In this document: positions 1 through 64,000 of the stretch, piece after piece
Layout: every line of letters starts with the position of its first letter
Position numbering within the stretch: position 1 is the stretch's first letter
NCBI GenBank assembly: GCA_902780505.1
Contig: CACZFN010000007.1
Location: 1-64,000 of the forward strand
DNA length: 64,000 bases
Reading direction: 5' to 3'
Origin: an uncultured Ruminococcus sp.
Lineage (GTDB): Bacteria; Bacillota; Clostridia; Oscillospirales; Ruminococcaceae
Made by a program: the position numbers and the translations under genes
Notes under the pieces: generated by a model
The model's input: the letters and a program-made list of their open reading frames with translations, nothing else
Told to the model about the DNA's origin: nothing
Databases searched by the model: none

Positions 1-50
1 ATTGTTCAATTTTCAAGATACCGTTCGCTTTCTCTTTAAAGCGCTCAACT

Positions 51-79
51 ATTATATCACACTTTTGAAAGCTTGTCAA
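51..79 (-). promoter_or_regulatory. Proximal rRNA-operon-type promoter
   Basis: On the minus strand TTGACA (79-74) is followed after exactly 17 bases by TATAAT (56-51), a perfect consensus pair. Downstream, bases 50-1 carry a leader containing CTTGAAAATTGAACAAT close to the window edge. That is the kind of sequence that precedes boxA and 16S rRNA in many Firmicutes. I infer an rrn operon transcribed leftwards out of the window; the rRNA itself is not visible. Confidence 0.7.
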
Positions 80-147
80 GCCCTTTTTGAAAATATTTTT
101 TATTTTCTTTCGGACTCTTTGCCGTCCTCTCGTCAGGCGACTTGTTT

Positions 148-176
148 ATTTTACCACCTTTTTCCCCACTTGTCAA
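148..176 (-). promoter_or_regulatory. Distal rRNA-operon-type promoter
   Basis: On the minus strand TTGACA (176-171) is separated by 17 bases from TAAAAT (153-148). It points the same way as the perfect promoter about 100 bases further on, so the two form a tandem pair as is usual for rrn operons. Bases 177-266 are AT-rich with no credible gene; the plus-strand reading frame over 2-265 is low-complexity and lacks a ribosome binding site. Confidence 0.6.
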
Positions 177-266
177 CCCTTTTTCTCAGGTTCTATGTTT
201 TGCACAAAAAGTTGTGGTCAATCGCAATTCTTATGTATAAAATCTGTTTTATCCTGCTAAACTGAT

Positions 267-299
267 AAAAAGCGGCGACTGCCGTCACGCATTCGCCGC
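267..299 (-). terminator. Terminator of the aroB-aroC-DUF4364 operon
   Basis: On the minus strand a 7-bp stem GCGGCGA/TCGCCGC (299-293 with 278-272) is followed by a run of five T (271-267). It lies just past the stop codon of the DUF4364 gene and separates the aromatic operon from the rRNA promoters. Confidence 0.75.
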
Positions 300-305
300 C
301 GTATC

Positions 306-890
306 CTATTCCCTCACATCAGGGATATACTCCTGATTATCCACAATATAATCTATCACCTGTGAATATAGTGCCCCTGGGTTGGATCTGATTTTCGCAC
401 TTATAAACTCCGCCTGTTCAGCATCAGGTGCAAAAACCGATATATCCATAAGCACCCTGTCATCATCACGGCACTGGCAATGCACAAGAAATCCGTTTTC
501 ATGCTCTTTGGTTTCTATTGTAACATCACGCTCATTTTTAAGCATTGCAAAAAACTTGAGTCCCGTCGCATAGATCTTCTCTCTGAGGCTTTTAGGCACC
601 ATAGTCTTGAAATCCTCGGCGCCCTCTCTGCCTTTTTCAGACAGCACATACTGTCTGGTACCGTCAACGTCCACAAGTTCGACCGTACCGTTTTCGGTCA
701 TTCTGGTTATAGCTTCTGTAAAAAGGAAGTAATCCATGACCTCAGATGCCTCGCATATTTCCACAAGCTGCATGGGCGTACACGGTCTGTCTATCTGATA
801 CAGAAAATATGCAAGAAGGATCTTCGCTTCATATACATCATTCAAAACAAGCATATTAGGCGAAACATATTTATCAAAATTATGATCCAA
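306..890 (-). CDS. DUF4364 family winged-helix-like protein
   Basis: A 194-residue protein that resembles the DUF4364 family of Clostridia, whose molecular role is not established. The N-terminal part (about residues 15-90) looks like a winged helix: a helix over LAYFLYQIDR, then MQLVEICEASEVMDYFLFTEAI, then a short wing before YVLSEKGR. The rest is an alpha/beta region. No catalytic motif is visible. The start is a TTG preceded by GGAG at a good distance (MDHNFDKY). It is the last gene of the shikimate block, 27 bases after aroC, so it is probably co-transcribed; a role in regulating aromatic synthesis would be a guess. Confidence 0.8.
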   Translation of the reverse strand: MDHNFDKYVSPNMLVLNDVYEAKILLAYFLYQIDRPCTPMQLVEICEASEVMDYFLFTEAITRMTENGTVELVDVDGTRQYVLSEKGREGAEDFKTMVPKSLREKIYATGLKFFAMLKNERDVTIETKEHENGFLVHCQCRDDDRVLMDISVFAPDAEQAEFISAKIRSNPGALYSQVIDYIVDNQEYIPDVRE

Positions 891-917
891 GCTATCACTC
901 CTCGTCGTTACTTGGTG

Positions 918-2009
918 CTAAAAATTTGGGTATTCGAGCATATGGTTCAGAAGTGCGATATTCACCGCCGCTTCAACGCATGGTACTGCCCGCGGAACAA
1001 CACAGGGATCATGTCTGCCCTTGATAACGAGCGTTTCATTTTTAAGTGCTGAATAATCAACAGTTTCCTGCGGCTGTGAAATAGAAGGTGTCGGCTTGAA
1101 CGCCACCCTGAGCGTTATCGGCATACCAGAAGATATACCGCCGAGAATACCGCCGTGATTATTTGTACGTGTAACGACGTGCCCTCTTTCATCAACATAA
1201 AACTCGTCATTGTTTTCAGAGCCGAGCATTTTTGCAACATCAAAGCCCGCGCCGAATTCAAGGCCCTTTACAGCAGGTATACCGAACACAAGCTGCGCTA
1301 TCGTATTTTCAAGCCCGTCGAATATAGGTGAGCCTATACCCGCAGGAACATTTATCGCAACACATTCAATTATACCGCCCACGCTGTCCTGTGACATTCT
1401 TGCCTTTTCAATATCAGCTTTCATTCCCGCACCCTTAGCATCATCAAGAGTCGGGAAGTCTTTTTCATGCAGGTCAATTATCATATCCCTTGTTGTATGT
1501 ATAGGATCAAGCCTTTTATCCTTTATGCCGTGTATCTCCTGAATATGTGCGCCTACGTATATGCCCCTCTTTTCAAGTATCTGTGCACATACAGCGCCCG
1601 CAAAGCACAAAGGTGCCGTGAGCCTTCCGGAGAAATGCCCGCCGCCCCGCACATCATTGAAGCCGCGGTATCTGAGCGCGCCCGTATAGTCTGCGTGCCC
1701 CGGCCTTGCAAGTCGTGAAAGCGCCGCATAATCATTAGAATGCTGGTCAGTATTCTGAATAAGGGCACAAAGGGGCGTTCCCGTAGTCTTGCCGTTTAAG
1801 AAGCCCGACATAATCTGCGGCATATCCTTTTCACGCCTTTGTGTTGATGTCTTATCCTTCTTCGGGGCGCGTCTGGCCATAAAAGCCATAAGCTTGTCCA
1901 TATCTATACTTTCCCCGGGAGGCACATTATCTATACACACTCCTATCGCAGGCCCATGACTTTCGCCAAAGACCGAAAAGCTGATATTACCGTTAAATGT
2001 TGATGACAT
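918..2009 (-). CDS. aroC: Chorismate synthase
   Basis: Chorismate synthase converts 5-enolpyruvylshikimate-3-phosphate to chorismate, the last common step of aromatic amino acid synthesis, with reduced FMN as cofactor. The 363-residue length fits the family. The N-terminal GESHGPAIG signature, the RAPKKDKTSTQRREKD segment that binds substrate phosphate, the GGGHFSGR motif, and the C-terminal GRHDPCVVPRAVP motif are all visible. An AGGAGG-like site lies ahead of the ATG. It shares the minus-strand operon with aroB and aroA. Nothing unusual is seen in it. Confidence 0.97.
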   Translation of the reverse strand: MSSTFNGNISFSVFGESHGPAIGVCIDNVPPGESIDMDKLMAFMARRAPKKDKTSTQRREKDMPQIMSGFLNGKTTGTPLCALIQNTDQHSNDYAALSRLARPGHADYTGALRYRGFNDVRGGGHFSGRLTAPLCFAGAVCAQILEKRGIYVGAHIQEIHGIKDKRLDPIHTTRDMIIDLHEKDFPTLDDAKGAGMKADIEKARMSQDSVGGIIECVAINVPAGIGSPIFDGLENTIAQLVFGIPAVKGLEFGAGFDVAKMLGSENNDEFYVDERGHVVTRTNNHGGILGGISSGMPITLRVAFKPTPSISQPQETVDYSALKNETLVIKGRHDPCVVPRAVPCVEAAVNIALLNHMLEYPNF

Positions 2010-2045
2010 TATTACGTCCTCCTCTTTATTTATGCTGTATAAAGA

Positions 2046-2367
2046 TCAAAGTCTGCTCTTTAATTCAGATGTCTTTTTATCAAGTTCTGACAAATAAGCT
2101 TCCACTTCGGTTTCGCTAAAGCCGCCGCGCCGTGTTTTGCGCATTATGGGCATCAAAGGCTTTTTTGGGCAAGAGAATACACGCCCCTCACCCTTGCTTT
2201 TACAGCTTGTTCAAGTTCATTCAGATAGGTGTTATACATATCAACACACATCAGAAAATCCTCTTTATTATAGCCGCCCACGTCAGCTATCGGAATGGCA
2301 TTTACGTTTTCAAGCGGTCCATTGCTGCCTTCACCGGGCAGACCGAATAGCTTTGAGAAACCCCCAC
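2046..2367 (-). pseudogene. Frameshifted small coiled-coil gene between aroA and aroC
   Basis: Two open segments in different frames read as one protein. The first contains NAIPIADVGGYNKEDFLMC then MYNTYLNELEQAVKARV and hits a stop straight after the A6 run at 2161-2166. The second contains MRKTRRGGFSETEVEAYLSE then LDKKTSELKSRL and ends at 2046. Adding one base to the A6 run joins the two. Adding one G to the G5 run at 2361-2365 puts the first segment in frame with a GTG at 2367 that has GGAGG (2380-2376) at ideal distance. With both repairs the gene is exactly 108 codons. The GGY/GGF-x-x-x-(D/E) plus Y-x-x-E-L pattern occurs twice and recalls the DivIVA N-terminal motif. It is either a recent pseudogene or a homopolymer sequencing error; function unknown. 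Confidence 0.6.
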
Positions 2368-2370
2368 TGT

Positions 2371-3597
2371 TCAGACCTCCGAAATTATCCCGCCAATACT
2401 TTTATAGACTTCCCAGTAATCGGGATAGGATTTTGAAACGCTCTGTGCGCCGCAGATGATAACGTCACCCTCACTTTTCATAGCAGCCACCGACATAGCC
2501 ATCGGTATTCTATGATCGTTAAAATCCGGCACAACGCCGCCCGAAAGCTTACCCACGCCCTCTATCTCAAGGCCGTCATCAAACTCCCTTACCCTGCCGC
2601 CGAGTGAATTCAGACTCACCGCCATAGCGTGCAGTCTGTCACTTTCCTTTATTCTTAAACGTGCGGCATTGGTTATATAAGAAGTCCCCTCACAGAAACT
2701 GCCAAGCACTGCAAGAACGGGCACAAGGTCAGGAATATCAGCCGCATCAACGCTGAAAGGCTTCAGCCCGCCATTATTATTATACAACACTTTCTGGCAT
2801 ATTTCAATGATTTTTTTATCACCCTGATATGAATTCTCCAAAAGCCCCTGTATCTCTATATCTGCGCCGAGGGCATTGGCGACTTCAAAAAACGCCGCCT
2901 GAGAATAATCTCCCTCAACTGTTACGTCACACGGGGTAAACTTCTGCCCGCCTTTTACCATGTAATCATTTCCGTTTTGCGTTATTTTAACGCCAAACTG
3001 TTCAAGTGCACCTATAGTTATATCAACATATGGCTTTGACTGAAGCGGCGTTGTAAGTCTTAGCTCACTGTCGCCGTCAAGCATGGGAAGCGCCAGAAGC
3101 AGACCTGTAATAAACTGCGAAGATATATCACCGCCTATTTCATAAACACCTGCGGAAAGCTTACCGCTGACAGTAAACGGCATAGTGTTTTTATAATCAA
3201 ATAAAGCGCCATGTTTTGGCAGACATTCAAGATAAGGCGTTATCGGGCGTTCGGGAAGCCTGCCCGCACCTGTAAATTCGCTTATCGTCCCCAGTGCACA
3301 GGAAACCGGTATCAGAAACCTCAGTGTAGAGCCTGATTCATTACAGTCAAGCCTTGCCCGGCGGGAAGCGTTTTTTATACCCCGCACCAGTGCCGTCCTG
3401 CCGTCATATTCTATTTCTGCGCCGAGCGCAGACAAGCAGGCTATAGTTGCTGTGATGTCCTTTGAAGGGAAAAGGTTTCTTACAGTGCTCTCCCCCTCCG
3501 ACAATGCCGCACATATAAGCATTCTGTGTGCCACACTTTTTGAAGGCGGTGCTGTCACCCTCCCCGAAAGCTTTGCGGGGGTTATCTTTATGTCCAT
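2371..3597 (-). CDS. aroA: 3-phosphoshikimate 1-carboxyvinyltransferase (EPSP synthase)
   Basis: EPSP synthase transfers the enolpyruvyl group of phosphoenolpyruvate to shikimate-3-phosphate. At 408 residues it is slightly shorter than the usual 420-430. Family motifs are clear: PPSKSVAHR near the N-terminus (substrate-binding Lys and Ser), NESGSTLRFLIPV around residue 90, VEGDYSQAAFF, DIPDLVPVLAV with the catalytic-region Asp, KESDRLHA, and DHRIPMAMSVAA near the end. It lies between the DUF3592-like gene and the broken small gene in the aro operon. The ATG follows an AAAAGAG site. Confidence 0.96.
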   Translation of the reverse strand: MDIKITPAKLSGRVTAPPSKSVAHRMLICAALSEGESTVRNLFPSKDITATIACLSALGAEIEYDGRTALVRGIKNASRRARLDCNESGSTLRFLIPVSCALGTISEFTGAGRLPERPITPYLECLPKHGALFDYKNTMPFTVSGKLSAGVYEIGGDISSQFITGLLLALPMLDGDSELRLTTPLQSKPYVDITIGALEQFGVKITQNGNDYMVKGGQKFTPCDVTVEGDYSQAAFFEVANALGADIEIQGLLENSYQGDKKIIEICQKVLYNNNGGLKPFSVDAADIPDLVPVLAVLGSFCEGTSYITNAARLRIKESDRLHAMAVSLNSLGGRVREFDDGLEIEGVGKLSGGVVPDFNDHRIPMAMSVAAMKSEGDVIICGAQSVSKSYPDYWEVYKSIGGIISEV

Positions 3598-3651
3598 TTT
3601 ATTACACTCTTTTCATTGGTTTTCAGCAGTATCTAATTAAGGGAACACCGC

Positions 3652-4203
3652 TTATTCTTTTCCGGATATGTGATACTTTTCCCTAAACTCTTTTCTCTCC
3701 TTTATAGTTGCCCGCATTGCTGCTATAAGCATAGGAACGATCAGCAGTTCAAGAGCAAGGAACACATATGCCACCAGAGGATCATCATTATTCTCACCCT
3801 TTATGATGTAATCATCAGGGTTGTTTTTATTATAAAGGATAGTTGTTTTATCCCTGCCCTCTACAAGGCCGGACGGATTTGTATAAACAGTTTTCTTTGT
3901 AAACGAGCCGTCGGTATCAACTTTCAATTCCGCATAGACCTCCTGATCATCATAGGTAGTCCTGCCGCCGCGTATGGGAATATAACCGCCGTCTTTTTCT
4001 ATAACATACCCCGACAGCACCGCTGATACACTACCGTCATAATAATCATAGTCATAAAAGAATTCAAACAGGCAAAAAAACATAAAGGAAAGCACAGCCA
4101 TTACCACAAGCAATACACAGCAGCCTGTTTTCATTCTTATGCTTTTTTCGGCCGCCGCTTTTTCGTTTTTATAATTTTCCCTGCGATTTTTCTTTCTTGG
4201 CAT
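3652..4203 (-). CDS. DUF3592-like membrane protein
   Basis: A 183-residue protein of unknown function with a Lys/Arg-rich cytoplasmic N-terminus, a first membrane segment at about residues 27-50, an exterior beta-rich domain of roughly 85 residues, and a second membrane segment at about residues 143-163. This architecture, with a YTNPSGLVEGRDKTTILYNKN-type beta core, fits DUF3592 proteins. A paralogue with the same plan sits at 24694-25107. It lies 11 bases after aroB and before aroA, so it is probably co-transcribed, but nothing links it to aromatic synthesis. The ribosome binding site is weak. Confidence 0.65.
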   Translation of the reverse strand: MPRKKNRRENYKNEKAAAEKSIRMKTGCCVLLVVMAVLSFMFFCLFEFFYDYDYYDGSVSAVLSGYVIEKDGGYIPIRGGRTTYDDQEVYAELKVDTDGSFTKKTVYTNPSGLVEGRDKTTILYNKNNPDDYIIKGENNDDPLVAYVFLALELLIVPMLIAAMRATIKERKEFREKYHISGKE

Positions 4204-4214
4204 TTAACAGCATC

Positions 4215-5324
4215 TCACATTTCATCAAGGATCGCGGCTATCTGTTCCCTCGATATCTCCTTGCCATAGTTATCATTATCAAACCTTACCATCTGCCCGA
4301 TACCTTTTTCAAACACAAACCTGAGCCTGCCGTTTCTCACCTTTTTATCGGTATAAAGCTTGTCAGCAAGCACATCCCTGTCTATGTAATCAGGTATCTC
4401 AGTCGGAAGCTTTGCGCGTTCAAGAAGTGCTTTCACCCTTAAAACTTCATCTTCTGTCATAAACCCGAAGCCCTTGCCGAGATGTGCCTGCGCCATGATC
4501 CCTATAGACACCGCTTCACCGTGAAGAAGCCTGTAATCCGAAACAGTTTCCACAGCACGCCCTACAGTATGGCCGAGGTTTAAGATCTCTCTCAGTCCGC
4601 TTTCACGCTCGTCCTGCATCACGACATTATACTTCACCGCACAGTTATGCTGTGAAATATACTCGTTTACCTCTGTATCAAACTCAAACACTTTTTCTAT
4701 ATTCTTTTCAAGATACTCAAAGAGTTCCCTGTCGCCAAGACAGCCGTGCTTTATTGTTTCTGCAAGTCCGCTTGAAAGCTCACGCTTAGGCAGAGTTTTC
4801 CACGTATCGATATCGATATAAACCTTTTTCGGCTGATTGAAAAGCCCGATAAGGTTTGTGGCAAGCGGGGTATCAACGGCAGTCTTGCCGCCTACTGATG
4901 CATCAGCCGCGGAAAGCAGCGTTGTCGCATAGTTTACAAACGGCACCCCCCGCCCGAAAGTACCCGCAACAAAGCCGGAAAGGTCAGTCACCACGCCGCC
5001 GCCGACTGCAACGACTGCACAATCACGTCTGAGCCCCTTAGCAAGCATTTCGTCTTCAAGGAAAGCTTTCATTTCACGTGTCTTGCTCTTTTCCCCCGCG
5101 GGGATAGTAAAGATATCCGCTTTCAGCCCGCGCTCTGTCATTTTTAAAAGTATCGGCAGCGCATAGGGTTCAAGAACATTATCGTCTGTAATAACGGCAA
5201 AGCGTGAAGCCTTTCCGCAAAGCCCGCCGCAAAGGTCATCAACAAGTTTATCACTGAGCGAGTGCCCTATCTCTATATCATAGCTGTCATCAACCGTTTT
5301 TTTGAGTTCACAATTAAATATCAT
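4215..5324 (-). CDS. aroB: 3-dehydroquinate synthase
   Basis: AroB closes DAHP to 3-dehydroquinate, the second shikimate-pathway step, using NAD+ and a divalent metal. The 369 residues include the nucleotide-binding AVGGGVVTDLSGF motif (about residues 107-119), TTLLSAADASVGGKTAVD, and the metal ligands in GLAETIKHG, LNLGHTVGRAVE and LLHGEAVSIG. The ATG follows GAGG. A promoter lies just upstream, so it can be expressed independently of aroF, and it heads the run aroB, DUF3592-like, aroA, broken gene, aroC, DUF4364. Confidence 0.97.
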   Translation of the reverse strand: MIFNCELKKTVDDSYDIEIGHSLSDKLVDDLCGGLCGKASRFAVITDDNVLEPYALPILLKMTERGLKADIFTIPAGEKSKTREMKAFLEDEMLAKGLRRDCAVVAVGGGVVTDLSGFVAGTFGRGVPFVNYATTLLSAADASVGGKTAVDTPLATNLIGLFNQPKKVYIDIDTWKTLPKRELSSGLAETIKHGCLGDRELFEYLEKNIEKVFEFDTEVNEYISQHNCAVKYNVVMQDERESGLREILNLGHTVGRAVETVSDYRLLHGEAVSIGIMAQAHLGKGFGFMTEDEVLRVKALLERAKLPTEIPDYIDRDVLADKLYTDKKVRNGRLRFVFEKGIGQMVRFDNDNYGKEISREQIAAILDEM

Positions 5325-5352
5325 AGCAAAAACCTCAGACTATTAATAATTT

Positions 5353-5381
5353 ATTATAACATATTTTTTTAAATTTGTAAA
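5353..5381 (-). promoter_or_regulatory. Promoter of the aroB operon
   Basis: On the minus strand TTTACA (5381-5376), a 17-base AT-rich spacer, and TATAAT (5358-5353). It lies 29 bases upstream of the aroB start. No terminator is seen between aroF and this promoter, so read-through from aroF is also possible. Confidence 0.7.
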
Positions 5382-5447
5382 GCCATATTTTCCCGCATAA
5401 TCAGACAAATTATAGCTGTACAAATTAACGTACTGCTATAAGCGTCA

Positions 5448-6476
5448 TTACTTGTTCACTTCGTTCCAGAGCGGCCTGCCGCAGAAGCCCGATATGCTTA
5501 ATATCTTACGCATAGTTTCTTCAAACTGTGCAGGTGTCAGCTGTTGAGCGCCGTCACTCCATGCATTCTTAGGATCATTGTGGACTTCTATTTCAAGCAG
5601 GTCACAGCCTGCCGCAACTGCTGCAAGCGCCATAGGCTCAACAAGTGAAACTATCCCCGTTGCGTGTGAAGGATCAACGCAGACAGGCAGGTGCGTTTTC
5701 TGATGAAGGAGTGGAACTGCCGAAAGGTCAAGGGTGTTTCGCGTTGCAGGCTCGTATGTTCTTATACCCCTTTCACAGAGTATCACCTTGCTGTTGCCCT
5801 CGCTCATGATATATTCAGCAGACATAAGAAGTTCCTGCAATGTCGCACAAAGGCCGCGTTTGAGAAGAACGGGCTTATCACATCTGCCGAGTTCTTTTAA
5901 CAGTGTGAAGTTCTGCATATTTCTTGCGCCCACCTGAATAACATCAACATCAGAGAAAAGGTCAATATCTTTTAAGTCCATAATTTCGGTCACTATAGGC
6001 AAGCCTGTCACTTCCCTTGCCTTCAGGAGAATATCAATACCTTCTTTGCCAAGCCCCTGAAATGCATATGGCGAAGTTCTCGGCTTGAATGCGCCGCCCC
6101 TGAGCATAGTTGCGCCTGCACGTTTAACAGCTTCGGCTGTTGTGATGAGCTGCTCCTCAGTTTCTACAGAACACGGGCCTGCAATGACCTGAAGCTTTCC
6201 GCCGCCGACTGCCCTGCCGGCTACATCTATAACGGTATTGTCGGGGTGGAAGCGCCTGTTGGCATTTTTATAGGGTTCCTGCACACGTCTTACGCTCTCA
6301 ACACAGTCTTTTGCAGAAACATCATCAATATCTATCGTAGTGGTGTCACCTATAAGGCCGATTATCTTTGAATGTGTACCCTCTACAAAATGTGTGCTTA
6401 CGTTGAATTTGCCGAGCCATTTCAAAAGCTCGCCTACCTGCTGCTCTGTTGCGTTGTTTTTCAGAATTACTACCAT
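5448..6476 (-). CDS. aroF: 3-deoxy-7-phosphoheptulonate (DAHP) synthase
   Basis: DAHP synthase condenses phosphoenolpyruvate and erythrose-4-phosphate, the committed step of aromatic synthesis. From the ATG at 6476, chosen because AAAGGA lies nine bases ahead, it has 342 residues. Residues about 1-75 form a ferredoxin-like regulatory domain (VVILKNN, then GLIGDTTTIDI) as in type I-beta enzymes, followed by a TIM barrel with AGPCSVETEEQL, RGGAFKPRTSPYAFQG, LLKRGL and CVDPSHATG. Expression is evidently controlled by the leader-peptide attenuator directly upstream. No chorismate mutase domain is fused. Confidence 0.95.
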   Translation of the reverse strand: MVVILKNNATEQQVGELLKWLGKFNVSTHFVEGTHSKIIGLIGDTTTIDIDDVSAKDCVESVRRVQEPYKNANRRFHPDNTVIDVAGRAVGGGKLQVIAGPCSVETEEQLITTAEAVKRAGATMLRGGAFKPRTSPYAFQGLGKEGIDILLKAREVTGLPIVTEIMDLKDIDLFSDVDVIQVGARNMQNFTLLKELGRCDKPVLLKRGLCATLQELLMSAEYIMSEGNSKVILCERGIRTYEPATRNTLDLSAVPLLHQKTHLPVCVDPSHATGIVSLVEPMALAAVAAGCDLLEIEVHNDPKNAWSDGAQQLTPAQFEETMRKILSISGFCGRPLWNEVNK

Positions 6477-6509
6477 TGTTATCATTCCTTTCAAGATATT
6501 CGGATAACC

Positions 6510-6542
6510 AAAAAGGCTGTGGTCTTAAAGAAAACCACAGCC
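6510..6542 (-). terminator. Attenuator terminator upstream of aroF
   Basis: On the minus strand GGCTGTGGT (6542-6534) and ACCACAGCC (6523-6515) form a perfect 9-bp stem with a 10-base loop, followed by five T (6514-6510). It lies between the leader peptide and aroF, so it terminates transcription before the gene. The strand 6539-6526 can instead pair with leader bases 6609-6596. Confidence 0.9.
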
Positions 6543-6568
6543 ATAAAGATCAAAATATATGATGTTTA

Positions 6569-6691
6569 TTACTTTGCAGGCGTTTTAAGCGCCCTTGCAG
6601 CTTTCTTTACACGACAAACAGACTCGCGTCCAAAAAAGTAAAACGAGCCAAAATAAAAGTATGTAAAGACAAATGCTGCTGTAAGTAACAT
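6569..6691 (-). CDS. aroF leader peptide, rich in Phe and Tyr codons
   Basis: A 40-codon reading frame begins at ATG 6691 and ends with TAA at 6569, preceded by AAAGGA. Residues 6-20 read AFVFTYFYFGSFYFF: seven Phe and three Tyr in fifteen codons. It is followed by a basic stretch (RVKKAARALKTPAK) and lies between a consensus promoter and the terminator ahead of the DAHP synthase gene. This matches classical leader-peptide attenuation: stalling at Phe or Tyr codons when the charged tRNAs are scarce would leave the downstream RNA free to pair. It might be a membrane peptide, but codon content, position and RNA pairing all argue for a leader. Confidence 0.85.
   Translation of the reverse strand: MLLTAAFVFTYFYFGSFYFFGRESVCRVKKAARALKTPAK
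6596..6609 (-). promoter_or_regulatory. Antiterminator strand of the aroF attenuator
   Basis: Within leader codons 28-32 the [17 protein letters not shown] (6609-6596) can pair over 14 consecutive positions (11 Watson-Crick, 3 G-U) with TGTGGTTTTCTTTA (6539-6526), the 5' arm and loop of the attenuator terminator. A ribosome stalled near codon 20 would leave this strand exposed; one that reaches the stop at codon 41 would cover or pass it and let the terminator form. Confidence 0.7.
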
Positions 6692-6727
6692 ACAGATACT
6701 TTTCCTTTCATTGATTTATCACGTTAA

Positions 6728-6756
6728 ATTATAAAACAAGCTTACCGATTTGTCAA
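6728..6756 (-). promoter_or_regulatory. Promoter of the aroF leader transcript
   Basis: On the minus strand TTGACA (6756-6751), a 17-base spacer, and TATAAT (6733-6728), a perfect consensus promoter, 36 bases upstream of the leader peptide ATG. The leader region 6477-6727 (250 bases) is thus fully accounted for as untranslated control RNA plus leader peptide. Confidence 0.85.
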
Positions 6757-6805
6757 GAGTATAACAGAAAATTAACCTTTTGTAAAAATTATTGATACCA
6801 CTTTG

Positions 6806-8065
6806 TCAAATGCTGTAAGCATCTAACAGATACAGCTTATTTACCGCAACAAGTGCATCTATTTCTATTCCGTCGGGTTTATACTCCTGTGAAAAGACCT
6901 TGCCGTCCTCAAGTATTTTATTGACAAGCCCTGCCTGTGCATACGGAAGCAGATACCTCCCCCGCCTTGAAGTTTCGGGAAGTGCCGAAGTTATCGCTTT
7001 TAAAAGTTCGTCTATGCCTATAGCTTTTTTAGCAGACATCTTAACAAGAGTGCTGTCGCCCGATATGCTGTCAAGGTCTATTTCGGGGACAAGGTCACAT
7101 TTATTGAGCACTGTTATCACAGGAATGCCCGCACAGCCGAGTTCGTCAAGAAGTGACAGCGTCGCCTGCGCTTTTTCAGCACATTCGTCACTTGAAGCAT
7201 CAGTGACGTGGATTATCACATCGGCACTGCTTGTTTCTTCAAGTGTGGATTTAAAGGCTTCAACAAGCCCATGAGGAAGTCTTCTCACAAGCCCTACCGT
7301 ATCTATAAGCGTAACACTCCTCCCGTCGGGAAGAAGTATGGCGCGAGATGTTGTTTCAAGTGTTGCGAAAAGCTTATCCTCCGCAAGCACGCCCGCTTCG
7401 GTCAGGGTGTTTAAAAGTGTACTCTTGCCGACATTTGTATATCCTACTATAGCAGCAGTCAGTACGCCGTCCTTCTTTCTCCTCGCCCTGTGAAGATCCC
7501 TGCGCTTTTCTATCTCTTTAAGTTCTTCGGTAAGCGCCGCGATCCGGGTACGGACATGGCGCTTATCAGTTTCAAGCTTTGTTTCACCCGGTCCCCTTGT
7601 TCCGATACCGCCGCCAAGACGAGAAAGCTTTACACCCATTCCCGCAAGCCTTGCAAGGCGGTATTTATACTGCGCTATCTCGACCTGGAGCCTGCCCTCA
7701 CGTGTCCTGGCGTGCTGTGCAAATATGTCAAGTATAAGCGTCGTTCTGTCTATCGTGTGTACATTTAGCGTATCTTCAATATTTCTTGTCTGTGTTGCTG
7801 TAAGCTCACAGTCGAATATCACAATGTCGATATCTTCATTTTTCACAAGCCCGGCAAGTTCTTCAAGCCTGCCTGTACCTATACAGGTGCCGCTTTCATA
7901 TGCAGGGCGCTTCTGTATCACCCTTGCTATAGTTTCAGCGCCTGCGGTTTTTGCAAGTTCTTCAAGCTCGTCAAGTGAACGCTGTGCATCATACTCACCT
8001 GTATCCACACATACAAGAACTGCCCTTTGTGCCTTTTTTTCAGTATTTATCAAGTTATCCTGCAT
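6806..8065 (-). CDS. hflX: GTPase HflX
   Basis: HflX is a ribosome-associated GTPase that can split stalled or stressed 70S ribosomes. The 419-residue protein has the N-terminal HflX domain (YESGTCIGTGRLEEL, then DIVIFDCELTATQTRNIE), the central LGGGIGTRGPGETKLE glycine-rich linker, and a G domain with P-loop GYTNVGKSTL, switch region DTVGLVRRLPHGLVEAFKST, NKCD and SAKKAIG. It starts three bases after the stop of the upstream membrane-protein gene, so the two are co-transcribed. Confidence 0.95.
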   Translation of the reverse strand: MQDNLINTEKKAQRAVLVCVDTGEYDAQRSLDELEELAKTAGAETIARVIQKRPAYESGTCIGTGRLEELAGLVKNEDIDIVIFDCELTATQTRNIEDTLNVHTIDRTTLILDIFAQHARTREGRLQVEIAQYKYRLARLAGMGVKLSRLGGGIGTRGPGETKLETDKRHVRTRIAALTEELKEIEKRRDLHRARRKKDGVLTAAIVGYTNVGKSTLLNTLTEAGVLAEDKLFATLETTSRAILLPDGRSVTLIDTVGLVRRLPHGLVEAFKSTLEETSSADVIIHVTDASSDECAEKAQATLSLLDELGCAGIPVITVLNKCDLVPEIDLDSISGDSTLVKMSAKKAIGIDELLKAITSALPETSRRGRYLLPYAQAGLVNKILEDGKVFSQEYKPDGIEIDALVAVNKLYLLDAYSI

Positions 8066-8068
8066 ATA

Positions 8069-9370
8069 TTACTCCTCGTCATTCCTGTTATTTATAAGGT
8101 GGCTTATCCCCCTGCTGTCCCTGTAGACTGATGTGCTGTTTCCAAACCCACCGCTTTCATCTTCATCAGCAAGACCACTGCTTAGATTATAATACTGTGC
8201 CCATTTTGCAAGGCTTTCATCAGTCGGCTTATCAGGGTTTTGGTATACAAAACCGCCCTTGTTATCCCTATGCTCGGGTGTACACAAATTGGCAGAGCCT
8301 TTGCTTATATTCCTGCTTATATCAAGTCCATCAGTCGATATCCCAGGCATTTCGGCGCTTGGCATTTCGGAGTTCTGTCTTGCTTTTTCAGACATTTCCG
8401 CTGTAGGCTCCCACATAGTACGCATAAGGCTATCGGGGATATCGTCAACACTCCTGCGCTCTCCACCGTAATTATACTTAACGCCGTAGGCATCATTTTC
8501 ATCATCACTGATACGCATAACACTCTGCGGTATATACTCCCCAGGCAGGTATTCCTTTTCGATAACGAGCTTGCCACGCCTTCGCTTTTTACTTTTCACC
8601 TCAACGATTATTATAACAAGCACCACAACACCCGCCCCGCCCGCTATATAATAAGGCGTGTAATTATGTGTAACTGTCATTATACGCTTTGAAGCTTCAT
8701 TAAGGGCATCACGTATTTTTTCATCATCATAGGTCACTTCGTTCTTGTAGTGCACCTTATCAACAGGCTCAAACAGATAATGCGCAAAACAGTCACTAAG
8801 TATCTGCATAGCTTCGGCATCAAATAGTTCCCTTGCCCTTTTGCCCGCATAAAACCCCGCCCTGTAGGTATAACCGTTTTTGCAAAGCACTATCATCAGG
8901 TGTTCTTCGTCATCAAAACGTGTGCGGTATTCATTTTCGGTATATTCTTCAAGTTCGGCATCACTGTAGCTGTTCTTGCCGTTTGCAAGTATGCTTTTGC
9001 AGATGTGTATAAACGGTATAACACCTGTCTTTTCATAAAAACCATTCATAGCATTTTTGACAGTGTAGGTGTCATCTACCGCCTTGATATCATCAAACAA
9101 AACTATCTGCGGTGCTGAAACGGTTGATGTTATCTTCTGCCTTTCTTTTGTGGAAGGGGTTATCTCGGGGGCTTTGCCGACACTCGAAAGTGTAAAGAGC
9201 AAAAACACAAGAAACACCCCGCCTGTTATAACAACATACCAGAATGCTCTTACGGGATCGTTTATTCGCCTGAACCGCCCGAATCTGTAGCTCGGCAAAT
9301 TCGGCGCAACCGAAGCATAGTAATCACGGGTAAGTATACTTTTATCCTTATCGTTATCATACATTCCCAT
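8069..9370 (-). CDS. Membrane protein with TPM-like domain
   Basis: From ATG 9370 (SD AAAGGGG at good distance) the protein has about 433 residues. A cytoplasmic Arg-rich N-terminus leads to a membrane segment at about residues 42-64. An exterior domain of about 170 residues (VKNAMNGFYEKTGVIPF, then DDEEHLMIVLCKNGYTYRAG) resembles TPM/YgcG domains. A second membrane segment lies at about residues 243-260, followed by a long polar cytoplasmic tail rich in Ser, Asn and Asp. Function unknown. It is in an operon with hflX. The TPM assignment rests on pattern resemblance only. Confidence 0.6.
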   Translation of the reverse strand: MGMYDNDKDKSILTRDYYASVAPNLPSYRFGRFRRINDPVRAFWYVVITGGVFLVFLLFTLSSVGKAPEITPSTKERQKITSTVSAPQIVLFDDIKAVDDTYTVKNAMNGFYEKTGVIPFIHICKSILANGKNSYSDAELEEYTENEYRTRFDDEEHLMIVLCKNGYTYRAGFYAGKRARELFDAEAMQILSDCFAHYLFEPVDKVHYKNEVTYDDEKIRDALNEASKRIMTVTHNYTPYYIAGGAGVVVLVIIIVEVKSKKRRRGKLVIEKEYLPGEYIPQSVMRISDDENDAYGVKYNYGGERRSVDDIPDSLMRTMWEPTAEMSEKARQNSEMPSAEMPGISTDGLDISRNISKGSANLCTPEHRDNKGGFVYQNPDKPTDESLAKWAQYYNLSSGLADEDESGGFGNSTSVYRDSRGISHLINNRNDEE

Positions 9371-9390
9371 TTTCTTCACCCCTTTAAGGC

Positions 9391-9420
9391 ATTATATCAC
9401 AAAAAGGCAGTGCTCGTCAA
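9391..9420 (-). promoter_or_regulatory. Promoter of the TPM-like gene and hflX
   Basis: Minus-strand TTGACG (9420-9415), an 18-base spacer, and TATAAT (9396-9391), just ahead of the ribosome binding site of the membrane-protein gene. Confidence 0.65.
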
Positions 9421-9457
9421 TTGTTATTTTTCCCTTTGTGAAAAATCTGTCATAGCC

Positions 9458-9486
9458 TTGAAATAATAATAAATATATGATATAAT
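9458..9486 (+). promoter_or_regulatory. Promoter of the secreted transglutaminase-like gene
   Basis: TTGAAA (9458-9463), a 17-base AT-rich spacer, and TATAAT (9481-9486), about 35 bases upstream of the start. It is divergent from the promoter at 9391-9420. Confidence 0.7.
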
Positions 9487-9519
9487 ATCAGTATATAAAA
9501 ATAAATGAAAGGATAGGTT

Positions 9520-11322
9520 TTGATGAAGAAAAAGATTTTGATCTCACTTTGCCTGTCAGCCGTGATCAGTCTGGGCGCAGGCGGCGTTACTGCTTATGCA
9601 GAGCAAAGTACCGCATCTGCAAATGAAGCCGTGGTACAGGAACAGATCCCCGAGTTTTCCTATAAAGAACTTGAAGGCGGCACTTTGGCACTTGAAAAGT
9701 ATGGCGGCGACAGCAATGACATTGTTATCCCGGAGGAGTATGACGGCAAGGCAGTTTCAGCCATAAGCGCATACGCTGTTGGCAGCAATGCTGAAACTGT
9801 TGCTATCCCCAGAAGCGTCACAACCATCGAAGAATATGCTATAGGATATGACGCCGGCACTGACAAAACAAATACTGATATCGTTATAAAATGCTTTGAA
9901 GGGAGCGCCGCATATGATTTTGCGGTCAAATACGGATTCAAGACAGAATTGCATAAGCATTCATTTGTAAAAATAAGCGAAACCCCCGCCACCTGCTCGG
10001 CACAGGGCAAGAGGGTTTATAAATGCACTGAATGTGACGAACAGAAAACCGAAACTATAGCAAAGAAAGCACATACTCTCAAAAAGGTAAGCACAAAGGC
10101 TCCTACTTTATCCACAAAGGGTTATACAACGTATAAGTGTACAGTCTGCGGGCAGACGGTCAAATCCGACTATAAGGACAAGCTTATCGACATTTCAAAG
10201 CTCAAAGAAACCTATGTAAAGGCAAGCTACACCTATACAGGCAACCCCATAAAGCCCGGCACTATCCTTATGAACGGCAAGAAAAGGCTCAAAAGCGGCA
10301 CTGATTATACGGTGACATATTCTGCAAACACAAAAGTCGGCACCGCAAAGGTGATCATGAAGGGCAAGGGCAAGTACGGCGGCACAAAGACAGTTACTTT
10401 CAAGATCCTTGCAAGAAATGTCGGCAGTAAGGCACTGACATATTCAGGACCCGGTACATACTACAAATACACAGGCAAGGCTGTAAAGCCTTCGATAAAG
10501 ATAACCCATAACGGCAGGACGCTTAAAGCGGGTACAGATTACACACTTACATACAAAAAGAATACAGGCGTAGGCACAGGTCAGATAATAATCAAAGGCA
10601 AGGGCAATTACAGGGCAAGCGTTACAAAGACATTCAAAATAGTAAGAATGGGCTGGCTTGACCACAACGGTTACAGGATATACTACAACAACAAGGGTGT
10701 AAGACTGAGAAACGGCGTTTACAAGATAGGCAGCGATTATTACAGCTTTATGTCAAACGGCGGTATGGAAACAGGCTGGAAGAAGGTAGGGAATTATTAC
10801 TACCTGTTTGACAGAAAAACCGGAAAGCGTGTTTCAAACACCACAGTTGACGGCGTAAAGATCAACAAAAACGGCACCGCTGTTATGACCGACTGGAGTA
10901 AGAGCAAGATCGAAACCATGATGCGTGCCCACAGCATAATGCTTTCAATTACCAATCCCACCGACACCATGGATCAGAAGCGCCTTAAATGCTTTAACTG
11001 GGTGCTGTCGTTCCCATACCACAGATACAGACTGCTCTCACCGATATACAGACAGCAGGGCTGGGAGATGACATTTGCAAATGACATCTTCATCAATCAT
11101 CAGGGCTGCTGTGTTGCTGAAGCTTCCGCTACAGCTTTCCTTTTCAGAGAGATCGGTTATTCTGACGTCGCAGTATGCCACGACACAGCACATTCATGGA
11201 CAACTATCGGCAAGTACCTTTACGATCCCGTATTCGCAGAAGCAAAGGATTTCTGGAGAAACTACAACATTCTCCCCTACGACTACAGAGTAAACCCTGT
11301 AGACAGACGTGTGATAGGCTAA
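9520..11322 (+). CDS. Secreted multidomain protein with transglutaminase-like C-terminus
   Basis: A 600-residue exported protein. A signal peptide spans residues 1-27 (ending TAYA). Residues about 45-140 resemble one or two leucine-rich BspA-type units (IVIPEEYDGKAVSAISAYAV). Residues 145-220 hold two CxxC pairs (KCTEC, KCTVC) in tandem units of about 40 residues. Residues 228-375 contain two beta-sandwich repeats sharing YTYTGNPIKP/YKYTGKAVKP and SGTDYTVTY/AGTDYTLTY. Residues 378-455 resemble cell-wall/choline-binding repeats (GWLDHNGYRIYYN, GWKKVGNYYYLFD). The C-terminus (about 465-600) has a papain/transglutaminase-like Cys-His-Asp arrangement: GCC 529-531, AHSW with His558, YDP with Asp569. 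I infer a wall-associated transglutaminase or peptidase; the substrate is unknown. Confidence 0.75.
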   Translation: MMKKKILISLCLSAVISLGAGGVTAYAEQSTASANEAVVQEQIPEFSYKELEGGTLALEKYGGDSNDIVIPEEYDGKAVSAISAYAVGSNAETVAIPRSVTTIEEYAIGYDAGTDKTNTDIVIKCFEGSAAYDFAVKYGFKTELHKHSFVKISETPATCSAQGKRVYKCTECDEQKTETIAKKAHTLKKVSTKAPTLSTKGYTTYKCTVCGQTVKSDYKDKLIDISKLKETYVKASYTYTGNPIKPGTILMNGKKRLKSGTDYTVTYSANTKVGTAKVIMKGKGKYGGTKTVTFKILARNVGSKALTYSGPGTYYKYTGKAVKPSIKITHNGRTLKAGTDYTLTYKKNTGVGTGQIIIKGKGNYRASVTKTFKIVRMGWLDHNGYRIYYNNKGVRLRNGVYKIGSDYYSFMSNGGMETGWKKVGNYYYLFDRKTGKRVSNTTVDGVKINKNGTAVMTDWSKSKIETMMRAHSIMLSITNPTDTMDQKRLKCFNWVLSFPYHRYRLLSPIYRQQGWEMTFANDIFINHQGCCVAEASATAFLFREIGYSDVAVCHDTAHSWTTIGKYLYDPVFAEAKDFWRNYNILPYDYRVNPVDRRVIG

Positions 11323-11344
11323 AGGCACCACAAATAAAAGATAC

Positions 11345-11381
11345 ACCCCGACAGCACTTATCCGTGTTATCGGGGTTTTTT
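11345..11381 (+). terminator. Terminator after the secreted protein gene
   Basis: CCCCGA and TCGGGG flank a loop and are followed by six T (plus strand). On the minus strand the hairpin also lies right after mnmA but with a poorer T tract, so it may work in both directions. Confidence 0.75.
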
Positions 11382-12455
11382 CTATTCTATCTCACCGCCG
11401 CCGACTACAATGTCGCCGTCATAAAATACCACTGCCTGCCCGCGGGAAACCGCCCTGTGCGGCTGTAAAAACTCGCAAAGCACCCGCCCGTCATCAAGCG
11501 GGGATATTACACAGTCAGCAGCCTGCTGATGATATCTCGTCTGTGCTTTGCAGCTGTAGGGGGCTGTAAGCTTATCAAAAAGTATAAAGTTGCAATTCCT
11601 TGCCGTCAGTGAACTTCTGTAAAGCTTATCCTTTGTACCGAGAATAAGGGAGTTATTTTGTACATCTTTATCAACAACAAATAACGGTTCGCTGTAGGAT
11701 ACCCCTACGCCTCTGCGCTGACCTACTGTATAGTGTATCAGCCCGCGGTGTGTACCAAGCTTGCTGCCGTCGGTAAGAAAAGTGTCACCTGTCGGCTGAA
11801 CGCCTGCGTATTTTTCAATAAACGCCGCATAATCACCGTCGGGGATAAAGCATATATCCTGTGAATCGGGCTTATCGGCATTGACAAGAGCGTTATCCTC
11901 AGCAATACTGCGTATGCTTTCCTTTTCCATATTCCCGCAGGGGAAAAGCGTATGTGCAAGCTCGTCCTGTGTCATATTATAAAGTACATAACTCTGATCC
12001 TTTTTAGCATCAGGGGAACGCCGAAGGATAAACCGTCCGCTTTTTTGGTCTTGTTCCCTTATAACATAATGCCCCGTCGCAATATATTCAAAACCCAGCA
12101 GCCTTGCACGTTCCAAAAACCTGCCGAATTTCAAATGCTTGTTACATTCGATACACGGGTTTGGCGTTCTTCCTTCGATATAAGATAAAACAAAATGCTC
12201 CATTACAAGCCGCCTGAAATCATCAGAAAAGTTAAAAACATGAAAGTCGATCCCAAGCTTCATTGCTACAAGTCTTGCGTCTGTCGTGTCATCAAGCGAG
12301 CAGCAGGTCTTTGATCTTACAGCACATATATCGTCGTTTGAATACAGCTTCATTGTTGCCCCTGCACATTCATAGCCCTTATCGAGCAAAAGCTTCACCG
12401 CAACGGAACTGTCCACGCCGCCCGACATTGCCACAAGGACTTTTTTGTTGTCCAT
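11382..12455 (-). CDS. mnmA: tRNA-specific 2-thiouridylase
   Basis: MnmA puts sulfur on the wobble uridine of tRNA Lys, Glu and Gln. The 357 residues show the ATP-pyrophosphatase loop VAMSGGVDSSVA at the N-terminus, the first catalytic Cys in NPCIECNKHLKFG (about residue 100) and the second in SQDICFIPDGDY (about residue 200), plus TVGQRRGVGVS. It lies 12 bases downstream of the DUF4317 gene. No cysteine desulfurase gene is adjacent. Confidence 0.96.
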   Translation of the reverse strand: MDNKKVLVAMSGGVDSSVAVKLLLDKGYECAGATMKLYSNDDICAVRSKTCCSLDDTTDARLVAMKLGIDFHVFNFSDDFRRLVMEHFVLSYIEGRTPNPCIECNKHLKFGRFLERARLLGFEYIATGHYVIREQDQKSGRFILRRSPDAKKDQSYVLYNMTQDELAHTLFPCGNMEKESIRSIAEDNALVNADKPDSQDICFIPDGDYAAFIEKYAGVQPTGDTFLTDGSKLGTHRGLIHYTVGQRRGVGVSYSEPLFVVDKDVQNNSLILGTKDKLYRSSLTARNCNFILFDKLTAPYSCKAQTRYHQQAADCVISPLDDGRVLCEFLQPHRAVSRGQAVVFYDGDIVVGGGEIE

Positions 12456-12467
12456 AAAATCACCCTT

Positions 12468-13598
12468 TTACTTTTCCACATTTGCAGGTATGCCGTTGAT
12501 CTCCACCTCGGCTTCATCAAGTGCGATAACTATACACCGCCGCCCGTCCACAAGCTGAGTTCTCACCTTATCTACAGCATCTTTACCCACATTTACCTTT
12601 ATGCTCGGTGTTGTTATTGTCGTCTTTTTCTCTATCAGGTTATAGGCTGTAAAAGGCTTGTTCTCCATGGTCTTTTCATACACAGCAGGGAGTTTTTCCA
12701 GACACTCCTGACTCACCCCCGCTTCCCACAGGATGGATGAAAGCTTCTTCTGGTCAATCATGGGTATATCTGTTTCATTCGCCCTCTGTGCAGCAAAATC
12801 GTTTATCTTCTCATTTACGGCTGTCACGATATTATAATCCAGTTCTTCACCGCAGACATTATTGATCAGTGCCTTAAAGACCGTTTTTTCACCCTCGCTC
12901 GAAAGTGTAAATTCGCAGTCAAGAACATCCTGAACAATAGACGCATTAGGCTTTTTGGCATTCTTTGCGTAGTACATAACCGCATTAACATCTGGTGTTC
13001 TGTCGCTGAATACAGGGAACAAAAAACCGTCAGACGGCAGCTCAACTATCTTATCAGCAGTTATCTTTTTTATTATCGAATTGCTCTCGTCGTCATAGAC
13101 AAGCCCGTCAAACCGCGTATTTACAGGGGATATCGCTGTTACTATGAAGTTATAGTTCATCTCGCTCTCGTCCGTCATCTCGTCATTTTTATTCTTGACG
13201 AACACACTGTATGTACAATGCGCCGCAAACACAGCATAAGTCGAAACGTAGGCCATTTTCTCAGCTATTCTGTCAAGAAACCTGTCAGTGGTTTCACTAT
13301 CCGAAAATTTGGACATCAGAGTTTCATACATCACCTTCTGTCCCCTGCCGTCCTCATAGGCTTCATTCGGGAACTGATACTCTTTCAGATTTTTGCCAAG
13401 CTGGCCGCTCAGGACTTTTTTCAGGTTGATCATTATCTGCTCGCTCTCGTCCTGTGACAGTGTCACAAAGCTGCTCACGTTTTTATATTTTATATTCTTT
13501 TCACTGTCCACAAAAGCGGACAGCACGTTGTTTACAGTAAGGTACTTGCTGTCCTCACTGAAATTCTTTTTTATCTCACCAAGTTCTTTTTTATTCAT
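12468..13598 (-). CDS. DUF4317 family protein
   Basis: A 376-residue protein matching the DUF4317 family of Clostridia, function unknown. The ATG at 13598 (MNKKELGEIKKNF) is preferred over the upstream in-frame start at 13628 because CGGAG lies at the proper distance and the upstream extension overlaps the previous gene. It looks soluble and cytoplasmic with no signal peptide or membrane segment. Conserved-looking stretches include YETLMSKFSDSETTDRFLD and RFDGLVYDD. It is part of a minus-strand run ending with mnmA. Confidence 0.8.
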   Translation of the reverse strand: MNKKELGEIKKNFSEDSKYLTVNNVLSAFVDSEKNIKYKNVSSFVTLSQDESEQIMINLKKVLSGQLGKNLKEYQFPNEAYEDGRGQKVMYETLMSKFSDSETTDRFLDRIAEKMAYVSTYAVFAAHCTYSVFVKNKNDEMTDESEMNYNFIVTAISPVNTRFDGLVYDDESNSIIKKITADKIVELPSDGFLFPVFSDRTPDVNAVMYYAKNAKKPNASIVQDVLDCEFTLSSEGEKTVFKALINNVCGEELDYNIVTAVNEKINDFAAQRANETDIPMIDQKKLSSILWEAGVSQECLEKLPAVYEKTMENKPFTAYNLIEKKTTITTPSIKVNVGKDAVDKVRTQLVDGRRCIVIALDEAEVEINGIPANVEK

Positions 13599-13620
13599 TG
13601 TTTTTTCTCCGTTTATTTTG

Positions 13621-13935
13621 TTAATCAAACAGCATAGCCGAAATGTCGATTTTCATAAGCCCGATTATTATAAGTGCTGCTGTTCCGGCTGCCCAGGCCG
13701 CAAGAAAAGATATCAGCTCACCCTTGTTTTTTCTCAGCCTGATAACTGCATAAGCCATGACTAAAACCCATGCAAGCATCATTATATAACCAAATGGTAT
13801 AAATGCAAGGTCTTCTTCATAATCCTTTGAGCCCGCTTTGCTTTCAGGAAAAGCAAATGCCCACCCGAGCAAAACCCACCAAGAACCAATCGCCCCCTGC
13901 AAAAGCCCCAAAACCGCGAAAACTGCTTTTTTCAT
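13621..13935 (-). CDS. Small three-helix membrane protein
   Basis: A 104-residue hydrophobic protein of unknown function with three probable membrane segments: about residues 5-27, 44-65 and 73-95. A short acidic loop (ESKAGSKDYEEDL) joins the first two. I do not recognise a family. It ends 23 bases before the DUF4317 start, so it probably shares the transcript. Confidence 0.55.
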   Translation of the reverse strand: MKKAVFAVLGLLQGAIGSWWVLLGWAFAFPESKAGSKDYEEDLAFIPFGYIMMLAWVLVMAYAVIRLRKNKGELISFLAAWAAGTAALIIIGLMKIDISAMLFD

Positions 13936-13965
13936 AGTATATCTTATCCTTGCTTCTACAACGAA

Positions 13966-13986
13966 GGGACTGCTATTAACAGTCCC
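13966..13986. terminator. Hairpin between oadA-like gene and the small membrane protein gene
   Basis: GGGACTG and CAGTCCC form a perfect 7-bp stem with a 7-base loop. The T5 run (13987-13991) is on the plus-strand side, although both flanking genes are on the minus strand, where the tail is only TTCGTT. It may still terminate the carboxylase operon, but its orientation is unexpected. Confidence 0.4.
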
Positions 13987-13998
13987 TTTTTACGTACA

Positions 13999-15399
13999 TT
14001 ATACTACGGGGTGTACCTTCTGCTGAGCATCGCTGTGCTCTGAATCAACGCCGTATTTTTTATCCCTTCTTGCCTTGAAGAACTTAGGTGCCACCTTCGG
14101 GAACATAGCATATGTCAGGATATCCTCCTCCTGCTCTGTCCACTCGGCAGCTTCCTTCTTCATAGTTTCAAACTCAGGCTCAAGAAGATCGGCAGGCCTA
14201 CATGTTATCGGTTCTTCGTCTCCGAGGATCTTCTTCTGGAATTCCTTATCTATCTCGACAGGTGTTCTTCCGTACTCACCCTTTACCATGCCCTTGAACT
14301 CTTTTGTAACTGTCTTATACCTCTCACCCATGATAACGTTGAACACAGCCTGTGTACCAACGATCTGTGATGTAGGTGTAACAAGCGGCGGGAAGCCCGA
14401 ATCCTTTCTTACCCTCGGCACTTCCTTCAGAACTTCGTCAAGCTGATCTGCCTTACCTGCCTGTTTAAGCTGTGAAAGGAGGTTTGAAAGCATACCGCCG
14501 GGCACCTGATAGAGCAGGGCATTTGTATTCGTAGCAAGCATCGAAGGATCAAGCAGCCCCGAATCAATATACTTCTTGCGAAGCCCCATAAAGTAATCCC
14601 TTATCTCATTGAGCTTGACAAGGTCAATGCCCGTATCATACTCTGTACCCCTGAAAGTTGCAACGATCGACTCTGTCGGTGCATGAGATGTTCCGAGTGC
14701 AAGCGGCGACATTGCCGTATCAACGCCGTCAACACCTGCCTCAACCGCCTTGATTATGCACATAGACGCAAGGCCTGATGTATAATGTGTATGAAGCTGT
14801 ATCGGTATTTTCACAACACTCTTTAATTCTTTTACAAGCGACTCGGCTTCATATGGTGTAAGCAGTGCTGCCATATCCTTGATACATATAGAATCTGCAC
14901 CTGCGTTCTCGATCTGCTTAGCGTAATTCTTATAATACTCGTGCGTAAATACCTCACCTGTTGTATAGGAAATAGCCACCTGTGCATGACCGTTTTCCTT
15001 CTTTGCCGCCCTGATAGCCGTATCAAGGTTTCTTATATCGTTAAGTGCATCAAATATTCTTATAATGTCAATACCGTTTGCAATAGACTTTTGTACGAAA
15101 TACTCTACAAGGTCATCAGCATAGTGGCGGTAGCCGAGCATATTCTGACCACGGAACAGCATCTGAAGCTTGGTATCGGGCATTTCCTTTCTTATAATCC
15201 TTAGTCTTTCCCAGGGATCTTCATTCAGAAACCTTATACACGAATCAAACGTAGCGCCGCCCCAGCACTCACACGAATAAAAGCCGACCTTATTCATTTC
15301 GCTTAATATCGGGCGCATATCGTCCATTGACATTCTTGTTGCGAGAAGCGACTGGTGCGCATCACGCAGTACAGTTTCGGTAATTCTCAACTTTCCCAT
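13999..15399 (-). CDS. oadA: Biotin-dependent carboxyltransferase, OadA/transcarboxylase-5S type
   Basis: A 466-residue HMGL-like TIM-barrel enzyme of the kind that moves carboxyl groups between oxaloacetate/pyruvate and carboxybiotin. Motifs include ETVLRDAHQSLLATRM, the CWGGATFD segment, RGQNMLGYRHYADD, and the metal-ligand region IQLHTHYTSGLA. The C-terminal conserved-region helices are present (VPGGMLSNLLSQL), but the enzyme has no biotin domain of its own; that is the separate gene upstream. A GGAGG lies before the ATG. It is the last gene of a three-gene set, so this is either a transcarboxylase or part of an oxaloacetate decarboxylase. Confidence 0.88.
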   Translation of the reverse strand: MGKLRITETVLRDAHQSLLATRMSMDDMRPILSEMNKVGFYSCECWGGATFDSCIRFLNEDPWERLRIIRKEMPDTKLQMLFRGQNMLGYRHYADDLVEYFVQKSIANGIDIIRIFDALNDIRNLDTAIRAAKKENGHAQVAISYTTGEVFTHEYYKNYAKQIENAGADSICIKDMAALLTPYEAESLVKELKSVVKIPIQLHTHYTSGLASMCIIKAVEAGVDGVDTAMSPLALGTSHAPTESIVATFRGTEYDTGIDLVKLNEIRDYFMGLRKKYIDSGLLDPSMLATNTNALLYQVPGGMLSNLLSQLKQAGKADQLDEVLKEVPRVRKDSGFPPLVTPTSQIVGTQAVFNVIMGERYKTVTKEFKGMVKGEYGRTPVEIDKEFQKKILGDEEPITCRPADLLEPEFETMKKEAAEWTEQEEDILTYAMFPKVAPKFFKARRDKKYGVDSEHSDAQQKVHPVV

Positions 15400-15417
15400 T
15401 TAGCTTACCTCCGCTTA

Positions 15418-15777
15418 TCAGCCCACTACAACAAGCACGGCGCCTGTTTCTACAGAAGAACCCTTTGTGGTATTTATGCTCAGCACCTTACCGTCAACAG
15501 GCGAATTAACGTCGTTTTCCATCTTCATAGCTTCAAGCACACATACTGCCTGGCCACTCTTTACAGTGTCACCGACTGCAACTTTAATATCAAGGATAGT
15601 CCCGGGCATAGGTGCAGTTATCTTTGTTCCGTCTGCAACAGGTGCGGCAGCGGGGGCTGCGGCAGGTGCAGGTGCTGCGGCAGGTGCTGCTGCGGGTGCG
15701 GGAGAAGCGCCTGCGCCGACCTCCTCGACAGATACGTCATATGCTTTTCCGTTTACGGTGATATTATATCTTTTCAT
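15418..15777 (-). CDS. Biotin carboxyl carrier protein
   Basis: A 119-residue carrier. Residues 1-23 give a short beta start ([18 protein letters not shown]), then a linker of about 30 residues almost wholly Ala/Pro, then a biotinyl domain with the EAMKMENDV motif whose Lys is biotinylated. The Ala/Pro linker is typical of carriers that swing between two active sites. It lies 18 bases upstream of the OadA-like gene and 25 bases downstream of the carboxyltransferase gene. Confidence 0.92.
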
Positions 15778-15802
15778 TTTTATTTCCTCCGTTACTATTA
15801 TA

Positions 15803-17173
15803 TCAAAGCTTTATATTGCTGTGCTTTTTAGGAAGTCTTTGTGCGCGCTTGCCTTCCATTATACCAAGTGCCGCGAAAAGTGTTTCACGAAGCTGTGCTG
15901 CGGTAACGACCGCATCTACCGCACCGCTTTGTGCAGCGGCATATGCTGTACACTCACACTTTACATACTCGTCAGCAAGTGCCTGTCTTTCAGCCGCAAG
16001 GTCTTTAGCACCCGCAAGCTTATCGTGGCTCAAAAACTCGACTGCTGTTATAGGATCAAGTGCAGAAATAACTGCACTGTCAAGTGCGAATGTCATATCG
16101 GAATCAGCGCCCTTGCCTGCAAGTGAGATAAATGCAGAACCATAAGCCTTGCCCGTCACTACAGCAAGCTTCACTGTCGTTGCCTCAGAATAAGCGTGTG
16201 AAAGCTGTGCCATAGCCTTAACAGCGCCGTTTTCATCAGTTTCAAAGCCTTCTGTATCAACAAATGTAACGACAGGGATATTGAAGCTGTCGCACATTCT
16301 CACAAAGCCTGCAAGCTTTGATGCATCAGCAGGTGTTAATTTATCAGCTGTCTTGTTTGAAGCAGCCACACCTACACTTGCGCCGAAAAGTGTAGCAAAT
16401 GCAGTAAAAGCAGCGCCGCCGAATTCCTGATAAAGCTCAAATACACTTCCTTCGTCAAATACAGCCTCAGCCTGAGCAGCAGCACCCTCACCGAAAGCAG
16501 CAGTCGGATCTGCATATTCATACATCGGTGCAGGTGAAAGGTTATTCTGCGGAAGCTTTGACAGCAGCTTTGCAGCAGCCTCCACAGCCGCCTTGTCATC
16601 ATCGGCGATTATAGCCGCTATACCTGTTTTGGCAGCGTTTTCTGCAAGGTCCTTGATACCCGAATTTGGTGTTACATAAAGTTCGCTTTCCTTTGTAACG
16701 ATAACCGCATCCGCATTTACAGCAAGCATTGCAGCAGCGCCGGCACAGGTACCGCAAACCACCGAAACTGTCGGAACGACGCCCGAAACGTTTGCGCTTT
16801 TAAGCAAAAGAACGCCGTATGCGGAAAGTGAAGTGAGCGCATCTGAAACATCAGCGCCGTAGGAATCATAGATACCTACAACAGGTGCGCCTGTTTCAGC
16901 GGCAAGGTCATAAAGCTTTTGTATTTTTTCCGCACCCTCTTTTGTAAGTGCGCCGCTTTTGGCGGAAACATCCTGTGAAAAAGCATACACAGGCACGCCG
17001 CCGCAGAAACCGAAAGCCGTTATTACGCCCGAAAGCGAATCTTTTGATGTAACAAACTTCATAAGTTCGGTATACTTACCTTCATCAAACAAATATGCAA
17101 GTCTGTCCCCCGCAGTTTTTGAAGCTGCACCAAGAGCTTCAAGCTCACTTTGGGATAATTTCTTTTCAGACAT
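15803..17173 (-). CDS. Divergent, short acyl-CoA-type carboxyltransferase subunit
   Basis: A 456-residue member of the carboxyl-transferase (crotonase-fold) family, akin to transcarboxylase 12S or MmdA. Recognisable parts are [16 protein letters not shown] at the start, [17 protein letters not shown], the oxyanion-like [15 protein letters not shown] region, and in the second half [13 protein letters not shown] and [19 protein letters not shown]-like elements. Typical family members have about 510 residues and a stronger N-terminal signature, so this is short and divergent. It heads the operon; no biotin carboxylase and no membrane beta subunit lie nearby. Confidence 0.8.
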
Positions 17174-17219
17174 ATACTATCCTCCTCAAATAATAAATAG
17201 TCATAATCATACATATATT

Positions 17220-17248
17220 ATTATACTATTATTTTTATAATTTTACAA
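17220..17248 (-). promoter_or_regulatory. Promoter of the carboxyltransferase operon
   Basis: Minus-strand TTGTAA (17248-17243), a 17-base spacer, and TATAAT (17225-17220), about 47 bases upstream of the first gene. Confidence 0.6.
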
Positions 17249-17290
17249 GAGGGGTTTAATATTTTTGCCCATTGTTTACTTTTAGTTCAC

Positions 17291-17323
17291 AAAAAGCCAA
17301 CCTGAGTTATTCTCAGGTTGGCT
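17291..17323 (-). terminator. Terminator of the dockerin/LRR gene
   Basis: On the minus strand AGCCAACCTGAG and CTCAGGTTGGCT form a 12-bp stem with a tiny loop, followed by five T. It lies immediately after the stop of the 1719-residue gene. Confidence 0.92.
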
Positions 17324-17330
17324 GAAATGA

Positions 17331-20300
17331 TTATTTGGATTCAAGCTTTACGTCCCAGTTAGCGAGGTATTGCTGTAATCTTGTAAGGTCTTTCATATTG
17401 ACTTTTTCGTCTGCTGTAACATCAGCGCAGCTTTCATCAACATCAACATCCCAGTTTGCAAGGTACTGCTGTAATCTTGTAAGGTCCTTCATGTTTATAT
17501 CATTGTCGTTATTGACATCACCAACAAGCGAAAGACTGATATTAAGTGCCGAAGGCGCAGCCGAGTCAAGCTTTACCGATGTCCTGTATGTCACAAAGCC
17601 ACTCTTGCGGACTGATACATAATAGTTTCCGTCAGCAAGGCCTTCTGTGTTGAAGCTTCCTTCTTTGTCAGCTTTCACAACAGTTTCCTTGCCGTTAGTG
17701 TCCGCAAATGTCAGGGTGATACCGTCTGTCGTTGTATCTTTAAGCTTTGAATTGAGCGTCACCTTACCGGACAGTGCAGGAACCACTTCATCAGAATCAG
17801 GTCCCCATGTGATGCGCCCGTCATAATAGCGGAATTCTCTGCTTCCGTTTTCAGTAAAGAATGTTTCAGCGGCAGAACCTCTCTTGTAAACAAACTTTAT
17901 CTTGTTTTCCTCACCGGTTATTGTGGCATCATACATATAGATATTCTTTGCACTTTCGGGTATAGTGATCTCTGTATCAGTATATGAATCAATATAAAAA
18001 TCGTAATCGTTTCTGCCCACTACAACATCGTCATCACCAAACGCTATCGTATTTACCCAATTGAGTTCATCAATACCTGTAACAGCCACGCCGCCAATAC
18101 TTGAAGGCAAAGCAATATTCTTTTCGCCTTTACAGCCGACAACATAGAGACTCACATAATCATTATAGTAATCATACTTATCGTAGATAATTCCGTCACT
18201 TGTTACATCAGCAAATGTGAATTCTACCGCACTATCATCATCAGGATAATTCACCGAAGCTATCGAATAACCAAGCTCTTTGAACTCCTTGCCGTAATCG
18301 TCGGTATACTTCCTTTCAGAAAGGTATATATTCTTGTCAAGGCTTAAAAGGTATGCCTTAGCCTTGTCATAGGTAAGGCTTGAAAGATAGCTTCTCAGGT
18401 CATATTCATTATTGATCTGCGAAGGATCGGTTATCTTAACAGCAACCTCCGTCTTGTCCTTTGTGATATCCTTGCCTATTACCTTGATGACCTTGCCGTC
18501 CTTATCATAAAGCACAACAGAATTTATCGTAACGCCATCAAGTGAGGCGTTTTCATAATTATCACTTCCCAGCAGCAGATATGAAGATGTATCAGCTTCA
18601 TCAACAAACAGTTTATTGACCACCTTACGGGTATATGTGTAAGTGCCGTCGTTCTTTTTCATGAATACATAATCGTCGCCTTCTTGATTATAGCTAAAAT
18701 CTATATGTTTATCTGCGTAATCACCGGTTTGATATGAAGATATCCCTGATTGACGATTTGATACACTAAAGTATTTATCTTCCCGGTTTTCAATCCTTTC
18801 TGCAAGGTCAGCGCTTACGCTTACATTCACCTTGTATGCATAAACATCAGAAGCCTTGTACCCTGTCCCGTTAAGAACACCCGTAACCATTACGTCATTT
18901 TTAGCGTCATAAAGGTCATCTATTGCTATTTTCAGGCTCTTGCCGTCATGTGTCAGGCTTTGTGCAACTGTGGTTTTAGGGGTAATAAGTGTATACTTTA
19001 TGTTATTATGCTTTGCATAAGCTACAGCGGCAGTGCCCTTGTAGCAGTTGATAACAAAGTCTTTCAAAAGAGCATACTCGTCCCAATCGTATTCGGTGTC
19101 CAAAATGTAATAGCCAAATGCGTTGTCATCAATTAACTTAACACTAGCCGGTATAGTAACGCTTTTCATTGAAGGACAATTATAAAACGCATCATATTGT
19201 ATACCTTCAAGTGTTGACGGAAGCGTAACACCCGTAAGCTTCTTATTGCCCGAAAAAGCTTCTGACGCGATCTTAGTCATACCCTCGGGGACAGTGACCT
19301 TTCCGCTTAAAAATGAGCCGTCAATCACAATACTGCCTATTGTTATAAGCTTGCCCTCGGCAACCTTTGCATCATACCACGGGGTATTGCGGAATGATGA
19401 TCTGTATATATCTTCAAGCTTATCTGTCTTGCCGAATTTAACTGTCGAAAGTGAAGTGCAGTTTCTAAACGCATCTGTCGATATTCCTACAATACCGTCC
19501 GGGATCGTTATAGATTTAAGTGCCTTACAGTCACTAAATGCACCATTATATATAAACCTAAGCGATTTGCCGAGTGTTACGCTTTCAAGTGATGTACAGC
19601 TGTCAAAAGCATATGACTCTATAATTTCAACATTATCGGGGATAACAATGCTCTTGATATTCTTGTTATATCTAAAAGCATCTTCGCCAATATTCACAGT
19701 CTGGCTGTTTATTGTTACCGCAGTTCTCGTTTCGGGGCATTTCACAAGTGTGTAATACTCATTAACTACCCTGTTATCGTCATCATCATAGTAATAACTA
19801 CTTCTGTACAGCACACCGTCTGATGATGTATATTCGTCATTGCCCGAAGCTACGGTTATACTATCAAGCGAAGGTGTATCACCAAAGGCGTTATCGGAAA
19901 CATCCTCTACAGTTGAGGGGATATTGATCGTCTTTAGCTTATCACAGCCATAAAAAGCCGAACCGTCTATATTTTTAAGCCCTTCGTTGAGCTTTACGGT
20001 TTCAAGGCTTGTGCAGTATTCAAACGAGCCGTATACCTCTTTGATATTTGACGAAAACTGAACACTCTTTATTAATTTGTTATGGGAAAAAGCATCATAT
20101 GCTATTTTCTTTACAGGTACGCCGTTGATAGTTTCAGGTATAACAACATCTTCGCTGATACCACAGTATTTTTCTATAACTGCATACGTACCGTATTCAT
20201 CATCAGTTATGACAGAATAGTTGAAATCAGGTGATGTAACATCATGCAAAACCACACCGTAAATCAGTATATTGTTATTTGCTTTGAAAGAAACGTTCGA

Positions 20301-22490
20301 ATCTTCAATAAAAGTATAGTCGCTGCCATCTACCCAGTTATATTCATCTGTTTCTTCGTTATAACGCTCTCTTTCAAGGTTTTCACGCAGTTCTTTTGCA
20401 GTGATGCTGATAATCTGCTCGTCGCCCGCCTTGACAGGTATATATGAACGCAGATTATTGTAATCATCATCATTATAGTCATTAACATCAAGCCTTATGC
20501 CCTTGCTGTCATCAAAACGTGCGGAATACTTTATTAAGATCTCTGTTGTGTCTTTATTGAGCATTTCGATCTTTTCGCCATAAAAACCAATAGATTTACT
20601 CGGCGTACTCTCAGTCGTCTCGGAAGATAAACCGGTTAAAAGTGTATTATTTACACCGACAATATAAAAAACATTATCCACATCATAAGCTTTTACATCA
20701 GTGACCTTTGCGCCTATTGTACCTGTCTTGGCATTTAACTTGTATAAGTTATTCTTTACATCTCCGGCAGTTATTTTAAAGCCATAATCACTTGATTGAC
20801 GTGCTTCGCAGTCAATAAGTGCGATATACCTTTCGCTGTCTGCACTTATACTGCCGTCAGCATCAGACTTTGTGAATATCAGCGCGATATTCTTTCCATC
20901 ACTCTTGGAAGTATAGCTGACATTAACAGCGTTATCATCATCAGCTAAAAACTGCTCTGCATATTCTTGCTTAAATAATAATAAATTAGCGTCATAGTTA
21001 TCATAATAATTCATACGAGCGTCATGTATTTTGCAGCCGCCGGTTGTTGAAATCACGATCCTGTCAAGAGAAAAGCCTGTATAAAACGGCGCACTTTTCC
21101 ATGTACCGTTAGTTTCCTTTTCGATCGAAGCCGCCAGCTGTTCCTTGGTTATTGCAAGATCTTTCCTTTCAGCGGCAGCCACCTTTACCTTAGACCTGTA
21201 ATGCCCGCCGAAGGCATCATAATACTCAACAAAAAGGTATTCCCCTGCCGAAGGGCTTGTATAGTTAAGAGAGATGCTGACATTGTCTTCACCAAGATAG
21301 GCCGGGCTAATGTCTTCAAGCTGATATGAAGTAACGCCCTTGTATTCCATTTCAGTTATATACTGACACTCACGTATCCTTACACCGTTCAAACCTATAA
21401 GTCTTGCTTCATATAAAACATTCAAAGGTTTTACGGTGCCCGCCATTTTAAGGGAGGAATTCAACATATCATTGTCAACATATGCCACGCCGTTTTCGTT
21501 TACCTCCACAGGGATATAAAGTTCCTTTTCACCATCTTCATCAGTCACCTGAAGCTTTATGCCGTTATTGTTCTTTACAGGTGAATTGTATATTATTTTA
21601 ACGGCACCTTTGCCCGCAGAAGACAATGTACCAAGTTCATAGCAATCACGATCCTTATATCCTATCTCGCTGCCGGCTTCAGTCCACTCAGCGCTTTTTA
21701 AAAGACAGCCGCCGCTTGTCTTTATGTACTCGGCTGATAATAAACTTGCATCGGTTACATTTGCGGCAACAGCTTTACCATTGTCATACTTTTTAATCAT
21801 TGAACGCATTTGTGAAACCTTTATGCTTGCTTCTTTACCCGCGCCCTGCTCGACGGGAACATCAATAAAGTATTTATCACCAGTTTCTTCATCATACAGC
21901 CACAGCTGCATTTTGCCGCCTGAATACGGGGCATCATATTTTATAGTAAGCGTATCTTCTTCATCATACAGGATATTATAATGACTGAAATAGTAATCAG
22001 CATCACCTTTAAAGCCATTAAAGCCCGCTGTTTCACTTCCCTTGTAATATGTTACCTTTTTTACGTCCTTATCAAAATCGTCCGTATTGAAACAGATAGT
22101 AATATCACAGTCTGAAATATCAACATCCACTGTATCTTCTTTCATCGCATCAAGAATGTCGCTCACATATATTCTGAGCTGACCTTCACCACTGTATGAA
22201 AGATTATACCTCAGATAACAAGAATTCTCACTATCAGAATTCTGGTAATCAATACTTACTGTGAATTCGTTCCAGGATTCATTATTATTATAATCAACAA
22301 CAAACATACCCGCACTGTCGCTCAGATAGCTTTTGGCATTTTTGATTTCATAAGCGCCATAATTATCATCATAGCTGTAACTAACTTCCTGTGAAGCAAA
22401 AACCCCCTGCTGCGGCAATACGGAATAAGCCGTACTTAGCGACATAGCTAAAGCGCAGACAAATGCCGAAACCCTTTTCATCTTCATCAT
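17331..22490 (-). CDS. Giant secreted LRR protein with C-terminal dockerin
   Basis: A 1719-residue exported protein. Residues 1-32 are a signal peptide. Residues about 60-745 contain six copies of a beta-rich module spaced 105-130 residues apart. Each has a YxxPxxxG or YxSxxxG strand pair, a conserved Asp/Tyr strand, and a closing helix such as ITAKELRENLE or VSQMRSMIK. Residues about 780-1135 are BspA-type LRR_5 repeats (SIVIPDNVEIIESYAF, SITIPDGIVGISTDAF). Residues 1573-1655 look like a carboxypeptidase-regulatory-type beta-sandwich. Residues 1656-1714 form a type I dockerin with two Ca-binding repeats, DVNNDNDINMKDL and DVTADEKVNMKDL. The dockerin implies attachment to a cohesin-bearing scaffoldin. 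No catalytic domain is evident; a binding or structural role is inferred. Confidence 0.85.
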   Translation of the reverse strand: MMKMKRVSAFVCALAMSLSTAYSVLPQQGVFASQEVSYSYDDNYGAYEIKNAKSYLSDSAGMFVVDYNNNESWNEFTVSIDYQNSDSENSCYLRYNLSYSGEGQLRIYVSDILDAMKEDTVDVDISDCDITICFNTDDFDKDVKKVTYYKGSETAGFNGFKGDADYYFSHYNILYDEEDTLTIKYDAPYSGGKMQLWLYDEETGDKYFIDVPVEQGAGKEASIKVSQMRSMIKKYDNGKAVAANVTDASLLSAEYIKTSGGCLLKSAEWTEAGSEIGYKDRDCYELGTLSSAGKGAVKIIYNSPVKNNNGIKLQVTDEDGEKELYIPVEVNENGVAYVDNDMLNSSLKMAGTVKPLNVLYEARLIGLNGVRIRECQYITEMEYKGVTSYQLEDISPAYLGEDNVSISLNYTSPSAGEYLFVEYYDAFGGHYRSKVKVAAAERKDLAITKEQLAASIEKETNGTWKSAPFYTGFSLDRIVISTTGGCKIHDARMNYYDNYDANLLLFKQEYAEQFLADDDNAVNVSYTSKSDGKNIALIFTKSDADGSISADSERYIALIDCEARQSSDYGFKITAGDVKNNLYKLNAKTGTIGAKVTDVKAYDVDNVFYIVGVNNTLLTGLSSETTESTPSKSIGFYGEKIEMLNKDTTEILIKYSARFDDSKGIRLDVNDYNDDDYNNLRSYIPVKAGDEQIISITAKELRENLERERYNEETDEYNWVDGSDYTFIEDSNVSFKANNNILIYGVVLHDVTSPDFNYSVITDDEYGTYAVIEKYCGISEDVVIPETINGVPVKKIAYDAFSHNKLIKSVQFSSNIKEVYGSFEYCTSLETVKLNEGLKNIDGSAFYGCDKLKTINIPSTVEDVSDNAFGDTPSLDSITVASGNDEYTSSDGVLYRSSYYYDDDDNRVVNEYYTLVKCPETRTAVTINSQTVNIGEDAFRYNKNIKSIVIPDNVEIIESYAFDSCTSLESVTLGKSLRFIYNGAFSDCKALKSITIPDGIVGISTDAFRNCTSLSTVKFGKTDKLEDIYRSSFRNTPWYDAKVAEGKLITIGSIVIDGSFLSGKVTVPEGMTKIASEAFSGNKKLTGVTLPSTLEGIQYDAFYNCPSMKSVTIPASVKLIDDNAFGYYILDTEYDWDEYALLKDFVINCYKGTAAVAYAKHNNIKYTLITPKTTVAQSLTHDGKSLKIAIDDLYDAKNDVMVTGVLNGTGYKASDVYAYKVNVSVSADLAERIENREDKYFSVSNRQSGISSYQTGDYADKHIDFSYNQEGDDYVFMKKNDGTYTYTRKVVNKLFVDEADTSSYLLLGSDNYENASLDGVTINSVVLYDKDGKVIKVIGKDITKDKTEVAVKITDPSQINNEYDLRSYLSSLTYDKAKAYLLSLDKNIYLSERKYTDDYGKEFKELGYSIASVNYPDDDSAVEFTFADVTSDGIIYDKYDYYNDYVSLYVVGCKGEKNIALPSSIGGVAVTGIDELNWVNTIAFGDDDVVVGRNDYDFYIDSYTDTEITIPESAKNIYMYDATITGEENKIKFVYKRGSAAETFFTENGSREFRYYDGRITWGPDSDEVVPALSGKVTLNSKLKDTTTDGITLTFADTNGKETVVKADKEGSFNTEGLADGNYYVSVRKSGFVTYRTSVKLDSAAPSALNISLSLVGDVNNDNDINMKDLTRLQQYLANWDVDVDESCADVTADEKVNMKDLTRLQQYLANWDVKLESK
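17355..17514 (-). repeat. Duplicated dockerin segments
   Basis: The two halves of the dockerin, about 100 bases apart, encode the identical 18-residue string NMKDLTRLQQYLANWDV plus flanking Val/Asp and are nearly identical at the DNA level (for example TGTAATCTTGTAAGGT in both on the plus strand). Such close identity between the two F-hand repeats suggests recent duplication or gene conversion. Confidence 0.8.
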
Positions 22491-22561
22491 TAATCGATCC
22501 CTTCAAATTATAATTTACATATAATAGCAAATATCAAGTATTTACTTAAAATACCATAATT

Positions 22562-22590
22562 ATTTTATCACAATTTAAACGTAATGTCAA
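22562..22590 (-). promoter_or_regulatory. Promoter of the dockerin/LRR gene
   Basis: Minus-strand TTGACA (22590-22585), a 17-base spacer, and TAAAAT (22567-22562), leaving a leader of about 65 bases. Confidence 0.65.
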
Positions 22591-22636
22591 CAAGAAATTA
22601 ATAATTAATATAAATACGGCTTAATTCGCAAAAGAC

Positions 22637-22665
22637 AAAAACCGGCGCATTTTTTTTGCACCGGT
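22637..22665 (-). terminator. Terminator after rluB
   Basis: On the minus strand ACCGGTGCA and TGCGCCGGT pair around an A-rich loop and are followed by a short T run. It lies just past the rluB stop. Confidence 0.7.
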
Positions 22666-22671
22666 CGGGTA

Positions 22672-23409
22672 TTACTGTTTATCCTGTTTTTTAGTTATCG
22701 CTGTTCTTATGGCACGAAGCTCGTCGGGTTTAAGATCACGCCAGTCACCCGGCTGCAGCATTCCGAGCTTCAGCGGCCCGACTGATGTGCGTTTGAGCCT
22801 TGCCACTTCAAGCCCGACAGCTTCACACATTTTCCTTACCTGCCTGTTTCTGCCCTCGTGGATAGTTATCTGAAGCACCACCCTGCCCTGCTGCTTTTCA
22901 AGCACGATAACTGTTGCAGGGGCGGTCTTTTTCCCGTCGATAACAACACCCTCGGAAAGTGCCACGAGCTGTTCGTCGTTTATATCAGGTCTTACGGTAA
23001 CACGGTATGTTTTTGAAACGTGTCTTGACGGGTGCATTATGTCATTTGCAAAATTGCCGTCGTTTGTAAAAAGCAAAAGCCCCTCGGTATTCCTGTCAAG
23101 CCTGCCAACGGGGTAAACTCTCTCATTGACACCTTCAAGAAGGTCTGTGACGACACGCCTGTCAAGCTCGTCGGACATACTTGTTACATAACCCCTCGGC
23201 TTATTGAGCATAATATAACGAAAGCTTTTTTTCTTTTGAAAATACACACGCTCACCGTCAACGGTTATTATGTCCTTGTTCGGATCTGCCTTATCGCCAA
23301 GACCTACAGGGCGGCCGTTAAGCTTTACCCTGCCTTCTTTTATATACTCCTCGGCCTTTCTGCGCGAGCATATACCCGCCTGTGCGATAAGCTTTTGTAT
23401 TCTGTCCAT
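22672..23409 (-). CDS. rluB: 23S rRNA pseudouridine synthase, RluB/RsuA family
   Basis: A 245-residue enzyme that isomerises a uridine in rRNA. Residues 1-60 are an S4 RNA-binding domain (RIQKLIAQAGICSRRKAEEYI). The catalytic domain has RYIMLNKPRGYVTS and the catalytic Asp in VGRLDRNTEGLLLFTNDG, then IHEGRNRQVRKMCEAVG. AAAGGAGAG precedes the ATG. It follows the dacF-like gene by 28 bases. RluB rather than RluE/F is inferred from the S4 domain and the genome context. Confidence 0.9.
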   Translation of the reverse strand: MDRIQKLIAQAGICSRRKAEEYIKEGRVKLNGRPVGLGDKADPNKDIITVDGERVYFQKKKSFRYIMLNKPRGYVTSMSDELDRRVVTDLLEGVNERVYPVGRLDRNTEGLLLFTNDGNFANDIMHPSRHVSKTYRVTVRPDINDEQLVALSEGVVIDGKKTAPATVIVLEKQQGRVVLQITIHEGRNRQVRKMCEAVGLEVARLKRTSVGPLKLGMLQPGDWRDLKPDELRAIRTAITKKQDKQ

Positions 23410-23437
23410 ATTCTCTCCTTTATGTACGGCGCGGATA

Positions 23438-24604
23438 TCACGCCGCTGTAAAAAATCCTTTTATCCTGTCAAGATAGTAATCAAACCTGCTCCTGTGATT
23501 TGAAGGCAGTGCCGGGGCACTGAATTTAGTAAAAACAGGCACGCTTGCAATAAGCTTGTCGTTGTAGTAATATCTTATACTGCCGACCTGCTCTTTTTGT
23601 GAAACAGGTGCGTAGATAAACGGCTTTAGTGAGATCACCCTTATTACGTTTCCCTGCTCGCCTGCCGGCAGTGATACTGTGGTTTTCGGGGAATAACACT
23701 CAACATGGTCTTCATTTCCGCCTACAACGTCCGCATACAGCTCGCTGTCAAGCCCTTCAAGAGTCACGCTCTCACATTTGCCAAAGCAGCTGTCATAAAG
23801 CGCTGTATGGTCAGCCCAGTCATTTTTGTCATTTAATGTTACACAGATAAGCGTTGTACCGTTTCTTTCACAGGCTGAAACAAGGCATCTTCCCGCTTTA
23901 TCGGTAAAGCCTGTTTTTACACCGATAACGCCGTCAAGTGTCTGCAAAAGCTTGTTGGTATTTGTAAGCCACCTGTCATAAGGCGGGTTGCCGTAGCATA
24001 GTTTTGCTTTTGATACACCGCAGATCTCACGGAATATACCGTTATCAAGTGCAAAAGAAGCAAGCCTTGCCATATCATAAGCCGTTGAGTAATGCTCGTC
24101 CGTATCATCATCAAGCCCGGAAGGCGTCACAAAATGTGTATCATCAAGCCCGAGTTCAGCCGCGCGTTTGTTCATAAGCGAAACAAAAGCTTCCTTACTG
24201 CCCGCGATCTTAACAGCGGCGGCGTTTGCAGCATCATTCCCGCTTGGAAGAAGCATTCCGTACATCAGTATACGCTTGCTTACTATATCACCCTCGCACA
24301 GTCCCATAGACGAACCTTCGACTTTTATCGCTTCGCTGTCAACCGTAAAGCGCTCATCAAGCCCGCCGCTTTCAGCTGTCAGCAATGCCGACATTATCTT
24401 TGTCGTACTTGCCATAGGGCGCTTTTCATAAGCGTTCTTTTCAAACAGTATCTTCCCTGTAAGGTAGTCTATAACCACAGCGCTTTTTGCACTTATCTCA
24501 GGGGCATACTCTCCGCTTGCGCTTTGCGTATGAAGACAGGTCATCATAACTGACGCAAGCAAAAAACAAATTATCCGTTTCATTTTACCGCACATTCCTT
24601 TCAT
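23438..24604 (-). CDS. dacF: D-alanyl-D-alanine carboxypeptidase (PBP5/DacF family)
   Basis: A 388-residue exported serine peptidase that trims peptidoglycan stem peptides. A signal peptide follows the ATG at 24604, chosen because GAGG lies seven bases ahead. The active-site triads are ASTTK (SxxK), SGN (SxN) and KTG. The C-terminal part (about residues 275-360) matches the PBP5 beta domain, and the last 15 residues (YYLDRIKGFFTAA) form an amphipathic helix of the kind that anchors PBP5 to the membrane. It neighbours ytfJ, which suits a wall or spore-cortex role, but vegetative function is as likely. Confidence 0.9.
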   Translation of the reverse strand: MKGMCGKMKRIICFLLASVMMTCLHTQSASGEYAPEISAKSAVVIDYLTGKILFEKNAYEKRPMASTTKIMSALLTAESGGLDERFTVDSEAIKVEGSSMGLCEGDIVSKRILMYGMLLPSGNDAANAAAVKIAGSKEAFVSLMNKRAAELGLDDTHFVTPSGLDDDTDEHYSTAYDMARLASFALDNGIFREICGVSKAKLCYGNPPYDRWLTNTNKLLQTLDGVIGVKTGFTDKAGRCLVSACERNGTTLICVTLNDKNDWADHTALYDSCFGKCESVTLEGLDSELYADVVGGNEDHVECYSPKTTVSLPAGEQGNVIRVISLKPFIYAPVSQKEQVGSIRYYYNDKLIASVPVFTKFSAPALPSNHRSRFDYYLDRIKGFFTAA

Positions 24605-24693
24605 ATGTTTCCTCACATTTTTAGAATGTGCGCGCCGTTCATTTTTATCCTTAGAAAACTAAGGCTTATAATGAAAAAATTTGAAATAAAAAA

Positions 24694-25107
24694 CTACATT
24701 CCCCGTGATACAAATATAATCCCTGCTATTACAAAAAACGCCCCTATAAGAAGTGCCGCAAGCGCACCAAAGTCTACCCTGCCGCGCATTTCAGCGGGGA
24801 AGTAGAACACATCACCCATTCTGGTGTCGATATAAACGGTAAACTCGTCGCCAAGCCCGAAACGTTCACGGTGGTCATCATAGTAAACATAATTATGCTG
24901 ATGCGCCGTCCTGCTGATACTGCCGTTTTTGTAGCTCACCACTGCCCGGTAAACTTTTCTTATCCCGCCGCCTGTCTTGACTGTCTTGCTTTCAATACCG
25001 ACAAGCTTTGCAATAAACGGCTGTGCGTTTTTTATCCTGTCACTCTTAGCATAGATAAGAAATACCCCAAACAGCAAAGATATCACACCGCAGACAAGAA
25101 AAAACAA
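24694..25107 (-). CDS. DUF3592-like membrane protein
   Basis: A 137-residue protein with a membrane segment at residues 1-19, an exterior beta-rich domain (KTGGGIRKVYRAVVSYKNG, then FTVYIDTRMGDVFYFPAE), and a second membrane segment at about residues 112-132. This is the DUF3592 plan and a smaller relative of the protein at 3652-4203. It starts directly after the ytfJ stop with no gap. Function unknown. Confidence 0.65.
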   Translation of the reverse strand: MFFLVCGVISLLFGVFLIYAKSDRIKNAQPFIAKLVGIESKTVKTGGGIRKVYRAVVSYKNGSISRTAHQHNYVYYDDHRERFGLGDEFTVYIDTRMGDVFYFPAEMRGRVDFGALAALLIGAFFVIAGIIFVSRGM

Positions 25108-25488
25108 TTATTCCTCGCCGCCTTTTTTCTTGCTGATAAAATCAGTTATCTTATCTATTACCTCGGGGACCATATTGATAGCGCTGTTTGATGGTGCAGC
25201 GTCCATTGTAAGCTGTAAAAGCTTTACATCACCGTTTGATATTGTTATAAATGCGATAGGTGTGATCGAAATGCCCGCACCCGAACCGCCGCCGAACTGA
25301 TCCTTTGCGCTCTTTGTGGGCAGGTCTGAACCGCCCGACGCAAATCCGAAGGATATCTTTGATACAGGTATGATAGTTGTACCGTCAGCTGTGACTACAG
25401 GCTGCCCCACAACCGTCTGGCAATCCACCATTTCGTGGATCTTATCCATTGAAGATTTTACTAAGTTTTCAAGATTGTTCTCTGCCAT
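25108..25488 (-). CDS. ytfJ: Spore protein YtfJ/GerW family
   Basis: A 126-residue protein of the GerW/YtfJ family, first seen in spores and required for some germination responses in Bacillus. Hallmarks are QTVVGQPVVTADGTTIIPVS, the glycine-rich FGGGSGAGISI segment and the C-terminal helix. The ATG at 25488 (MAENN) is favoured over an in-frame TTG six bases earlier. It sits between a DUF2953 gene and a DUF3592 gene, the order often seen in Clostridia (DUF2953 next to ytfJ). It suggests the organism, or its ancestors, sporulates. Confidence 0.92.
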   Translation of the reverse strand: MAENNLENLVKSSMDKIHEMVDCQTVVGQPVVTADGTTIIPVSKISFGFASGGSDLPTKSAKDQFGGGSGAGISITPIAFITISNGDVKLLQLTMDAAPSNSAINMVPEVIDKITDFISKKKGGEE

Positions 25489-25510
25489 TTTCAAAACTTC
25501 CTTTCATATA

Positions 25511-26476
25511 TCAGGCTGGTTTTCTTACCTGTTCGTTTTTGCCTGCTTTTTTTGCTTTCAATTTATTCTTTATCCTGAAAATCAGGTAATTGACACCCAC
25601 GCATACAACTATTGCAATAACTGTAGACGGCCGGAGTTTCACCCTGCTCTTTACGCCGTAATCAAAGCGTTCCTCGTTAAAGGCACATTTTATATCGACA
25701 GCCCTTACCCTTACGGTAAATATCCCGCATACAAGCGCCAGAGCGTTATTGACAGCCATCTGTAGTTTGCCATAGAACATTGCCGAGTCATAAGCATCAC
25801 TTTTTGCCGTGACCATAGATATCTCGGTATCATAAAGCCTTATCGCCTTTAGAAGCTTTTTAAAATACTTCCACCCCATAGGTATAAGCGGCTTATAATA
25901 ATTATATTTATCGATCAGCCCGCCTATCCCGCCGCGCGAGGGTTTTTCTCCGCTTTCTTCCGATTCATCTTCAGGCGGGTTCTGCTGCGTTTCTTTTTCT
26001 GTCTTTTCAGGTTTTTCTGTCTTATCTTCCTTCTTTTCGGGGGTTTTAGTTTTATTTTCAGTCTTTACTGCTTGCTTCTTTACCTTCTGCGCTTTCTTTT
26101 CAGACTTAGCAGGCGGCCGATCTTTCACGCTTTCACTTACTGCCTGTTCAGTCTGCTCAAAGTCATCATTATCATAACTGTCATCATCTTCGAGATCAAG
26201 CAGAGTCAATTCTTCGTAAAGTTCCTTATCCGATAGGATCTCCGTGCTGTCTATCGGGGCAGGCTCGGATTTTTTTGCCGCTTGCTTTTTCCGGCTTTTT
26301 TTCTTTTTTTTGCCCTTCTTTGGCTTTAGCTTTCTCGGATAAAGCGTAAAGCCGAAATACTTTACACGATATTTAAGTCCCTCTTTATTGTCAAAGCTGA
26401 GTATCACCGTGACCGAAAAATGCAATATGATAACAAAGAATGCTATTATGCCGAGAATTATCAGCAGCACTTTCAT
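25511..26476 (-). CDS. DUF2953 family protein
   Basis: A 321-residue protein of the DUF2953 family, commonly found next to ytfJ. An N-terminal membrane segment (residues 3-27) is followed by a short beta hairpin (YRVKYFGFTLYPRK), then about 130 residues of Lys/Glu-rich low-complexity linker. The conserved C-terminal half follows (YKPLIPMGWKYFKKLLKAIR to DIKCAFNEERFDYGVKSRVK) with a second hydrophobic stretch near residues 285-303. The linker is longer than I would expect. Function unknown; spore-related by association. Confidence 0.8.
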   Translation of the reverse strand: MKVLLIILGIIAFFVIILHFSVTVILSFDNKEGLKYRVKYFGFTLYPRKLKPKKGKKKKKSRKKQAAKKSEPAPIDSTEILSDKELYEELTLLDLEDDDSYDNDDFEQTEQAVSESVKDRPPAKSEKKAQKVKKQAVKTENKTKTPEKKEDKTEKPEKTEKETQQNPPEDESEESGEKPSRGGIGGLIDKYNYYKPLIPMGWKYFKKLLKAIRLYDTEISMVTAKSDAYDSAMFYGKLQMAVNNALALVCGIFTVRVRAVDIKCAFNEERFDYGVKSRVKLRPSTVIAIVVCVGVNYLIFRIKNKLKAKKAGKNEQVRKPA

Positions 26477-26497
26477 TTGTCATCATCTCACTTTCGC

Positions 26498-27082
26498 TTA
26501 GTTTTTTATTGCTTGTTCTTCCTCGCTGAGCATATTGGCCTCCAAATCGTCAGCCGTCTGTGCAGTGATGACCTCGGGAAGGTCATCAAGGCTTTCAAGC
26601 TTAAAACACCTCAGGAAGTTATCCGTAGTCCTGTACGCTATCGGCCTTCCGGGAAGTTCAAGCCTGCCGCATTCTTCGAGCAGTTCCTTTTCCACAAGGG
26701 AATTGACTACCCCCGAAGAATCAACGCCCCTTACATTCTCTATAAAGGATTTTGTTACAGGCTGATTATAAGCCGCTATCGCAAGTGTTTCCATCGCCGC
26801 ATTTGAAAGCGCCGTGTTTTTCTTTTCAACAAGCGTCCTGCGGATATACTCACTGTAATCTGTTCTGACAGCCATCTGATATGCGCCGTTTAGTGTCAGT
26901 ATCTCCAGTGCGCCCTCACGCACAGCATATGTCCTCTGAAGTTTTCTTGCAGCCGCGTGTGCTTCACTTATCGACACATCTGCACCTTTTGCTATCTGCT
27001 CAGCCGTCACAGGATCACCGCTTGCGAATACAATCGCTTCGGTTATCCTCAAAAGCTCGTCGCTTACTTCTATTTCGTTCAT
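26498..27082 (-). CDS. scpB: Segregation and condensation protein B
   Basis: ScpB is the winged-helix kite subunit of the SMC condensin that compacts and segregates chromosomes. The 194 residues show the family pattern: ITEAIVFASGDPVTAEQIA, the TLAIAAYNQPVTKSFIENVRGVDSSGVV signature (split here at residues about 110-137) and the GRPIAYRTTDNFLRCF segment. It starts four bases after scpA ends, so the two are co-expressed. smc itself is not in the window. Confidence 0.95.
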   Translation of the reverse strand: MNEIEVSDELLRITEAIVFASGDPVTAEQIAKGADVSISEAHAAARKLQRTYAVREGALEILTLNGAYQMAVRTDYSEYIRRTLVEKKNTALSNAAMETLAIAAYNQPVTKSFIENVRGVDSSGVVNSLVEKELLEECGRLELPGRPIAYRTTDNFLRCFKLESLDDLPEVITAQTADDLEANMLSEEEQAIKN

Positions 27083-27086
27083 ATTG

Positions 27087-28355
27087 TCAGTTTTTCCTCG
27101 CTCTTATGTATTTCCATATATATATGCCCTTATCCGAAAAGATCTCACCCGACAGATAGTAATACCTCACCCCGTAAAAACTCTTTTTAAACGAGATCTC
27201 CGCCTGCGGGAATTCTTCCCTTTCTTCAAAAGCTGCTGCCACAGCCGTTTCGTGCGTTATAACGTCATGATTATCATTCGGCAGTTGTTGTGTTATTGCT
27301 TCTGGGGTGTCTTCCTCCTGCCCGTTTGCTTTCTCTGTCACTTGTTCATCGTCAGGTCCGGCCTGCGTTTCCTCTTTTTGGTAATCGTCAAGGAAGATTA
27401 TCTCACTTGCCTTATACACCCTTTCACTGCTTCGCTTTACAAGCGGCTGCAGGCGCTTTTCCTCTTTATCCTGATACGGTTCAAAAACAGCATAACGGAC
27501 ACCTTCGGGTATCTGCTGCGTATCTATTTCTTCCTCAGTCTGTTGCCCTGCCTCGTCATCATCTTCGGGGATATACTCACCCTCCTCCTCCAGAAGCCGC
27601 TGTTCCTCGGTCTTTTCGGGGAAGGCGTGCTCTTTTGCACGTTCTTCTTTTGTACGGCGCCTGAAATATATCACGCTGTTATCATCATTAAGCGTTATCC
27701 TGCCCGATTTTGTAAGTTCAAGTATCGCAAGAAAGGTGGCTATTCTCTCGCTTTTCTCCTTCATTCCGTCATAGAGCCTGTCCATTTCAAACTGTCCTGT
27801 TTTATAGAGCCGTTTAAGCACAAACAGTATCTTCGCCGTGACAGAATATATCTTATGCGAAACTATCCCGCCGAAATCCCTTGCCTTTATCTTCGGCTCG
27901 AAAACAGCCTTTTTCTTTCCGGCAAGCATAAGTGCCGAAACAAGTTCCCCGGGCGAATGGGTAAGCTCGTATGCCTTTGAACCTTCTTCAAGCACAAGCT
28001 CACGCCTGACGAACACGCCCTCGCTTATATACAGTTCCCTGAGCTTCCCCGCAAGCTGCTTGCAGACAGAGTATTCAAGTATCCTCCCCTGCAATTCCTG
28101 TTTAAGTTCCTGCGCCTCCTCGGGCTTTGGCAGCAATGATACGGTTTTTATGTATATAAGCCTTGCCGCCATTTCAAGGAACTCGCCCGCATACTCGTAA
28201 TCTTCGTGGTCAAGTTCCTCCATATAGGCAAGATACTGCTCTAAAAGCAGTGATATCTCGATATCCATTATATCAAGCTTATGCTTCACGATAAGATGCA
28301 AAAGCAGATCGAGCGGCCCCTCGAACATATCAAGCTTAAAAGAAACAGCCTCCAA
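27087..28355 (-). CDS. scpA: Segregation and condensation protein A with long C-terminal extension
   Basis: ScpA is the kleisin subunit of SMC condensin. The start is a TTG directly after the GNAT stop, with AAAGGGG eight bases ahead. Residues 1-235 are the normal ScpA core (FEGPLDLLLHLIVKHKLDI, then AARLIYIKTVSLLP, then FLAILELTKSGRI). Usual ScpA ends near residue 250; here it runs to 422. The extra part is strongly acidic (EEGEYIPEDDDEAGQQTEEE), with a middle patch (GVRYAVFEPYQDKEEKRL) and an aromatic end (SFYGVRYYYLSGEIFSDKG). The reading frame is intact across it, so it is a real extension. Confidence 0.93.
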   Translation of the reverse strand: MEAVSFKLDMFEGPLDLLLHLIVKHKLDIMDIEISLLLEQYLAYMEELDHEDYEYAGEFLEMAARLIYIKTVSLLPKPEEAQELKQELQGRILEYSVCKQLAGKLRELYISEGVFVRRELVLEEGSKAYELTHSPGELVSALMLAGKKKAVFEPKIKARDFGGIVSHKIYSVTAKILFVLKRLYKTGQFEMDRLYDGMKEKSERIATFLAILELTKSGRITLNDDNSVIYFRRRTKEERAKEHAFPEKTEEQRLLEEEGEYIPEDDDEAGQQTEEEIDTQQIPEGVRYAVFEPYQDKEEKRLQPLVKRSSERVYKASEIIFLDDYQKEETQAGPDDEQVTEKANGQEEDTPEAITQQLPNDNHDVITHETAVAAAFEEREEFPQAEISFKKSFYGVRYYYLSGEIFSDKGIYIWKYIRARKN

Positions 28356-28811
28356 TTAATTATCCCCTTTAATATCTTTTTCAAGCACACACATATCAGC
28401 GCTGCCGCTAAACCCGGACAGTTCATAAAAGCCCAGAGTGGAAGGATCCTTTAAGGTGATAAGGTATATACGCTTATACCCGTCCTCACAAAGCCTTTGT
28501 TCAAGTGCAAGGACAAGTGCCTTAGCAAAGCCCTTTGACCTGTATGCGCTGTCAGTCCACAGTTCGGTTATACGAAAGACCTTTCCGTCAAAATAGCTTT
28601 CACCCGCACCGAGAAGCGCACTTACAGCCCTGCCGTCTTCCCAATATGCAAGTCCGCAGAAGCCCGGCGTATCATACAGCTCTCTGAGCCTCTGGCAAGC
28701 TGTATCTGACGTCCATTCGTCATTCCACGGCGGGGCGTTGAAAGTCGCCGCATAACAATAGGCAAGCGCTTCAAGGTCATCCTCCTTCACCGCGAACACA
28801 CCTGTTTTCAC
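28356..28811 (-). CDS. GNAT family N-acetyltransferase
   Basis: A 151-residue acetyl-CoA-dependent acetyltransferase. The start is a GTG at 28811 overlapping the stop of the M50 protease gene (GTGA overlap) and preceded by GGGGGT; longer starts lie inside the upstream gene. The GNAT core shows in WEDGRAVSALLGAGESY, ITELWTDSAYRSKGFAKALV (acetyl-CoA loop) and YLITLKDPSTLGFYELSGF. Substrate unknown. It is translationally coupled to the protease and abuts scpA. Confidence 0.85.
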   Translation of the reverse strand: MKTGVFAVKEDDLEALAYCYAATFNAPPWNDEWTSDTACQRLRELYDTPGFCGLAYWEDGRAVSALLGAGESYFDGKVFRITELWTDSAYRSKGFAKALVLALEQRLCEDGYKRIYLITLKDPSTLGFYELSGFSGSADMCVLEKDIKGDN

Positions 28812-29539
28812 ATCAGTACCCCCATAAGTGACGGCACCCATACCGTTATAAGGTCAATAAGCGAGAACACTGCCCCCTGCAAAAATCCGAGCGGGGTATC
28901 TATAAGACCTGACATAAGCACAACAATGAACCCTATATATATATACATCTGGTATTCATAAAGCTTATAGTTTATATGGTTAGGCAGGAAGAACATTATT
29001 ACCTTTGAACCGTCCAGCGGCGGAACAGGAATAAGGTTAAACACTGCAAGTCCTAAATTTATCCTGACAAAATACCACATTATAAATTGCAGCCAGAAAA
29101 GCGCATCATTACCCTTTGCAAGCTGCAAGCCGACAACATCAGCCGCACCGCCTGCCGCAGCGATATCGCTTATGCCAAGCCCTGCGCCCCTCCAGTAAAC
29201 GCACAGGACGACTTTCCATAGAATCGCCCCGATAAGTCCGAGAACAAGGTTAGATATCGGCCCCGCAGCAGCAGTTATCGCCATATCACGCTTGAAATTC
29301 TTGAACAGTCTGGAATTTACTTCCACAGGCTTTGCCCAGCCGAAGCCTGTCAGAAAAAGGCATACTGCCCCGAAGGGATCAAGGTGTGCAAGCGGGTTAA
29401 GTGTCAGTCTGCCCTTATAATCCTGCGTTGTATCACCAAGCTTTTTAGCACTCCACGCATGGGAAAACTCGTGCACGGGCAGGCATAAAAATATAATTAT
29501 CAGCTTTACGCCGTATTTAAGTATTGTCTGCTGAGTCAT
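28808..29539 (-). CDS. Site-2-protease-type M50 metalloprotease
   Basis: A 243-residue polytopic membrane zinc protease. The ATG at 29539 is chosen because AAAGGAGA lies just ahead of it. The HExxH metal motif is VHEFSHAWSAKKLGD at about residue 22 in the first membrane segment; the third ligand region is probably NLIPVPPLDGSKV near residue 178. There are about five or six hydrophobic segments. It resembles the short YdiL/Rip-type family without a PDZ domain. A substrate such as an anti-sigma factor cannot be named from the sequence. Confidence 0.88.
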   Translation of the reverse strand: MTQQTILKYGVKLIIIFLCLPVHEFSHAWSAKKLGDTTQDYKGRLTLNPLAHLDPFGAVCLFLTGFGWAKPVEVNSRLFKNFKRDMAITAAAGPISNLVLGLIGAILWKVVLCVYWRGAGLGISDIAAAGGAADVVGLQLAKGNDALFWLQFIMWYFVRINLGLAVFNLIPVPPLDGSKVIMFFLPNHINYKLYEYQMYIYIGFIVVLMSGLIDTPLGFLQGAVFSLIDLITVWVPSLMGVLM

Positions 29540-29583
29540 AGTATCTCCTTTACAAAAACAATATATATACCAATACAAAATAT

Positions 29584-29612
29584 ATTATACACTATATTTT
29601 GTAAAATTACAA
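29584..29612 (-). promoter_or_regulatory. Promoter of the M50-GNAT-scpAB run
   Basis: Minus-strand TTGTAA (29612-29607), a 17-base spacer, and TATAAT (29589-29584). The -35 lies in a palindrome, TTGTAATTTTACAA, a possible operator. Confidence 0.65.
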
Positions 29613-29643
29613 GTGTCTGAGCACAAAAAACTATTATAAATAC

Positions 29644-29668
29644 AAAAATCCCGCAGCAAATGCGGGAT
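29644..29668 (-). terminator. Terminator after the lipoprotein gene
   Basis: On the minus strand ATCCCGCA and TGCGGGAT form an 8-bp stem with a 5-base loop, followed by five T, just past the lipoprotein stop. Confidence 0.88.
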
Positions 29669-29677
29669 AGATATATA

Positions 29678-30211
29678 CTATTCTGCCTCCAAGGCTTCAT
29701 ATTCTTCTCTTGTGATAAACAAAGGCTGACCGTTTTCATCAAAACAATCGGGTGACAAGCTTTCTTCATCAAAATACTCCGCCCTGCCTGTAACGGTCAC
29801 TTCCGTGTCAGCGCCTTTTTTCTGCCTGATACATACTGTACCGTCATCTTCAAAGATATCCGTGTCATCATCAGTAAAGGTAAGCTCAACTTTACTGCCG
29901 ACATTAAAATTCACGTAATAATCAAGCTTGGTCATTAGGGGCAAACCCTCGTCATCAAAGTGTGTCGGGGTAATATACACTCTGACAGTATCCCCCTCTT
30001 TTGCAGCAGTAAAGCTGTCACCGCGGGTATCCGTCACCTTCATATCAACGACGAAAAAATCCACTGATTTTGTTATCTCGCCGTAACAGTTCTGCATCTT
30101 TGGAGGGACAGAATTAAGCGGCAATTCCGCTTCTGACGAACTCTCAGCGCTGCCGCAGGCGGATAATAACAACACCAAAGAAATCGTAAAAAATAAACAT
30201 ATCTTTTTCAT
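29678..30211 (-). CDS. Predicted lipoprotein of unknown function
   Basis: A 177-residue protein starting at ATG 30211 (AGGTG six bases ahead). The signal sequence ends in a lipobox, LSAC, at about residues 16-19, followed by a Ser-rich spacer, so it is probably anchored to the outer face of the membrane. The mature part is acidic with beta-rich stretches (SVDFFVVDMKVTDTRGDSF, then VRVYITPTHFDDEGLPL). No family is recognised. It is a single-gene unit with its own terminator. Confidence 0.7.
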   Translation of the reverse strand: MKKICLFFTISLVLLLSACGSAESSSEAELPLNSVPPKMQNCYGEITKSVDFFVVDMKVTDTRGDSFTAAKEGDTVRVYITPTHFDDEGLPLMTKLDYYVNFNVGSKVELTFTDDDTDIFEDDGTVCIRQKKGADTEVTVTGRAEYFDEESLSPDCFDENGQPLFITREEYEALEAE

Positions 30212-30380
30212 TTTGTTCACCTATCAGAGCTTGCACGTAAAACTATATGCCTGTGTGTTACTTGCGAATTCAACTTATTCAACTACAGGGATATTAAAAA
30301 TAATTGCCCCCGCTATACAAGCACTAAAAAATGTATTTTTCTTACTTATTATAAATTGTTATAATACATATCAGCAATAA

Positions 30381-30412
30381 GACCGTCCTGCATCAAGCAG
30401 ACGGTCTTTAAT
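30381..30412 (-). terminator. Hairpin after rpmB
   Basis: On the minus strand GACCGTCTGC pairs with GCAGGACGGTC (one bulge), but the T tract is weak (TTATT). It lies 16 bases past the rpmB stop. A further possible promoter for the lipoprotein gene (TTGCTG-18-TATAAT) lies just beyond; the rest of 30212-30427 shows nothing clear. Confidence 0.55.
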
Positions 30413-30427
30413 CCTTACGTGTTATCA

Positions 30428-30613
30428 TTATGCTCTCTCAACCTTACCTGAACGCAAGCATCTTGTGCAGGCATAAACGTGCTTAGGTGAGCCGTTTACC
30501 ATTGCCTTTACCCTTCTTACATTGGGCTTCCAAGCTCTGTTTGTTCTTCTATGTGAGTGAGATACCTTGATACCGAAAGTTACACCCTTTCCGCAAATAT
30601 CGCATTTTGCCAT
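30428..30613 (-). CDS. rpmB: 50S ribosomal protein L28
   Basis: A 61-residue L28 with family hallmarks GKGVTFGIKVSHSHRRTNRAW and CTRCLRSGKV. Both Cys pairs (CDIC and CTRC) are present, so this is the zinc-binding form. GGGGGTG precedes the ATG. It is a single-gene unit. Confidence 0.97.
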   Translation of the reverse strand: MAKCDICGKGVTFGIKVSHSHRRTNRAWKPNVRRVKAMVNGSPKHVYACTRCLRSGKVERA

Positions 30614-30660
30614 TAGGTTGCACCCCCTTTAAACAATAAACAAATTCAGCAACGATATAT

Positions 30661-30689
30661 ATTATAACATTTCTTTTATAAAAATGCAA
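30661..30689 (-). promoter_or_regulatory. Promoter of rpmB
   Basis: Minus-strand TTGCAT (30689-30684), a 17-base spacer, and TATAAT (30666-30661). Confidence 0.75.
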
Positions 30690-30737
30690 GTGTTTTTCAC
30701 AAATTTTTATATTTTTTTCAAAATTTGTATACTATGC

Positions 30738-31076
30738 TTAATTAAGTCCCTCAGAATAGGTTATCGGGAGTGCAAATAGCACGCCTGCATTCGGCGCCGA
30801 AAGGTCACCTGTTACGGTTTTGACAGCGTCGATAGCCGTGTGAAGCTGTTCATCATGAACTGCCACAAAGATAGTCTTGCCCTTTTGTGCATCGTCCTCG
30901 CCCTTCAGTATTTCCCTGAGCACTGCTATCGTCGGGAGATTATCCATGCCCGATATGGATTTTGCCATACCGGTCGAATCTATAGCCGTACCCCCATGTA
31001 TGCCCGCTGATGCCAGCGCCCGCATGATATCATCGACCAATCCCGTCCTTTTGATTATTATAAACAATAACTGCAT
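30738..31076 (-). CDS. PII-like (GlnB-fold) protein
   Basis: A 112-residue protein with the ferredoxin-like GlnB/PII fold pattern: LLFIIIKRTGLVDDIMRALA at the start, GGTAIDSTGM, and TIFVAVHDEQLHTAIDAVK. The usual PII T-loop modification site and nucleotide motifs are not recognisable, so a nitrogen-signalling role cannot be claimed. It is the last gene after prmA, 57 bases downstream. Confidence 0.7.
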   Translation of the reverse strand: MQLLFIIIKRTGLVDDIMRALASAGIHGGTAIDSTGMAKSISGMDNLPTIAVLREILKGEDDAQKGKTIFVAVHDEQLHTAIDAVKTVTGDLSAPNAGVLFALPITYSEGLN

Positions 31077-31133
31077 GATAGATTCTCCTTTCTTTTAACA
31101 TAGTTCATGCCTTCCGGTTTTGTTGTCTTTGGA

Positions 31134-32102
31134 TCATCTGTATATAAACGAAGCTGCCGTCCAGTCCTCTTTGGTCCTGACTTCCAAAAGTTCAAACCCT
31201 TCTTCCTTTATCCTGTCGAGCACTTCATCCTTCCGGCTGTCGATAATGCCCGATATAACGAGCCTGCCGCCTTTTTTCAGGAACGCTGCGAAGAAGCCCG
31301 ACATAGCTATCAGAACATCAGCCACGATATTTGCACATACAATATCATATCCTGTGCCTATCTTATCCCTTAGTGCCTTGTCATCACAGATATTACCGCA
31401 GGCAGTAAGGTATCTGCCTGCTTCTATGTGATTTTTCTGTGCATTCTCCCCTGCTATCTTCACGGAGTTTGCATCAATATCCACCGCAAACGCACTCTGT
31501 GCCCCAAGCAGCAATGCACCTATTGAAAGTATACCGCTGCCGCAGCCGAGGTCAAGCAGCCTGTCGCCCTCGTTTATATTCTTTTCAAGCAGTTCAAGAC
31601 AAAGCTGTGTTGTGTTATGCTGCCCTGTACCGAAGCTTGATGCGGGATCTATTTCAAGTATCTTCCTCGTTTCATCAGCAGAAGCCTCCTCCCACGAAGG
31701 CTTTATAAGCAGCTTGTCACCGATACAAAGCGGCTTGAAGTATTGCTTCCAGTTATTAGCCCAGTCTTCCTCCCTGACGTTTTTCAGTTCGTATTCAAGC
31801 CTGCCGAAGCTGTTGTCTGTATCCCTGCTTTTAAGTGCTTTAAGCTCAGCTTTTACCATATTAAAGTATTCCGCACCCTGAGCATTGTCGGGCAGATAGC
31901 AGGTGACAGATGTTTCCCTGTCTTTAAGCCCCATAAGGTCATCATCAATATAATCCCAGTTTATTGTCTTGTCCTCAAGAAATTCCTCGAAATCCGCACT
32001 GTCCTTTATGACAAAGCCGTTTATCCCCATTCCGAGCAGTGAACCCGTAAGCGGTTCTATCCCCTCAGTAGATGTATATATCTCAATTTCTATCCAGTCC
32101 AT
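31134..32102 (-). CDS. prmA: Ribosomal protein L11 methyltransferase
   Basis: PrmA trimethylates ribosomal protein L11. The 322 residues show an N-terminal substrate-recognition domain (MDWIEIEIYTSTEGIEPL) and a class I methyltransferase with the SAM motif LLDLGCGSGILSIGALLLGA, DIDANSVKIAGEN and the NIVADV motif. The DPASSFGTGQHNTTQLCLE signature is typical of PrmA. It lies 34 bases after the arsR gene. Confidence 0.95.
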   Translation of the reverse strand: MDWIEIEIYTSTEGIEPLTGSLLGMGINGFVIKDSADFEEFLEDKTINWDYIDDDLMGLKDRETSVTCYLPDNAQGAEYFNMVKAELKALKSRDTDNSFGRLEYELKNVREEDWANNWKQYFKPLCIGDKLLIKPSWEEASADETRKILEIDPASSFGTGQHNTTQLCLELLEKNINEGDRLLDLGCGSGILSIGALLLGAQSAFAVDIDANSVKIAGENAQKNHIEAGRYLTACGNICDDKALRDKIGTGYDIVCANIVADVLIAMSGFFAAFLKKGGRLVISGIIDSRKDEVLDRIKEEGFELLEVRTKEDWTAASFIYR

Positions 32103-32136
32103 ATTTTCTCCTTAAAATACCTTTTATACCGTACTG

Positions 32137-32493
32137 TCACTCACTTATATGCTCCATACCCATAGATAATATAGTATGTACATGGTCGTCGGAAACAGCG
32201 TAGAATACCGTCTTTCCCTCACGCCTGTACTTTACAAGACGTGCCTGTTTGAGCACCCTTAACTGGTGAGATATCGCCGACTGTGTGTAATCAAGCAGTT
32301 CGGCTATGTCACATACACAAAGTTCGCCGTTCAAAAGTGCACAAAGAATCCTTATCCTTGTAGGATCGCCAAGCACCTTGAAAAGCTCTGACAGATCAGC
32401 GACTTCCTCCTCAACAGGCATAAGCGACGCAAGACTTTTCACCTTTTGCACGTTTTTGCCTCCACACTGTTCATGCGTATGTTTACAAGCCAT
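32137..32493 (-). CDS. ArsR/SmtB family metal-responsive repressor
   Basis: A 118-residue winged-helix repressor. ELFKVLGDPTRIRILCALL and the recognition helix QSAISHQLRVLKQARLVKYRREG are clear. Candidate metal sites are present: a Cys/His-rich N-terminus (CKHTHEQC), ELCVCD in alpha-3 as in CadC/ArsR, and an alpha-5 DDHVHTILSMGMEH as in zinc sensors such as SmtB/CzrA. No metal efflux gene is adjacent; it heads an operon with prmA, so either it controls only itself and its neighbours or a distant target. Confidence 0.9.
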   Translation of the reverse strand: MACKHTHEQCGGKNVQKVKSLASLMPVEEEVADLSELFKVLGDPTRIRILCALLNGELCVCDIAELLDYTQSAISHQLRVLKQARLVKYRREGKTVFYAVSDDHVHTILSMGMEHISE

Positions 32494-32521
32494 TCTCCCG
32501 CCCCCTGCATTAGATATGTAA

Positions 32522-32555
32522 ATAATATTATAACATAGATTTTAAAATTTGTCAA
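32522..32555 (-). promoter_or_regulatory. Promoter and possible operator of arsR-prmA
   Basis: Minus-strand TTGACA (32555-32550), a 17-base spacer, and TATAAT (32532-32527). A perfect 10-base palindrome ATAATATTAT (32522-32531) overlaps the -10 and could be an operator, though AT-rich palindromes arise by chance. Confidence 0.7.
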
Positions 32556-32805
32556 ATAAATTATTAAGGCATTACCGTATAACCTGTCACCTGTGCCCCG
32601 GCGATACAGAAATATCCCCGCCTTAATATAATGTATAAAAGCTGCTGATGCCGGGCTTATATCGGGGCTTAATCATGAAACCGGAGCCTGTATTATCCCA
32701 ATCATCAAAAATAGAATGATTTAAGAGAAACCGAGAAAAACGCAGAGATTTAGAGAGAAATCAAGAGAACGGGTGTTATAAATTAAAAATTCGGCTAAGA
32801 AGGTC
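32556..32805. other. Non-coding stretch between arsR and rplM
   Basis: About 250 bases with no gene on either strand that has a credible start and codon pattern. It is purine-rich on the plus strand towards 32730-32770. I see no terminator or known RNA in it. Confidence 0.5.
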
Positions 32806-32834
32806 TTGACAAGAGGAAAGTATCGGTGTATAAT
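32806..32834 (+). promoter_or_regulatory. Promoter of rplM-rpsI
   Basis: TTGACA (32806-32811), a 17-base spacer, and TATAAT (32829-32834): a perfect consensus promoter. Confidence 0.85.
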
Positions 32835-32850
32835 AGCAAATGTTGTGAAA

Positions 32851-32889
32851 AGCGCCGTATGCGCTAAACCAGTGACACGTAAAACGTGT
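32851..32889 (+). promoter_or_regulatory. Candidate L13 leader: two hairpins
   Basis: In the 5' untranslated region of rplM two perfect hairpins follow each other: AGCGC/GCGCT (32851-32865) and ACACGT/ACGTGT (32875-32889). They end 11 bases before the ribosome binding site. Autoregulatory L13 leaders are known in Firmicutes; whether this matches that family needs a covariance search. Confidence 0.5.
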
Positions 32890-32913
32890 ATATTAAGAAT
32901 GGAGGAAAAAAAT

Positions 32914-33345
32914 ATGGCAACATATATGCCCAAGGCAGCAGATACCGAAAGCCGCAAGTGGTATATCCTTGATGCAGAAGGTCAGCCTCTCGGACGAGTA
33001 GCTGCAAAGGCTGCACACATCTTAAACGGCAAGCATAAAGTAACATATGCTCCCCATGCAGACTGCGGTGATTTCGTAATAATCATCAATTCAGACAAGG
33101 CAGTTTTAACAGGCAAGAAGCTTGAGCAGAAGTTCTACAGATGGCACACAGGCTGGATCGGCGGGCTTAAAGAAATAAGCTACAAGGATCTTATGGCCAA
33201 GCAGAGCGACAGAGCTATGAAGATAGCAGTTGAAGGTATGCTCCCCAACAATTCGCTCGGCAGAAAGGCTGCTACAAGGCTCAGAGTATACAAGGGTGCT
33301 GAGCACAAAAACGCAGCACAGAAGCCCGAAAAGTACGAGCTTTAA
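32914..33345 (+). CDS. rplM: 50S ribosomal protein L13
   Basis: A 143-residue L13 starting at ATG 32914, which follows GGAGG; the longer frame reads through the promoter and leader and is excluded. Signature elements: WYILDAEGQPLGRVAAKAA, KHKVTYAPHADCGDFVIIIN, KFYRWHTGWIGGLKEI and VEGMLPNNSLGRKAATRLRV. It forms the usual pair with rpsI. Confidence 0.97.
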   Translation: MATYMPKAADTESRKWYILDAEGQPLGRVAAKAAHILNGKHKVTYAPHADCGDFVIIINSDKAVLTGKKLEQKFYRWHTGWIGGLKEISYKDLMAKQSDRAMKIAVEGMLPNNSLGRKAATRLRVYKGAEHKNAAQKPEKYEL

Positions 33346-33363
33346 TGAAAGGAGAGTTTTAAT

Positions 33364-33765
33364 ATGTACGAATCAAAGAAGCCTTACTTCTACGGCACAG
33401 GCAGAAGAAAGCATTCCGTAGCGCGTGTTCGTGTATACGAAGGCGAGGGAAAAATAACAATTAACGGCAGAGATATCGACGATTACTTTGGTCTTGAAAC
33501 TCTCAAGCTTATCGTTCGTCAGCCTTTCAGCGTAACAGATACAAACGATAAGTATGATATCGTCTGCACAGTTGCAGGCGGCGGCGTTACAGGTCAGGCT
33601 GGTGCTATCAGACACGGCCTTTCAAGAGCACTCCTTCAGGCAAACCCTGATTTCAAGGCAGCACTCAAGAAAGAGGGCTTCCTCACACGTGATCCGAGAA
33701 TGAAGGAAAGAAAGAAATACGGTCTCAAAGCCGCAAGAAGAGCTCCTCAGTTCAGCAAGAGATAA
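33364..33765 (+). CDS. rpsI: 30S ribosomal protein S9
   Basis: A 133-residue S9: [18 protein letters not shown] at the start, [14 protein letters not shown] in the middle, and the basic C-terminal tail [17 protein letters not shown] whose end reaches the P-site tRNA. It follows rplM by 18 bases with an AAAGGAGAG site. Confidence 0.97.
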
Positions 33766-33792
33766 CCCCCAAACACTATACACAATTCCACA

Positions 33793-33821
33793 CCCCGAAG
33801 TATCATTCTTCGGGGCTTTTG
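33793..33821 (+). terminator. Terminator of rplM-rpsI
   Basis: CCCCGAAG and CTTCGGGG form an 8-bp stem (33793-33815) followed by CTTTTGTTTT. Confidence 0.85.
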
Positions 33822-33836
33822 TTTTGCGTAAAATGC

Positions 33837-33865
33837 TTGCATTTATCGCTTAGATGTGATATAAT
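33837..33865 (+). promoter_or_regulatory. Promoter of cdd
   Basis: TTGCAT (33837-33842), a 17-base spacer, and TATAAT (33860-33865), 30 bases before the cdd start. Confidence 0.75.
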
Positions 33866-33895
33866 ACCCGTATACTACATAAGGCGGAGATATAT

Positions 33896-34276
33896 ATGAC
33901 TGATAAAAAACTATTGGAGCTTGCAGCTGATGCGGCTCAACGGGCTTATTGCAGGTATTCACACTTTTCGGTAGGGGCAGCACTGCTTACCGACGGCGGT
34001 GAGGTCTTTACAGGGTGTAATATAGAAAACGGTTCCTACTCACTTACCGTTTGCGCTGAACGTACCGCCATATTTAAGGCTGTGTCTGAGGGGTTCATAA
34101 ACTTCTCTGCGATCGCCATAACCGGCGGGGCCGGCGGGGATCTGTCGTCCCCTTGTTACCCGTGTGGTGCGTGTTTGCAGGTCATAAATGAATTCTGCAA
34201 AGGCGATTTCAGGATCATTCTTACAGACGGCTCATATACCCTTGACGAACTGATGCCTAACAGATTTAAGCTATGA
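33896..34276 (+). CDS. cdd: Cytidine deaminase
   Basis: Converts cytidine and deoxycytidine to uridine and deoxyuridine in pyrimidine salvage. The 126 residues hold the zinc site of small tetrameric deaminases: VCAERTAIF (Cys ligand and catalytic Glu) and SPCYPCGACLQV (two Cys ligands). FSVGAALLTDGGEVFTGCN is the substrate pocket. It is a single-gene unit with its own promoter and terminator. Confidence 0.95.
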   Translation: MTDKKLLELAADAAQRAYCRYSHFSVGAALLTDGGEVFTGCNIENGSYSLTVCAERTAIFKAVSEGFINFSAIAITGGAGGDLSSPCYPCGACLQVINEFCKGDFRIILTDGSYTLDELMPNRFKL

Positions 34277-34280
34277 TATT

Positions 34281-34311
34281 ACTGCCTGCGTTTTCTATGC
34301 GGGCAGTTTTT
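34281..34311 (+). terminator. Terminator of cdd
   Basis: ACTGCCTGC and GCGGGCAGT pair (one G-U) and are followed by TTTTTG. Confidence 0.82.
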
Positions 34312-34321
34312 GTATTTCCTC

Positions 34322-34351
34322 TTGACAATTTTACCCAGTACGTGTTATAAT
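34322..34351 (+). promoter_or_regulatory. Promoter of the trpB2-type gene
   Basis: TTGACA (34322-34327), an 18-base spacer, and TATAAT (34346-34351). Confidence 0.75.
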
Positions 34352-34395
34352 AAGATAGCACACTAAAGCTTTAAATCAATGAAAGGACTGATACT

Positions 34396-35766
34396 ATGGA
34401 TAAAAATATTCCCTATAAGATATATCTGGGTGAGGAGGAACTCCCCCGACAGTGGTACAATGTAAGGGCGGATATGAAGATAAAGCCGGCCCCGCTTCTT
34501 AACCCTGCCACAAAACAGCCTGTGACACTTGAAGAAATGTCAAAAATATTCTGTACCGAACTTGCAAGGCAGGAACTTGACAACGAAAACGCATATATCG
34601 ATATCCCGGCAGAGATTCTTGATTTCTATAAAATGTACCGCCCTGCACCGCTTGTACGTGCATATTTTCTTGAAAAGGCTCTTGATACACCCGCAAAGAT
34701 CTACTATAAATTTGAAGGCAATAATACTTCGGGGAGCCATAAACTCAACAGTGCTATAGCACAGGCATATTATGCAAAGAAACAAGGCCTTAAAGGTGTT
34801 ACTACCGAAACAGGTGCAGGCCAGTGGGGTACGGCACTTTCAATGGCGTGCTCGTATTTCGGGCTTGACTGTAAGGTGTATATGGTAAAAGTATCCTATG
34901 AGCAGAAGCCCTTCCGCCGTGAGGTAATGCGTACCTATGGCGCAGACGTAACACCTTCACCGTCCGATACAACAAAAGTCGGGCGTGAGATACTTAAAAA
35001 ATTCCCCGGTACGACAGGCTCGCTCGGCTGTGCTATATCAGAAGCAGTTGAAAAGGCTGTAACAAGCGAAGGCTACAGATACGTTCTCGGCTCGGTTCTT
35101 TCACAGGTACTTCTGCATCAGTCGGTCATAGGCCTTGAAGCTATGGCAGCGTGTGATAAGTTTGACATAAAGCCCGATATCATCATTGGCTGCGCAGGCG
35201 GCGGCTCTAATCTCGGCGGCCTTATCTCACCGTTTATGGGGAGAAAGCTGAGGGGCGAAGCCGATTACAGGTTTATTGCTGTTGAACCTGCTTCCTGCCC
35301 GTCGCTTACAAGGGGAAGGTATGCGTATGACTTCTGCGATACAGGTATGGTATGCCCGCTTTCCAAGATGTATACCCTCGGCAGCAGCTTCATACCCTCC
35401 GCCAACCATGCAGGCGGGTTAAGATATCACGGCATGAGTTCTGTACTGTCCGAACTTTATGACGAAGGTCTGATAGAAGCCAGAAGCGTGGAACAGACTT
35501 CAGTTTTTGAAGCCGCAACACAGTTTGCCCGTATCGAAGGAACACTCCCCGCCCCCGAAAGCAGCCACGCTATCAGGGCAGCGATAGACGAAGCACTAAA
35601 GTGCAAGGAAACAGGTGAAGAAAAGACTATCCTGTTCGGTCTTACAGGTACGGGTTACTTTGATATGACAGCATATCAGAAGTTCAACGACGGCAATATG
35701 TCCGATTATATCCCTACAGACGACGAACTTGAAAAAAGCCTTTCACAGCTGCCCGATATAAACTGA
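34396..35766 (+). CDS. trpB2: Tryptophan synthase beta chain, TrpB2 type
   Basis: A 456-residue pyridoxal-phosphate enzyme of the TrpB2 branch, longer than TrpB1 (about 400). It joins indole and serine to give tryptophan. TrpB2 diagnostics are the N-terminal extension (LPRQWYNVRADMKI), RPAPLVRAYFLEKALDT, NTSGSHKLNSA with the PLP Lys116, TETGAGQWGTALS, and CAGGGSNLGGL. It stands alone with its own promoter and no trpA, trpC or other trp gene, as is common for TrpB2, which is thought to salvage free indole. Confidence 0.93.
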   Translation: MDKNIPYKIYLGEEELPRQWYNVRADMKIKPAPLLNPATKQPVTLEEMSKIFCTELARQELDNENAYIDIPAEILDFYKMYRPAPLVRAYFLEKALDTPAKIYYKFEGNNTSGSHKLNSAIAQAYYAKKQGLKGVTTETGAGQWGTALSMACSYFGLDCKVYMVKVSYEQKPFRREVMRTYGADVTPSPSDTTKVGREILKKFPGTTGSLGCAISEAVEKAVTSEGYRYVLGSVLSQVLLHQSVIGLEAMAACDKFDIKPDIIIGCAGGGSNLGGLISPFMGRKLRGEADYRFIAVEPASCPSLTRGRYAYDFCDTGMVCPLSKMYTLGSSFIPSANHAGGLRYHGMSSVLSELYDEGLIEARSVEQTSVFEAATQFARIEGTLPAPESSHAIRAAIDEALKCKETGEEKTILFGLTGTGYFDMTAYQKFNDGNMSDYIPTDDELEKSLSQLPDIN

Positions 35767-35770
35767 TAAA

Positions 35771-35806
35771 AAATACCCGGATGGTTTTTGAACCTTCCGG
35801 GTATTT
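35771..35806. terminator. Bidirectional terminator between trpB2 and the exonuclease genes
   Basis: AAATACCCGGA and TCCGGGTATTT form an 11-bp stem. On the minus strand it is followed by six T, so it best serves the exonuclease operon; on the plus strand the tail is weaker. Confidence 0.8.
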
Positions 35807-35832
35807 GTCTGCTGACTTAAAACAGTTTTGCT

Positions 35833-36420
35833 TTAAAGATCATTTATTTCCTTTTGCCTGAGTTCCTCAAATACCGCTTCTTTCATAAGTTCACGGTATA
35901 TGCTGTTGCATATGATACAGTCTGTCAGCGCGCGGTGTGCGCCTTTGGTGGATATCCCGTAATACTCCGCCACACTTGTCTGCTTCCTGTCGGGCAGATA
36001 CGGCAGTGCTTTTCTTGCAAAGCGCAAGACGTCCACAAAATCGTTTTCAAGCCACCGCCCGTGGCAGGCCTGAAGATAATCATACAAAAAGTTGATGTCA
36101 AAATTGACATTATAGCCCATAAGTATATCACTGCCTATAAAGCTTTCAAACTGCTCTATAGCATAAGAAATATCGGGTGCGCCCTTTACCATATCATTGG
36201 TAATGCCTGTAAGGGAGGTTATAAATCTGCTGATGCGGTGTCTGGGCTTGATAAGAGAAGAAAAGCTTTCAGCCCTTTCAAACCCGCGGAAGCGTATGGC
36301 GGATATCTCTATTATCTCACTGCCTTCGGGTGTCATTCCTGTTGTTTCTATATCCAGTACAGTATAATCACGCGGAAAAGTCAAAAGACTCCTGCCCTTG
36401 TGCGTTCTCGTCTTTGCCAT
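35833..36420 (-). CDS. DnaQ-like DEDDh 3'-5' exonuclease
   Basis: A 195-residue exonuclease of the DNA polymerase III epsilon/RNase T fold. The four acidic residues and His appear as VLDIETTGM (Asp, Glu), NVNFDINFL (Asp) and HRALTDC (His, Asp). It lies two bases after the stop of a second DEDDh protein, so the two are co-transcribed. It lacks fused helicase or polymerase domains. Repair or RNA turnover is possible; the substrate cannot be read from the sequence. Confidence 0.88.
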   Translation of the reverse strand: MAKTRTHKGRSLLTFPRDYTVLDIETTGMTPEGSEIIEISAIRFRGFERAESFSSLIKPRHRISRFITSLTGITNDMVKGAPDISYAIEQFESFIGSDILMGYNVNFDINFLYDYLQACHGRWLENDFVDVLRFARKALPYLPDRKQTSVAEYYGISTKGAHRALTDCIICNSIYRELMKEAVFEELRQKEINDL

Positions 36421-36422
36421 AT

Positions 36423-37433
36423 CTACCCCTTGTTTCTTATGTCCGAGCGTAAACGGCGCCTGCGGTGCGTGCGCTTCTTTGATGCCGCTGTTTTTGATGC
36501 AAAGCTTTCAAGTATAAGCCTTTCCTTATCGCCATACGGGTAGCTTTTATATGTGATATCCGCATTCTTGGGTGTTATGAATTTGCTCTGTTCAAAAACA
36601 CTGACTCTGCCTGTCCCGTTAAAGCAGACAGCAACAACATCACTGTTCTCGCTTATCTTTGAATACTGCTTATCGACTGTAAGGTGCAGCTTTACAAGGC
36701 GATCGGCATCCTTTGTCCTGCCCTCGCTGATAAGCGAAGTATAAAGTTCCTTCTCTGCCCCCGTCATACCCTCGATTATACTCTTTATATGATCTTCATG
36801 TGCGGCTTTCTGTTCAAGCTCGCGCGCTTTTTTTATCTGCTCACGCTCCGAAAGAAGCTTGTACACCTTTTCACACCCGACATCAGGGTGAAGCGAATGT
36901 GAATATATGCAGTAAAGCGCCTGTGCATCAACAAGTGCATTGTGGAACCTTCCGTCAGGCTCAAAATCAAGCGCCCGGGAAAGGTCGCCGACATTTATTA
37001 TATCATTCGTGCCAAAGCGATTCATAACACTTTTCTGTATGTCCTCTATAAGCGAACAGGTGTGCCTTATCTCGTCACATTCAAGGGCGTACCTGTCATA
37101 TATCCCCGCTGTTGAGGACAGCCCTACCGTGTCATAATTGCCCCAGACGTATATCTTGTCACAGCTGTATTTCATAAGTGCATCGTTTGCCCTGCCGCAT
37201 ATGTACTGTGCATCAAACGAAGCATCAATAGTCTGCTGTGAAAGCCCTGTCAGCTTTGTGCACTGCTTTGTAAGCTTTGGGTGGCGTATCGGCAAAACGG
37301 TGTCATAAAAGGTATCTATCACCCTTTCGGCATTGTCATCACAGAAAACAAGCCCTACGCTCAATAGTTCAACTTCTCCCCTGACTATCCTGCCGCCGCA
37401 GGTAAATTCAAAATCCGCAAAACACAACGCCAT
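36423..37433 (-). CDS. DEDDh exonuclease, KapD/ERI-like, with long C-terminus
   Basis: A 336-residue protein. Residues 1-180 form a DEDDh exonuclease: FADFEFTCGG (Asp, Glu), VWGNYDTVGL (Asp) and HNALVDAQAL (His, Asp). The family is nearer to KapD/ERI-1-type enzymes than to DnaQ. Residues about 205-336 are a helical Lys/Glu-rich region ending in a very basic tail (KKRTHRRRRLRSD), which may bind nucleic acid. It is the first gene of a two-exonuclease operon. Confidence 0.82.
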   Translation of the reverse strand: MALCFADFEFTCGGRIVRGEVELLSVGLVFCDDNAERVIDTFYDTVLPIRHPKLTKQCTKLTGLSQQTIDASFDAQYICGRANDALMKYSCDKIYVWGNYDTVGLSSTAGIYDRYALECDEIRHTCSLIEDIQKSVMNRFGTNDIINVGDLSRALDFEPDGRFHNALVDAQALYCIYSHSLHPDVGCEKVYKLLSEREQIKKARELEQKAAHEDHIKSIIEGMTGAEKELYTSLISEGRTKDADRLVKLHLTVDKQYSKISENSDVVAVCFNGTGRVSVFEQSKFITPKNADITYKSYPYGDKERLILESFASKTAASKKRTHRRRRLRSDIRNKG

Positions 37434-37470
37434 CCATACACACCCCTTTCAAAGCAGTTTCTGTTTATTA

Positions 37471-37500
37471 ATTATAACATAAAATGCCGATATAAGTCAA
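37471..37500 (-). promoter_or_regulatory. Promoter of the exonuclease operon
   Basis: Minus-strand TTGACT (37500-37495), an 18-base spacer, and TATAAT (37476-37471). Confidence 0.65.
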
Positions 37501-37557
37501 GCAAAGCAGATTTGCAGCATATAAATGGTTAATTTTATTAAAATTATGTCTTTTCTA

Positions 37558-37586
37558 TTGATTTTTTTGTTGTAATGTGCTATAAT
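37558..37586 (+). promoter_or_regulatory. Promoter of the chemoreceptor gene
   Basis: TTGATT (37558-37563), a 17-base spacer, and TATAAT (37581-37586). Confidence 0.65.
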
Positions 37587-37634
37587 CAATAATGAATTAT
37601 AATATCTGCCGATAGAGAAGGAACGTGCATATAT

Positions 37635-39569
37635 ATGTTTGGAAGAAAGACTAAGATAAAATACCGCATAATGCGGCTCGGGATAATCTCGGTAATAGTA
37701 GCAACGGTCTCGCTTACCCTTTGCTCGACTGTTATCACACAGACGATACAGACCGATAAGTTTTCGCAGCAGCTTGAATCACTCTCAAAGGCATATGCCG
37801 AGAACGTGTCGCTTATGACCAACACCATAAAACTCCAGATAGAAAGCACTGCCGCTAACCCGCGCGTGCAGGACAAGTCGCTTTCTAACGAGGAAATGAA
37901 AAAGGTGCTTGACGAGCTTGCAGTGGCTACATACTTCAAAGACCTTTCTATTGCAGACAGGGACGGCCACACGCTCAATGACACGGATATCTCTGAAAGG
38001 GAGTATTTTCAGCGTGCGCTTGAGGGCGAAACCTATATCTCAAGCCCCGTTATAAGGCTTACCGACAACACTGTCACTACAATGGTCGGCACACTTATGC
38101 CTGACGGCAGGGTGCTTTACGGCGCACTTTCATCAAAGCTTTTTTCAAACGGGCTTGAAACAGCTGTTTCCGAAAGCGGGATAGAGCTTGTATACGTCCT
38201 TGATAAGGACGGTATGGTAATTGCTTCAAGCGACGGTTCACTTGTTCAGGAACGTACCAATTTTATCCAGTCTAAAGATAAACACTATGCTGATGTCAGT
38301 GAAAAAATGATAGAAGGCAAAACGGGTATCGACCGTGTAAAAGGTGACAGGGCAAACTACGGTGTTAGCTATATGCCGATAGATGATTCAAGTGATTGGA
38401 GTATCGCAGTTGTCGGGGATTATATAGATGCTCTTTCCAGTGTTATGATATCTATAGTAATATCATTTTCACTCGGCTTATTCCTTATACTGCTTGAAGT
38501 CGTCGTGGCATATAAGATCTCAGGCAGGATAACAAAGAGCGTTGAGTATTCAATGCAGCGCCTTGACCTGCTTTCCTATGGCGATATACATACCGAAGCC
38601 GAAATACGATATACAAATGATGAAACCGAAAAGATGACCGAATCGCTGTCAATGGCGGTAAGGGAACTGTCAAGGTATATAAACAGCATTTCCGAAAGCC
38701 TGTCAAACATGGCTCAGGGCGACTTCTCAAATGTAAGTGAAGTCGAATTCAAAGGCGATTTTGAAAAGATATCCGACTCCTTTAATGAGATAAACCGTAC
38801 ACTCGGTAAACTTATAAACGAGATAAATACATCATCTGCTGATGTACTTGTCGGCGCTCATCAGATATCGGAAGATTCTGCCGCACTTGCAGACGGTACC
38901 ACAAAACAGTCTACCGCAGTAGAAGAACTGACCACCACAATGGCACGTATCGCCGAACAGGCTGAAAGCACAGCAAAGAACGCCAAGTACGCCGCAAAGA
39001 TAAGTGCTTCCGCTGCCGACAGGGTAACGGTTCAGGAACACCAGATGAGCGAACTTCTTGATACCATGACCGAAGTAAAGGAAAAATCAAGCGAGATAAG
39101 CTCTATCATCAAAACTATCGAAGATATCTCCTTCCAGACAAATATTCTTGCCCTTAATGCATCTATCGAAGCTGCAAGGGCGGGTGATGCGGGCAGCGGC
39201 TTTGCCGTTGTTGCCGACGAGGTAGTTGACCTTGCAAATAAATCCGCACAGGCAGCACAGGATTCGGCTGCACTTATCTCACAGACGCTTACCGCGGTAA
39301 ACCGCGGCTTCAAGGCGGTAAAGGACAGCACCGAAAAGATGTCTGAAGTCAAGAAAATGTCAGTTAAGGTAAACGATATTATAAGCGATATCTCACATAA
39401 TTCAGACGATCAGGCAACAGCTATCTCACAGACATCCGCAGGTATCGAACAGATATCCGAAGTCGTAGCACAAAACTCAGTAACAGCTATACACACAGCT
39501 ACATCATGCGAGCAGCTTACAGTTCAGGTAAATAACCTGAGGGAGAAGATAAGCAAGCTCAAAGTCTAA
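37635..39569 (+). CDS. Methyl-accepting chemotaxis protein with dCache sensor
   Basis: A 644-residue chemoreceptor. First membrane segment at residues 13-33; exterior dCache-type sensor at about 40-270 ([20 protein letters not shown]); second membrane segment at about 272-294; HAMP and linker coils to about 395; then the long signalling hairpin with tip [20 protein letters not shown] and [20 protein letters not shown], the site that contacts CheW and CheA. No che or flagellar gene is in the window. It is followed by a flavodoxin gene 18 bases on, which may share the transcript. Confidence 0.92.
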
Positions 39570-39587
39570 GAAAAAAGGGGGCATATT

Positions 39588-40067
39588 ATGAAAACACTCG
39601 TGGCATATTTCAGCGCAGGCGGTGTTACAAAAAACACAGCTCAGATCATAGCGAAAGAACTTTCAGCACAGACATTTGAAATAACCCCGAAGATCCCGTA
39701 CACAAGGGAGGATCTTAACTGGCGCGACAAAGCATCACGCTCGACAATAGAAATGACAGATAAATCCACCCGTCCCGAAATAGTAAACGCAAAGGTTGAC
39801 CTTACTGATATAGACAGAGTATTTATCGGCTTCCCCATGTGGTGGTATATTGCGCCGACTATCGTAAACACCTTCCTTGAAGCCAATGATTTTGCGGGTA
39901 AGGAAATCGTTCTTTTCGCAACATCAGGCGGCAGCGGCTTCGGTAAAACTGTGGATTTTATCAAAAACAGCGTTTCTCCGACTACAGTAATAACCGAAGG
40001 CAGGGTATTCGCCGGCAGTACCGACGAAGCGGAGATAATTGCATTTGCCGCGCAGTATAAACAATAA
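39588..40067 (+). CDS. Flavodoxin-like protein
   Basis: A 159-residue FMN-binding flavodoxin-fold protein. The phosphate loop is at the start (YFSAGGVTKNTAQII), then YTREDLNWRDKASRS, IGFPMWWYIAPTIVNTFLE (isoalloxazine stacking region) and FATSGGSGFGKTVDF. This is the larger class of flavodoxin seen in anaerobes. It may act as an electron carrier or oxidoreductase; no partner is adjacent. Confidence 0.88.
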   Translation: MKTLVAYFSAGGVTKNTAQIIAKELSAQTFEITPKIPYTREDLNWRDKASRSTIEMTDKSTRPEIVNAKVDLTDIDRVFIGFPMWWYIAPTIVNTFLEANDFAGKEIVLFATSGGSGFGKTVDFIKNSVSPTTVITEGRVFAGSTDEAEIIAFAAQYKQ

Positions 40068-40105
40068 AAGTGCATTGAAACAGTCATACAAAAGCTGATA
40101 AGCAA

Positions 40106-40141
40106 AACAGCAGTGAGCTATCAAACTCACTGCTGTTTTTT
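40106..40141. terminator. Bidirectional terminator
   Basis: AACAGCAGTGAG and CTCACTGCTGTT form a 12-bp stem with T6 on the plus side and TTTTG on the minus side. It separates the flavodoxin gene from the convergent ABC ATPase gene. Confidence 0.88.
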
Positions 40142-40790
40142 ACTGCACTACTTTTCCGTCGGATATTTCAACTATCCGTGAACATTGCTGCGCTATCTCC
40201 CGGTCATGGGTGACGATTATTACAGTCATCCCCTGCCCGTTTAAGCGCTTGAGCAGCGCCATTACCTCCTCGCCCGTTTTGTTGTCTAAGTTCCCCGTGG
40301 GCTCGTCACAAAGAAGTACATCAGGGCTGTTTATAAGCGCACGCGCGATCGCCGCACGCTGCTGCTGCCCGCCCGACAGCTCAGCGGGGTAATGGCGTAC
40401 CCTGTCTGTAATGCCAAGTGTTTCATAAAGTTCACCGGCGTTATCAGCTTTTTTCTTTGTCAGCTTTGCAGGCAGAAGAATGTTCTCCTCCGCCGTAAGC
40501 TCGGGTATCAGGTCAAAAAACTGAAACACAAAACCTACGTTGTTGAGCCTGAAATCAGAAAGCTGTGAATCATTCATCTTGCCGATCTCAGTGTCATCAT
40601 AGAATATCTTTCCCTCCGTAGGTGTGTCAAGCCCGCCAAGCAGGTTTAACAGTGTGGATTTCCCGCTTCCCGATTTTCCTATAATTGCAACCATTTCGCC
40701 GTCATTGACAGTAAGGTCAACCCCGCAAAGCGCCGTCACCATGCCCTCTCCTTTGCCGTATGTCTTTTTAAGCCCCTGTGCTTTTATCAT
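40140..40790 (-). CDS. Lone ABC transporter ATPase, MacB/LolD type
   Basis: A 216-residue ATPase with Walker A GKSGSGKSTLL, Q-loop FVFQFFDLIPELT, signature LSGGQQQRAAIARAL, Walker B VLLCDEPTGNLD and the H-loop VTHD. The NLDNKTGEE segment marks the MacB/LolD/FtsE-like group that works with FtsX-type permeases. No permease is next to it: the gene is flanked by a terminator and by galK on the other strand. It may power a permease elsewhere. Confidence 0.9.
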   Translation of the reverse strand: MIKAQGLKKTYGKGEGMVTALCGVDLTVNDGEMVAIIGKSGSGKSTLLNLLGGLDTPTEGKIFYDDTEIGKMNDSQLSDFRLNNVGFVFQFFDLIPELTAEENILLPAKLTKKKADNAGELYETLGITDRVRHYPAELSGGQQQRAAIARALINSPDVLLCDEPTGNLDNKTGEEVMALLKRLNGQGMTVIIVTHDREIAQQCSRIVEISDGKVVQ

Positions 40791-40940
40791 TTCTTTTCCT
40801 CCCTTTTTGAGTTTTCTCTACTTATAAAACACCCGGATATACCTGTATCATGCAGTATTGCCATAAGTTTGTATATATGCACAAATCCACCCACGTGATT
40901 TGTGTAAATAGCACAGTGCAAAAAACATTTCGGTAAATAT

Positions 40941-40969
40941 TGCATTTGGTTGAAAAGTGTGTTATAATT
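40941..40969 (+). promoter_or_regulatory. Promoter of the galK operon
   Basis: TTGCAT (40941-40946), a 17-base spacer, and TATAAT (40964-40969), 34 bases before the galK start. Confidence 0.72.
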
Positions 40970-41003
40970 GATGTAACCAATCTGATTTGAGGAGGTAAAT
41001 ATT

Positions 41004-42239
41004 ATGTCACTTAATACTCTTGATAGAATATATGGAAAGAATGCCCCTGCACAAAAAGAAAGATTTGAAAAAGCAAAGGAAAGATACTCTGCTTTCTTCG
41101 GCGGGCAGGCAGAAAGGTTTTTTTCCGCTTCGGGCAGAAGCGAAGTGGGCGGCAATCATACTGACCATAACTGCGGGCGTGTGCTTGCCTGTGCGGTATC
41201 ACTTGATGTTATTGCCTGCGTTACCCCCCGTGATGACAGTATAATCAGGGTAAAATCCGAAGGCTTCCCCGAGGACGAAATAGACATTACAAACCTTGAA
41301 CCCGTTGAAAGCGAATTGAATTCCTCTGCTGCGCTTATCCGCGGCGTTGCAGCGGCACTTGTGCGTATGGGGTATAAGGCAGGCGGCTTTAATGCATATA
41401 CAGCATCAAGCGTACTTAAAGGCTCTGGGATATCTTCCTCGGCGGCGTTTGAGGTGCTTATAGGAAATATTATAAGCTCTCTTTACAACGGCGGTGAAAT
41501 CGATGCCGTAAAGATAGCTATGGCTTCTCAGACGGCTGAAAATGAATTTTTCGGCAAACCCTCCGGGCTTATGGATCAGATGGCATCATCAGTCGGCGGC
41601 TTTATTACAATTGATTTTAAAGACCTTAAAGCCCCTGTTATCAGATCAATTGATGTTGACTTTGAAAAGTACGGGCACAGCCTTTGTATTGTTGATACAA
41701 AAGGCTCACACGCTGACCTTACTCCTGAATATGCCGCTATCCCCGCCGAAATGAAATCCGTTGCGGAATTTTTTGCAAAGGACTGTTTAAGACAGATAGA
41801 TAAGGGCGATATACTCAAAAACTATGAAGCTTTAAGGCGCCGCTGCGGTGACAGGGCTGTTCTCAGGGCACTGCACTTCTTTGATGATAACGAACGTGTT
41901 GAAAAACAAGCTTCCGCCCTTGAATCAGGTGATTTTGAACTGTTCCTGAAGCTTGTCAACGAATCGGGCTATTCAAGCTTCTGCTACCTGCAAAACATCT
42001 ACGCTAATAAAGAGCCTAAAGAGCAGGGTATATCACTTGGCCTTTATACCGCTAAAAGCGTACTGAAGGATAAGGGTGCGTGCAGGGTTCACGGCGGCGG
42101 ATTTGCAGGTACGATTCAGGCGTTTGTCCCGAATGAACTGCTTGATAAGTTTATAGCTGCCGAAGAAAACGTGTTTGGTGAGGGTTCCTGCCATGTGCTT
42201 TCGATAAGGCCCGTAGGCGGTACAGAGGTCAGCCTGTAA
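41004..42239 (+). CDS. galK: Galactokinase
   Basis: A 411-residue GHMP kinase that phosphorylates galactose at C1. Family motifs: GRSEVGGNHTDHNCG (sugar-binding GRxExGxNHxDHN pattern, residues about 46-60), the ATP loop VLKGSGISSSAAFEVLIGN, and near the end CRVHGGGFAGTIQAF. The usual first motif reads GRTE or GRVN; here GRSE. No galT, galE or transporter is nearby; it heads a four-gene plus-strand run. Confidence 0.9.
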   Translation: MSLNTLDRIYGKNAPAQKERFEKAKERYSAFFGGQAERFFSASGRSEVGGNHTDHNCGRVLACAVSLDVIACVTPRDDSIIRVKSEGFPEDEIDITNLEPVESELNSSAALIRGVAAALVRMGYKAGGFNAYTASSVLKGSGISSSAAFEVLIGNIISSLYNGGEIDAVKIAMASQTAENEFFGKPSGLMDQMASSVGGFITIDFKDLKAPVIRSIDVDFEKYGHSLCIVDTKGSHADLTPEYAAIPAEMKSVAEFFAKDCLRQIDKGDILKNYEALRRRCGDRAVLRALHFFDDNERVEKQASALESGDFELFLKLVNESGYSSFCYLQNIYANKEPKEQGISLGLYTAKSVLKDKGACRVHGGGFAGTIQAFVPNELLDKFIAAEENVFGEGSCHVLSIRPVGGTEVSL

Positions 42240-42817
42240 TGAAACTGAAAAAGAACAAAGCAGGGCTTGATGCCAGAGGGCAGAAGCTTATAAATGACCT
42301 TACCCGTAAATTTATGGGCAGTGATGTCGCACTGAGGCTTTTGCCCAATAATGGCATAATGATAAACGGGCTTGAAACGACTATCGTCGGGGAAAGTATC
42401 GGCAAAGCTTCATCAAAGGGTTTTGTTCTCAGCTTTTCGGGCGATGAGATAGATAAAAACAGGCTAAGGTTCACAACTGTCACGCTTACAGCGGGTGTTG
42501 GTGATAAAAAGCGAATAGTCACCAAAAAGCTTGAACGCACAAAGAAAAGCGACGGCAAATATGTGTGCTCGGCAAAGTTTTCGGGTATATATATCCCCGA
42601 AGCACCGAGCCAGAGCAAGCAGGAACGCCTTGAAAGTATTATCGCAGGAACACAGAACCAGTTCGTGTTCAGGCTCACCCCCTCCTATGAAGGGGAAAAG
42701 GAATGTGAAGTGATGATCACACTCTACCCGTATGAAAGCGTTCTTACCGGTGCTTCCACTCTTTATAAGAAAGTAACGAGCAATTCAAACTACTATGCAG
42801 ACAGCTTAAAGAAATAA
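42239..42817 (+). CDS. Conserved-looking protein of unknown function
   Basis: A 192-residue soluble protein I do not recognise. Its ATG overlaps the galK stop (TAATG), so it is translationally coupled. It is basic and beta-rich (GLETTIVGESIGKASSKGF, FTTVTLTAGVGDKKRIVTK), with an EGEKECEVMITLYPYESV strand near the end. No signal peptide or catalytic motif is visible. Length and codon pattern match its neighbours. Confidence 0.7.
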   Translation: MKLKKNKAGLDARGQKLINDLTRKFMGSDVALRLLPNNGIMINGLETTIVGESIGKASSKGFVLSFSGDEIDKNRLRFTTVTLTAGVGDKKRIVTKKLERTKKSDGKYVCSAKFSGIYIPEAPSQSKQERLESIIAGTQNQFVFRLTPSYEGEKECEVMITLYPYESVLTGASTLYKKVTSNSNYYADSLKK

Positions 42818-42821
42818 AAAT

Positions 42822-43622
42822 ATGAAAATGAACATACTACTGTATCTGATAAATATTGCACTGCTGTTTTCAGCAGGCAGCATAACAGGCTGGTGCATAG
42901 AAGTCATATACCGCAGATTTGAACCCGATAACAAGGAACACCTGTGGATAAACCCCGGCTTTCTGTGCGGGCCATGCCTTCCTATATACGGCTTTGGCCT
43001 TGTATTATTATATCATATTTCTCTTTGCGAAAAATATATAGATGTCAAAAACGAATCATTAAAAACTGCGATCATCCTTGCGGCCATAGCTGCCGCTATG
43101 ACATTGACAGAACTGATAGCAGGTGAGATATTTATAGTGCACCGCCATATAAAACTATGGGACTACTCAGATATTCGCTTTAATTATAAAGGGATTATCT
43201 GCCCGAAGTATTCTTTTTTCTGGGCTCTGATAGGCGCATTTTATTACTATTTTTTACACCCGAGAATACTTGCAGTTCTTCTGTGGTTCTCTCATAACCT
43301 GCTGTTTTCTTTTGTGATAGGGGTTTTTTACGGTGTATTGTTTGTGGATATATCATATACATTCAAGCTGTCAGCAAAGATCAAAGCTTTCGCAGAAGAA
43401 AACGAAATGGTCATTCGCTACGAAGAACTCAAAAAGTATATTCGCATAAGAGCAAAGCAGACAAAGGAAAAATACAACTTTTTGCGTGCCCTGGGATCTG
43501 AGCAGTCATTCAGGGAACGCCTTAAAGAATTTATGCAAAAGCAGTTAGAACAGGCTGAGATCGAAAAACTGCATGATTTTTATAACCGAACACTGAAGAA
43601 TAAACATAATAAAAAGGACTAA
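42822..43622 (+). CDS. Putative ABC-transporter type IV (CmpB-like) membrane protein
   Basis: A 266-residue polytopic membrane protein resembling the CmpB/COG4905 family common in Clostridia. The signature GSITGWCIEVIYRRF followed by NPGFLCGPCLPIYGFGLV is clear, and about five membrane segments lie between residues 7 and 190. The last 75 residues are a cytoplasmic charged helix. The family name is historical; transport has not been shown. It is four bases after the unknown gene. Confidence 0.82.
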   Translation: MKMNILLYLINIALLFSAGSITGWCIEVIYRRFEPDNKEHLWINPGFLCGPCLPIYGFGLVLLYHISLCEKYIDVKNESLKTAIILAAIAAAMTLTELIAGEIFIVHRHIKLWDYSDIRFNYKGIICPKYSFFWALIGAFYYYFLHPRILAVLLWFSHNLLFSFVIGVFYGVLFVDISYTFKLSAKIKAFAEENEMVIRYEELKKYIRIRAKQTKEKYNFLRALGSEQSFRERLKEFMQKQLEQAEIEKLHDFYNRTLKNKHNKKD

Positions 43623-43628
43623 AACACT

Positions 43629-44297
43629 ATGCGGATGCGAAGAAAAAAACACCTTGAACAGCGCCTTGAAGCCTGCGGTGACAAGATAATTTTTATGGAC
43701 AGGGAAAACAGGGATTTCTCTGTCAAAACAAGTGACAGTATTTTAAACCTTAACGCACTTTTCAAAAACGATAACCCTGTACATATGGAAATAGGCTGTG
43801 GCAAGGGCAGATTTGTCTGCGATATCGCAAGGCAGAACCCCGGCATAAACTACCTTGCAGTCGAAAAGGCAAGCAACGTTATAGTTGATGCAGCCCAAAA
43901 AGCTATAGAGCTTGATATCCCGAATATTATCTTCCTGCGCGGCGGGGCTGAATATCTGGAAAGCTATATCCCCGCAAATTCTATCGGCAGGATATATCTT
44001 AATTTCAGCTGCCCGTTCCCTAAAAAATCCTATGCCTCACACAGGCTGACACACAGGGGCTTCCTTGAAATATATAAGCGCATTATGAAAAAAGATGCCG
44101 AAATACACCAGAAGACCGACAATATGCAGCTTTTTGAGTTTTCTATCGAGGAGTTTTCACATTCAGGCTTCGGTATAAAGAACGTATCGCTTGACCTGCA
44201 TAACTCGGACTTTGAAGGTAATATTATGACCGAATACGAAACACGCTTCCACGAACTCGGTCAGCCTATCTACAGGCTCGAAGCAGAAATACTGTAA
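43629..44297 (+). CDS. trmB: tRNA (guanine-N7)-methyltransferase
   Basis: Makes m7G46 in the tRNA variable loop. The 222 residues hold the SAM motif HMEIGCGKGRFVCDIARQNP, AVEKASNVIVDAAQKA, and the TrmB motif IYLNFSCPFPKKSYASHRL; family members usually read NFPDPWPK here, so the Asp-Pro-Trp is replaced by Ser-Cys-Pro-Phe. The C-terminal TEYETRFHELGQPIYRLEAE motif is standard. No strong ribosome binding site precedes the start. Confidence 0.92.
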   Translation: MRMRRKKHLEQRLEACGDKIIFMDRENRDFSVKTSDSILNLNALFKNDNPVHMEIGCGKGRFVCDIARQNPGINYLAVEKASNVIVDAAQKAIELDIPNIIFLRGGAEYLESYIPANSIGRIYLNFSCPFPKKSYASHRLTHRGFLEIYKRIMKKDAEIHQKTDNMQLFEFSIEEFSHSGFGIKNVSLDLHNSDFEGNIMTEYETRFHELGQPIYRLEAEIL

Positions 44298-44304
44298 ATA
44301 CAAA

Positions 44305-44327
44305 AGACGGCTGAGCCGTCTTTTTTT
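44305..44327. terminator. Terminator after trmB
   Basis: AGACGGCT and AGCCGTCT pair almost without loop, followed by seven T on the plus strand; TTTTG on the minus strand may also end the clpC-like transcript. Confidence 0.85.
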
Positions 44328-46653
44328 ATGTGATTATCTCAAATTCGCCCGCTTTTATCTCACCGTCACTGGCGTAAAGCCTTATGCCTGCCGGGGCACT
44401 TGTGATTATCATATCACTTATCATGTTTTCTATATCTTCCTCGATATACCGCCTTACTGCCCTTGCGCCGTATTCACTTCCCTGCGCTTTTTTGGCAATG
44501 ATCGCTGCCGCTTTATCATCAAAACTTAATTCCCTGCCCTGTGCAAGAAGCTGTTCACGAAGTTGTTTCAGACCGTTATCAGCTATCTTTTCAAGTTCAC
44601 CCTCACCAAGATCGTTAAAAACAATGACCTTGCCTATCCGCCCTATCACTTCGGCAGGCAGGTATTCTTTCAGAGCGTTCACAAGCGCTTTCTCTCTGTC
44701 ATCTCCCCTGCTGCCAAAACCCATACAGTGCTTTTCTTTTAGTTCTCTCACACCGAGGTTTGATGTGAGAATAATGACCGTGTTCTTTGTGCTTACCTTT
44801 CTGCCCGAACTGTCTGTCAGTTCACCCTCCTCAAGCATTTGCAGAAGGATCCCCCATATGCTTGAATGCGCCTTTTCAAGCTCGTCAAATAAAACAACAC
44901 TGTTCGGTGCACGCCTTAGCTTCCCGGTAAGGATACCACCGTCGTCATACCCCACATACCCGGGAGGTGCCCCGCACAGGCGTGATATGCTGTGGGCTTC
45001 CCTGTATTCGGACATATCAAGCCTTATAAGCGAGCGTTTGTCATAAAAAAGCTCCTGTGCAAGCGCTTTGGCAAGGGCTGTCTTTCCGACACCGCTGCTG
45101 CCTAAAAATACAAAGCTCGCTATCGGCCTTGCGCCCCTCTCAAAGCCCGCATAGCTGCGCTTTATGGCGCTGCAAACTTCGCTTATCGCTCTGTTCTGTC
45201 CCATTATGACTGCTCCAAGCCTTTGCTCAAGAACTGTAAGTCTGTCGCTTTGTGAACTGCTGCTTATGCTTTTAAGACCTGTAAGGCGGGATATCACGGC
45301 AGTTATATGTTCACATTCAAGCTTGCATTTTAAAGGCTCTGCTGATATCCTTCTGATATATTCCTCCCTTGTGATAAGTCCTCCAAGATAATCACCGAAA
45401 GGCTTTGAAATATCGCTCTCGTCCTTTTCACTCCTAATCCTTGCAAGGGAACAGGCCTCGTCTATTACATCTATCGCTTTGTCGGGAAAGCTTCTGCCCG
45501 TCAGATATCTGCCCGAAAGCTCACAGGCAAACTCAGCACATTCCTTTGATATATGCACGCCATGGTACTCCTCATATCTCGGCACAAGTGACAGCAGTAT
45601 TCTAAGCGTCGCTTCTTTGTCAGGCTCGGCTATCTCGACCTTTGCAAACCTTCGTTCAAGTGCCTTGTCACGCTCTATCGTTTTTGAGTATTCTTCATAA
45701 GTCGTTGCACCTATCAGCCTGATCTCGCCCCTTGCAAGCCGCGGCTTCAGGATATTGCCCGCGTCTATAGCGCCCTCGGCTGCACCCGTCCCCATTATCC
45801 CGTGAAGTTCGTCTATGAAAAGGCAAACATTGCTGTCACCTGCGGCTTCGTCAATACACGCTTTAAGGCGTTCTTCAAAATCGCCCCTGTATTTTGCGCC
45901 TGCAAGCAGCTGTGTCAGGTCAAGGGCAAATATACGCATACTACTGAGCGCCTTTGGCACCTGCCCTTTGATTATCCTTTGAGCAAGCCCCTCAACTATC
46001 GCCGTTTTGCCTACACCTGCATCACCCACTAAAACCGGATTGTTCTTATATCTTCGGCCAAGTATCTCCATTATGCGCTCTGTTTCCTCGTCACGCTCAC
46101 AAACAGGATCAAACTTCATTGCAGCGTCACTGCTTGTAAGCTCTCTGCCAAAGCGTTCAAGTGCCTTGAAGCTTTTTTTCTTGTTTACCGCCCCTGTGCC
46201 GCTGCCGCTTATAGTCAGAAAGCTGTGCAGGGTATCCCCCTTTATATCAAGGGAAGATAAAAGCTCAAATGCATAGCAATCCTTGTTTTCAAGCATTGCC
46301 GCAAGTAAAAGCTCAGTCGATGTCGGGTATGAGTCAAGCTTTTCTGATAACTCGCACGCCTTTTTTATGCACCCCCTTGCATTGTCCGTCAGGTGGCCGA
46401 GTGTCAGCCGTGTCGGCGGCATTGTTATGAAATCTTCAAGTATCAGGTCAAGTACAGCCTTGTATGATACGTTGTTTTTAATAAGCAGCATAGCCGCACT
46501 GCTCGTACCCTCCTCAAGAATGCTCAGAAGCAGATGCTCAGTCCCGATATAAGGTGAACCAAGCCTGCCTGCACTCATAGTGCTCTGCCTTATTATGTCC
46601 CGCGCCTTTCTTGTAAAGCCGTCAAGGTCGGGTATCTTCTGTGAAAAGCCCAA
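44326..46653 (-). CDS. clpC: ClpC-like AAA+ unfoldase
   Basis: A 775-residue Hsp100 ATPase that unfolds proteins for ClpP. Two Clp N repeats (residues 1-150), then D1 with Walker A GDAGVGKTAIVEG and CLFIDELHGI, a short linker in place of the usual UVR/M domain coil, and D2 with GSSGVGKTALAKA and VVLFDELEKAH. An MGFG loop (HCMGFGSRG) matches the ClpP-docking (V/I/L)GF tripeptide position. It is more divergent than ClpE at 49450. The start is a TTG with AAAGGGG ahead. It is a single-gene unit. Confidence 0.9.
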   Translation of the reverse strand: MGFSQKIPDLDGFTRKARDIIRQSTMSAGRLGSPYIGTEHLLLSILEEGTSSAAMLLIKNNVSYKAVLDLILEDFITMPPTRLTLGHLTDNARGCIKKACELSEKLDSYPTSTELLLAAMLENKDCYAFELLSSLDIKGDTLHSFLTISGSGTGAVNKKKSFKALERFGRELTSSDAAMKFDPVCERDEETERIMEILGRRYKNNPVLVGDAGVGKTAIVEGLAQRIIKGQVPKALSSMRIFALDLTQLLAGAKYRGDFEERLKACIDEAAGDSNVCLFIDELHGIMGTGAAEGAIDAGNILKPRLARGEIRLIGATTYEEYSKTIERDKALERRFAKVEIAEPDKEATLRILLSLVPRYEEYHGVHISKECAEFACELSGRYLTGRSFPDKAIDVIDEACSLARIRSEKDESDISKPFGDYLGGLITREEYIRRISAEPLKCKLECEHITAVISRLTGLKSISSSSQSDRLTVLEQRLGAVIMGQNRAISEVCSAIKRSYAGFERGARPIASFVFLGSSGVGKTALAKALAQELFYDKRSLIRLDMSEYREAHSISRLCGAPPGYVGYDDGGILTGKLRRAPNSVVLFDELEKAHSSIWGILLQMLEEGELTDSSGRKVSTKNTVIILTSNLGVRELKEKHCMGFGSRGDDREKALVNALKEYLPAEVIGRIGKVIVFNDLGEGELEKIADNGLKQLREQLLAQGRELSFDDKAAAIIAKKAQGSEYGARAVRRYIEEDIENMISDMIITSAPAGIRLYASDGEIKAGEFEIIT

Positions 46654-46676
46654 GAATACTAACCCCTTTCAAACAT

Positions 46677-46696
46677 AGTCAGTAAAAGTATTGACT
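46677..46696 (-). promoter_or_regulatory. Inverted repeat upstream of clpC, possible operator
   Basis: AGTCAGTAAAAGTATTGACT is a 20-base imperfect palindrome (7 of 8 arm positions pair), 24 bases upstream of the clpC TTG start. Clp genes of Firmicutes are often controlled by CtsR, whose sites are direct GTCAAA-type repeats; this is not a good match, so another repressor is possible. Confidence 0.4.
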
Positions 46697-46851
46697 GATG
46701 CGAGTCTTTTATTCAGTATTGCCTTTATTATTGTATGCACAGGACAAATCCTACTTTCGGGGTGTAACACATTTTTGGCCTATGCATACAATGTAGTATA
46801 AGGCAGACGGCAAACGTCAGACCTTAAATACTGAAAAAGGAGATAACAATT

Positions 46852-46971
46852 ATGTGCGGAAATAACAACTGCTGGTGGATAATCATTCTTATCCTTATAA
46901 TCGCTATGGGCGGTTTCGGCTGCGGCTGCGGCTGCAACAACGGCTGCAATAACGGCTGCGGCTGCAACTGA
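46852..46971 (+). CDS. 39-residue Cys/Gly-rich membrane peptide
   Basis: ATG 46852 to TGA 46971, with AGGAG nine bases ahead and a strong terminator behind. The peptide begins MCGNNNCWW, has one membrane helix (IIILILIIAMGGF), and ends in a tail of alternating Gly-Cys and Asn (GCGCGCNNGCNNGCGCN). It has nine Cys in 39 residues. The plan recalls YjcZ-type small spore-associated proteins, which have a hydrophobic stretch and a Gly-rich tail. I infer a similar role only tentatively. A CATACAAT at 46783-46790 matches a sporulation sigma-E -10 box. Confidence 0.65.
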   Translation: MCGNNNCWWIIILILIIAMGGFGCGCGCNNGCNNGCGCN

Positions 46972-46986
46972 ACTGAGCCAAAAGGT

Positions 46987-47013
46987 GCGGGGATCATTCC
47001 CCGCGCTTTTTTT
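46987..47013 (+). terminator. Terminator of the small Cys-rich gene
   Basis: GCGGGG and CCCCGC with a 6-base loop, followed by seven T after two bases. Confidence 0.85.
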
Positions 47014-47057
47014 GCACATATAAAGACAAGCTGTTATAAAAATTAATGAATATGCTC

Positions 47058-47086
47058 TTGCTTTTATTACAAGAATATGGTAAAAT
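47058..47086 (+). promoter_or_regulatory. Promoter of the amino-acid ABC transporter
   Basis: TTGCTT (47058-47063), a 17-base spacer, and TAAAAT (47081-47086). TCTTG and CAAGA form an inverted repeat around the -35, a possible operator. Confidence 0.6.
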
Positions 47087-47123
47087 AACATAGTAACACT
47101 TTAATAAGGGAGCATAGTAAAAA

Positions 47124-48635
47124 ATGAAAAAGAAAAGACTATTATCTGTCATCTGTGCGGCCGTTTTAGGGTTCGGCGCTGCTGCTGCAGCCCTTACTTC
47201 GTGCAGTGAAAAGAAAGATACAAGAAAAACGCTCACTGTAGGCTTTGATGCGGAATTTCCGCCATACGGCTATAAGGACGAGGAAACAGGCGAATACGTA
47301 GGCTTTGACCTTTCCCTTGCAGAGGAAGTCTGCAAAAGGCAGGGGTGGGAACTTGTAAAGCAGCCTATAGACTGGGATTCAAAGGATATGGAGCTTAAAA
47401 CAGGCTCGATAGACTGTATATGGAACGGCTTTACCGTTACAGGCAGAGAGGACAAGTACACATGGACCACCCCCTATGTTGATAACTCTCAGGTGACAGT
47501 CGTGCTTTCAGATTCGGGGATAAAAAAGAAAAGTGACCTTGAAGGCAAGGTAGTCGCAGTTCAGGCAGACAGTGCAGCACTTGCCGCATTTACTGATACC
47601 GAAGATAACGAAGAAAACTTAGCCCTTGCCTCTACTTTCAAAGAACTTCAACAGGTACCGAACTATAACATAGCATTTTTAAACCTTGAAAGCGGTGCTG
47701 TTAATGCTGTATGTATGGATATCGGTGTTGCGAAATATGAATGTGAAGCAAGGGGCGGAAAGTTCGTTATACTTGATGAACCTATATCTACAGAACAGTA
47801 CGCAGTGGGCTTCTTGAAGGGCAACTATGAACTTCGTGACGAGGTTCAGGAAACGCTCTTTGAAATGCTTGACGACGGCACCTTTGCAAAAATCGCAAAG
47901 GATTGGGATCTTACCGAAAGTGTATCGTTAAGCCGTGACGATAAAGTCCTTGACAGCGGTGACAAGGGCAGTGAGTCCACAAGCGAAAAAATAGTGGGCA
48001 TATGCAAACAGCTTCTGAAAGGCGTCGGTGCATCACTCTCTATTTTTGCACTCACTTTACTGTTCTCACTCCCATTAGGTCTTATCATTGCCTTCGGAAG
48101 AATGTCACACTTCAAGCCGCTTAGTTTGCTTGTAAAGCTGTATATATCGATCGTCAGGGGCACACCGCTTATGCTTCAGCTGCTTGTGGTGTTCTTCGGG
48201 CCGTATTTTATGTTCGGCGTTTCAACATCTGCAAGCTATAGGTTCTATGCGGTAATTATCGGCTTTACTCTGAACTACGCCGCTTATTTTGCGGAAATAT
48301 ATCGCTCCGGAATTCAGGCAGTCCCCAAAGGTCAGCATGAGGCAGCCGAGATACTCGGCTACTCAAAACCGCAGAAATTTTTCCGTATAGTTTTCCCGCA
48401 GATGGTAAAGAACATTATCCCCGCAATTACTAACGAAGTTATCACACTCGTAAAGGATACCTCTCTTGCATTTGCAATATCCTATACAGAAATGTTCACC
48501 CTTGCAAAACAGGTGGCTGCTGCCGAAGCAAGTATTATCCCGCTTTTCGTTGCAGGCGTGTTCTATTATGTGTTTAACTTTATCGTGGCATTTGTAATGT
48601 CGGTCATCGAAAAGAAACTCAACTACTTCAGATAA
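47124..48635 (+). CDS. Fused amino-acid-binding protein and ABC permease
   Basis: A 503-residue fusion. Residues 1-29 are a lipoprotein signal ending in LTSC, so the chain may be lipid-anchored. Residues about 36-270 form a family 3 solute-binding domain (TVGFDAEFPPYGYKDEETG, then GFDLSLAEEV). Residues 290-500 form a polar amino acid permease of five membrane segments with the EAA loop EAAEILGYSKPQKFFRIVFP. Such binding-permease fusions are known for glutamine/polar amino acid systems in Firmicutes. The partner ATPase follows 13 bases downstream. Specificity is not evident. Confidence 0.92.
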   Translation: MKKKRLLSVICAAVLGFGAAAAALTSCSEKKDTRKTLTVGFDAEFPPYGYKDEETGEYVGFDLSLAEEVCKRQGWELVKQPIDWDSKDMELKTGSIDCIWNGFTVTGREDKYTWTTPYVDNSQVTVVLSDSGIKKKSDLEGKVVAVQADSAALAAFTDTEDNEENLALASTFKELQQVPNYNIAFLNLESGAVNAVCMDIGVAKYECEARGGKFVILDEPISTEQYAVGFLKGNYELRDEVQETLFEMLDDGTFAKIAKDWDLTESVSLSRDDKVLDSGDKGSESTSEKIVGICKQLLKGVGASLSIFALTLLFSLPLGLIIAFGRMSHFKPLSLLVKLYISIVRGTPLMLQLLVVFFGPYFMFGVSTSASYRFYAVIIGFTLNYAAYFAEIYRSGIQAVPKGQHEAAEILGYSKPQKFFRIVFPQMVKNIIPAITNEVITLVKDTSLAFAISYTEMFTLAKQVAAAEASIIPLFVAGVFYYVFNFIVAFVMSVIEKKLNYFR

Positions 48636-48648
48636 GGGGTGAAAATTA

Positions 48649-49410
<762 letters not shown>

Positions 49411-49445
49411 AAAAACGGAGTTACCTGTTTTCCGGTAACTCCGTT
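49411..49445. terminator. Bidirectional terminator between glnQ and clpE
   Basis: AACGGAGTTACC and GGTAACTCCGTT form a 12-bp stem. On the minus strand T7 follows; on the plus strand CTCTTT. It serves clpE and the transporter. Confidence 0.88.
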
Positions 49446-49449
49446 CTCT

Positions 49450-51714
49450 TTATAATGTCGATACAGTGATCTCGCCGTTATCATCTGCCGATATTGCAGC
49501 AGCAGATATCCTGTCGTCATTGTCTATAAGGATAGTCGCTATCTTATCCTCAACTTCGTTTCTTATAACACGCCTGATATCGCGTGCTCCAAGGTGCTTT
49601 GAATGGCTCTTTTCAGCTATAGCTTTAAGTGCCTTGTCATCATATGAAAGAGTGATGTTTTTTTCTTTAAGCGGTTCCTTCATTTCATCAAGCATAAGCG
49701 CAGCGATCTTTGCATAGTCATCAACACTCAGCGGGTTAAAGACTATCACTTCATCGATCCTTCCGAGGAATTCAGGCCGCAGGAAGTCACGAAGCGCTTT
49801 CATTGCCTTGTCCTGCGATATCTCTCCCTCTGTCTTGTTGAAGCCGACACCTGTGTCCTTATCCGTAGAGCCTGCATTTGATGTCATAACGATAACAGTG
49901 TTTTCAAAGCTTACACTCCTGCCCTGTGAATCGTTAATCCTGCCTTCGTCAAGTATCTGAAGAAGAATATTCATCACATCAGGGTGTGCTTTCTCTATCT
50001 CGTCAAAAAGTATAACGCTGTACGGGCGGCGCCTTACCTTTTCGGTCAGCTGCCCCGCATCATCAAAGCCCACATATCCCGGAGGCGAACCGATCAGCTT
50101 TGATACGCTGTGTTTTTCCATATACTCCGACATATCAACTCTGATAAGCGGCTCCGTCGCATCAAAGAGCGTTTCACCAAGAACCTTTACAAGTTCTGTC
50201 TTGCCAACACCTGTAGGTCCGACAAATATAAACGAAGCAGGTCTGCGGCGCTTTGCAAGCTGTACCCTTGTGCGCCTGATAGCGTTTGATACCTTTTCTA
50301 TTGCTTCCTGCTGCCCTATCACGCGCTTTGAAAGTTCTTCCTTCAAACCACGTATCTTGCTGTATTCAGTAGTGGCTATCTTGTTTGCGGGTATGCCTGT
50401 CCAGAGTTCTATTACCTTTGAAAGATCCTCCTCAGTCACATATATGCTTTTAAGCTTTTCTTCAAGTTCTTTTAGCCTGTTCTCCGTCTTTATGATCTCG
50501 CCTTTCAATTCGGCTATCTTTTCATAATCCGGCTCGTCGCTTGCTTCAAGTTCGGAAAGCTCGTCATTCTGGTTTTTAAGCTCTGTATTGGATTTGTCGT
50601 ATTCGGTTATCTCCGGGGTGTTTATGCTCTTGAGTGCACACGCTTCATCAAGCAGATCTATCGCCTTGTCAGGCAGAAATCTGTCGTTTATATATCTTTC
50701 TGAAAGCACTGCGCACATCCTTAGTGTATGCTCGTCTATGTGTACCCTGTGGTGGTTTTCATAGTACCTGCTTATGCCCTTTAATACCTCTGCTGTGTCC
50801 TCTACTGTAGGCTCTGTCACAGTTACAGGCTGAAAACGTCTTTCAAGGGCAGCATCTTTTTCTATGTGCTTTCTGTATTCTTTGAAAGTCGTAGCGCCTA
50901 TTACCTGTATCTCTCCCCTTGAAAGTGAAGGCTTCAGAATATTTGCCGCATTCATAGTGCCCTCACTGTCGCCTGTGCCGACAAGTGTGTGCACCTCGTC
51001 AATGAAAAGAATAATATTCCCCTCGTTTTTAACTTCCTCAACAAGTCCCTTGCAGCGGCTTTCAAACTGCCCTCTGAACTGCGTCCCCGCAACAAGTGCC
51101 GTAAGGTCGAGCAGGTAGATCTCCTTGCCTTTAAGGTGGTAGGGCACATCTCCCCTGACTATGCGCTGTGCTATCCCCTCTGCGATAGCCGTCTTGCCGA
51201 CACCGGGTTCACCGATAAGGCATGGGTTGTTTTTCTGTCTGCGGCAAAGGATCTGTATCACCCTGTCACATTCCCTGTCACGTCCGATTATGTTATCAAG
51301 CTTGCCTTCCCTTGCACGCTCTGTAAGGTTTGTGCAGAAGTTTCCGAGGAATTTAAGTTCCTTCTTTTTCTTTCCTTTCTTTGCGTCCTTTTCACCCTGC
51401 TTCTGGGTGCTCTGGTCATTTTTCGGGTTCAATGCCCCGCCGAAAAGGCTGCTCAAAAAATTCGGCATAGTCGAACTTCCGCCCATTTCAAAATCATTGC
51501 CGTCTGTTATATCCATAAGCTGGTCGGACATTGCCTGTACTTCTTCTTCGGTGATTCCCATCTGTTTCATATATTCATCGACCTGCGCTATTCCGAGTTC
51601 TTTCGCACAAACAAGGCAAAGTCCCTCGTTTTTCTTTGCAGACAGGTCTTTCATATTCATCTGTGAGATAAAGACCACAGCCGGCCTTTTCTTGCAGCGT
51701 GAACACATCATCAT
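49450..51714 (-). CDS. clpE: ClpE-type AAA+ unfoldase with N-terminal zinc finger
   Basis: A 754-residue Hsp100 protein. The N-terminus has two Cys pairs (CSRC and CLVC) forming the zinc finger typical of ClpE rather than the Clp N repeats of ClpC. Then D1 ([25 protein letters not shown]), a coiled linker of about 60 residues ([19 protein letters not shown]), and D2 ([26 protein letters not shown]). The VGF loop for ClpP docking is present (TGVGFNKTE). It lies 19 bases after cvpA, at the end of a long minus-strand run; no CtsR-type operator of its own is seen. Confidence 0.93.
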
Positions 51715-51733
51715 TTTGCATCAGATCCTTTCT

Positions 51734-52615
51734 CTATATATTCTCAAAAAAGCTGTAAAAGAACTTGAACACATACGTGCTTTCTATATCCGTCACCTTG
51801 ATCGGTGAATTTCCGCCCGCAAGTGTTACCGCCATATAAACCGCATATGTCAGACACATGACCGTTATAGTCCCCGATATAAGCCCGCAGACAAGCCCTA
51901 AAAGCTTATCCGTACTCCTTATGGGTTCAAAACGGCTTATAACACCTGCCGCGCGTATAACTATCATAAATGCGACTTGTAATATCACAAATATCACGAC
52001 CGCCATACACATAGCCGTCAGCTTCTTTGCCGGGCGTGAAAGTACGTGCTCCTCAAATTCTTCCGCCGCCTTGTGCTTGTCGGGGTTTGCGGCAGCCTTA
52101 ATGGTGTATTTTATATCCTCACCGCCGTCTGATATCATACTCCTGACAGTTTCCTTTTTGAAGCCTATCTCCTCAAGCTCTCCGCTTTCAAATATCCTGT
52201 CAACAGTATCTTCGCTTAAATATTTGTCCATAAGGGCCTTGACGTCAACATCCTTTTCGCCCTTTTGCTTTGCATAATCGGAAATATTCCTGCTAAGATC
52301 ACCGTCACGGTTTATCACCGTGTTTATCTCGTCAGCACTCAGCTCGGTTGTAACGCCGTTTTCGCTCAGATAGCTTTCGACCATTTCACCCGCATTTATC
52401 TCTGATATCACGCTGTAAGCCGCATCGACGACGTGCTTACTCACAAAGGCATCGTAAAATGCTTCATAGGTAAGGTGCGTGACGATAAGCGCAATAATTA
52501 TCGCCGCTATACTGCCGATAACGCCGAATACCGTTTTGATAAATCCCCTTATCCAACAGGTAACTGCGGATATCACTATAATTGAAACAACGGCTATATC
52601 AAGAAATCCTGCCAT
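51734..52615 (-). CDS. CvpA family membrane protein
   Basis: A 293-residue protein with the CvpA (colicin V production) fold: membrane segments at about residues 4-20, 27-48, 205-225 and 238-262. Between the second and third lies a long insert of about 140 residues rich in Asp/Glu. [31 protein letters not shown] (split at residues about 4-34) is the usual family start. The insert is larger than in typical CvpA proteins (about 160-180 residues total). Function unknown in this lineage. Confidence 0.85.
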
Positions 52616-52630
52616 ATAAATACTCCTTTA

Positions 52631-53812
52631 TCAGGTTTTGAATTTGATCTTGTTGATCTCTCTGTAGCCTAAGAAAACAAGTGAATCATCAAGGTATACA
52701 AAATCCACATACTCGTTTGAAACTGCCGCAGTTGCGATAAGTTCTGCGTGATCGTCAAAGCATTCCGCACTCTGCTCGGATAGCATGAATACATTGTCAT
52801 CATCTATCACAAGCGATTTTATCACACCCGAGGTTATCCTTTCATCACCGGTTATATCATTGTCATCACTGCTGAATATAAGCAGCTCTGATGTCTTGCG
52901 TACATTTCCTTTAAGAGCAACGGCACACAGCTTCCCGCTGATATCATATGCGCAAAGCTCGCCGTTATACTCATAGCTTGAAGCAACCGTCCCGTTGTCG
53001 TCTATCCTGAAAAGCTTACTGTCGCCTACCGCCCATATGTCATTTGCCTTGTTCTTTTCGGCAGCTATTATAAGGCTGTCAAGCGGCACTGAAACCATTT
53101 TGTCCTCCTGCGAAGAAAAGTCAAGCTCGTGTATCTCGCTTTTCATTACCCCCGCTTCGGAAGTGAACACCGCAAGGCAGCAGCCGTCGCCGTCCTCGTT
53201 TACCGAAACTGCGCTTATGCGCTTGTTGGCAGCCCATTTGTAGATCACATTTCCGGTTTCGTCATATACTGTCAGGTAGGCATCATATTTGTCTGTCTGT
53301 GTGACTATCGCAGTTTTCCCGCTTTTCATATCTGCAAGCAGTATAAGGTCATCTATCGTCTTTTTGAATATCTCGCCTTTTTTGTTGATCACCTCAAAAG
53401 AGTTTCCTCCGTTTTCGTATATGAGCATCCTCTTTCCGCTTACAGCAGCCGCAGGGTGCGCAAGGGTGTGCGGTATGCTGTTTTCAAGCTCACCGTTTAC
53501 GTTGAAAAGCTTTATATCCGAATCGTCTACCATAACAAAATAGTCTTCAAGGGTAACAAGCCCTGCTTTGCCGGAATCTGTCACTTCAAGCGGGAAATTC
53601 CCTGCTTCAAGCTTACCGTCGTTGACAATAAGCCCCTTGTTTCTGTCAAGTATACCCTCAAGCTTCGGCAGCCACATTGCACGTGTCAGATAAACGCACA
53701 CGCATATCCCCGCAAATGCGATAAGCCCCGTTATCCTTATGATCCGCCGCTTTCTTTTCTGCTTCTTTCTGGCGTGCCTTATATCTGTGGACTCCGCCGT
53801 ATTGTTCTTCAT
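52631..53812 (-). CDS. DUF5711 family beta-propeller-like membrane-anchored protein
   Basis: A 393-residue protein. A basic cytoplasmic N-terminus (KKQKRKRRIIR) precedes one membrane segment at about residues 28-47; the rest is exterior and made of repeating four-stranded units (LEDYFVMVDDSDIKLFNVNGE, KRMLIYENGGNSFEVINKKG) resembling a beta-propeller. This fits DUF5711. It is 15 bases ahead of cvpA; the two membrane proteins may act together. Confidence 0.78.
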   Translation of the reverse strand: MKNNTAESTDIRHARKKQKRKRRIIRITGLIAFAGICVCVYLTRAMWLPKLEGILDRNKGLIVNDGKLEAGNFPLEVTDSGKAGLVTLEDYFVMVDDSDIKLFNVNGELENSIPHTLAHPAAAVSGKRMLIYENGGNSFEVINKKGEIFKKTIDDLILLADMKSGKTAIVTQTDKYDAYLTVYDETGNVIYKWAANKRISAVSVNEDGDGCCLAVFTSEAGVMKSEIHELDFSSQEDKMVSVPLDSLIIAAEKNKANDIWAVGDSKLFRIDDNGTVASSYEYNGELCAYDISGKLCAVALKGNVRKTSELLIFSSDDNDITGDERITSGVIKSLVIDDDNVFMLSEQSAECFDDHAELIATAAVSNEYVDFVYLDDSLVFLGYREINKIKFKT

Positions 53813-53830
53813 GTTTTATTCCTCCAAATA

Positions 53831-54568
53831 TCAGTAAAAAACACGGTTCAGATATAACCCATGCGGCGGAACAGTCTTCCCCGCAAGCGTTCTGTCCTTT
53901 GATAAAAAGATCCTTTCCATGTCCTTTTCACTTATCTTTCCGTCATTTATAAAGAGAAGTGTCCCCACAAGTATTCTTACCATATTATACAAAAAGCCGT
54001 TGCCGTGTACTTTAAACTTTACAAGTTCGCCCTCCCTTGTCACATCAAAGGAGTAAATGGTCCTCACCGTGTTTTCCTTGTCACAGTCAGTCGAACAGAA
54101 TGCCTTGAAATCATGCTCGCCCACAAAAAGCTTTGCAGCCGAATCGAGCTTCTTTTCGTCTATCGGGTACCAGCTCTTGTATGCCCTGTCCGAAAGGAAC
54201 GGGCTTTTTATCTCGCTGTTGTGTACTATATATTCATATTCCTTCCCCTTGCAGTTATACCTCGCGTGGAAGTCATTATCCGCCTGCTCGCAGGAAAGCA
54301 GTGCTATATCCTCCGGCAGCCTTGCATTGCCGCCAAAGATGATACCGCGCTCATTTATAGTGTTTGATGTAAAGAAGTTGAAATAAAACTCCCTTGCGTG
54401 CACGCCCGTGTCAGTACGCGAACAGCCCTGTATCTTTATATTCTCACACAGCAGTGACGACAGCACTTCTTCAACAGTCTGCTGTACCGTCACAGCATTG
54501 TCCTGTATCTGAAACCCGTGATAATTCGTTCCCAGATAGGACATCTTCACTTTGAAATTTCTTGTCAT
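53831..54568 (-). CDS. truA: tRNA pseudouridine synthase A
   Basis: Makes pseudouridine at positions 38-40 in tRNA anticodon stems. The 245 residues include YLGTNYHGFQIQDNAVTVQQ and the catalytic GCSRTDTGVHAREF (Asp), then the F-H/C-G-NGFLYNMVRILVGTL motif. It follows ecfT by 9 bases, the conserved ecfA1-ecfA2-ecfT-truA order of Firmicutes. Confidence 0.96.
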   Translation of the reverse strand: MTRNFKVKMSYLGTNYHGFQIQDNAVTVQQTVEEVLSSLLCENIKIQGCSRTDTGVHAREFYFNFFTSNTINERGIIFGGNARLPEDIALLSCEQADNDFHARYNCKGKEYEYIVHNSEIKSPFLSDRAYKSWYPIDEKKLDSAAKLFVGEHDFKAFCSTDCDKENTVRTIYSFDVTREGELVKFKVHGNGFLYNMVRILVGTLLFINDGKISEKDMERIFLSKDRTLAGKTVPPHGLYLNRVFY

Positions 54569-54577
54569 TTTATCCTT

Positions 54578-55381
54578 TCAGATCAGTATGTTCACAGCTA
54601 TCACACACGCAAAGAACGCCGCCGTGTAAAAACAGGCGTACCCGTCAAGAACGGTCATTCTCAGCTGCTTCATTCTTGTTCTGCCCTCACCGCCGTGATA
54701 GCATCGGCATTCCATTGCAAGGGCAAGCTCCTCCGCACGCCTGAAGCTTGAAACAAAAAGCGGCACAAGTATAGGTATAAGTGCCTTTGCACGCTTCATA
54801 AGCGAACCAGTTTCCATATCGGCGCCCCTTGCTTTCTGTGCCGACATTATCTTATCCGTTTCCTCGATAAGTGTCGGAATGAACCTTAACGCTATCGTCA
54901 TCATCATAGCAAGTTCGTGAACAGGTACTTTTATTTTCTTCAGCGGCGATAAAAGCCTTTCTATCGCATCAGTCAGGTCAATAGGTGAAGTAGTGTAGGT
55001 AAGAAGTGATGTGCCTATTATCAGGCATATTATCCTTACCGCCATAAATATAGCAGTTCTTACACCCTCTGAGGTAATAGTGAATATCTTCCAGTGGAAG
55101 TATACATCACCGCTTTTGATAAAAAACAGGTTCAAAACGCCTGTAAAAATAATTATCGGCAGTATCGGCTTTAAGCTTTTAAACATTAGTTTAAGCGGTA
55201 TGCGGGATATCATAAACGAAACAAGCGTGAACGCCGCCCCTACTATAAGCCCCCATATGCTGTCCGCCACAAAAAGCATTACTATAAAAACCGCAGTCAG
55301 TATTATTTTCACCCTCGGATCCATTCTGTGAACAGGTGAAATGCCGGGGAAGTATTGTCCAATAGTTATATCCTTAATCAA
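54578..55381 (-). CDS. ecfT: ECF transporter transmembrane subunit EcfT
   Basis: A 267-residue membrane protein of the energy-coupling factor module. About five membrane segments are visible, and the C-terminal cytoplasmic helices carry the paired motifs SAQKARGAD and AMECRCYHGGEGR that dock onto the two ATPases. The start is a TTG ahead of ATT AAG. No substrate-specific S subunit is near, as expected of a shared group II module. Confidence 0.93.
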   Translation of the reverse strand: MIKDITIGQYFPGISPVHRMDPRVKIILTAVFIVMLFVADSIWGLIVGAAFTLVSFMISRIPLKLMFKSLKPILPIIIFTGVLNLFFIKSGDVYFHWKIFTITSEGVRTAIFMAVRIICLIIGTSLLTYTTSPIDLTDAIERLLSPLKKIKVPVHELAMMMTIALRFIPTLIEETDKIMSAQKARGADMETGSLMKRAKALIPILVPLFVSSFRRAEELALAMECRCYHGGEGRTRMKQLRMTVLDGYACFYTAAFFACVIAVNILI

Positions 55382-55395
55382 TTCTGTATCGTCCT

Positions 55396-56250
55396 TTATT
55401 CCTTGCCTAATTCGCCCAGCACAAGCTTGAGTGCATAGGGCGTTGTGTATACATCCCTCTCCGGGATCACACCCATTATCTTGAGTCTGTTGAAAACCCT
55501 TGTTATCTGCGGGACTGAAAGCCCCATGCTGCTCAACTCCTCCGAACGGTGAAAGACCTTTTCCGTTGTATCAAGGCAGAAAAGCTTTGATTTGTTCATA
55601 ACAAGTATCCTGTCGGCATACCTTGCCACATCCTCCATTGAATGAGATACTATCATGACCGTACTTTTTGTCGCCTGATGGTACTCTTTCAAAAGCGAAA
55701 GTATCTGCTCCCTGCCCTTAGGATCAAGCCCCGACGCCGGTTCATCAAGAATAAGCACTTTCGGCTTCATTGCCATAACGCCCGCTATAGCCACACGCCG
55801 CTTCTGCCCGCCCGAAAGCTCAAACGGTGATTTGTCGAGCAGCTCGCTTTTAAGCCCTACCATCTGTGCTGTTTCTCTTATGCGCCTGTCTGTTTCAGCT
55901 TCATCAAGCCCCATGTTTTTCGGGCCGAAGGCTATATCCTTGTAGCAGGTTTCCTCAAAAAGCTGATACTCAGGGTACTGAAATACAAGCCCGACTTTAA
56001 ATCTTATCTCACGAAGCCTTGCCTTATCTTCCCAAAGCTTTTCGCCGTCTATATATACACTTCCCGCACTCGGCTTTAAAAGCCCGTTGAAATGCTGTAT
56101 CAGCGTCGATTTTCCCGAACCCGTGTGCCCGATAACGCCGACCATTTCACCCTCGTATATCTCTAAAGATACATCATCCACCGCTTTTTTCTCAAACGGT
56201 GTTCCCTCGCCGTAAATGTAGGTGAGGTTCTCTGTCTTTATAACTGCCAT
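55396..56250 (-). CDS. ecfA2: ECF transporter ATPase EcfA2
   Basis: A 284-residue ATPase with Walker A GHTGSGKSTLIQ, Q-loop GLVFQYPEYQLFEET, signature LSGGQKRRVAIAG, Walker B VLILDEPASGLDP and the H-loop VSHSMEDVA. The YQLFEE segment is the EcfA2-type variant. It pairs with EcfA1 and EcfT to drive vitamin or micronutrient uptake. Confidence 0.93.
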   Translation of the reverse strand: MAVIKTENLTYIYGEGTPFEKKAVDDVSLEIYEGEMVGVIGHTGSGKSTLIQHFNGLLKPSAGSVYIDGEKLWEDKARLREIRFKVGLVFQYPEYQLFEETCYKDIAFGPKNMGLDEAETDRRIRETAQMVGLKSELLDKSPFELSGGQKRRVAIAGVMAMKPKVLILDEPASGLDPKGREQILSLLKEYHQATKSTVMIVSHSMEDVARYADRILVMNKSKLFCLDTTEKVFHRSEELSSMGLSVPQITRVFNRLKIMGVIPERDVYTTPYALKLVLGELGKE

Positions 56251-56269
56251 TTTTACACCTGTTTTTTCT

Positions 56270-57130
56270 CTATCTCTGTGTCTGTAAAAGCTTTGAAAGC
56301 GCTTCTACGCATTCATCCTCTGTAATTATGTCCTGACTTATCTCAACTCCATGCTGCCTTAATTCAAAGCAAAGCTCTGTCACCTGCGGAACATCAAGCC
56401 CCAGGTTCCTTATAGTCTGCACCTGTGAGAATATCTGCTTCGGTGTGCCGTCCATCATTATCTCACCGCCGTCTATAACAACAACTCTGTCAGCCTGTGC
56501 CGCTTCCTCCATGTAGTGTGTGATAAGCACGATAGTCACGTTCTTTTCACGGTTGAGCATCTTTATAGTCTTCATGACCTCTGCCCTGCCCGACGGATCA
56601 AGCATTGCTGTCGGCTCGTCAAGCAGTATGCAGTCAGGCCGCATGGCTATTATGCCGGCTATCGCCACCCTCTGCTTCTGCCCGCCCGAAAGCTTGTGTA
56701 CAGCGTGCTCTCTGTATTCATACATTCCTACAGTTTTAAGTGCATCATCGACTCTCCGCCTTATCTCCCCGGGCTCAACGCCCATGTTTTCAAGGGCAAA
56801 CGCCACATCTTCCTCAACTATAGTAGCCACTATCTGGTTGTCAGGGTTCTGGAACACCATTCCCACCCTCTGCCTTATATCAAGCAGCTTGTCTTCGTCC
56901 CTTGTGTTGATGCCGTCAACATAAGCATTGCCGCTTTCGGGGATATTTATCGCATTAAAGCATTTTGCAAGCGTTGATTTGCCCGAACCGTTGTGCCCGA
57001 GCACCGCCACAAATTCTCCTCTGCCTATCTCAAGGTCAATATTTTTAAGCACCTGTGTCTTTACAGGCGGTTCTTCTATTTCGTTTATATATGAAAATGT
57101 CAAATTCTCAGCTTTGAGAAAACTGTCCAT
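56270..57130 (-). CDS. ecfA1: ECF transporter ATPase EcfA1
   Basis: A 286-residue ATPase: Walker [15 protein letters not shown]-loop [19 protein letters not shown] (the DNQ motif of EcfA1), signature [13 protein letters not shown], Walker [14 protein letters not shown] and H-loop [10 protein letters not shown]. It heads ecfA1-ecfA2-ecfT-truA. It lies 66 bases after the small Lys/Asp-rich gene. Confidence 0.93.
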
Positions 57131-57196
57131 ATTTTTACTCCATTAATGCGGCTTTGAGGGGCAGGACACTCCGCCCCTTTACAGCCTTAGTTTTTC

Positions 57197-57376
57197 TTAG
57201 TCGTCCTTCTTATCGAATTTGTCCTTGACCTTGTCAAAAATATCCTCGGCCTTGTCCTTTACCTTTTCAAGGTTTTCCTTTGAAGCCAGCTTCTTTGCCT
57301 CGTCCTTCACCTTGTCGGGTATCTTGTCGTCCACCTTGTCGATAGTCTTTTTGATATCGTCAATACCAAAACCCAT
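57197..57376 (-). CDS. 59-residue Lys/Asp-rich LEA-like protein
   Basis: ATG 57376 to TAA 57197, preceded by a perfect AGGAGG at eight bases. The peptide starts MGFGIDDIKKTIDKVDDK and continues as repeated K-D-K and V-K-D units with no membrane segment, one predicted amphipathic helix after another. Eighteen Lys and fourteen Asp are spread through 59 residues. It resembles LEA/hydrophilin-type stress peptides, but no family is certain. It is the gene between the methyltransferase and ecfA1. A GGGGC/GCCCC hairpin follows without a T run. Confidence 0.72.
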   Translation of the reverse strand: MGFGIDDIKKTIDKVDDKIPDKVKDEAKKLASKENLEKVKDKAEDIFDKVKDKFDKKDD

Positions 57377-57418
57377 GTTGATTACCTCCTGTTTTTTATC
57401 TTAAATGCCATCCGGCAT

Positions 57419-58285
57419 TTACTTGCTTTTCCATATAGCAGTAGAACCGCATGGAAGCGGCATACTGCTGCTTTCAACAGGCAGCCCGATCTCGTCGGAA
57501 GTAACATTTCCGCCGAACCTGCCTTCAAGAATATCACTCAGTATATATGCCATGACCGACGGCGAAAGCCCCGTCGTATAGCTGTTCAATAAGAAAAACA
57601 GCGGCTTTTCGCTTAAAACATCTGCACACAGCTTTACAAGTTCGTAAATACAATCCTCAAGCTTCCATACCTCTCCCCCCGGTCCTCTGCCGTAGGAGGG
57701 CGGATCCATAACGATCGCATCATAGAAATTCCCGCGCCGTATCTCACGCCTTACAAACTTTTCACAGTCGTCTACCAGCCAGCGTATCGGTCTGTCAGCA
57801 AGTGATGATGCGGCAGCATTCTCTCTTGCCCAGGCCACCATGCCCTTTGAAGCGTCAACGTGAGTTACCGAAGCCCCTGCATTTGCACACGCAAGTGTTG
57901 CACCTCCCGTGTAAGCAAAAAGGTTTAAGACCTTTACCGGCCGGCCTGCATTAGCTATCAGTTCGTTCATCAGTTCCCAGTTTACTGCCTGCTCAGGGAA
58001 AAGCCCCGTGTGCTTGAAGCCTGTCGGCCTGATAATAAACCTGAGCTCTCCGTATGATATCTGCCAGCTTTCCGGCAGTTTTCTGCGGTATTCCCACTCT
58101 CCTCCGCCCTTTGCAGAACGGTGGTAAACAGCATCCGCCTTTTCCCATTCGCGTGATCTGCGCTCGCTTTTCCATATTATCTGCGGATCAGGGCGAACAA
58201 GCATCACCCCGCCCCAGCGTTCAAGCTTATCGCCGCTTGATGTGTCGAGTATTCTGTATTCTTCCCAATTTGAAGCTATTCTCAT
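57419..58285 (-). CDS. Class I SAM methyltransferase, RlmI/RlmL-like
   Basis: A 288-residue methyltransferase related to the RlmI-type rRNA cytosine/guanine enzymes but without the N-terminal PUA domain. SAM motif VLNLFAYTGGATLACANAGA, then HVDASKGMVAWARENA, and the catalytic MDPPSYGRGPGGEVWKLE (DPPxxG motif). An N-terminal beta domain (LRFIIRPTGFKHTGLFPEQ) matches the family. Its ATG overlaps the NUDIX stop. Substrate not determinable. Confidence 0.85.
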   Translation of the reverse strand: MRIASNWEEYRILDTSSGDKLERWGGVMLVRPDPQIIWKSERRSREWEKADAVYHRSAKGGGEWEYRRKLPESWQISYGELRFIIRPTGFKHTGLFPEQAVNWELMNELIANAGRPVKVLNLFAYTGGATLACANAGASVTHVDASKGMVAWARENAAASSLADRPIRWLVDDCEKFVRREIRRGNFYDAIVMDPPSYGRGPGGEVWKLEDCIYELVKLCADVLSEKPLFFLLNSYTTGLSPSVMAYILSDILEGRFGGNVTSDEIGLPVESSSMPLPCGSTAIWKSK

Positions 58286-58776
58286 TTCAAAATTTCCCTT
58301 GCTTTTATTATAAGGCGCTGTATTATGCTTGACTCTCTTACCGTTTTTACAGCCGTGTCAATGTCAAACCACCTGCCCTCGGAAACCTCTCCCGAAAGCT
58401 TCAGTGCGCCCTCGTTCACATATGCCAAAAAGCCTATCATCAGCTGTTCCCGCTCGTTGTAGAACACACTTTCAAGAAACCTGAGTTCTTTTGCTTCAAG
58501 CCCTGTTTCCTCAGCAATTTCACGTATAGCGGCAGCTTCGGCGCTTTCATAAGGCTTCATAAACCCGGCTACGCCCACAAAACGGCTCACATCTCCGTAG
58601 CTCTGCCTTATAAGCAGAACTCTGCCTTCATCATTTACAAGCACACACAGTACACAAGTTGAAAAGCAGTCAAACCACGGCCTTTCACAGCATAAACAGT
58701 AAGGCACCTCACCTTCGTCGCCTATGACTTTCGGTATAAGCTTTTCCCCGCACTGCGGGCAGTATTTGTATCTCAT
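58282..58776 (-). CDS. NUDIX hydrolase with zinc ribbon
   Basis: A 164-residue hydrolase. Residues 1-35 form a zinc ribbon with CPQC and CLCC, as in NudC/NADH pyrophosphatase. The Nudix box reads GFMKPYESAEAAAIREIAEE with TG following, matching the GX5EX7REUXEEXGU consensus. It probably removes damaged or excess nucleotides; the substrate is not evident. It shares its first base with the last base of glmM and overlaps the methyltransferase by four bases. Confidence 0.9.
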   Translation of the reverse strand: MRYKYCPQCGEKLIPKVIGDEGEVPYCLCCERPWFDCFSTCVLCVLVNDEGRVLLIRQSYGDVSRFVGVAGFMKPYESAEAAAIREIAEETGLEAKELRFLESVFYNEREQLMIGFLAYVNEGALKLSGEVSEGRWFDIDTAVKTVRESSIIQRLIIKAREILK

Positions 58777-60122
58777 TATTCCATTGCCTCTATAAGCTTT
58801 GCTATCTCGTTTGCATATTCGGTTATAACGCCTGTAAGCCTGCCCTCTATCATTACCCTTACAAGCGGTTCCGTACCCGATTCACGAACAAGTATCCTGC
58901 CGTCGCTGCCAAGCTTTTCAGTATATTTTCTTATCGCTTCCTGAACAGCCTCGTCGGTTTCCCACTTGCCTTTTTTGTCGGGGGTTATCTTCACGTTTAC
59001 AAGTATCTGCGGGTACACCTCCATAGTTGAAGCAAGCTGCGAAAGTTTAAGCCCCGTCTTTTTCATAACATCTATAAGCTTAACGCCTGTAAGCTCTCCG
59101 TCACCGGTGTTTGCGTGGTCAAGGAAAATAATATGCCCCGACTGCTCGCCGCCTATATTATAGCCGCCCCTGAGCATTTCTTCAAGTACGTATCTGTCGC
59201 CGACTTTTGTTGTCATCGTTACAACGCCGTTTTCCTTTGCAAACTTGAAAAACCCAAGGTTTGACATGACCGTAACGACACAGCAGTTGTGCCTGAGCAG
59301 GCCGTTTGCTTTCATAAAGCGTGAAAATATCGCAAGAAGCTTGTCGCCGTCAACAAGTTTTCCGTTTTCATCAACTGCAAGGCACCTGTCAGCATCGCCG
59401 TCAAATGCAAGCCCCAGGTCACATTTCTTTTCAACGACCGTCTTCTGTAAACTCTCAATATGTGTCGAACCGCAGTTTTCATTTATGTTGGTACCGTCGG
59501 GTTCGTTTGAAATAAACACGCACTCTGCGCCGAGCCCCTTGAAAATCTTCTGTGCCGTCTCGCTTGATGCACCGTTTGCACAGTCTATCGCAACCCTTAT
59601 ACCGCTGAGATTTCCGTCAACAACGTTTGTAATATGCCTTACATAATCCCACTCTGCGCCGCCTTCATAGTACACCCGCCCTACATCGGCGCCGTCTTTC
59701 AACACGATATCCTGCGGTCTGTCAAGAATAAGTTCCTCTATTTCCTCCTCTACCTTGTCAGGGAGCTTAAAGCCTGTATTTGAAAAAAGCTTTATGCCGT
59801 TAAATTCAACACTGTTGTGTGAAGCGGATATCATAACGCCCGCATCTGCCTTGTATTCCTTTACAAGCAAAGCCACAGCAGGCGTCGGTATAACGCCTAA
59901 GATATGTACATCTGCCCCGACAGAGCATATACCAGCCACAAGTGCCGCTTCAAGTATATCCCCCGAAATGCGTGTGTCCTTGCCTATAAGTATCTTCGGC
60001 GTGTGGTCACAGTTTTTAGCAAGCACAATAGCCGCCGCCTTGCCTATCTGCATCGCAAGCTCCGCCGTAAGTTCTGTAATAGCGACGCCCCTTGCGCCGT
60101 CGGTACCGAAAAGTCTGCCCAT
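58776..60122 (-). CDS. glmM: Phosphoglucosamine mutase
   Basis: Interconverts glucosamine-6-phosphate and glucosamine-1-phosphate on the way to UDP-GlcNAc and peptidoglycan. The start at 60122 (MGRLFGTDGARG) has AAGGAGAG ahead; the upstream extension is not needed. 448 residues, the family length. The phosphoserine loop is SASHNSVEFNG, the metal loop LAFDGDADRCLAVD, and the C-terminal phosphate loop RESGTEPLVRVMIEG. It lies 59 bases after ruvB. Confidence 0.96.
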   Translation of the reverse strand: MGRLFGTDGARGVAITELTAELAMQIGKAAAIVLAKNCDHTPKILIGKDTRISGDILEAALVAGICSVGADVHILGVIPTPAVALLVKEYKADAGVMISASHNSVEFNGIKLFSNTGFKLPDKVEEEIEELILDRPQDIVLKDGADVGRVYYEGGAEWDYVRHITNVVDGNLSGIRVAIDCANGASSETAQKIFKGLGAECVFISNEPDGTNINENCGSTHIESLQKTVVEKKCDLGLAFDGDADRCLAVDENGKLVDGDKLLAIFSRFMKANGLLRHNCCVVTVMSNLGFFKFAKENGVVTMTTKVGDRYVLEEMLRGGYNIGGEQSGHIIFLDHANTGDGELTGVKLIDVMKKTGLKLSQLASTMEVYPQILVNVKITPDKKGKWETDEAVQEAIRKYTEKLGSDGRILVRESGTEPLVRVMIEGRLTGVITEYANEIAKLIEAME

Positions 60123-60181
60123 AATAAATCTCTCCTTGTAGATCTGTAAATTCACCCTAAAGACCAAAAGCATGATATTTC

Positions 60182-61222
60182 TTAAAGATGCATCTGCCCG
60201 TCCTTTAGTATGCCTAAATGGTCATAAGCAAGCTGAGTTGCCACCCTGCCCCTCGGTGTCTTTGATAAAAAGCCAAGCTGCATAAGATACGGCTCACATA
60301 CGTCCTCTATCGTAATAGCCTCCTCGCCGATAGATGCCGCAAGCGTTTCAAGCCCCACAGGGCCGCCGCCGTAACCGTTTATTATCATTTCCAGAAGCCG
60401 CCTGTCTATGCTGTCAAGGCCGATCTCGTCGACCTCCATGCGCTTGAGTGCAAGGCGGGCTATGTCTTTTGTTATCCTGCCCTCACCTACTACCTCGGCA
60501 AAGTCACGTACACGCTTTAAATACCTGTTCGCGATCCTCGGCGTCCCCCGGGAACGCCTTGCAAGTTCTCTTGCGCCGTCCTCCTCACAGTATATGCCAA
60601 GAAGTGTCGAACTGCGCATAATGATGTCAGCAAGCTGATCCTCGGTATAGGGCTCAAGCCTTTGTATCACACCAAATCTGTCACGCAAAGGCGAAGATAT
60701 CTGCCCCGAGCGTGTGGTCGCCCCCACAAGTGTGAACTTGTTTAACTCTATCCTTATGCTTCTTGCGGCAGGCCCCTTGCCCATGATTATATCAAGTGCA
60801 AAGTCCTCAAGCGCCGAATAAAGCACCTCCTCCACCTGCTTTGAAAGCCTGTGTATCTCGTCGATAAAAAGTACATCGCCCGGTTCTAAGTTCGTAAGTA
60901 TCGCCGCAAGCTCACCCGGCTTGCCTATTGCAGGCCCGGAGGTCTGCCGGAAGTTTACCCCCATCTCGTGCGCTATTATCTGTGCAAGTGTTGTCTTGCC
61001 AAGTCCCGGCGGGCCGTATAAAAGCACATGGTCAAGGCTGTCCTGCCTGTTCTTTGCCGCCTGAATGTATATGGTAAGGTTTTCCTTCACCTGATCCTGC
61101 CCGACGTATTCGTTCAGCGTTTTCGGGCGAAGGCTCACCTCATAATCATCTGTGGTTTCCGCTTTTGTTTCCTGCGGGGTAACTATTCTGTTTTCAAAAT
61201 CGAAATCGCTTTGTTCTATCAT
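60182..61222 (-). CDS. ruvB: Holliday junction DNA helicase RuvB
   Basis: RuvB drives branch migration of Holliday junctions with RuvA. The 346 residues carry Walker [20 protein letters not shown], Walker [17 protein letters not shown], sensor 1 VGATTRSG, and the C-terminal winged helix with [20 protein letters not shown]-type end ([15 protein letters not shown]). It is separated from ruvA by a GNAT gene rather than directly adjacent. Confidence 0.97.
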
Positions 61223-61238
61223 TTTTTACTCCCTTACG

Positions 61239-61691
61239 TCAGAGCTTATACTGCATAAAATTGTTGTTCTTCTCAAACCCGAATGCCGTGTATAGCTTTA
61301 CTCCCATATCCGAAGCGGTTATCTGTATCACACCGCATTGCATTTGCCTTGCCTCGTTGACAAGCAGCGATAAAAGCCTGCGCGCAATGCCCCTGCGCCT
61401 GTATTCTTTATCAGTGTACATTGATGATAACAGCGCTATCCTTCCGCTCGGGCAGGAAAAGTACGGCGGCTTTTCGACGATGGATATCCCGCTCGTTCCG
61501 ATTATCCTTCCGCCGTCAAGGGCAAGCCATGATATAAATGTCCCGTCTGCCATGTGGCGCTTATAATAGCTTTCAAGTGCAGGGGTAAGGTCAATATCCT
61601 CTTTTGCCCCCTCCTCACGAAGCTGTACGATCCGCAAAGCTATAAACTCGTCTACCCTGTCGGGTGTAAGCCTTTTGTATTCTATTTCCAT
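61239..61691 (-). CDS. GNAT family N-acetyltransferase
   Basis: A 150-residue acetyltransferase inserted between ruvA and ruvB. The acetyl-CoA loop is in LLSSMYTDKEYRRRGIARRL, and the last part GVKLYTAFGFEKNNNFMQY gives the usual GNAT end. The substrate is unknown; no link to recombination is implied by the position. It starts four bases after ruvA ends. Confidence 0.85.
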   Translation of the reverse strand: MEIEYKRLTPDRVDEFIALRIVQLREEGAKEDIDLTPALESYYKRHMADGTFISWLALDGGRIIGTSGISIVEKPPYFSCPSGRIALLSSMYTDKEYRRRGIARRLLSLLVNEARQMQCGVIQITASDMGVKLYTAFGFEKNNNFMQYKL

Positions 61692-61695
61692 GTTA

Positions 61696-62295
61696 TCACA
61701 TCTTTGATAATAGTTTAAGCGACTGCTTTATCATTTCTTCAACTGTAAGCGTCGGATCAAGCTTTCCTATAACGGCGGCTGCCTCACCCTGCGAATAGCC
61801 AAGCACTTCAAGCGCACATATCGCTTCAGAAGCATTGTTGCCGGCTATCGGCGTAACATTCAAAGCCGCCCCGCCGCCGCGAACAGATATCGTGTCCTTA
61901 GCTATCTTGTCTTTTAACTCTAAAGCTATACGCTGTGCAGTCTTGCCGCCGATGCCCTTGACGCTTGTAAAAGCCTTTGTGTCACCTGTTGCGACCGCAA
62001 GCGCAAACGCACCCGGCGTCATTGCGGAAAGTATCGAAAGCGCCGCCTTCGGCCCTATGCCCGAAACGCTTATAAGCATTTTGAACGCTTCAAGCTCCTC
62101 CGAAGTCGCAAAGCCGAAAAGCTCGACAGCGTCCTCACGTACAGCAAGGTATGTCAGCAGCATAGCTTCCTCCCTGCCTGAAAGCGCCGAAAGGGTGTTA
62201 AGTGTCGTCTTGCACAGATACCCTACCCCGCCGCACTCTATAACGGCACTGTTCATATCTGTATGTATTATCTTTCCTCTTACGGAATAAAGCAT
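61696..62295 (-). CDS. ruvA: Holliday junction DNA helicase RuvA
   Basis: RuvA binds the Holliday junction and recruits RuvB. The 199 residues contain the N-terminal OB domain (MLYSVRGKIIHTD), two helix-hairpin-helix motifs (LISVSGIGPKAALSILSAM and FTSVKGIGGKTAQRIALELK), and the C-terminal domain that contacts RuvB (GYSQGEAAAVIGKL). It follows ruvC by 24 bases. Confidence 0.96.
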   Translation of the reverse strand: MLYSVRGKIIHTDMNSAVIECGGVGYLCKTTLNTLSALSGREEAMLLTYLAVREDAVELFGFATSEELEAFKMLISVSGIGPKAALSILSAMTPGAFALAVATGDTKAFTSVKGIGGKTAQRIALELKDKIAKDTISVRGGGAALNVTPIAGNNASEAICALEVLGYSQGEAAAVIGKLDPTLTVEEMIKQSLKLLSKM

Positions 62296-62319
62296 TGTTA
62301 TTTCTCCTTTATTACAGAC

Positions 62320-62826
62320 CTATATATTGTTTGCGGCCATAGCACCTATTTTTCTTGAATTAACAGTGTATGCATGGGTTATGGCGATAGCTGCGGCATC
62401 TGCGGCATCATCAGGCCTGATGACCTTATCTATCCTTAAAAGTTTCCTTGTCATCTCCTGTATCTGCGATTTTTCGGCACGCCCGTAGCCGACTATCGAA
62501 TTTTTCACCTGAAGCGGTGTGTATTCATATATCGGCAGCCCCGCGCGCTTTGCCGCAAGAAGTATCACGCCCCTTGCCTGCGCCACATCAATAACAGTTT
62601 TCTGGTTCTTGAAGTAAAATAGTTCCTCTATCGCAAATTCCTCAGGCTTAAAGGTATCGATAATGCTCACAAGATCCTCGTAAATACTGTTCAGCCTTCC
62701 CGAAAACTCCGTATGTGCAGGCGTTGTGACAGTTCCTATCGTTATCGGCCTGAACTTATTGGCAGTATAATCTATCACAGCATACCCCACACGTTCATAA
62801 CCGGGATCAATGCCTAAAATAACCAT
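62320..62826 (-). CDS. ruvC: Crossover junction endodeoxyribonuclease RuvC
   Basis: Cuts Holliday junctions symmetrically. The start at 62826 has GGAGGG five bases ahead; the longer reading is not needed. 168 residues include ILGIDPGYERVGYAVI (first Asp), FAIEELFYFKNQKTVIDVAQ (Glu) and RPDDAADAAAIAITHAY (last Asp/Asp pair). It heads the ruvC-ruvA-GNAT-ruvB run and probably the long transcript continuing through glmM. Confidence 0.96.
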   Translation of the reverse strand: MVILGIDPGYERVGYAVIDYTANKFRPITIGTVTTPAHTEFSGRLNSIYEDLVSIIDTFKPEEFAIEELFYFKNQKTVIDVAQARGVILLAAKRAGLPIYEYTPLQVKNSIVGYGRAEKSQIQEMTRKLLRIDKVIRPDDAADAAAIAITHAYTVNSRKIGAMAANNI

Positions 62827-62876
62827 TATCGCCCTCCGTCTTACAAAAGGAAACAATTATCCTATAATAACAATTT

Positions 62877-62905
62877 ATTATAACACATTTATCTGAATAA
62901 TGCAA
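62877..62905 (-). promoter_or_regulatory. Promoter of the ruvC operon
   Basis: Minus-strand TTGCAT (62905-62900), a 17-base spacer, and TATAAT (62882-62877). No LexA-type operator is recognised next to it. Confidence 0.75.
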
Positions 62906-63109
62906 GTATCTATTTATTAATTGTTCAAAAGGGCATAAATAATATCAAAATCAAAACAGGAATATGCTGTAAACCCGTTAAAGGGAATATGTGTATAGCG
63001 AACACTTTCAAAGGCGCGAATACCAATACTGTATTTAGTGTAAATGCTGTATATACCGCCTTTTGTTTTTGGCATAATGACGAAATTCAAAAAAATTGCC
63101 GTGTATATG
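62906..63109. other. Non-coding stretch between ruvC and tetR promoters
   Basis: About 200 AT-rich bases without a credible gene on either strand and without an obvious terminator. It separates two divergent promoters. Confidence 0.5.
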
Positions 63110-63138
63110 TTGACACAGTGTCAGAATGATGATATAAT
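63110..63138 (+). promoter_or_regulatory. Promoter of tetR and aldo/keto reductase
   Basis: TTGACA (63110-63115), a 17-base spacer, and TATAAT (63133-63138), a perfect consensus pair overlapped by an operator-like palindrome. Confidence 0.82.
63111..63123. promoter_or_regulatory. TetR operator-like palindrome O1
   Basis: TGACACAGTGTCA: arms TGACA and TGTCA around CAG. It covers the end of the -35 element and the start of the spacer, so bound repressor would block polymerase. Confidence 0.7.
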
Positions 63139-63146
63139 ATCTATAA

Positions 63147-63159
63147 TGACACAGCGTCA
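63147..63159. promoter_or_regulatory. TetR operator-like palindrome O2
   Basis: TGACACAGCGTCA, one base different from O1, 36 bases downstream (63147 versus 63111) and followed by the same AGAAT-type flank (CAGAAT in both). It lies just after the likely transcription start. Confidence 0.65.
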
Positions 63160-63184
63160 GAATAAATCATAAAGGGGAAATATT

Positions 63185-63805
63185 ATGCCAAAAGGTTCAC
63201 CCGAGCTGACCGCTTCACGTAAAGAGGAGATCGTGAACGCCTGTGAAAGGCTCTACAGCACATTAAGCTTCAAGGAAATCACTATCAAGGAGATAGGTGA
63301 AGCCACTTCCTTTACAAGAACGTCCATATATAATTATTTTCAGACTAAGGAGGAGATCTTCTTAGCACTTATGCAGCGTGAATACGAATACTGGGCGCAG
63401 GAAATGAACAATGTTGCAAAAAGCCATGATAAAATGACACCGCATGAACTTGCAGATGCTTTTGCACATTCGCTTGAACAACACAGACAACTGCTCAAAC
63501 TCCTTGCTATGAACCATTACGATATGGAAGAAAACTCCCGCCCCGAGCGCCTTACTGAATTCAAAACCGCCTACAGTGCATCCCTTGATGCGGTAAGGCA
63601 CTGCATAAAAAAATTCTTCCCCGATACCGACTGTGAAAACTTTATATTCGTTTTCTTTCCGTTCCTGTTCGGGGTATACCCGTATTCTGTCGCAACGGAT
63701 AAACAGCTTCAGGCAATGAAAAATGCTAAAATGGATTTTAAGATGCACAGCATCTATGAAATGATCTATACCTGTGTTATGCAGCTGTTGGGAGGGACAT
63801 TATGA
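63185..63805 (+). CDS. TetR family transcriptional repressor
   Basis: A 206-residue regulator. The N-terminal helix-turn-helix is residues about 10-58: IVNACERLYSTLSFKEITIK, then IGEATSFTRTSIYNYFQTKE. The ligand domain has aromatic and His residues (LLAMNHYDMEENSRPERLTE), but the inducer cannot be predicted. It overlaps the next gene by ATGA, so the aldo/keto reductase is its probable target together with itself. Confidence 0.93.
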   Translation: MPKGSPELTASRKEEIVNACERLYSTLSFKEITIKEIGEATSFTRTSIYNYFQTKEEIFLALMQREYEYWAQEMNNVAKSHDKMTPHELADAFAHSLEQHRQLLKLLAMNHYDMEENSRPERLTEFKTAYSASLDAVRHCIKKFFPDTDCENFIFVFFPFLFGVYPYSVATDKQLQAMKNAKMDFKMHSIYEMIYTCVMQLLGGTL

Positions 63806-64000
63806 AATATACAAAACTCGGGAATTCAGACCTTGAAGTTTCAAGGATATGTATGGGCTGTATGGGCTTCGGTGATCCTAAAGGCGGTCAGCATTCATGG
63901 ACTGTTGATGAAAAAGCATCAAGAGATATAATCAGACGCGGGCTTGACCTCGGCGTTAATTTCTTTGATACCGCAATAGCTTACCAGTCAGGCACGAGCG
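63802..64000 (+). CDS. Aldo/keto reductase, partial (cut by window end)
   Basis: Starts at ATG 63802 overlapping the tetR stop, GGAGGG eight bases ahead. The visible 66 residues begin MKYTKLGNSDLEVSRICMG and continue to LGVNFFDTAIAYQSGTS, the N-terminal TIM-barrel part of an NADPH-dependent reductase (Asp and Tyr of the DTAxxY motif are visible). The catalytic Lys and His and the rest lie outside the window. Confidence 0.9.
   Translation, partial: MKYTKLGNSDLEVSRICMGCMGFGDPKGGQHSWTVDEKASRDIIRRGLDLGVNFFDTAIAYQSGTS

Follow-up and report, generated by a model that had tools for sequence, protein, structure and literature searches.

A predicted Phe/Tyr leader-peptide attenuator upstream of the DAHP synthase gene aroF in an uncultured Ruminococcus, and its relatives in Clostridia

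The Phe leaders of Escherichia coli combine a run of control codons with the 1:2, 2:3 and 3:4 logic of alternative RNA pairings. The aroF leader described here, which lies in a 64,000-nt stretch of DNA from an uncultured Ruminococcus sp. (the window), follows the same logic, but the E. coli leaders carry Phe codons only and belong to another gene and another phylum, and no Rfam family matches the window. Classical attenuators have also been described in Firmicutes, where His leader peptides are found at hisS and hisZ (2010; PMC2965389) and at the his operon (2022; PMC9413887), sometimes in place of T-boxes. As these two texts present them, however, they concern histidine genes and narrow lineages. 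A leader peptide with Phe-Tyr-Phe, part of a predicted attenuator, was reported for aroF of Corynebacterium glutamicum (2013; PMC4046766). By its description it likewise precedes a DAHP synthase gene, but it is actinobacterial, and three aromatic residues are named.

Two sets of uORF candidates are closer. uORFC-13-1 is described from Acholeplasma and environmental sequences, with 24 representatives that occur only upstream of aroF and that show at least one Phe codon, a possible promoter, an RBS and a terminator (2021; PMC8632094). It resembles the present leader in that a uORF with Phe, accompanied by promoter, RBS and terminator, stands before aroF; the section devoted to it names a further paired substructure and no antiterminator, and its description sets it apart from the present leader, which occurs in Clostridia, carries many Phe and Tyr codons and has a covarying 2:3 pairing. 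A study of five genomes, Clostridium novyi included, depicted two uORF candidates for Phe/Tyr upstream of shikimate genes (Stav 2019, Fig. 6b; PMC6429828). Like the aroF leader, they contain both Phe and Tyr codons and precede genes of the shikimate pathway; they are given in the main text without mechanism or distribution and, known as they are by description only, could belong to the same family as the aroF leader. In the passages available, a 50-genome follow-up (PMC11109978) names no aro gene and speaks only of 'aromatic', and the papers on attenuators in Actinobacteria (PMC1262725) and on T-boxes (PMC2494555) leave aroF unmentioned. Our search, which most subscription journals and supplements lay outside, found, apart from the papers cited, no report of a clostridial family of aroF leaders. 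This kind of attenuator is already known; as far as the search shows, what is added here is the distribution in Clostridia, the covarying pairing scheme and the coexistence with T-boxes.

In the window, the leader elements are situated on the minus strand between aroF and, 5' of the leader, a gene with GTP-bdg_N and GTP-bdg_M domains, which we take to be hflX-like. An earlier note, made from the sequence alone, had described a perfect promoter, a 40-codon peptide with ten Phe/Tyr codons, a 14-base antiterminator pairing and a terminator with a 9-bp stem and T5. The promoter is of the sigma-70 type (TTGACA-17-TATAAT, 6756-6728, minus strand) and indeed agrees with the consensus at 12 of 12 positions. 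It is followed by a Shine-Dalgarno sequence read from the DNA (AAAGGA, 6708-6703, minus strand), 11 nt 5' of the ATG of the leader ORF (6691-6569, minus strand), which is seen in relatives as well and encodes 40 residues; in translation, the peptide is hydrophobic and ends in a basic tail. The ten aromatic codons were found as claimed, at positions 7, 9, 11-14 and 17-20 (control codons, 6673-6632, minus strand), and their composition is conserved. The 14-base pairing of 6609-6596 with 6539-6526 is likewise exact, with three G-U pairs, and its leader strand lies 22 nt from control codon 20. With regard to the terminator, the T5 is present, but the stem is 12 bp long, with a 4-nt loop, rather than 9 bp (stem 6542-6515, whole element 6542-6510, minus strand; fold and covariation); the aroF start codon lies 33 nt past its end. 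The earlier note did not contain a competing pairing, between codons 5-10 (region 1, 6679-6662, minus strand, with near-invariant Val-Phe-Thr codons) and the antiterminator leader strand (region 2, 6611-6596, minus strand). Region 2 is the shared partner of region 1 and of region 3, the terminator 5' arm with its loop (6539-6526, minus strand); pairing and covariation define regions 2 and 3.

As in leaders of the trp/phe type, a short ORF preceded by a Shine-Dalgarno sequence carries a run of end-product codons, an intrinsic terminator stands between this ORF and the gene, and an antiterminator, mutually exclusive with the terminator, is placed downstream of the control codons. Judging from these sequence features and their relatives, a ribosome-mediated transcription attenuator very probably controls aroF, and the aro genes behind it are possibly governed as well, through readthrough. 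The 251-nt leader folds with a z value of -3.73, and none of 200 shuffles was equally low. Terminator-like matches over 8.2 kb are at chance level by count (7 versus 6.8 expected), and the one in the aroF leader is the longest of the seven, with 12 pairs, the next having 8. The decisive statistics for the leader are the comparative ones.

The aroF gene (6476-5448, minus strand; PF00793, PF18152, NF006421) encodes a DAHP synthase with an N-terminal ferredoxin-like domain, presumably of type I-beta. Its best PDB matches are 4grs and 1rzm/3pg9, the latter being, we assume, the Thermotoga enzyme; DAHP synthases of the 1rzm/3pg9 sort are feedback-inhibited by Tyr or Phe. Past aroF on the same strand follow aroB (3-dehydroquinate synthase, 5324-4215; PF01761, PF24621), an ORF of no known family, aroA (EPSP synthase, 3597-2371; PF00275) and aroC (chorismate synthase, 2009-918; PF01264). 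A second promoter-like site (TTTACA-17-TATAAT, 11/12, 5381-5353, minus strand) is located between aroF and aroB, so that control by the attenuator may be incomplete for the aro genes further on. A 183-aa ORF within the cluster (4203-3652, minus strand), membrane-like by eye, gave no match in Pfam and NCBIfam searches. Between aroA and aroC, at 2281-2046 on the minus strand, two short ORFs overlap; their halves are alike (GGYNKEDFL..., GGFSETEVEAYL...), and they are possibly a split or two-part small gene.

A leader was scored in relatives as an ORF of 12-60 codons, preceded by a Shine-Dalgarno sequence, with at least six Phe/Tyr within 12 residues. Set 1 comprised the window and the best 80 aroF loci of a longer list (81 upstreams); set 2 comprised 114 upstreams, five from the same genus and 109 from a class sample in which 145 of 196 genomes had an aroF match and 109 of the listed places were used. 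A locus with a partial gene (L096), places with long fused frames and further places of the class and other samples were left out. L109, which has only 132 nt upstream, was counted as leaderless, as was L211 in the phylum sample, whose gene start was not aligned and whose upstream is unreliable. The aromatic run was retained upstream of related aroF genes, a point on which the earlier note had made its reading depend: 57 of the 81 upstreams of set 1 carried a Phe/Tyr leader (dinucleotide shuffles 0.6, opposite strand 1), and so did 68 of the 114 of set 2 (0.8 and 1, respectively). ORFs with runs of W, H, L, I+V, T or C gave nothing comparable in the same upstreams; those with runs of R or K+R were mildly over shuffles and far from the Phe/Tyr level. 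The feature thins out in a phylum-wide sample, with a leader in 10/47 upstreams (shuffles 0.3, opposite strand 1).

The terminator, too, was found together with the aromatic run. Among 193 distinct upstreams, 136 bore a leader when no Shine-Dalgarno sequence was required, and 121 of these had a terminator call; 57 had no Phe/Tyr leader and 15 more had no terminator call. Both Phe and Tyr occur in the best 15 residues of 118 of the 121 leaders with a terminator (window included), three having Phe only; the means are 4.95 Phe and 3.52 Tyr, and 104 leaders have at least two of each. A promoter-like site matching at least 10/12 positions lies within 110 nt upstream of 91 of 120 leaders (4.9 expected from mononucleotide shuffles; one of the 121 was dropped as its upstream was too short), and promoter, leader and terminator co-occur in relatives. 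Residue order and length vary while the Phe/Tyr content stays constant, and the tails of the peptides differ even among near relatives. The aroF Phe/Tyr leader is common, not unusual, within its group. The view that such an attenuator is unusual for Firmicutes was correct only in part. Clostridia with this DAHP synthase commonly have it, and a published text (PMC6429828) already contains uORF candidates of the Phe/Tyr type at shikimate genes.

The titles of leader-bearing records name Ruminococcus, Oscillospiraceae, other Clostridia, three Lentisphaeria-type organisms and one Flexilinea. The last four (L045, L058, L067 and L043, labelled Lentisphaeria, Lentisphaerae, Oligosphaeraceae and Flexilinea) contain a near relative of aroF that is preceded by a Phe/Tyr leader; either gene and attenuator were transferred together or the contigs are misbinned. 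Some leaders and near-threshold ORFs (L141, L158, L122, L168, L174) contain Trp codons too, for instance in WRWRKF, hinting from sequence at three-amino-acid sensing in a few lineages.

The RNA pairings were followed in an alignment of 18 Ruminococcus-type leaders, the window among them. The 2:3 antiterminator pairs in 72.5% of cells versus 45-51% in slid registers, a comparison that favours the unslid register because the pairings were derived from the window, itself a row of the alignment. Its covariation score is 0.328 versus 0.135-0.183 slid and 0.224 shuffled, with 0 of 500 shuffles reaching it, and 24 cells are changed on both sides versus 9.4 in shuffles. In these 18 leaders, 7 pairs are changed on both sides, against 6.1 in shuffles, and there are 22 pair types, against 21.5; neither count stands above the shuffles, so that the covariation support for 2:3 rests on the cells and the score. 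The covariation that the earlier note had anticipated for its 14-base pairing thus shows in these two measures, whereas the count of doubly changed pairs gives no sign of it. The 3:4 terminator has a covariation score of 0.569, and 10 of its 12 pairs are changed on both sides. In a wider test, covering the 63 of 81 loci that have both leader and terminator, own 2:3-type duplexes averaged -14.7 versus -11.6 kcal/mol for cross pairs (mean z -1.50, below -1 in 45/63); some z values are above 0, so that single loci are often not significant.

The 1:2 pairing joins GCAGC...UCUUUACA (codons 5-10) to UGUAAAGAAAGCUGC in region 2 at -16.2 kcal/mol. It is paired in 82.6% of cells versus 33-60% slid in the 18 leaders, and no covariation was seen among them because region 1 is nearly invariant. 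Fourteen of the 18 rows share the 12-mer GTCTTTACATAC that spans the VFTY codons. The Tyr codon of region 1 is TAC in all 16 rows with Tyr, other Tyr codons being 13 TAC and 12 TAT. All 18 rows use TTT for the Phe codon of region 1, which is less telling since the other Phe codons are TTT in 95/116.

The response of these pairings to ribosome position was computed with the RNA free from 12 nt past the first base of the A-site codon. In the unfinished transcript of the window, 2:3 has a probability of 0.86-0.88 whichever of the ten Phe/Tyr codons occupies the A site. The value is 0.88 for codons 22 and 24, drops to 0.67 at codon 26 and is 0.00 at codon 28, past which the ribosome covers region 2. 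It is also 0.00 with codon 1 in the A site, a position that leaves region 1 free. Without a ribosome, the unfinished transcript prefers 2:3 (0.74) to 1:2 (0.16), which makes the role of 1:2 uncertain. Once region 4 is present, 3:4 reaches 0.92-0.96 at equilibrium in every ribosome state. Given that the terminator wins at equilibrium regardless of the ribosome, 2:3 would have to be kinetically trapped, and the decision is likewise kinetic in other attenuators.

Over the whole set of 121, upstream pairing of the terminator 5' arm has a mean probability of 0.72 when the A site is at the middle aromatic codon, versus 0.31 at the stop codon and 0.54 with a shuffled leader strand. Part of the fall at the stop codon would occur in any case, since a ribosome at that point leaves less RNA free. 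The stalled-state value exceeds that of the stop state in 118/121 leaders and the leader's own shuffle mean in 109/121 (Wilcoxon p ~9e-19 with relatedness ignored; as the sequences are related, p-values overstate independence). Much of the upstream pairing is generic, since the shuffled mean is at least 0.5 in 86/121 leaders versus 115/121 observed. In 59 leaders, at most 10% of 30 shuffles were as high; a strict computed switch was found in 46/121, and in 24/121 the terminator arm is still paired at 0.5 or more at the stop codon.

The Phe/Tyr attenuator that the earlier note had proposed for aroF gains support from this comparative and covariation evidence, and its likely course can be outlined. 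Transcription would start near 6721, and the leader would be translated while RNA polymerase makes the downstream RNA. When charged tRNA-Phe or tRNA-Tyr is scarce, which we infer to be the physiological signal, the ribosome would wait at one of codons 7-20 and cover or separate region 1, leaving region 2 free. Region 2 could then pair with region 3 ahead of region 4 synthesis, trapped kinetically, so that the terminator would be blocked and aroF transcribed. When both tRNAs are charged, the ribosome would reach region 2 by codon 28; with region 2 occupied, 3:4 would pair and transcription would end at about 6510, after which region 1 could re-pair with region 2. As either codon could halt the ribosome, the leader would be an OR gate for two amino acids.

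The same genome has seven T-box matches outside the window, three of them above the gathering score. The frames that follow are trpE (PF04715 just downstream), a membrane ORF and then tyrS, and leuA; alaS, ilvA, pheS and ileS were recognized by eye from translations. From these positions, Trp appears to be sensed by the trpE T-box and the common pathway by the Phe/Tyr leader. The genome's own prephenate dehydratase genes lie in L206 and L207, the latter gene being identified as pheA by eye; the first 1.6 kb of either oriented locus contains no short ORF that reaches five Phe/Tyr in 12 residues. L206:1249-2220 (minus strand), apart from the other PF00800 gene, has a prephenate-dehydratase-like domain (PF00800, 196.8 bits) and a lipoprotein-like N-terminus. 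Sixty aroF upstreams were scanned for T-boxes: 40 of the 57 leaderless distinct ones and 20 of the 47 of the phylum sample, the latter including two with a leader (L220, L224). A T-box in the aroF direction was found in three (L204, L205, L247), whose genomes have a more distant aroF, and one on the opposite strand in L038. A T-box as the general replacement in leaderless relatives was rejected on this count of 3/60; the three cases indicate that the two sensors can substitute for each other.

The presence of T-boxes elsewhere in the genome and the three aroF-directed ones also lend some ground to the idea that a T-box, riboswitch or protein-binding attenuator acts at this locus and that the ORF is incidental. 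However, no Rfam 15 family reached the gathering score in the whole 64-kb window, T-box RF00230 had no match there, aroF upstream included, and the conservation of the Phe/Tyr ORF is far above chance; we regard this explanation as the least probable of those weighed here. A little less improbable, though still extremely so, is that the product of the ORF is a small membrane peptide with a function of its own, the terminator being no more than basal. A hydrophobic peptide with a basic tail would suit such a role, but residue order and length vary around a preserved Phe/Tyr content, the tails are unlike even in near relatives, the VFTY codons hardly vary in nucleotide sequence, and the 2:3 and 3:4 RNA pairings covary. 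Tail variation and RNA covariation led us to reject the small-protein reading.

A nascent-peptide arrest sensor, of which TnaC is the model, would bind free Phe or Tyr in the ribosome instead of reporting tRNA charging. It would equally combine a peptide leader with a coupled RNA structure, and sequence alone cannot separate it from attenuation by stalling at uncharged codons. Arrest peptides, however, usually keep conserved residues at fixed places, whereas here it is mainly composition that is conserved, across many codons. This explanation is very unlikely, if the least so of the three, and attenuation by a translating ribosome is the reading that we retain. The aroF attenuator is real, well supported, of an ordinary kind and of wide distribution.

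Ribosome-mediated attenuation is commonly cast as typical of Proteobacteria, with the T-box as its counterpart in Firmicutes. In many Clostridia, the first step of aromatic biosynthesis seems to be under a leader-peptide attenuator of the classical type, in genomes that have T-boxes too. Because the host has T-boxes at trpE, tyrS and pheS, its aroF leader may sense two tRNAs on behalf of the shared pathway. The broader proposition, that these leaders form a lineage-wide, unlisted attenuator family by which Clostridia that use T-boxes place the shared aromatic pathway under a two-tRNA OR gate, stands in our estimate at even chances. On this reading, a T-box, which reads one codon, would suit single-amino-acid genes such as trpE, tyrS and pheS, while the common first step would need a joint Phe and Tyr sensor. 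The aroF leaders offer a ready sequence set for an RNA family model, and the aroF leader and the T-boxes within one genome provide a natural comparison of two tRNA-sensing systems. If the family reading is true, the T-box-bearing aroF of some lineages would make the exchange of sensors directly traceable.
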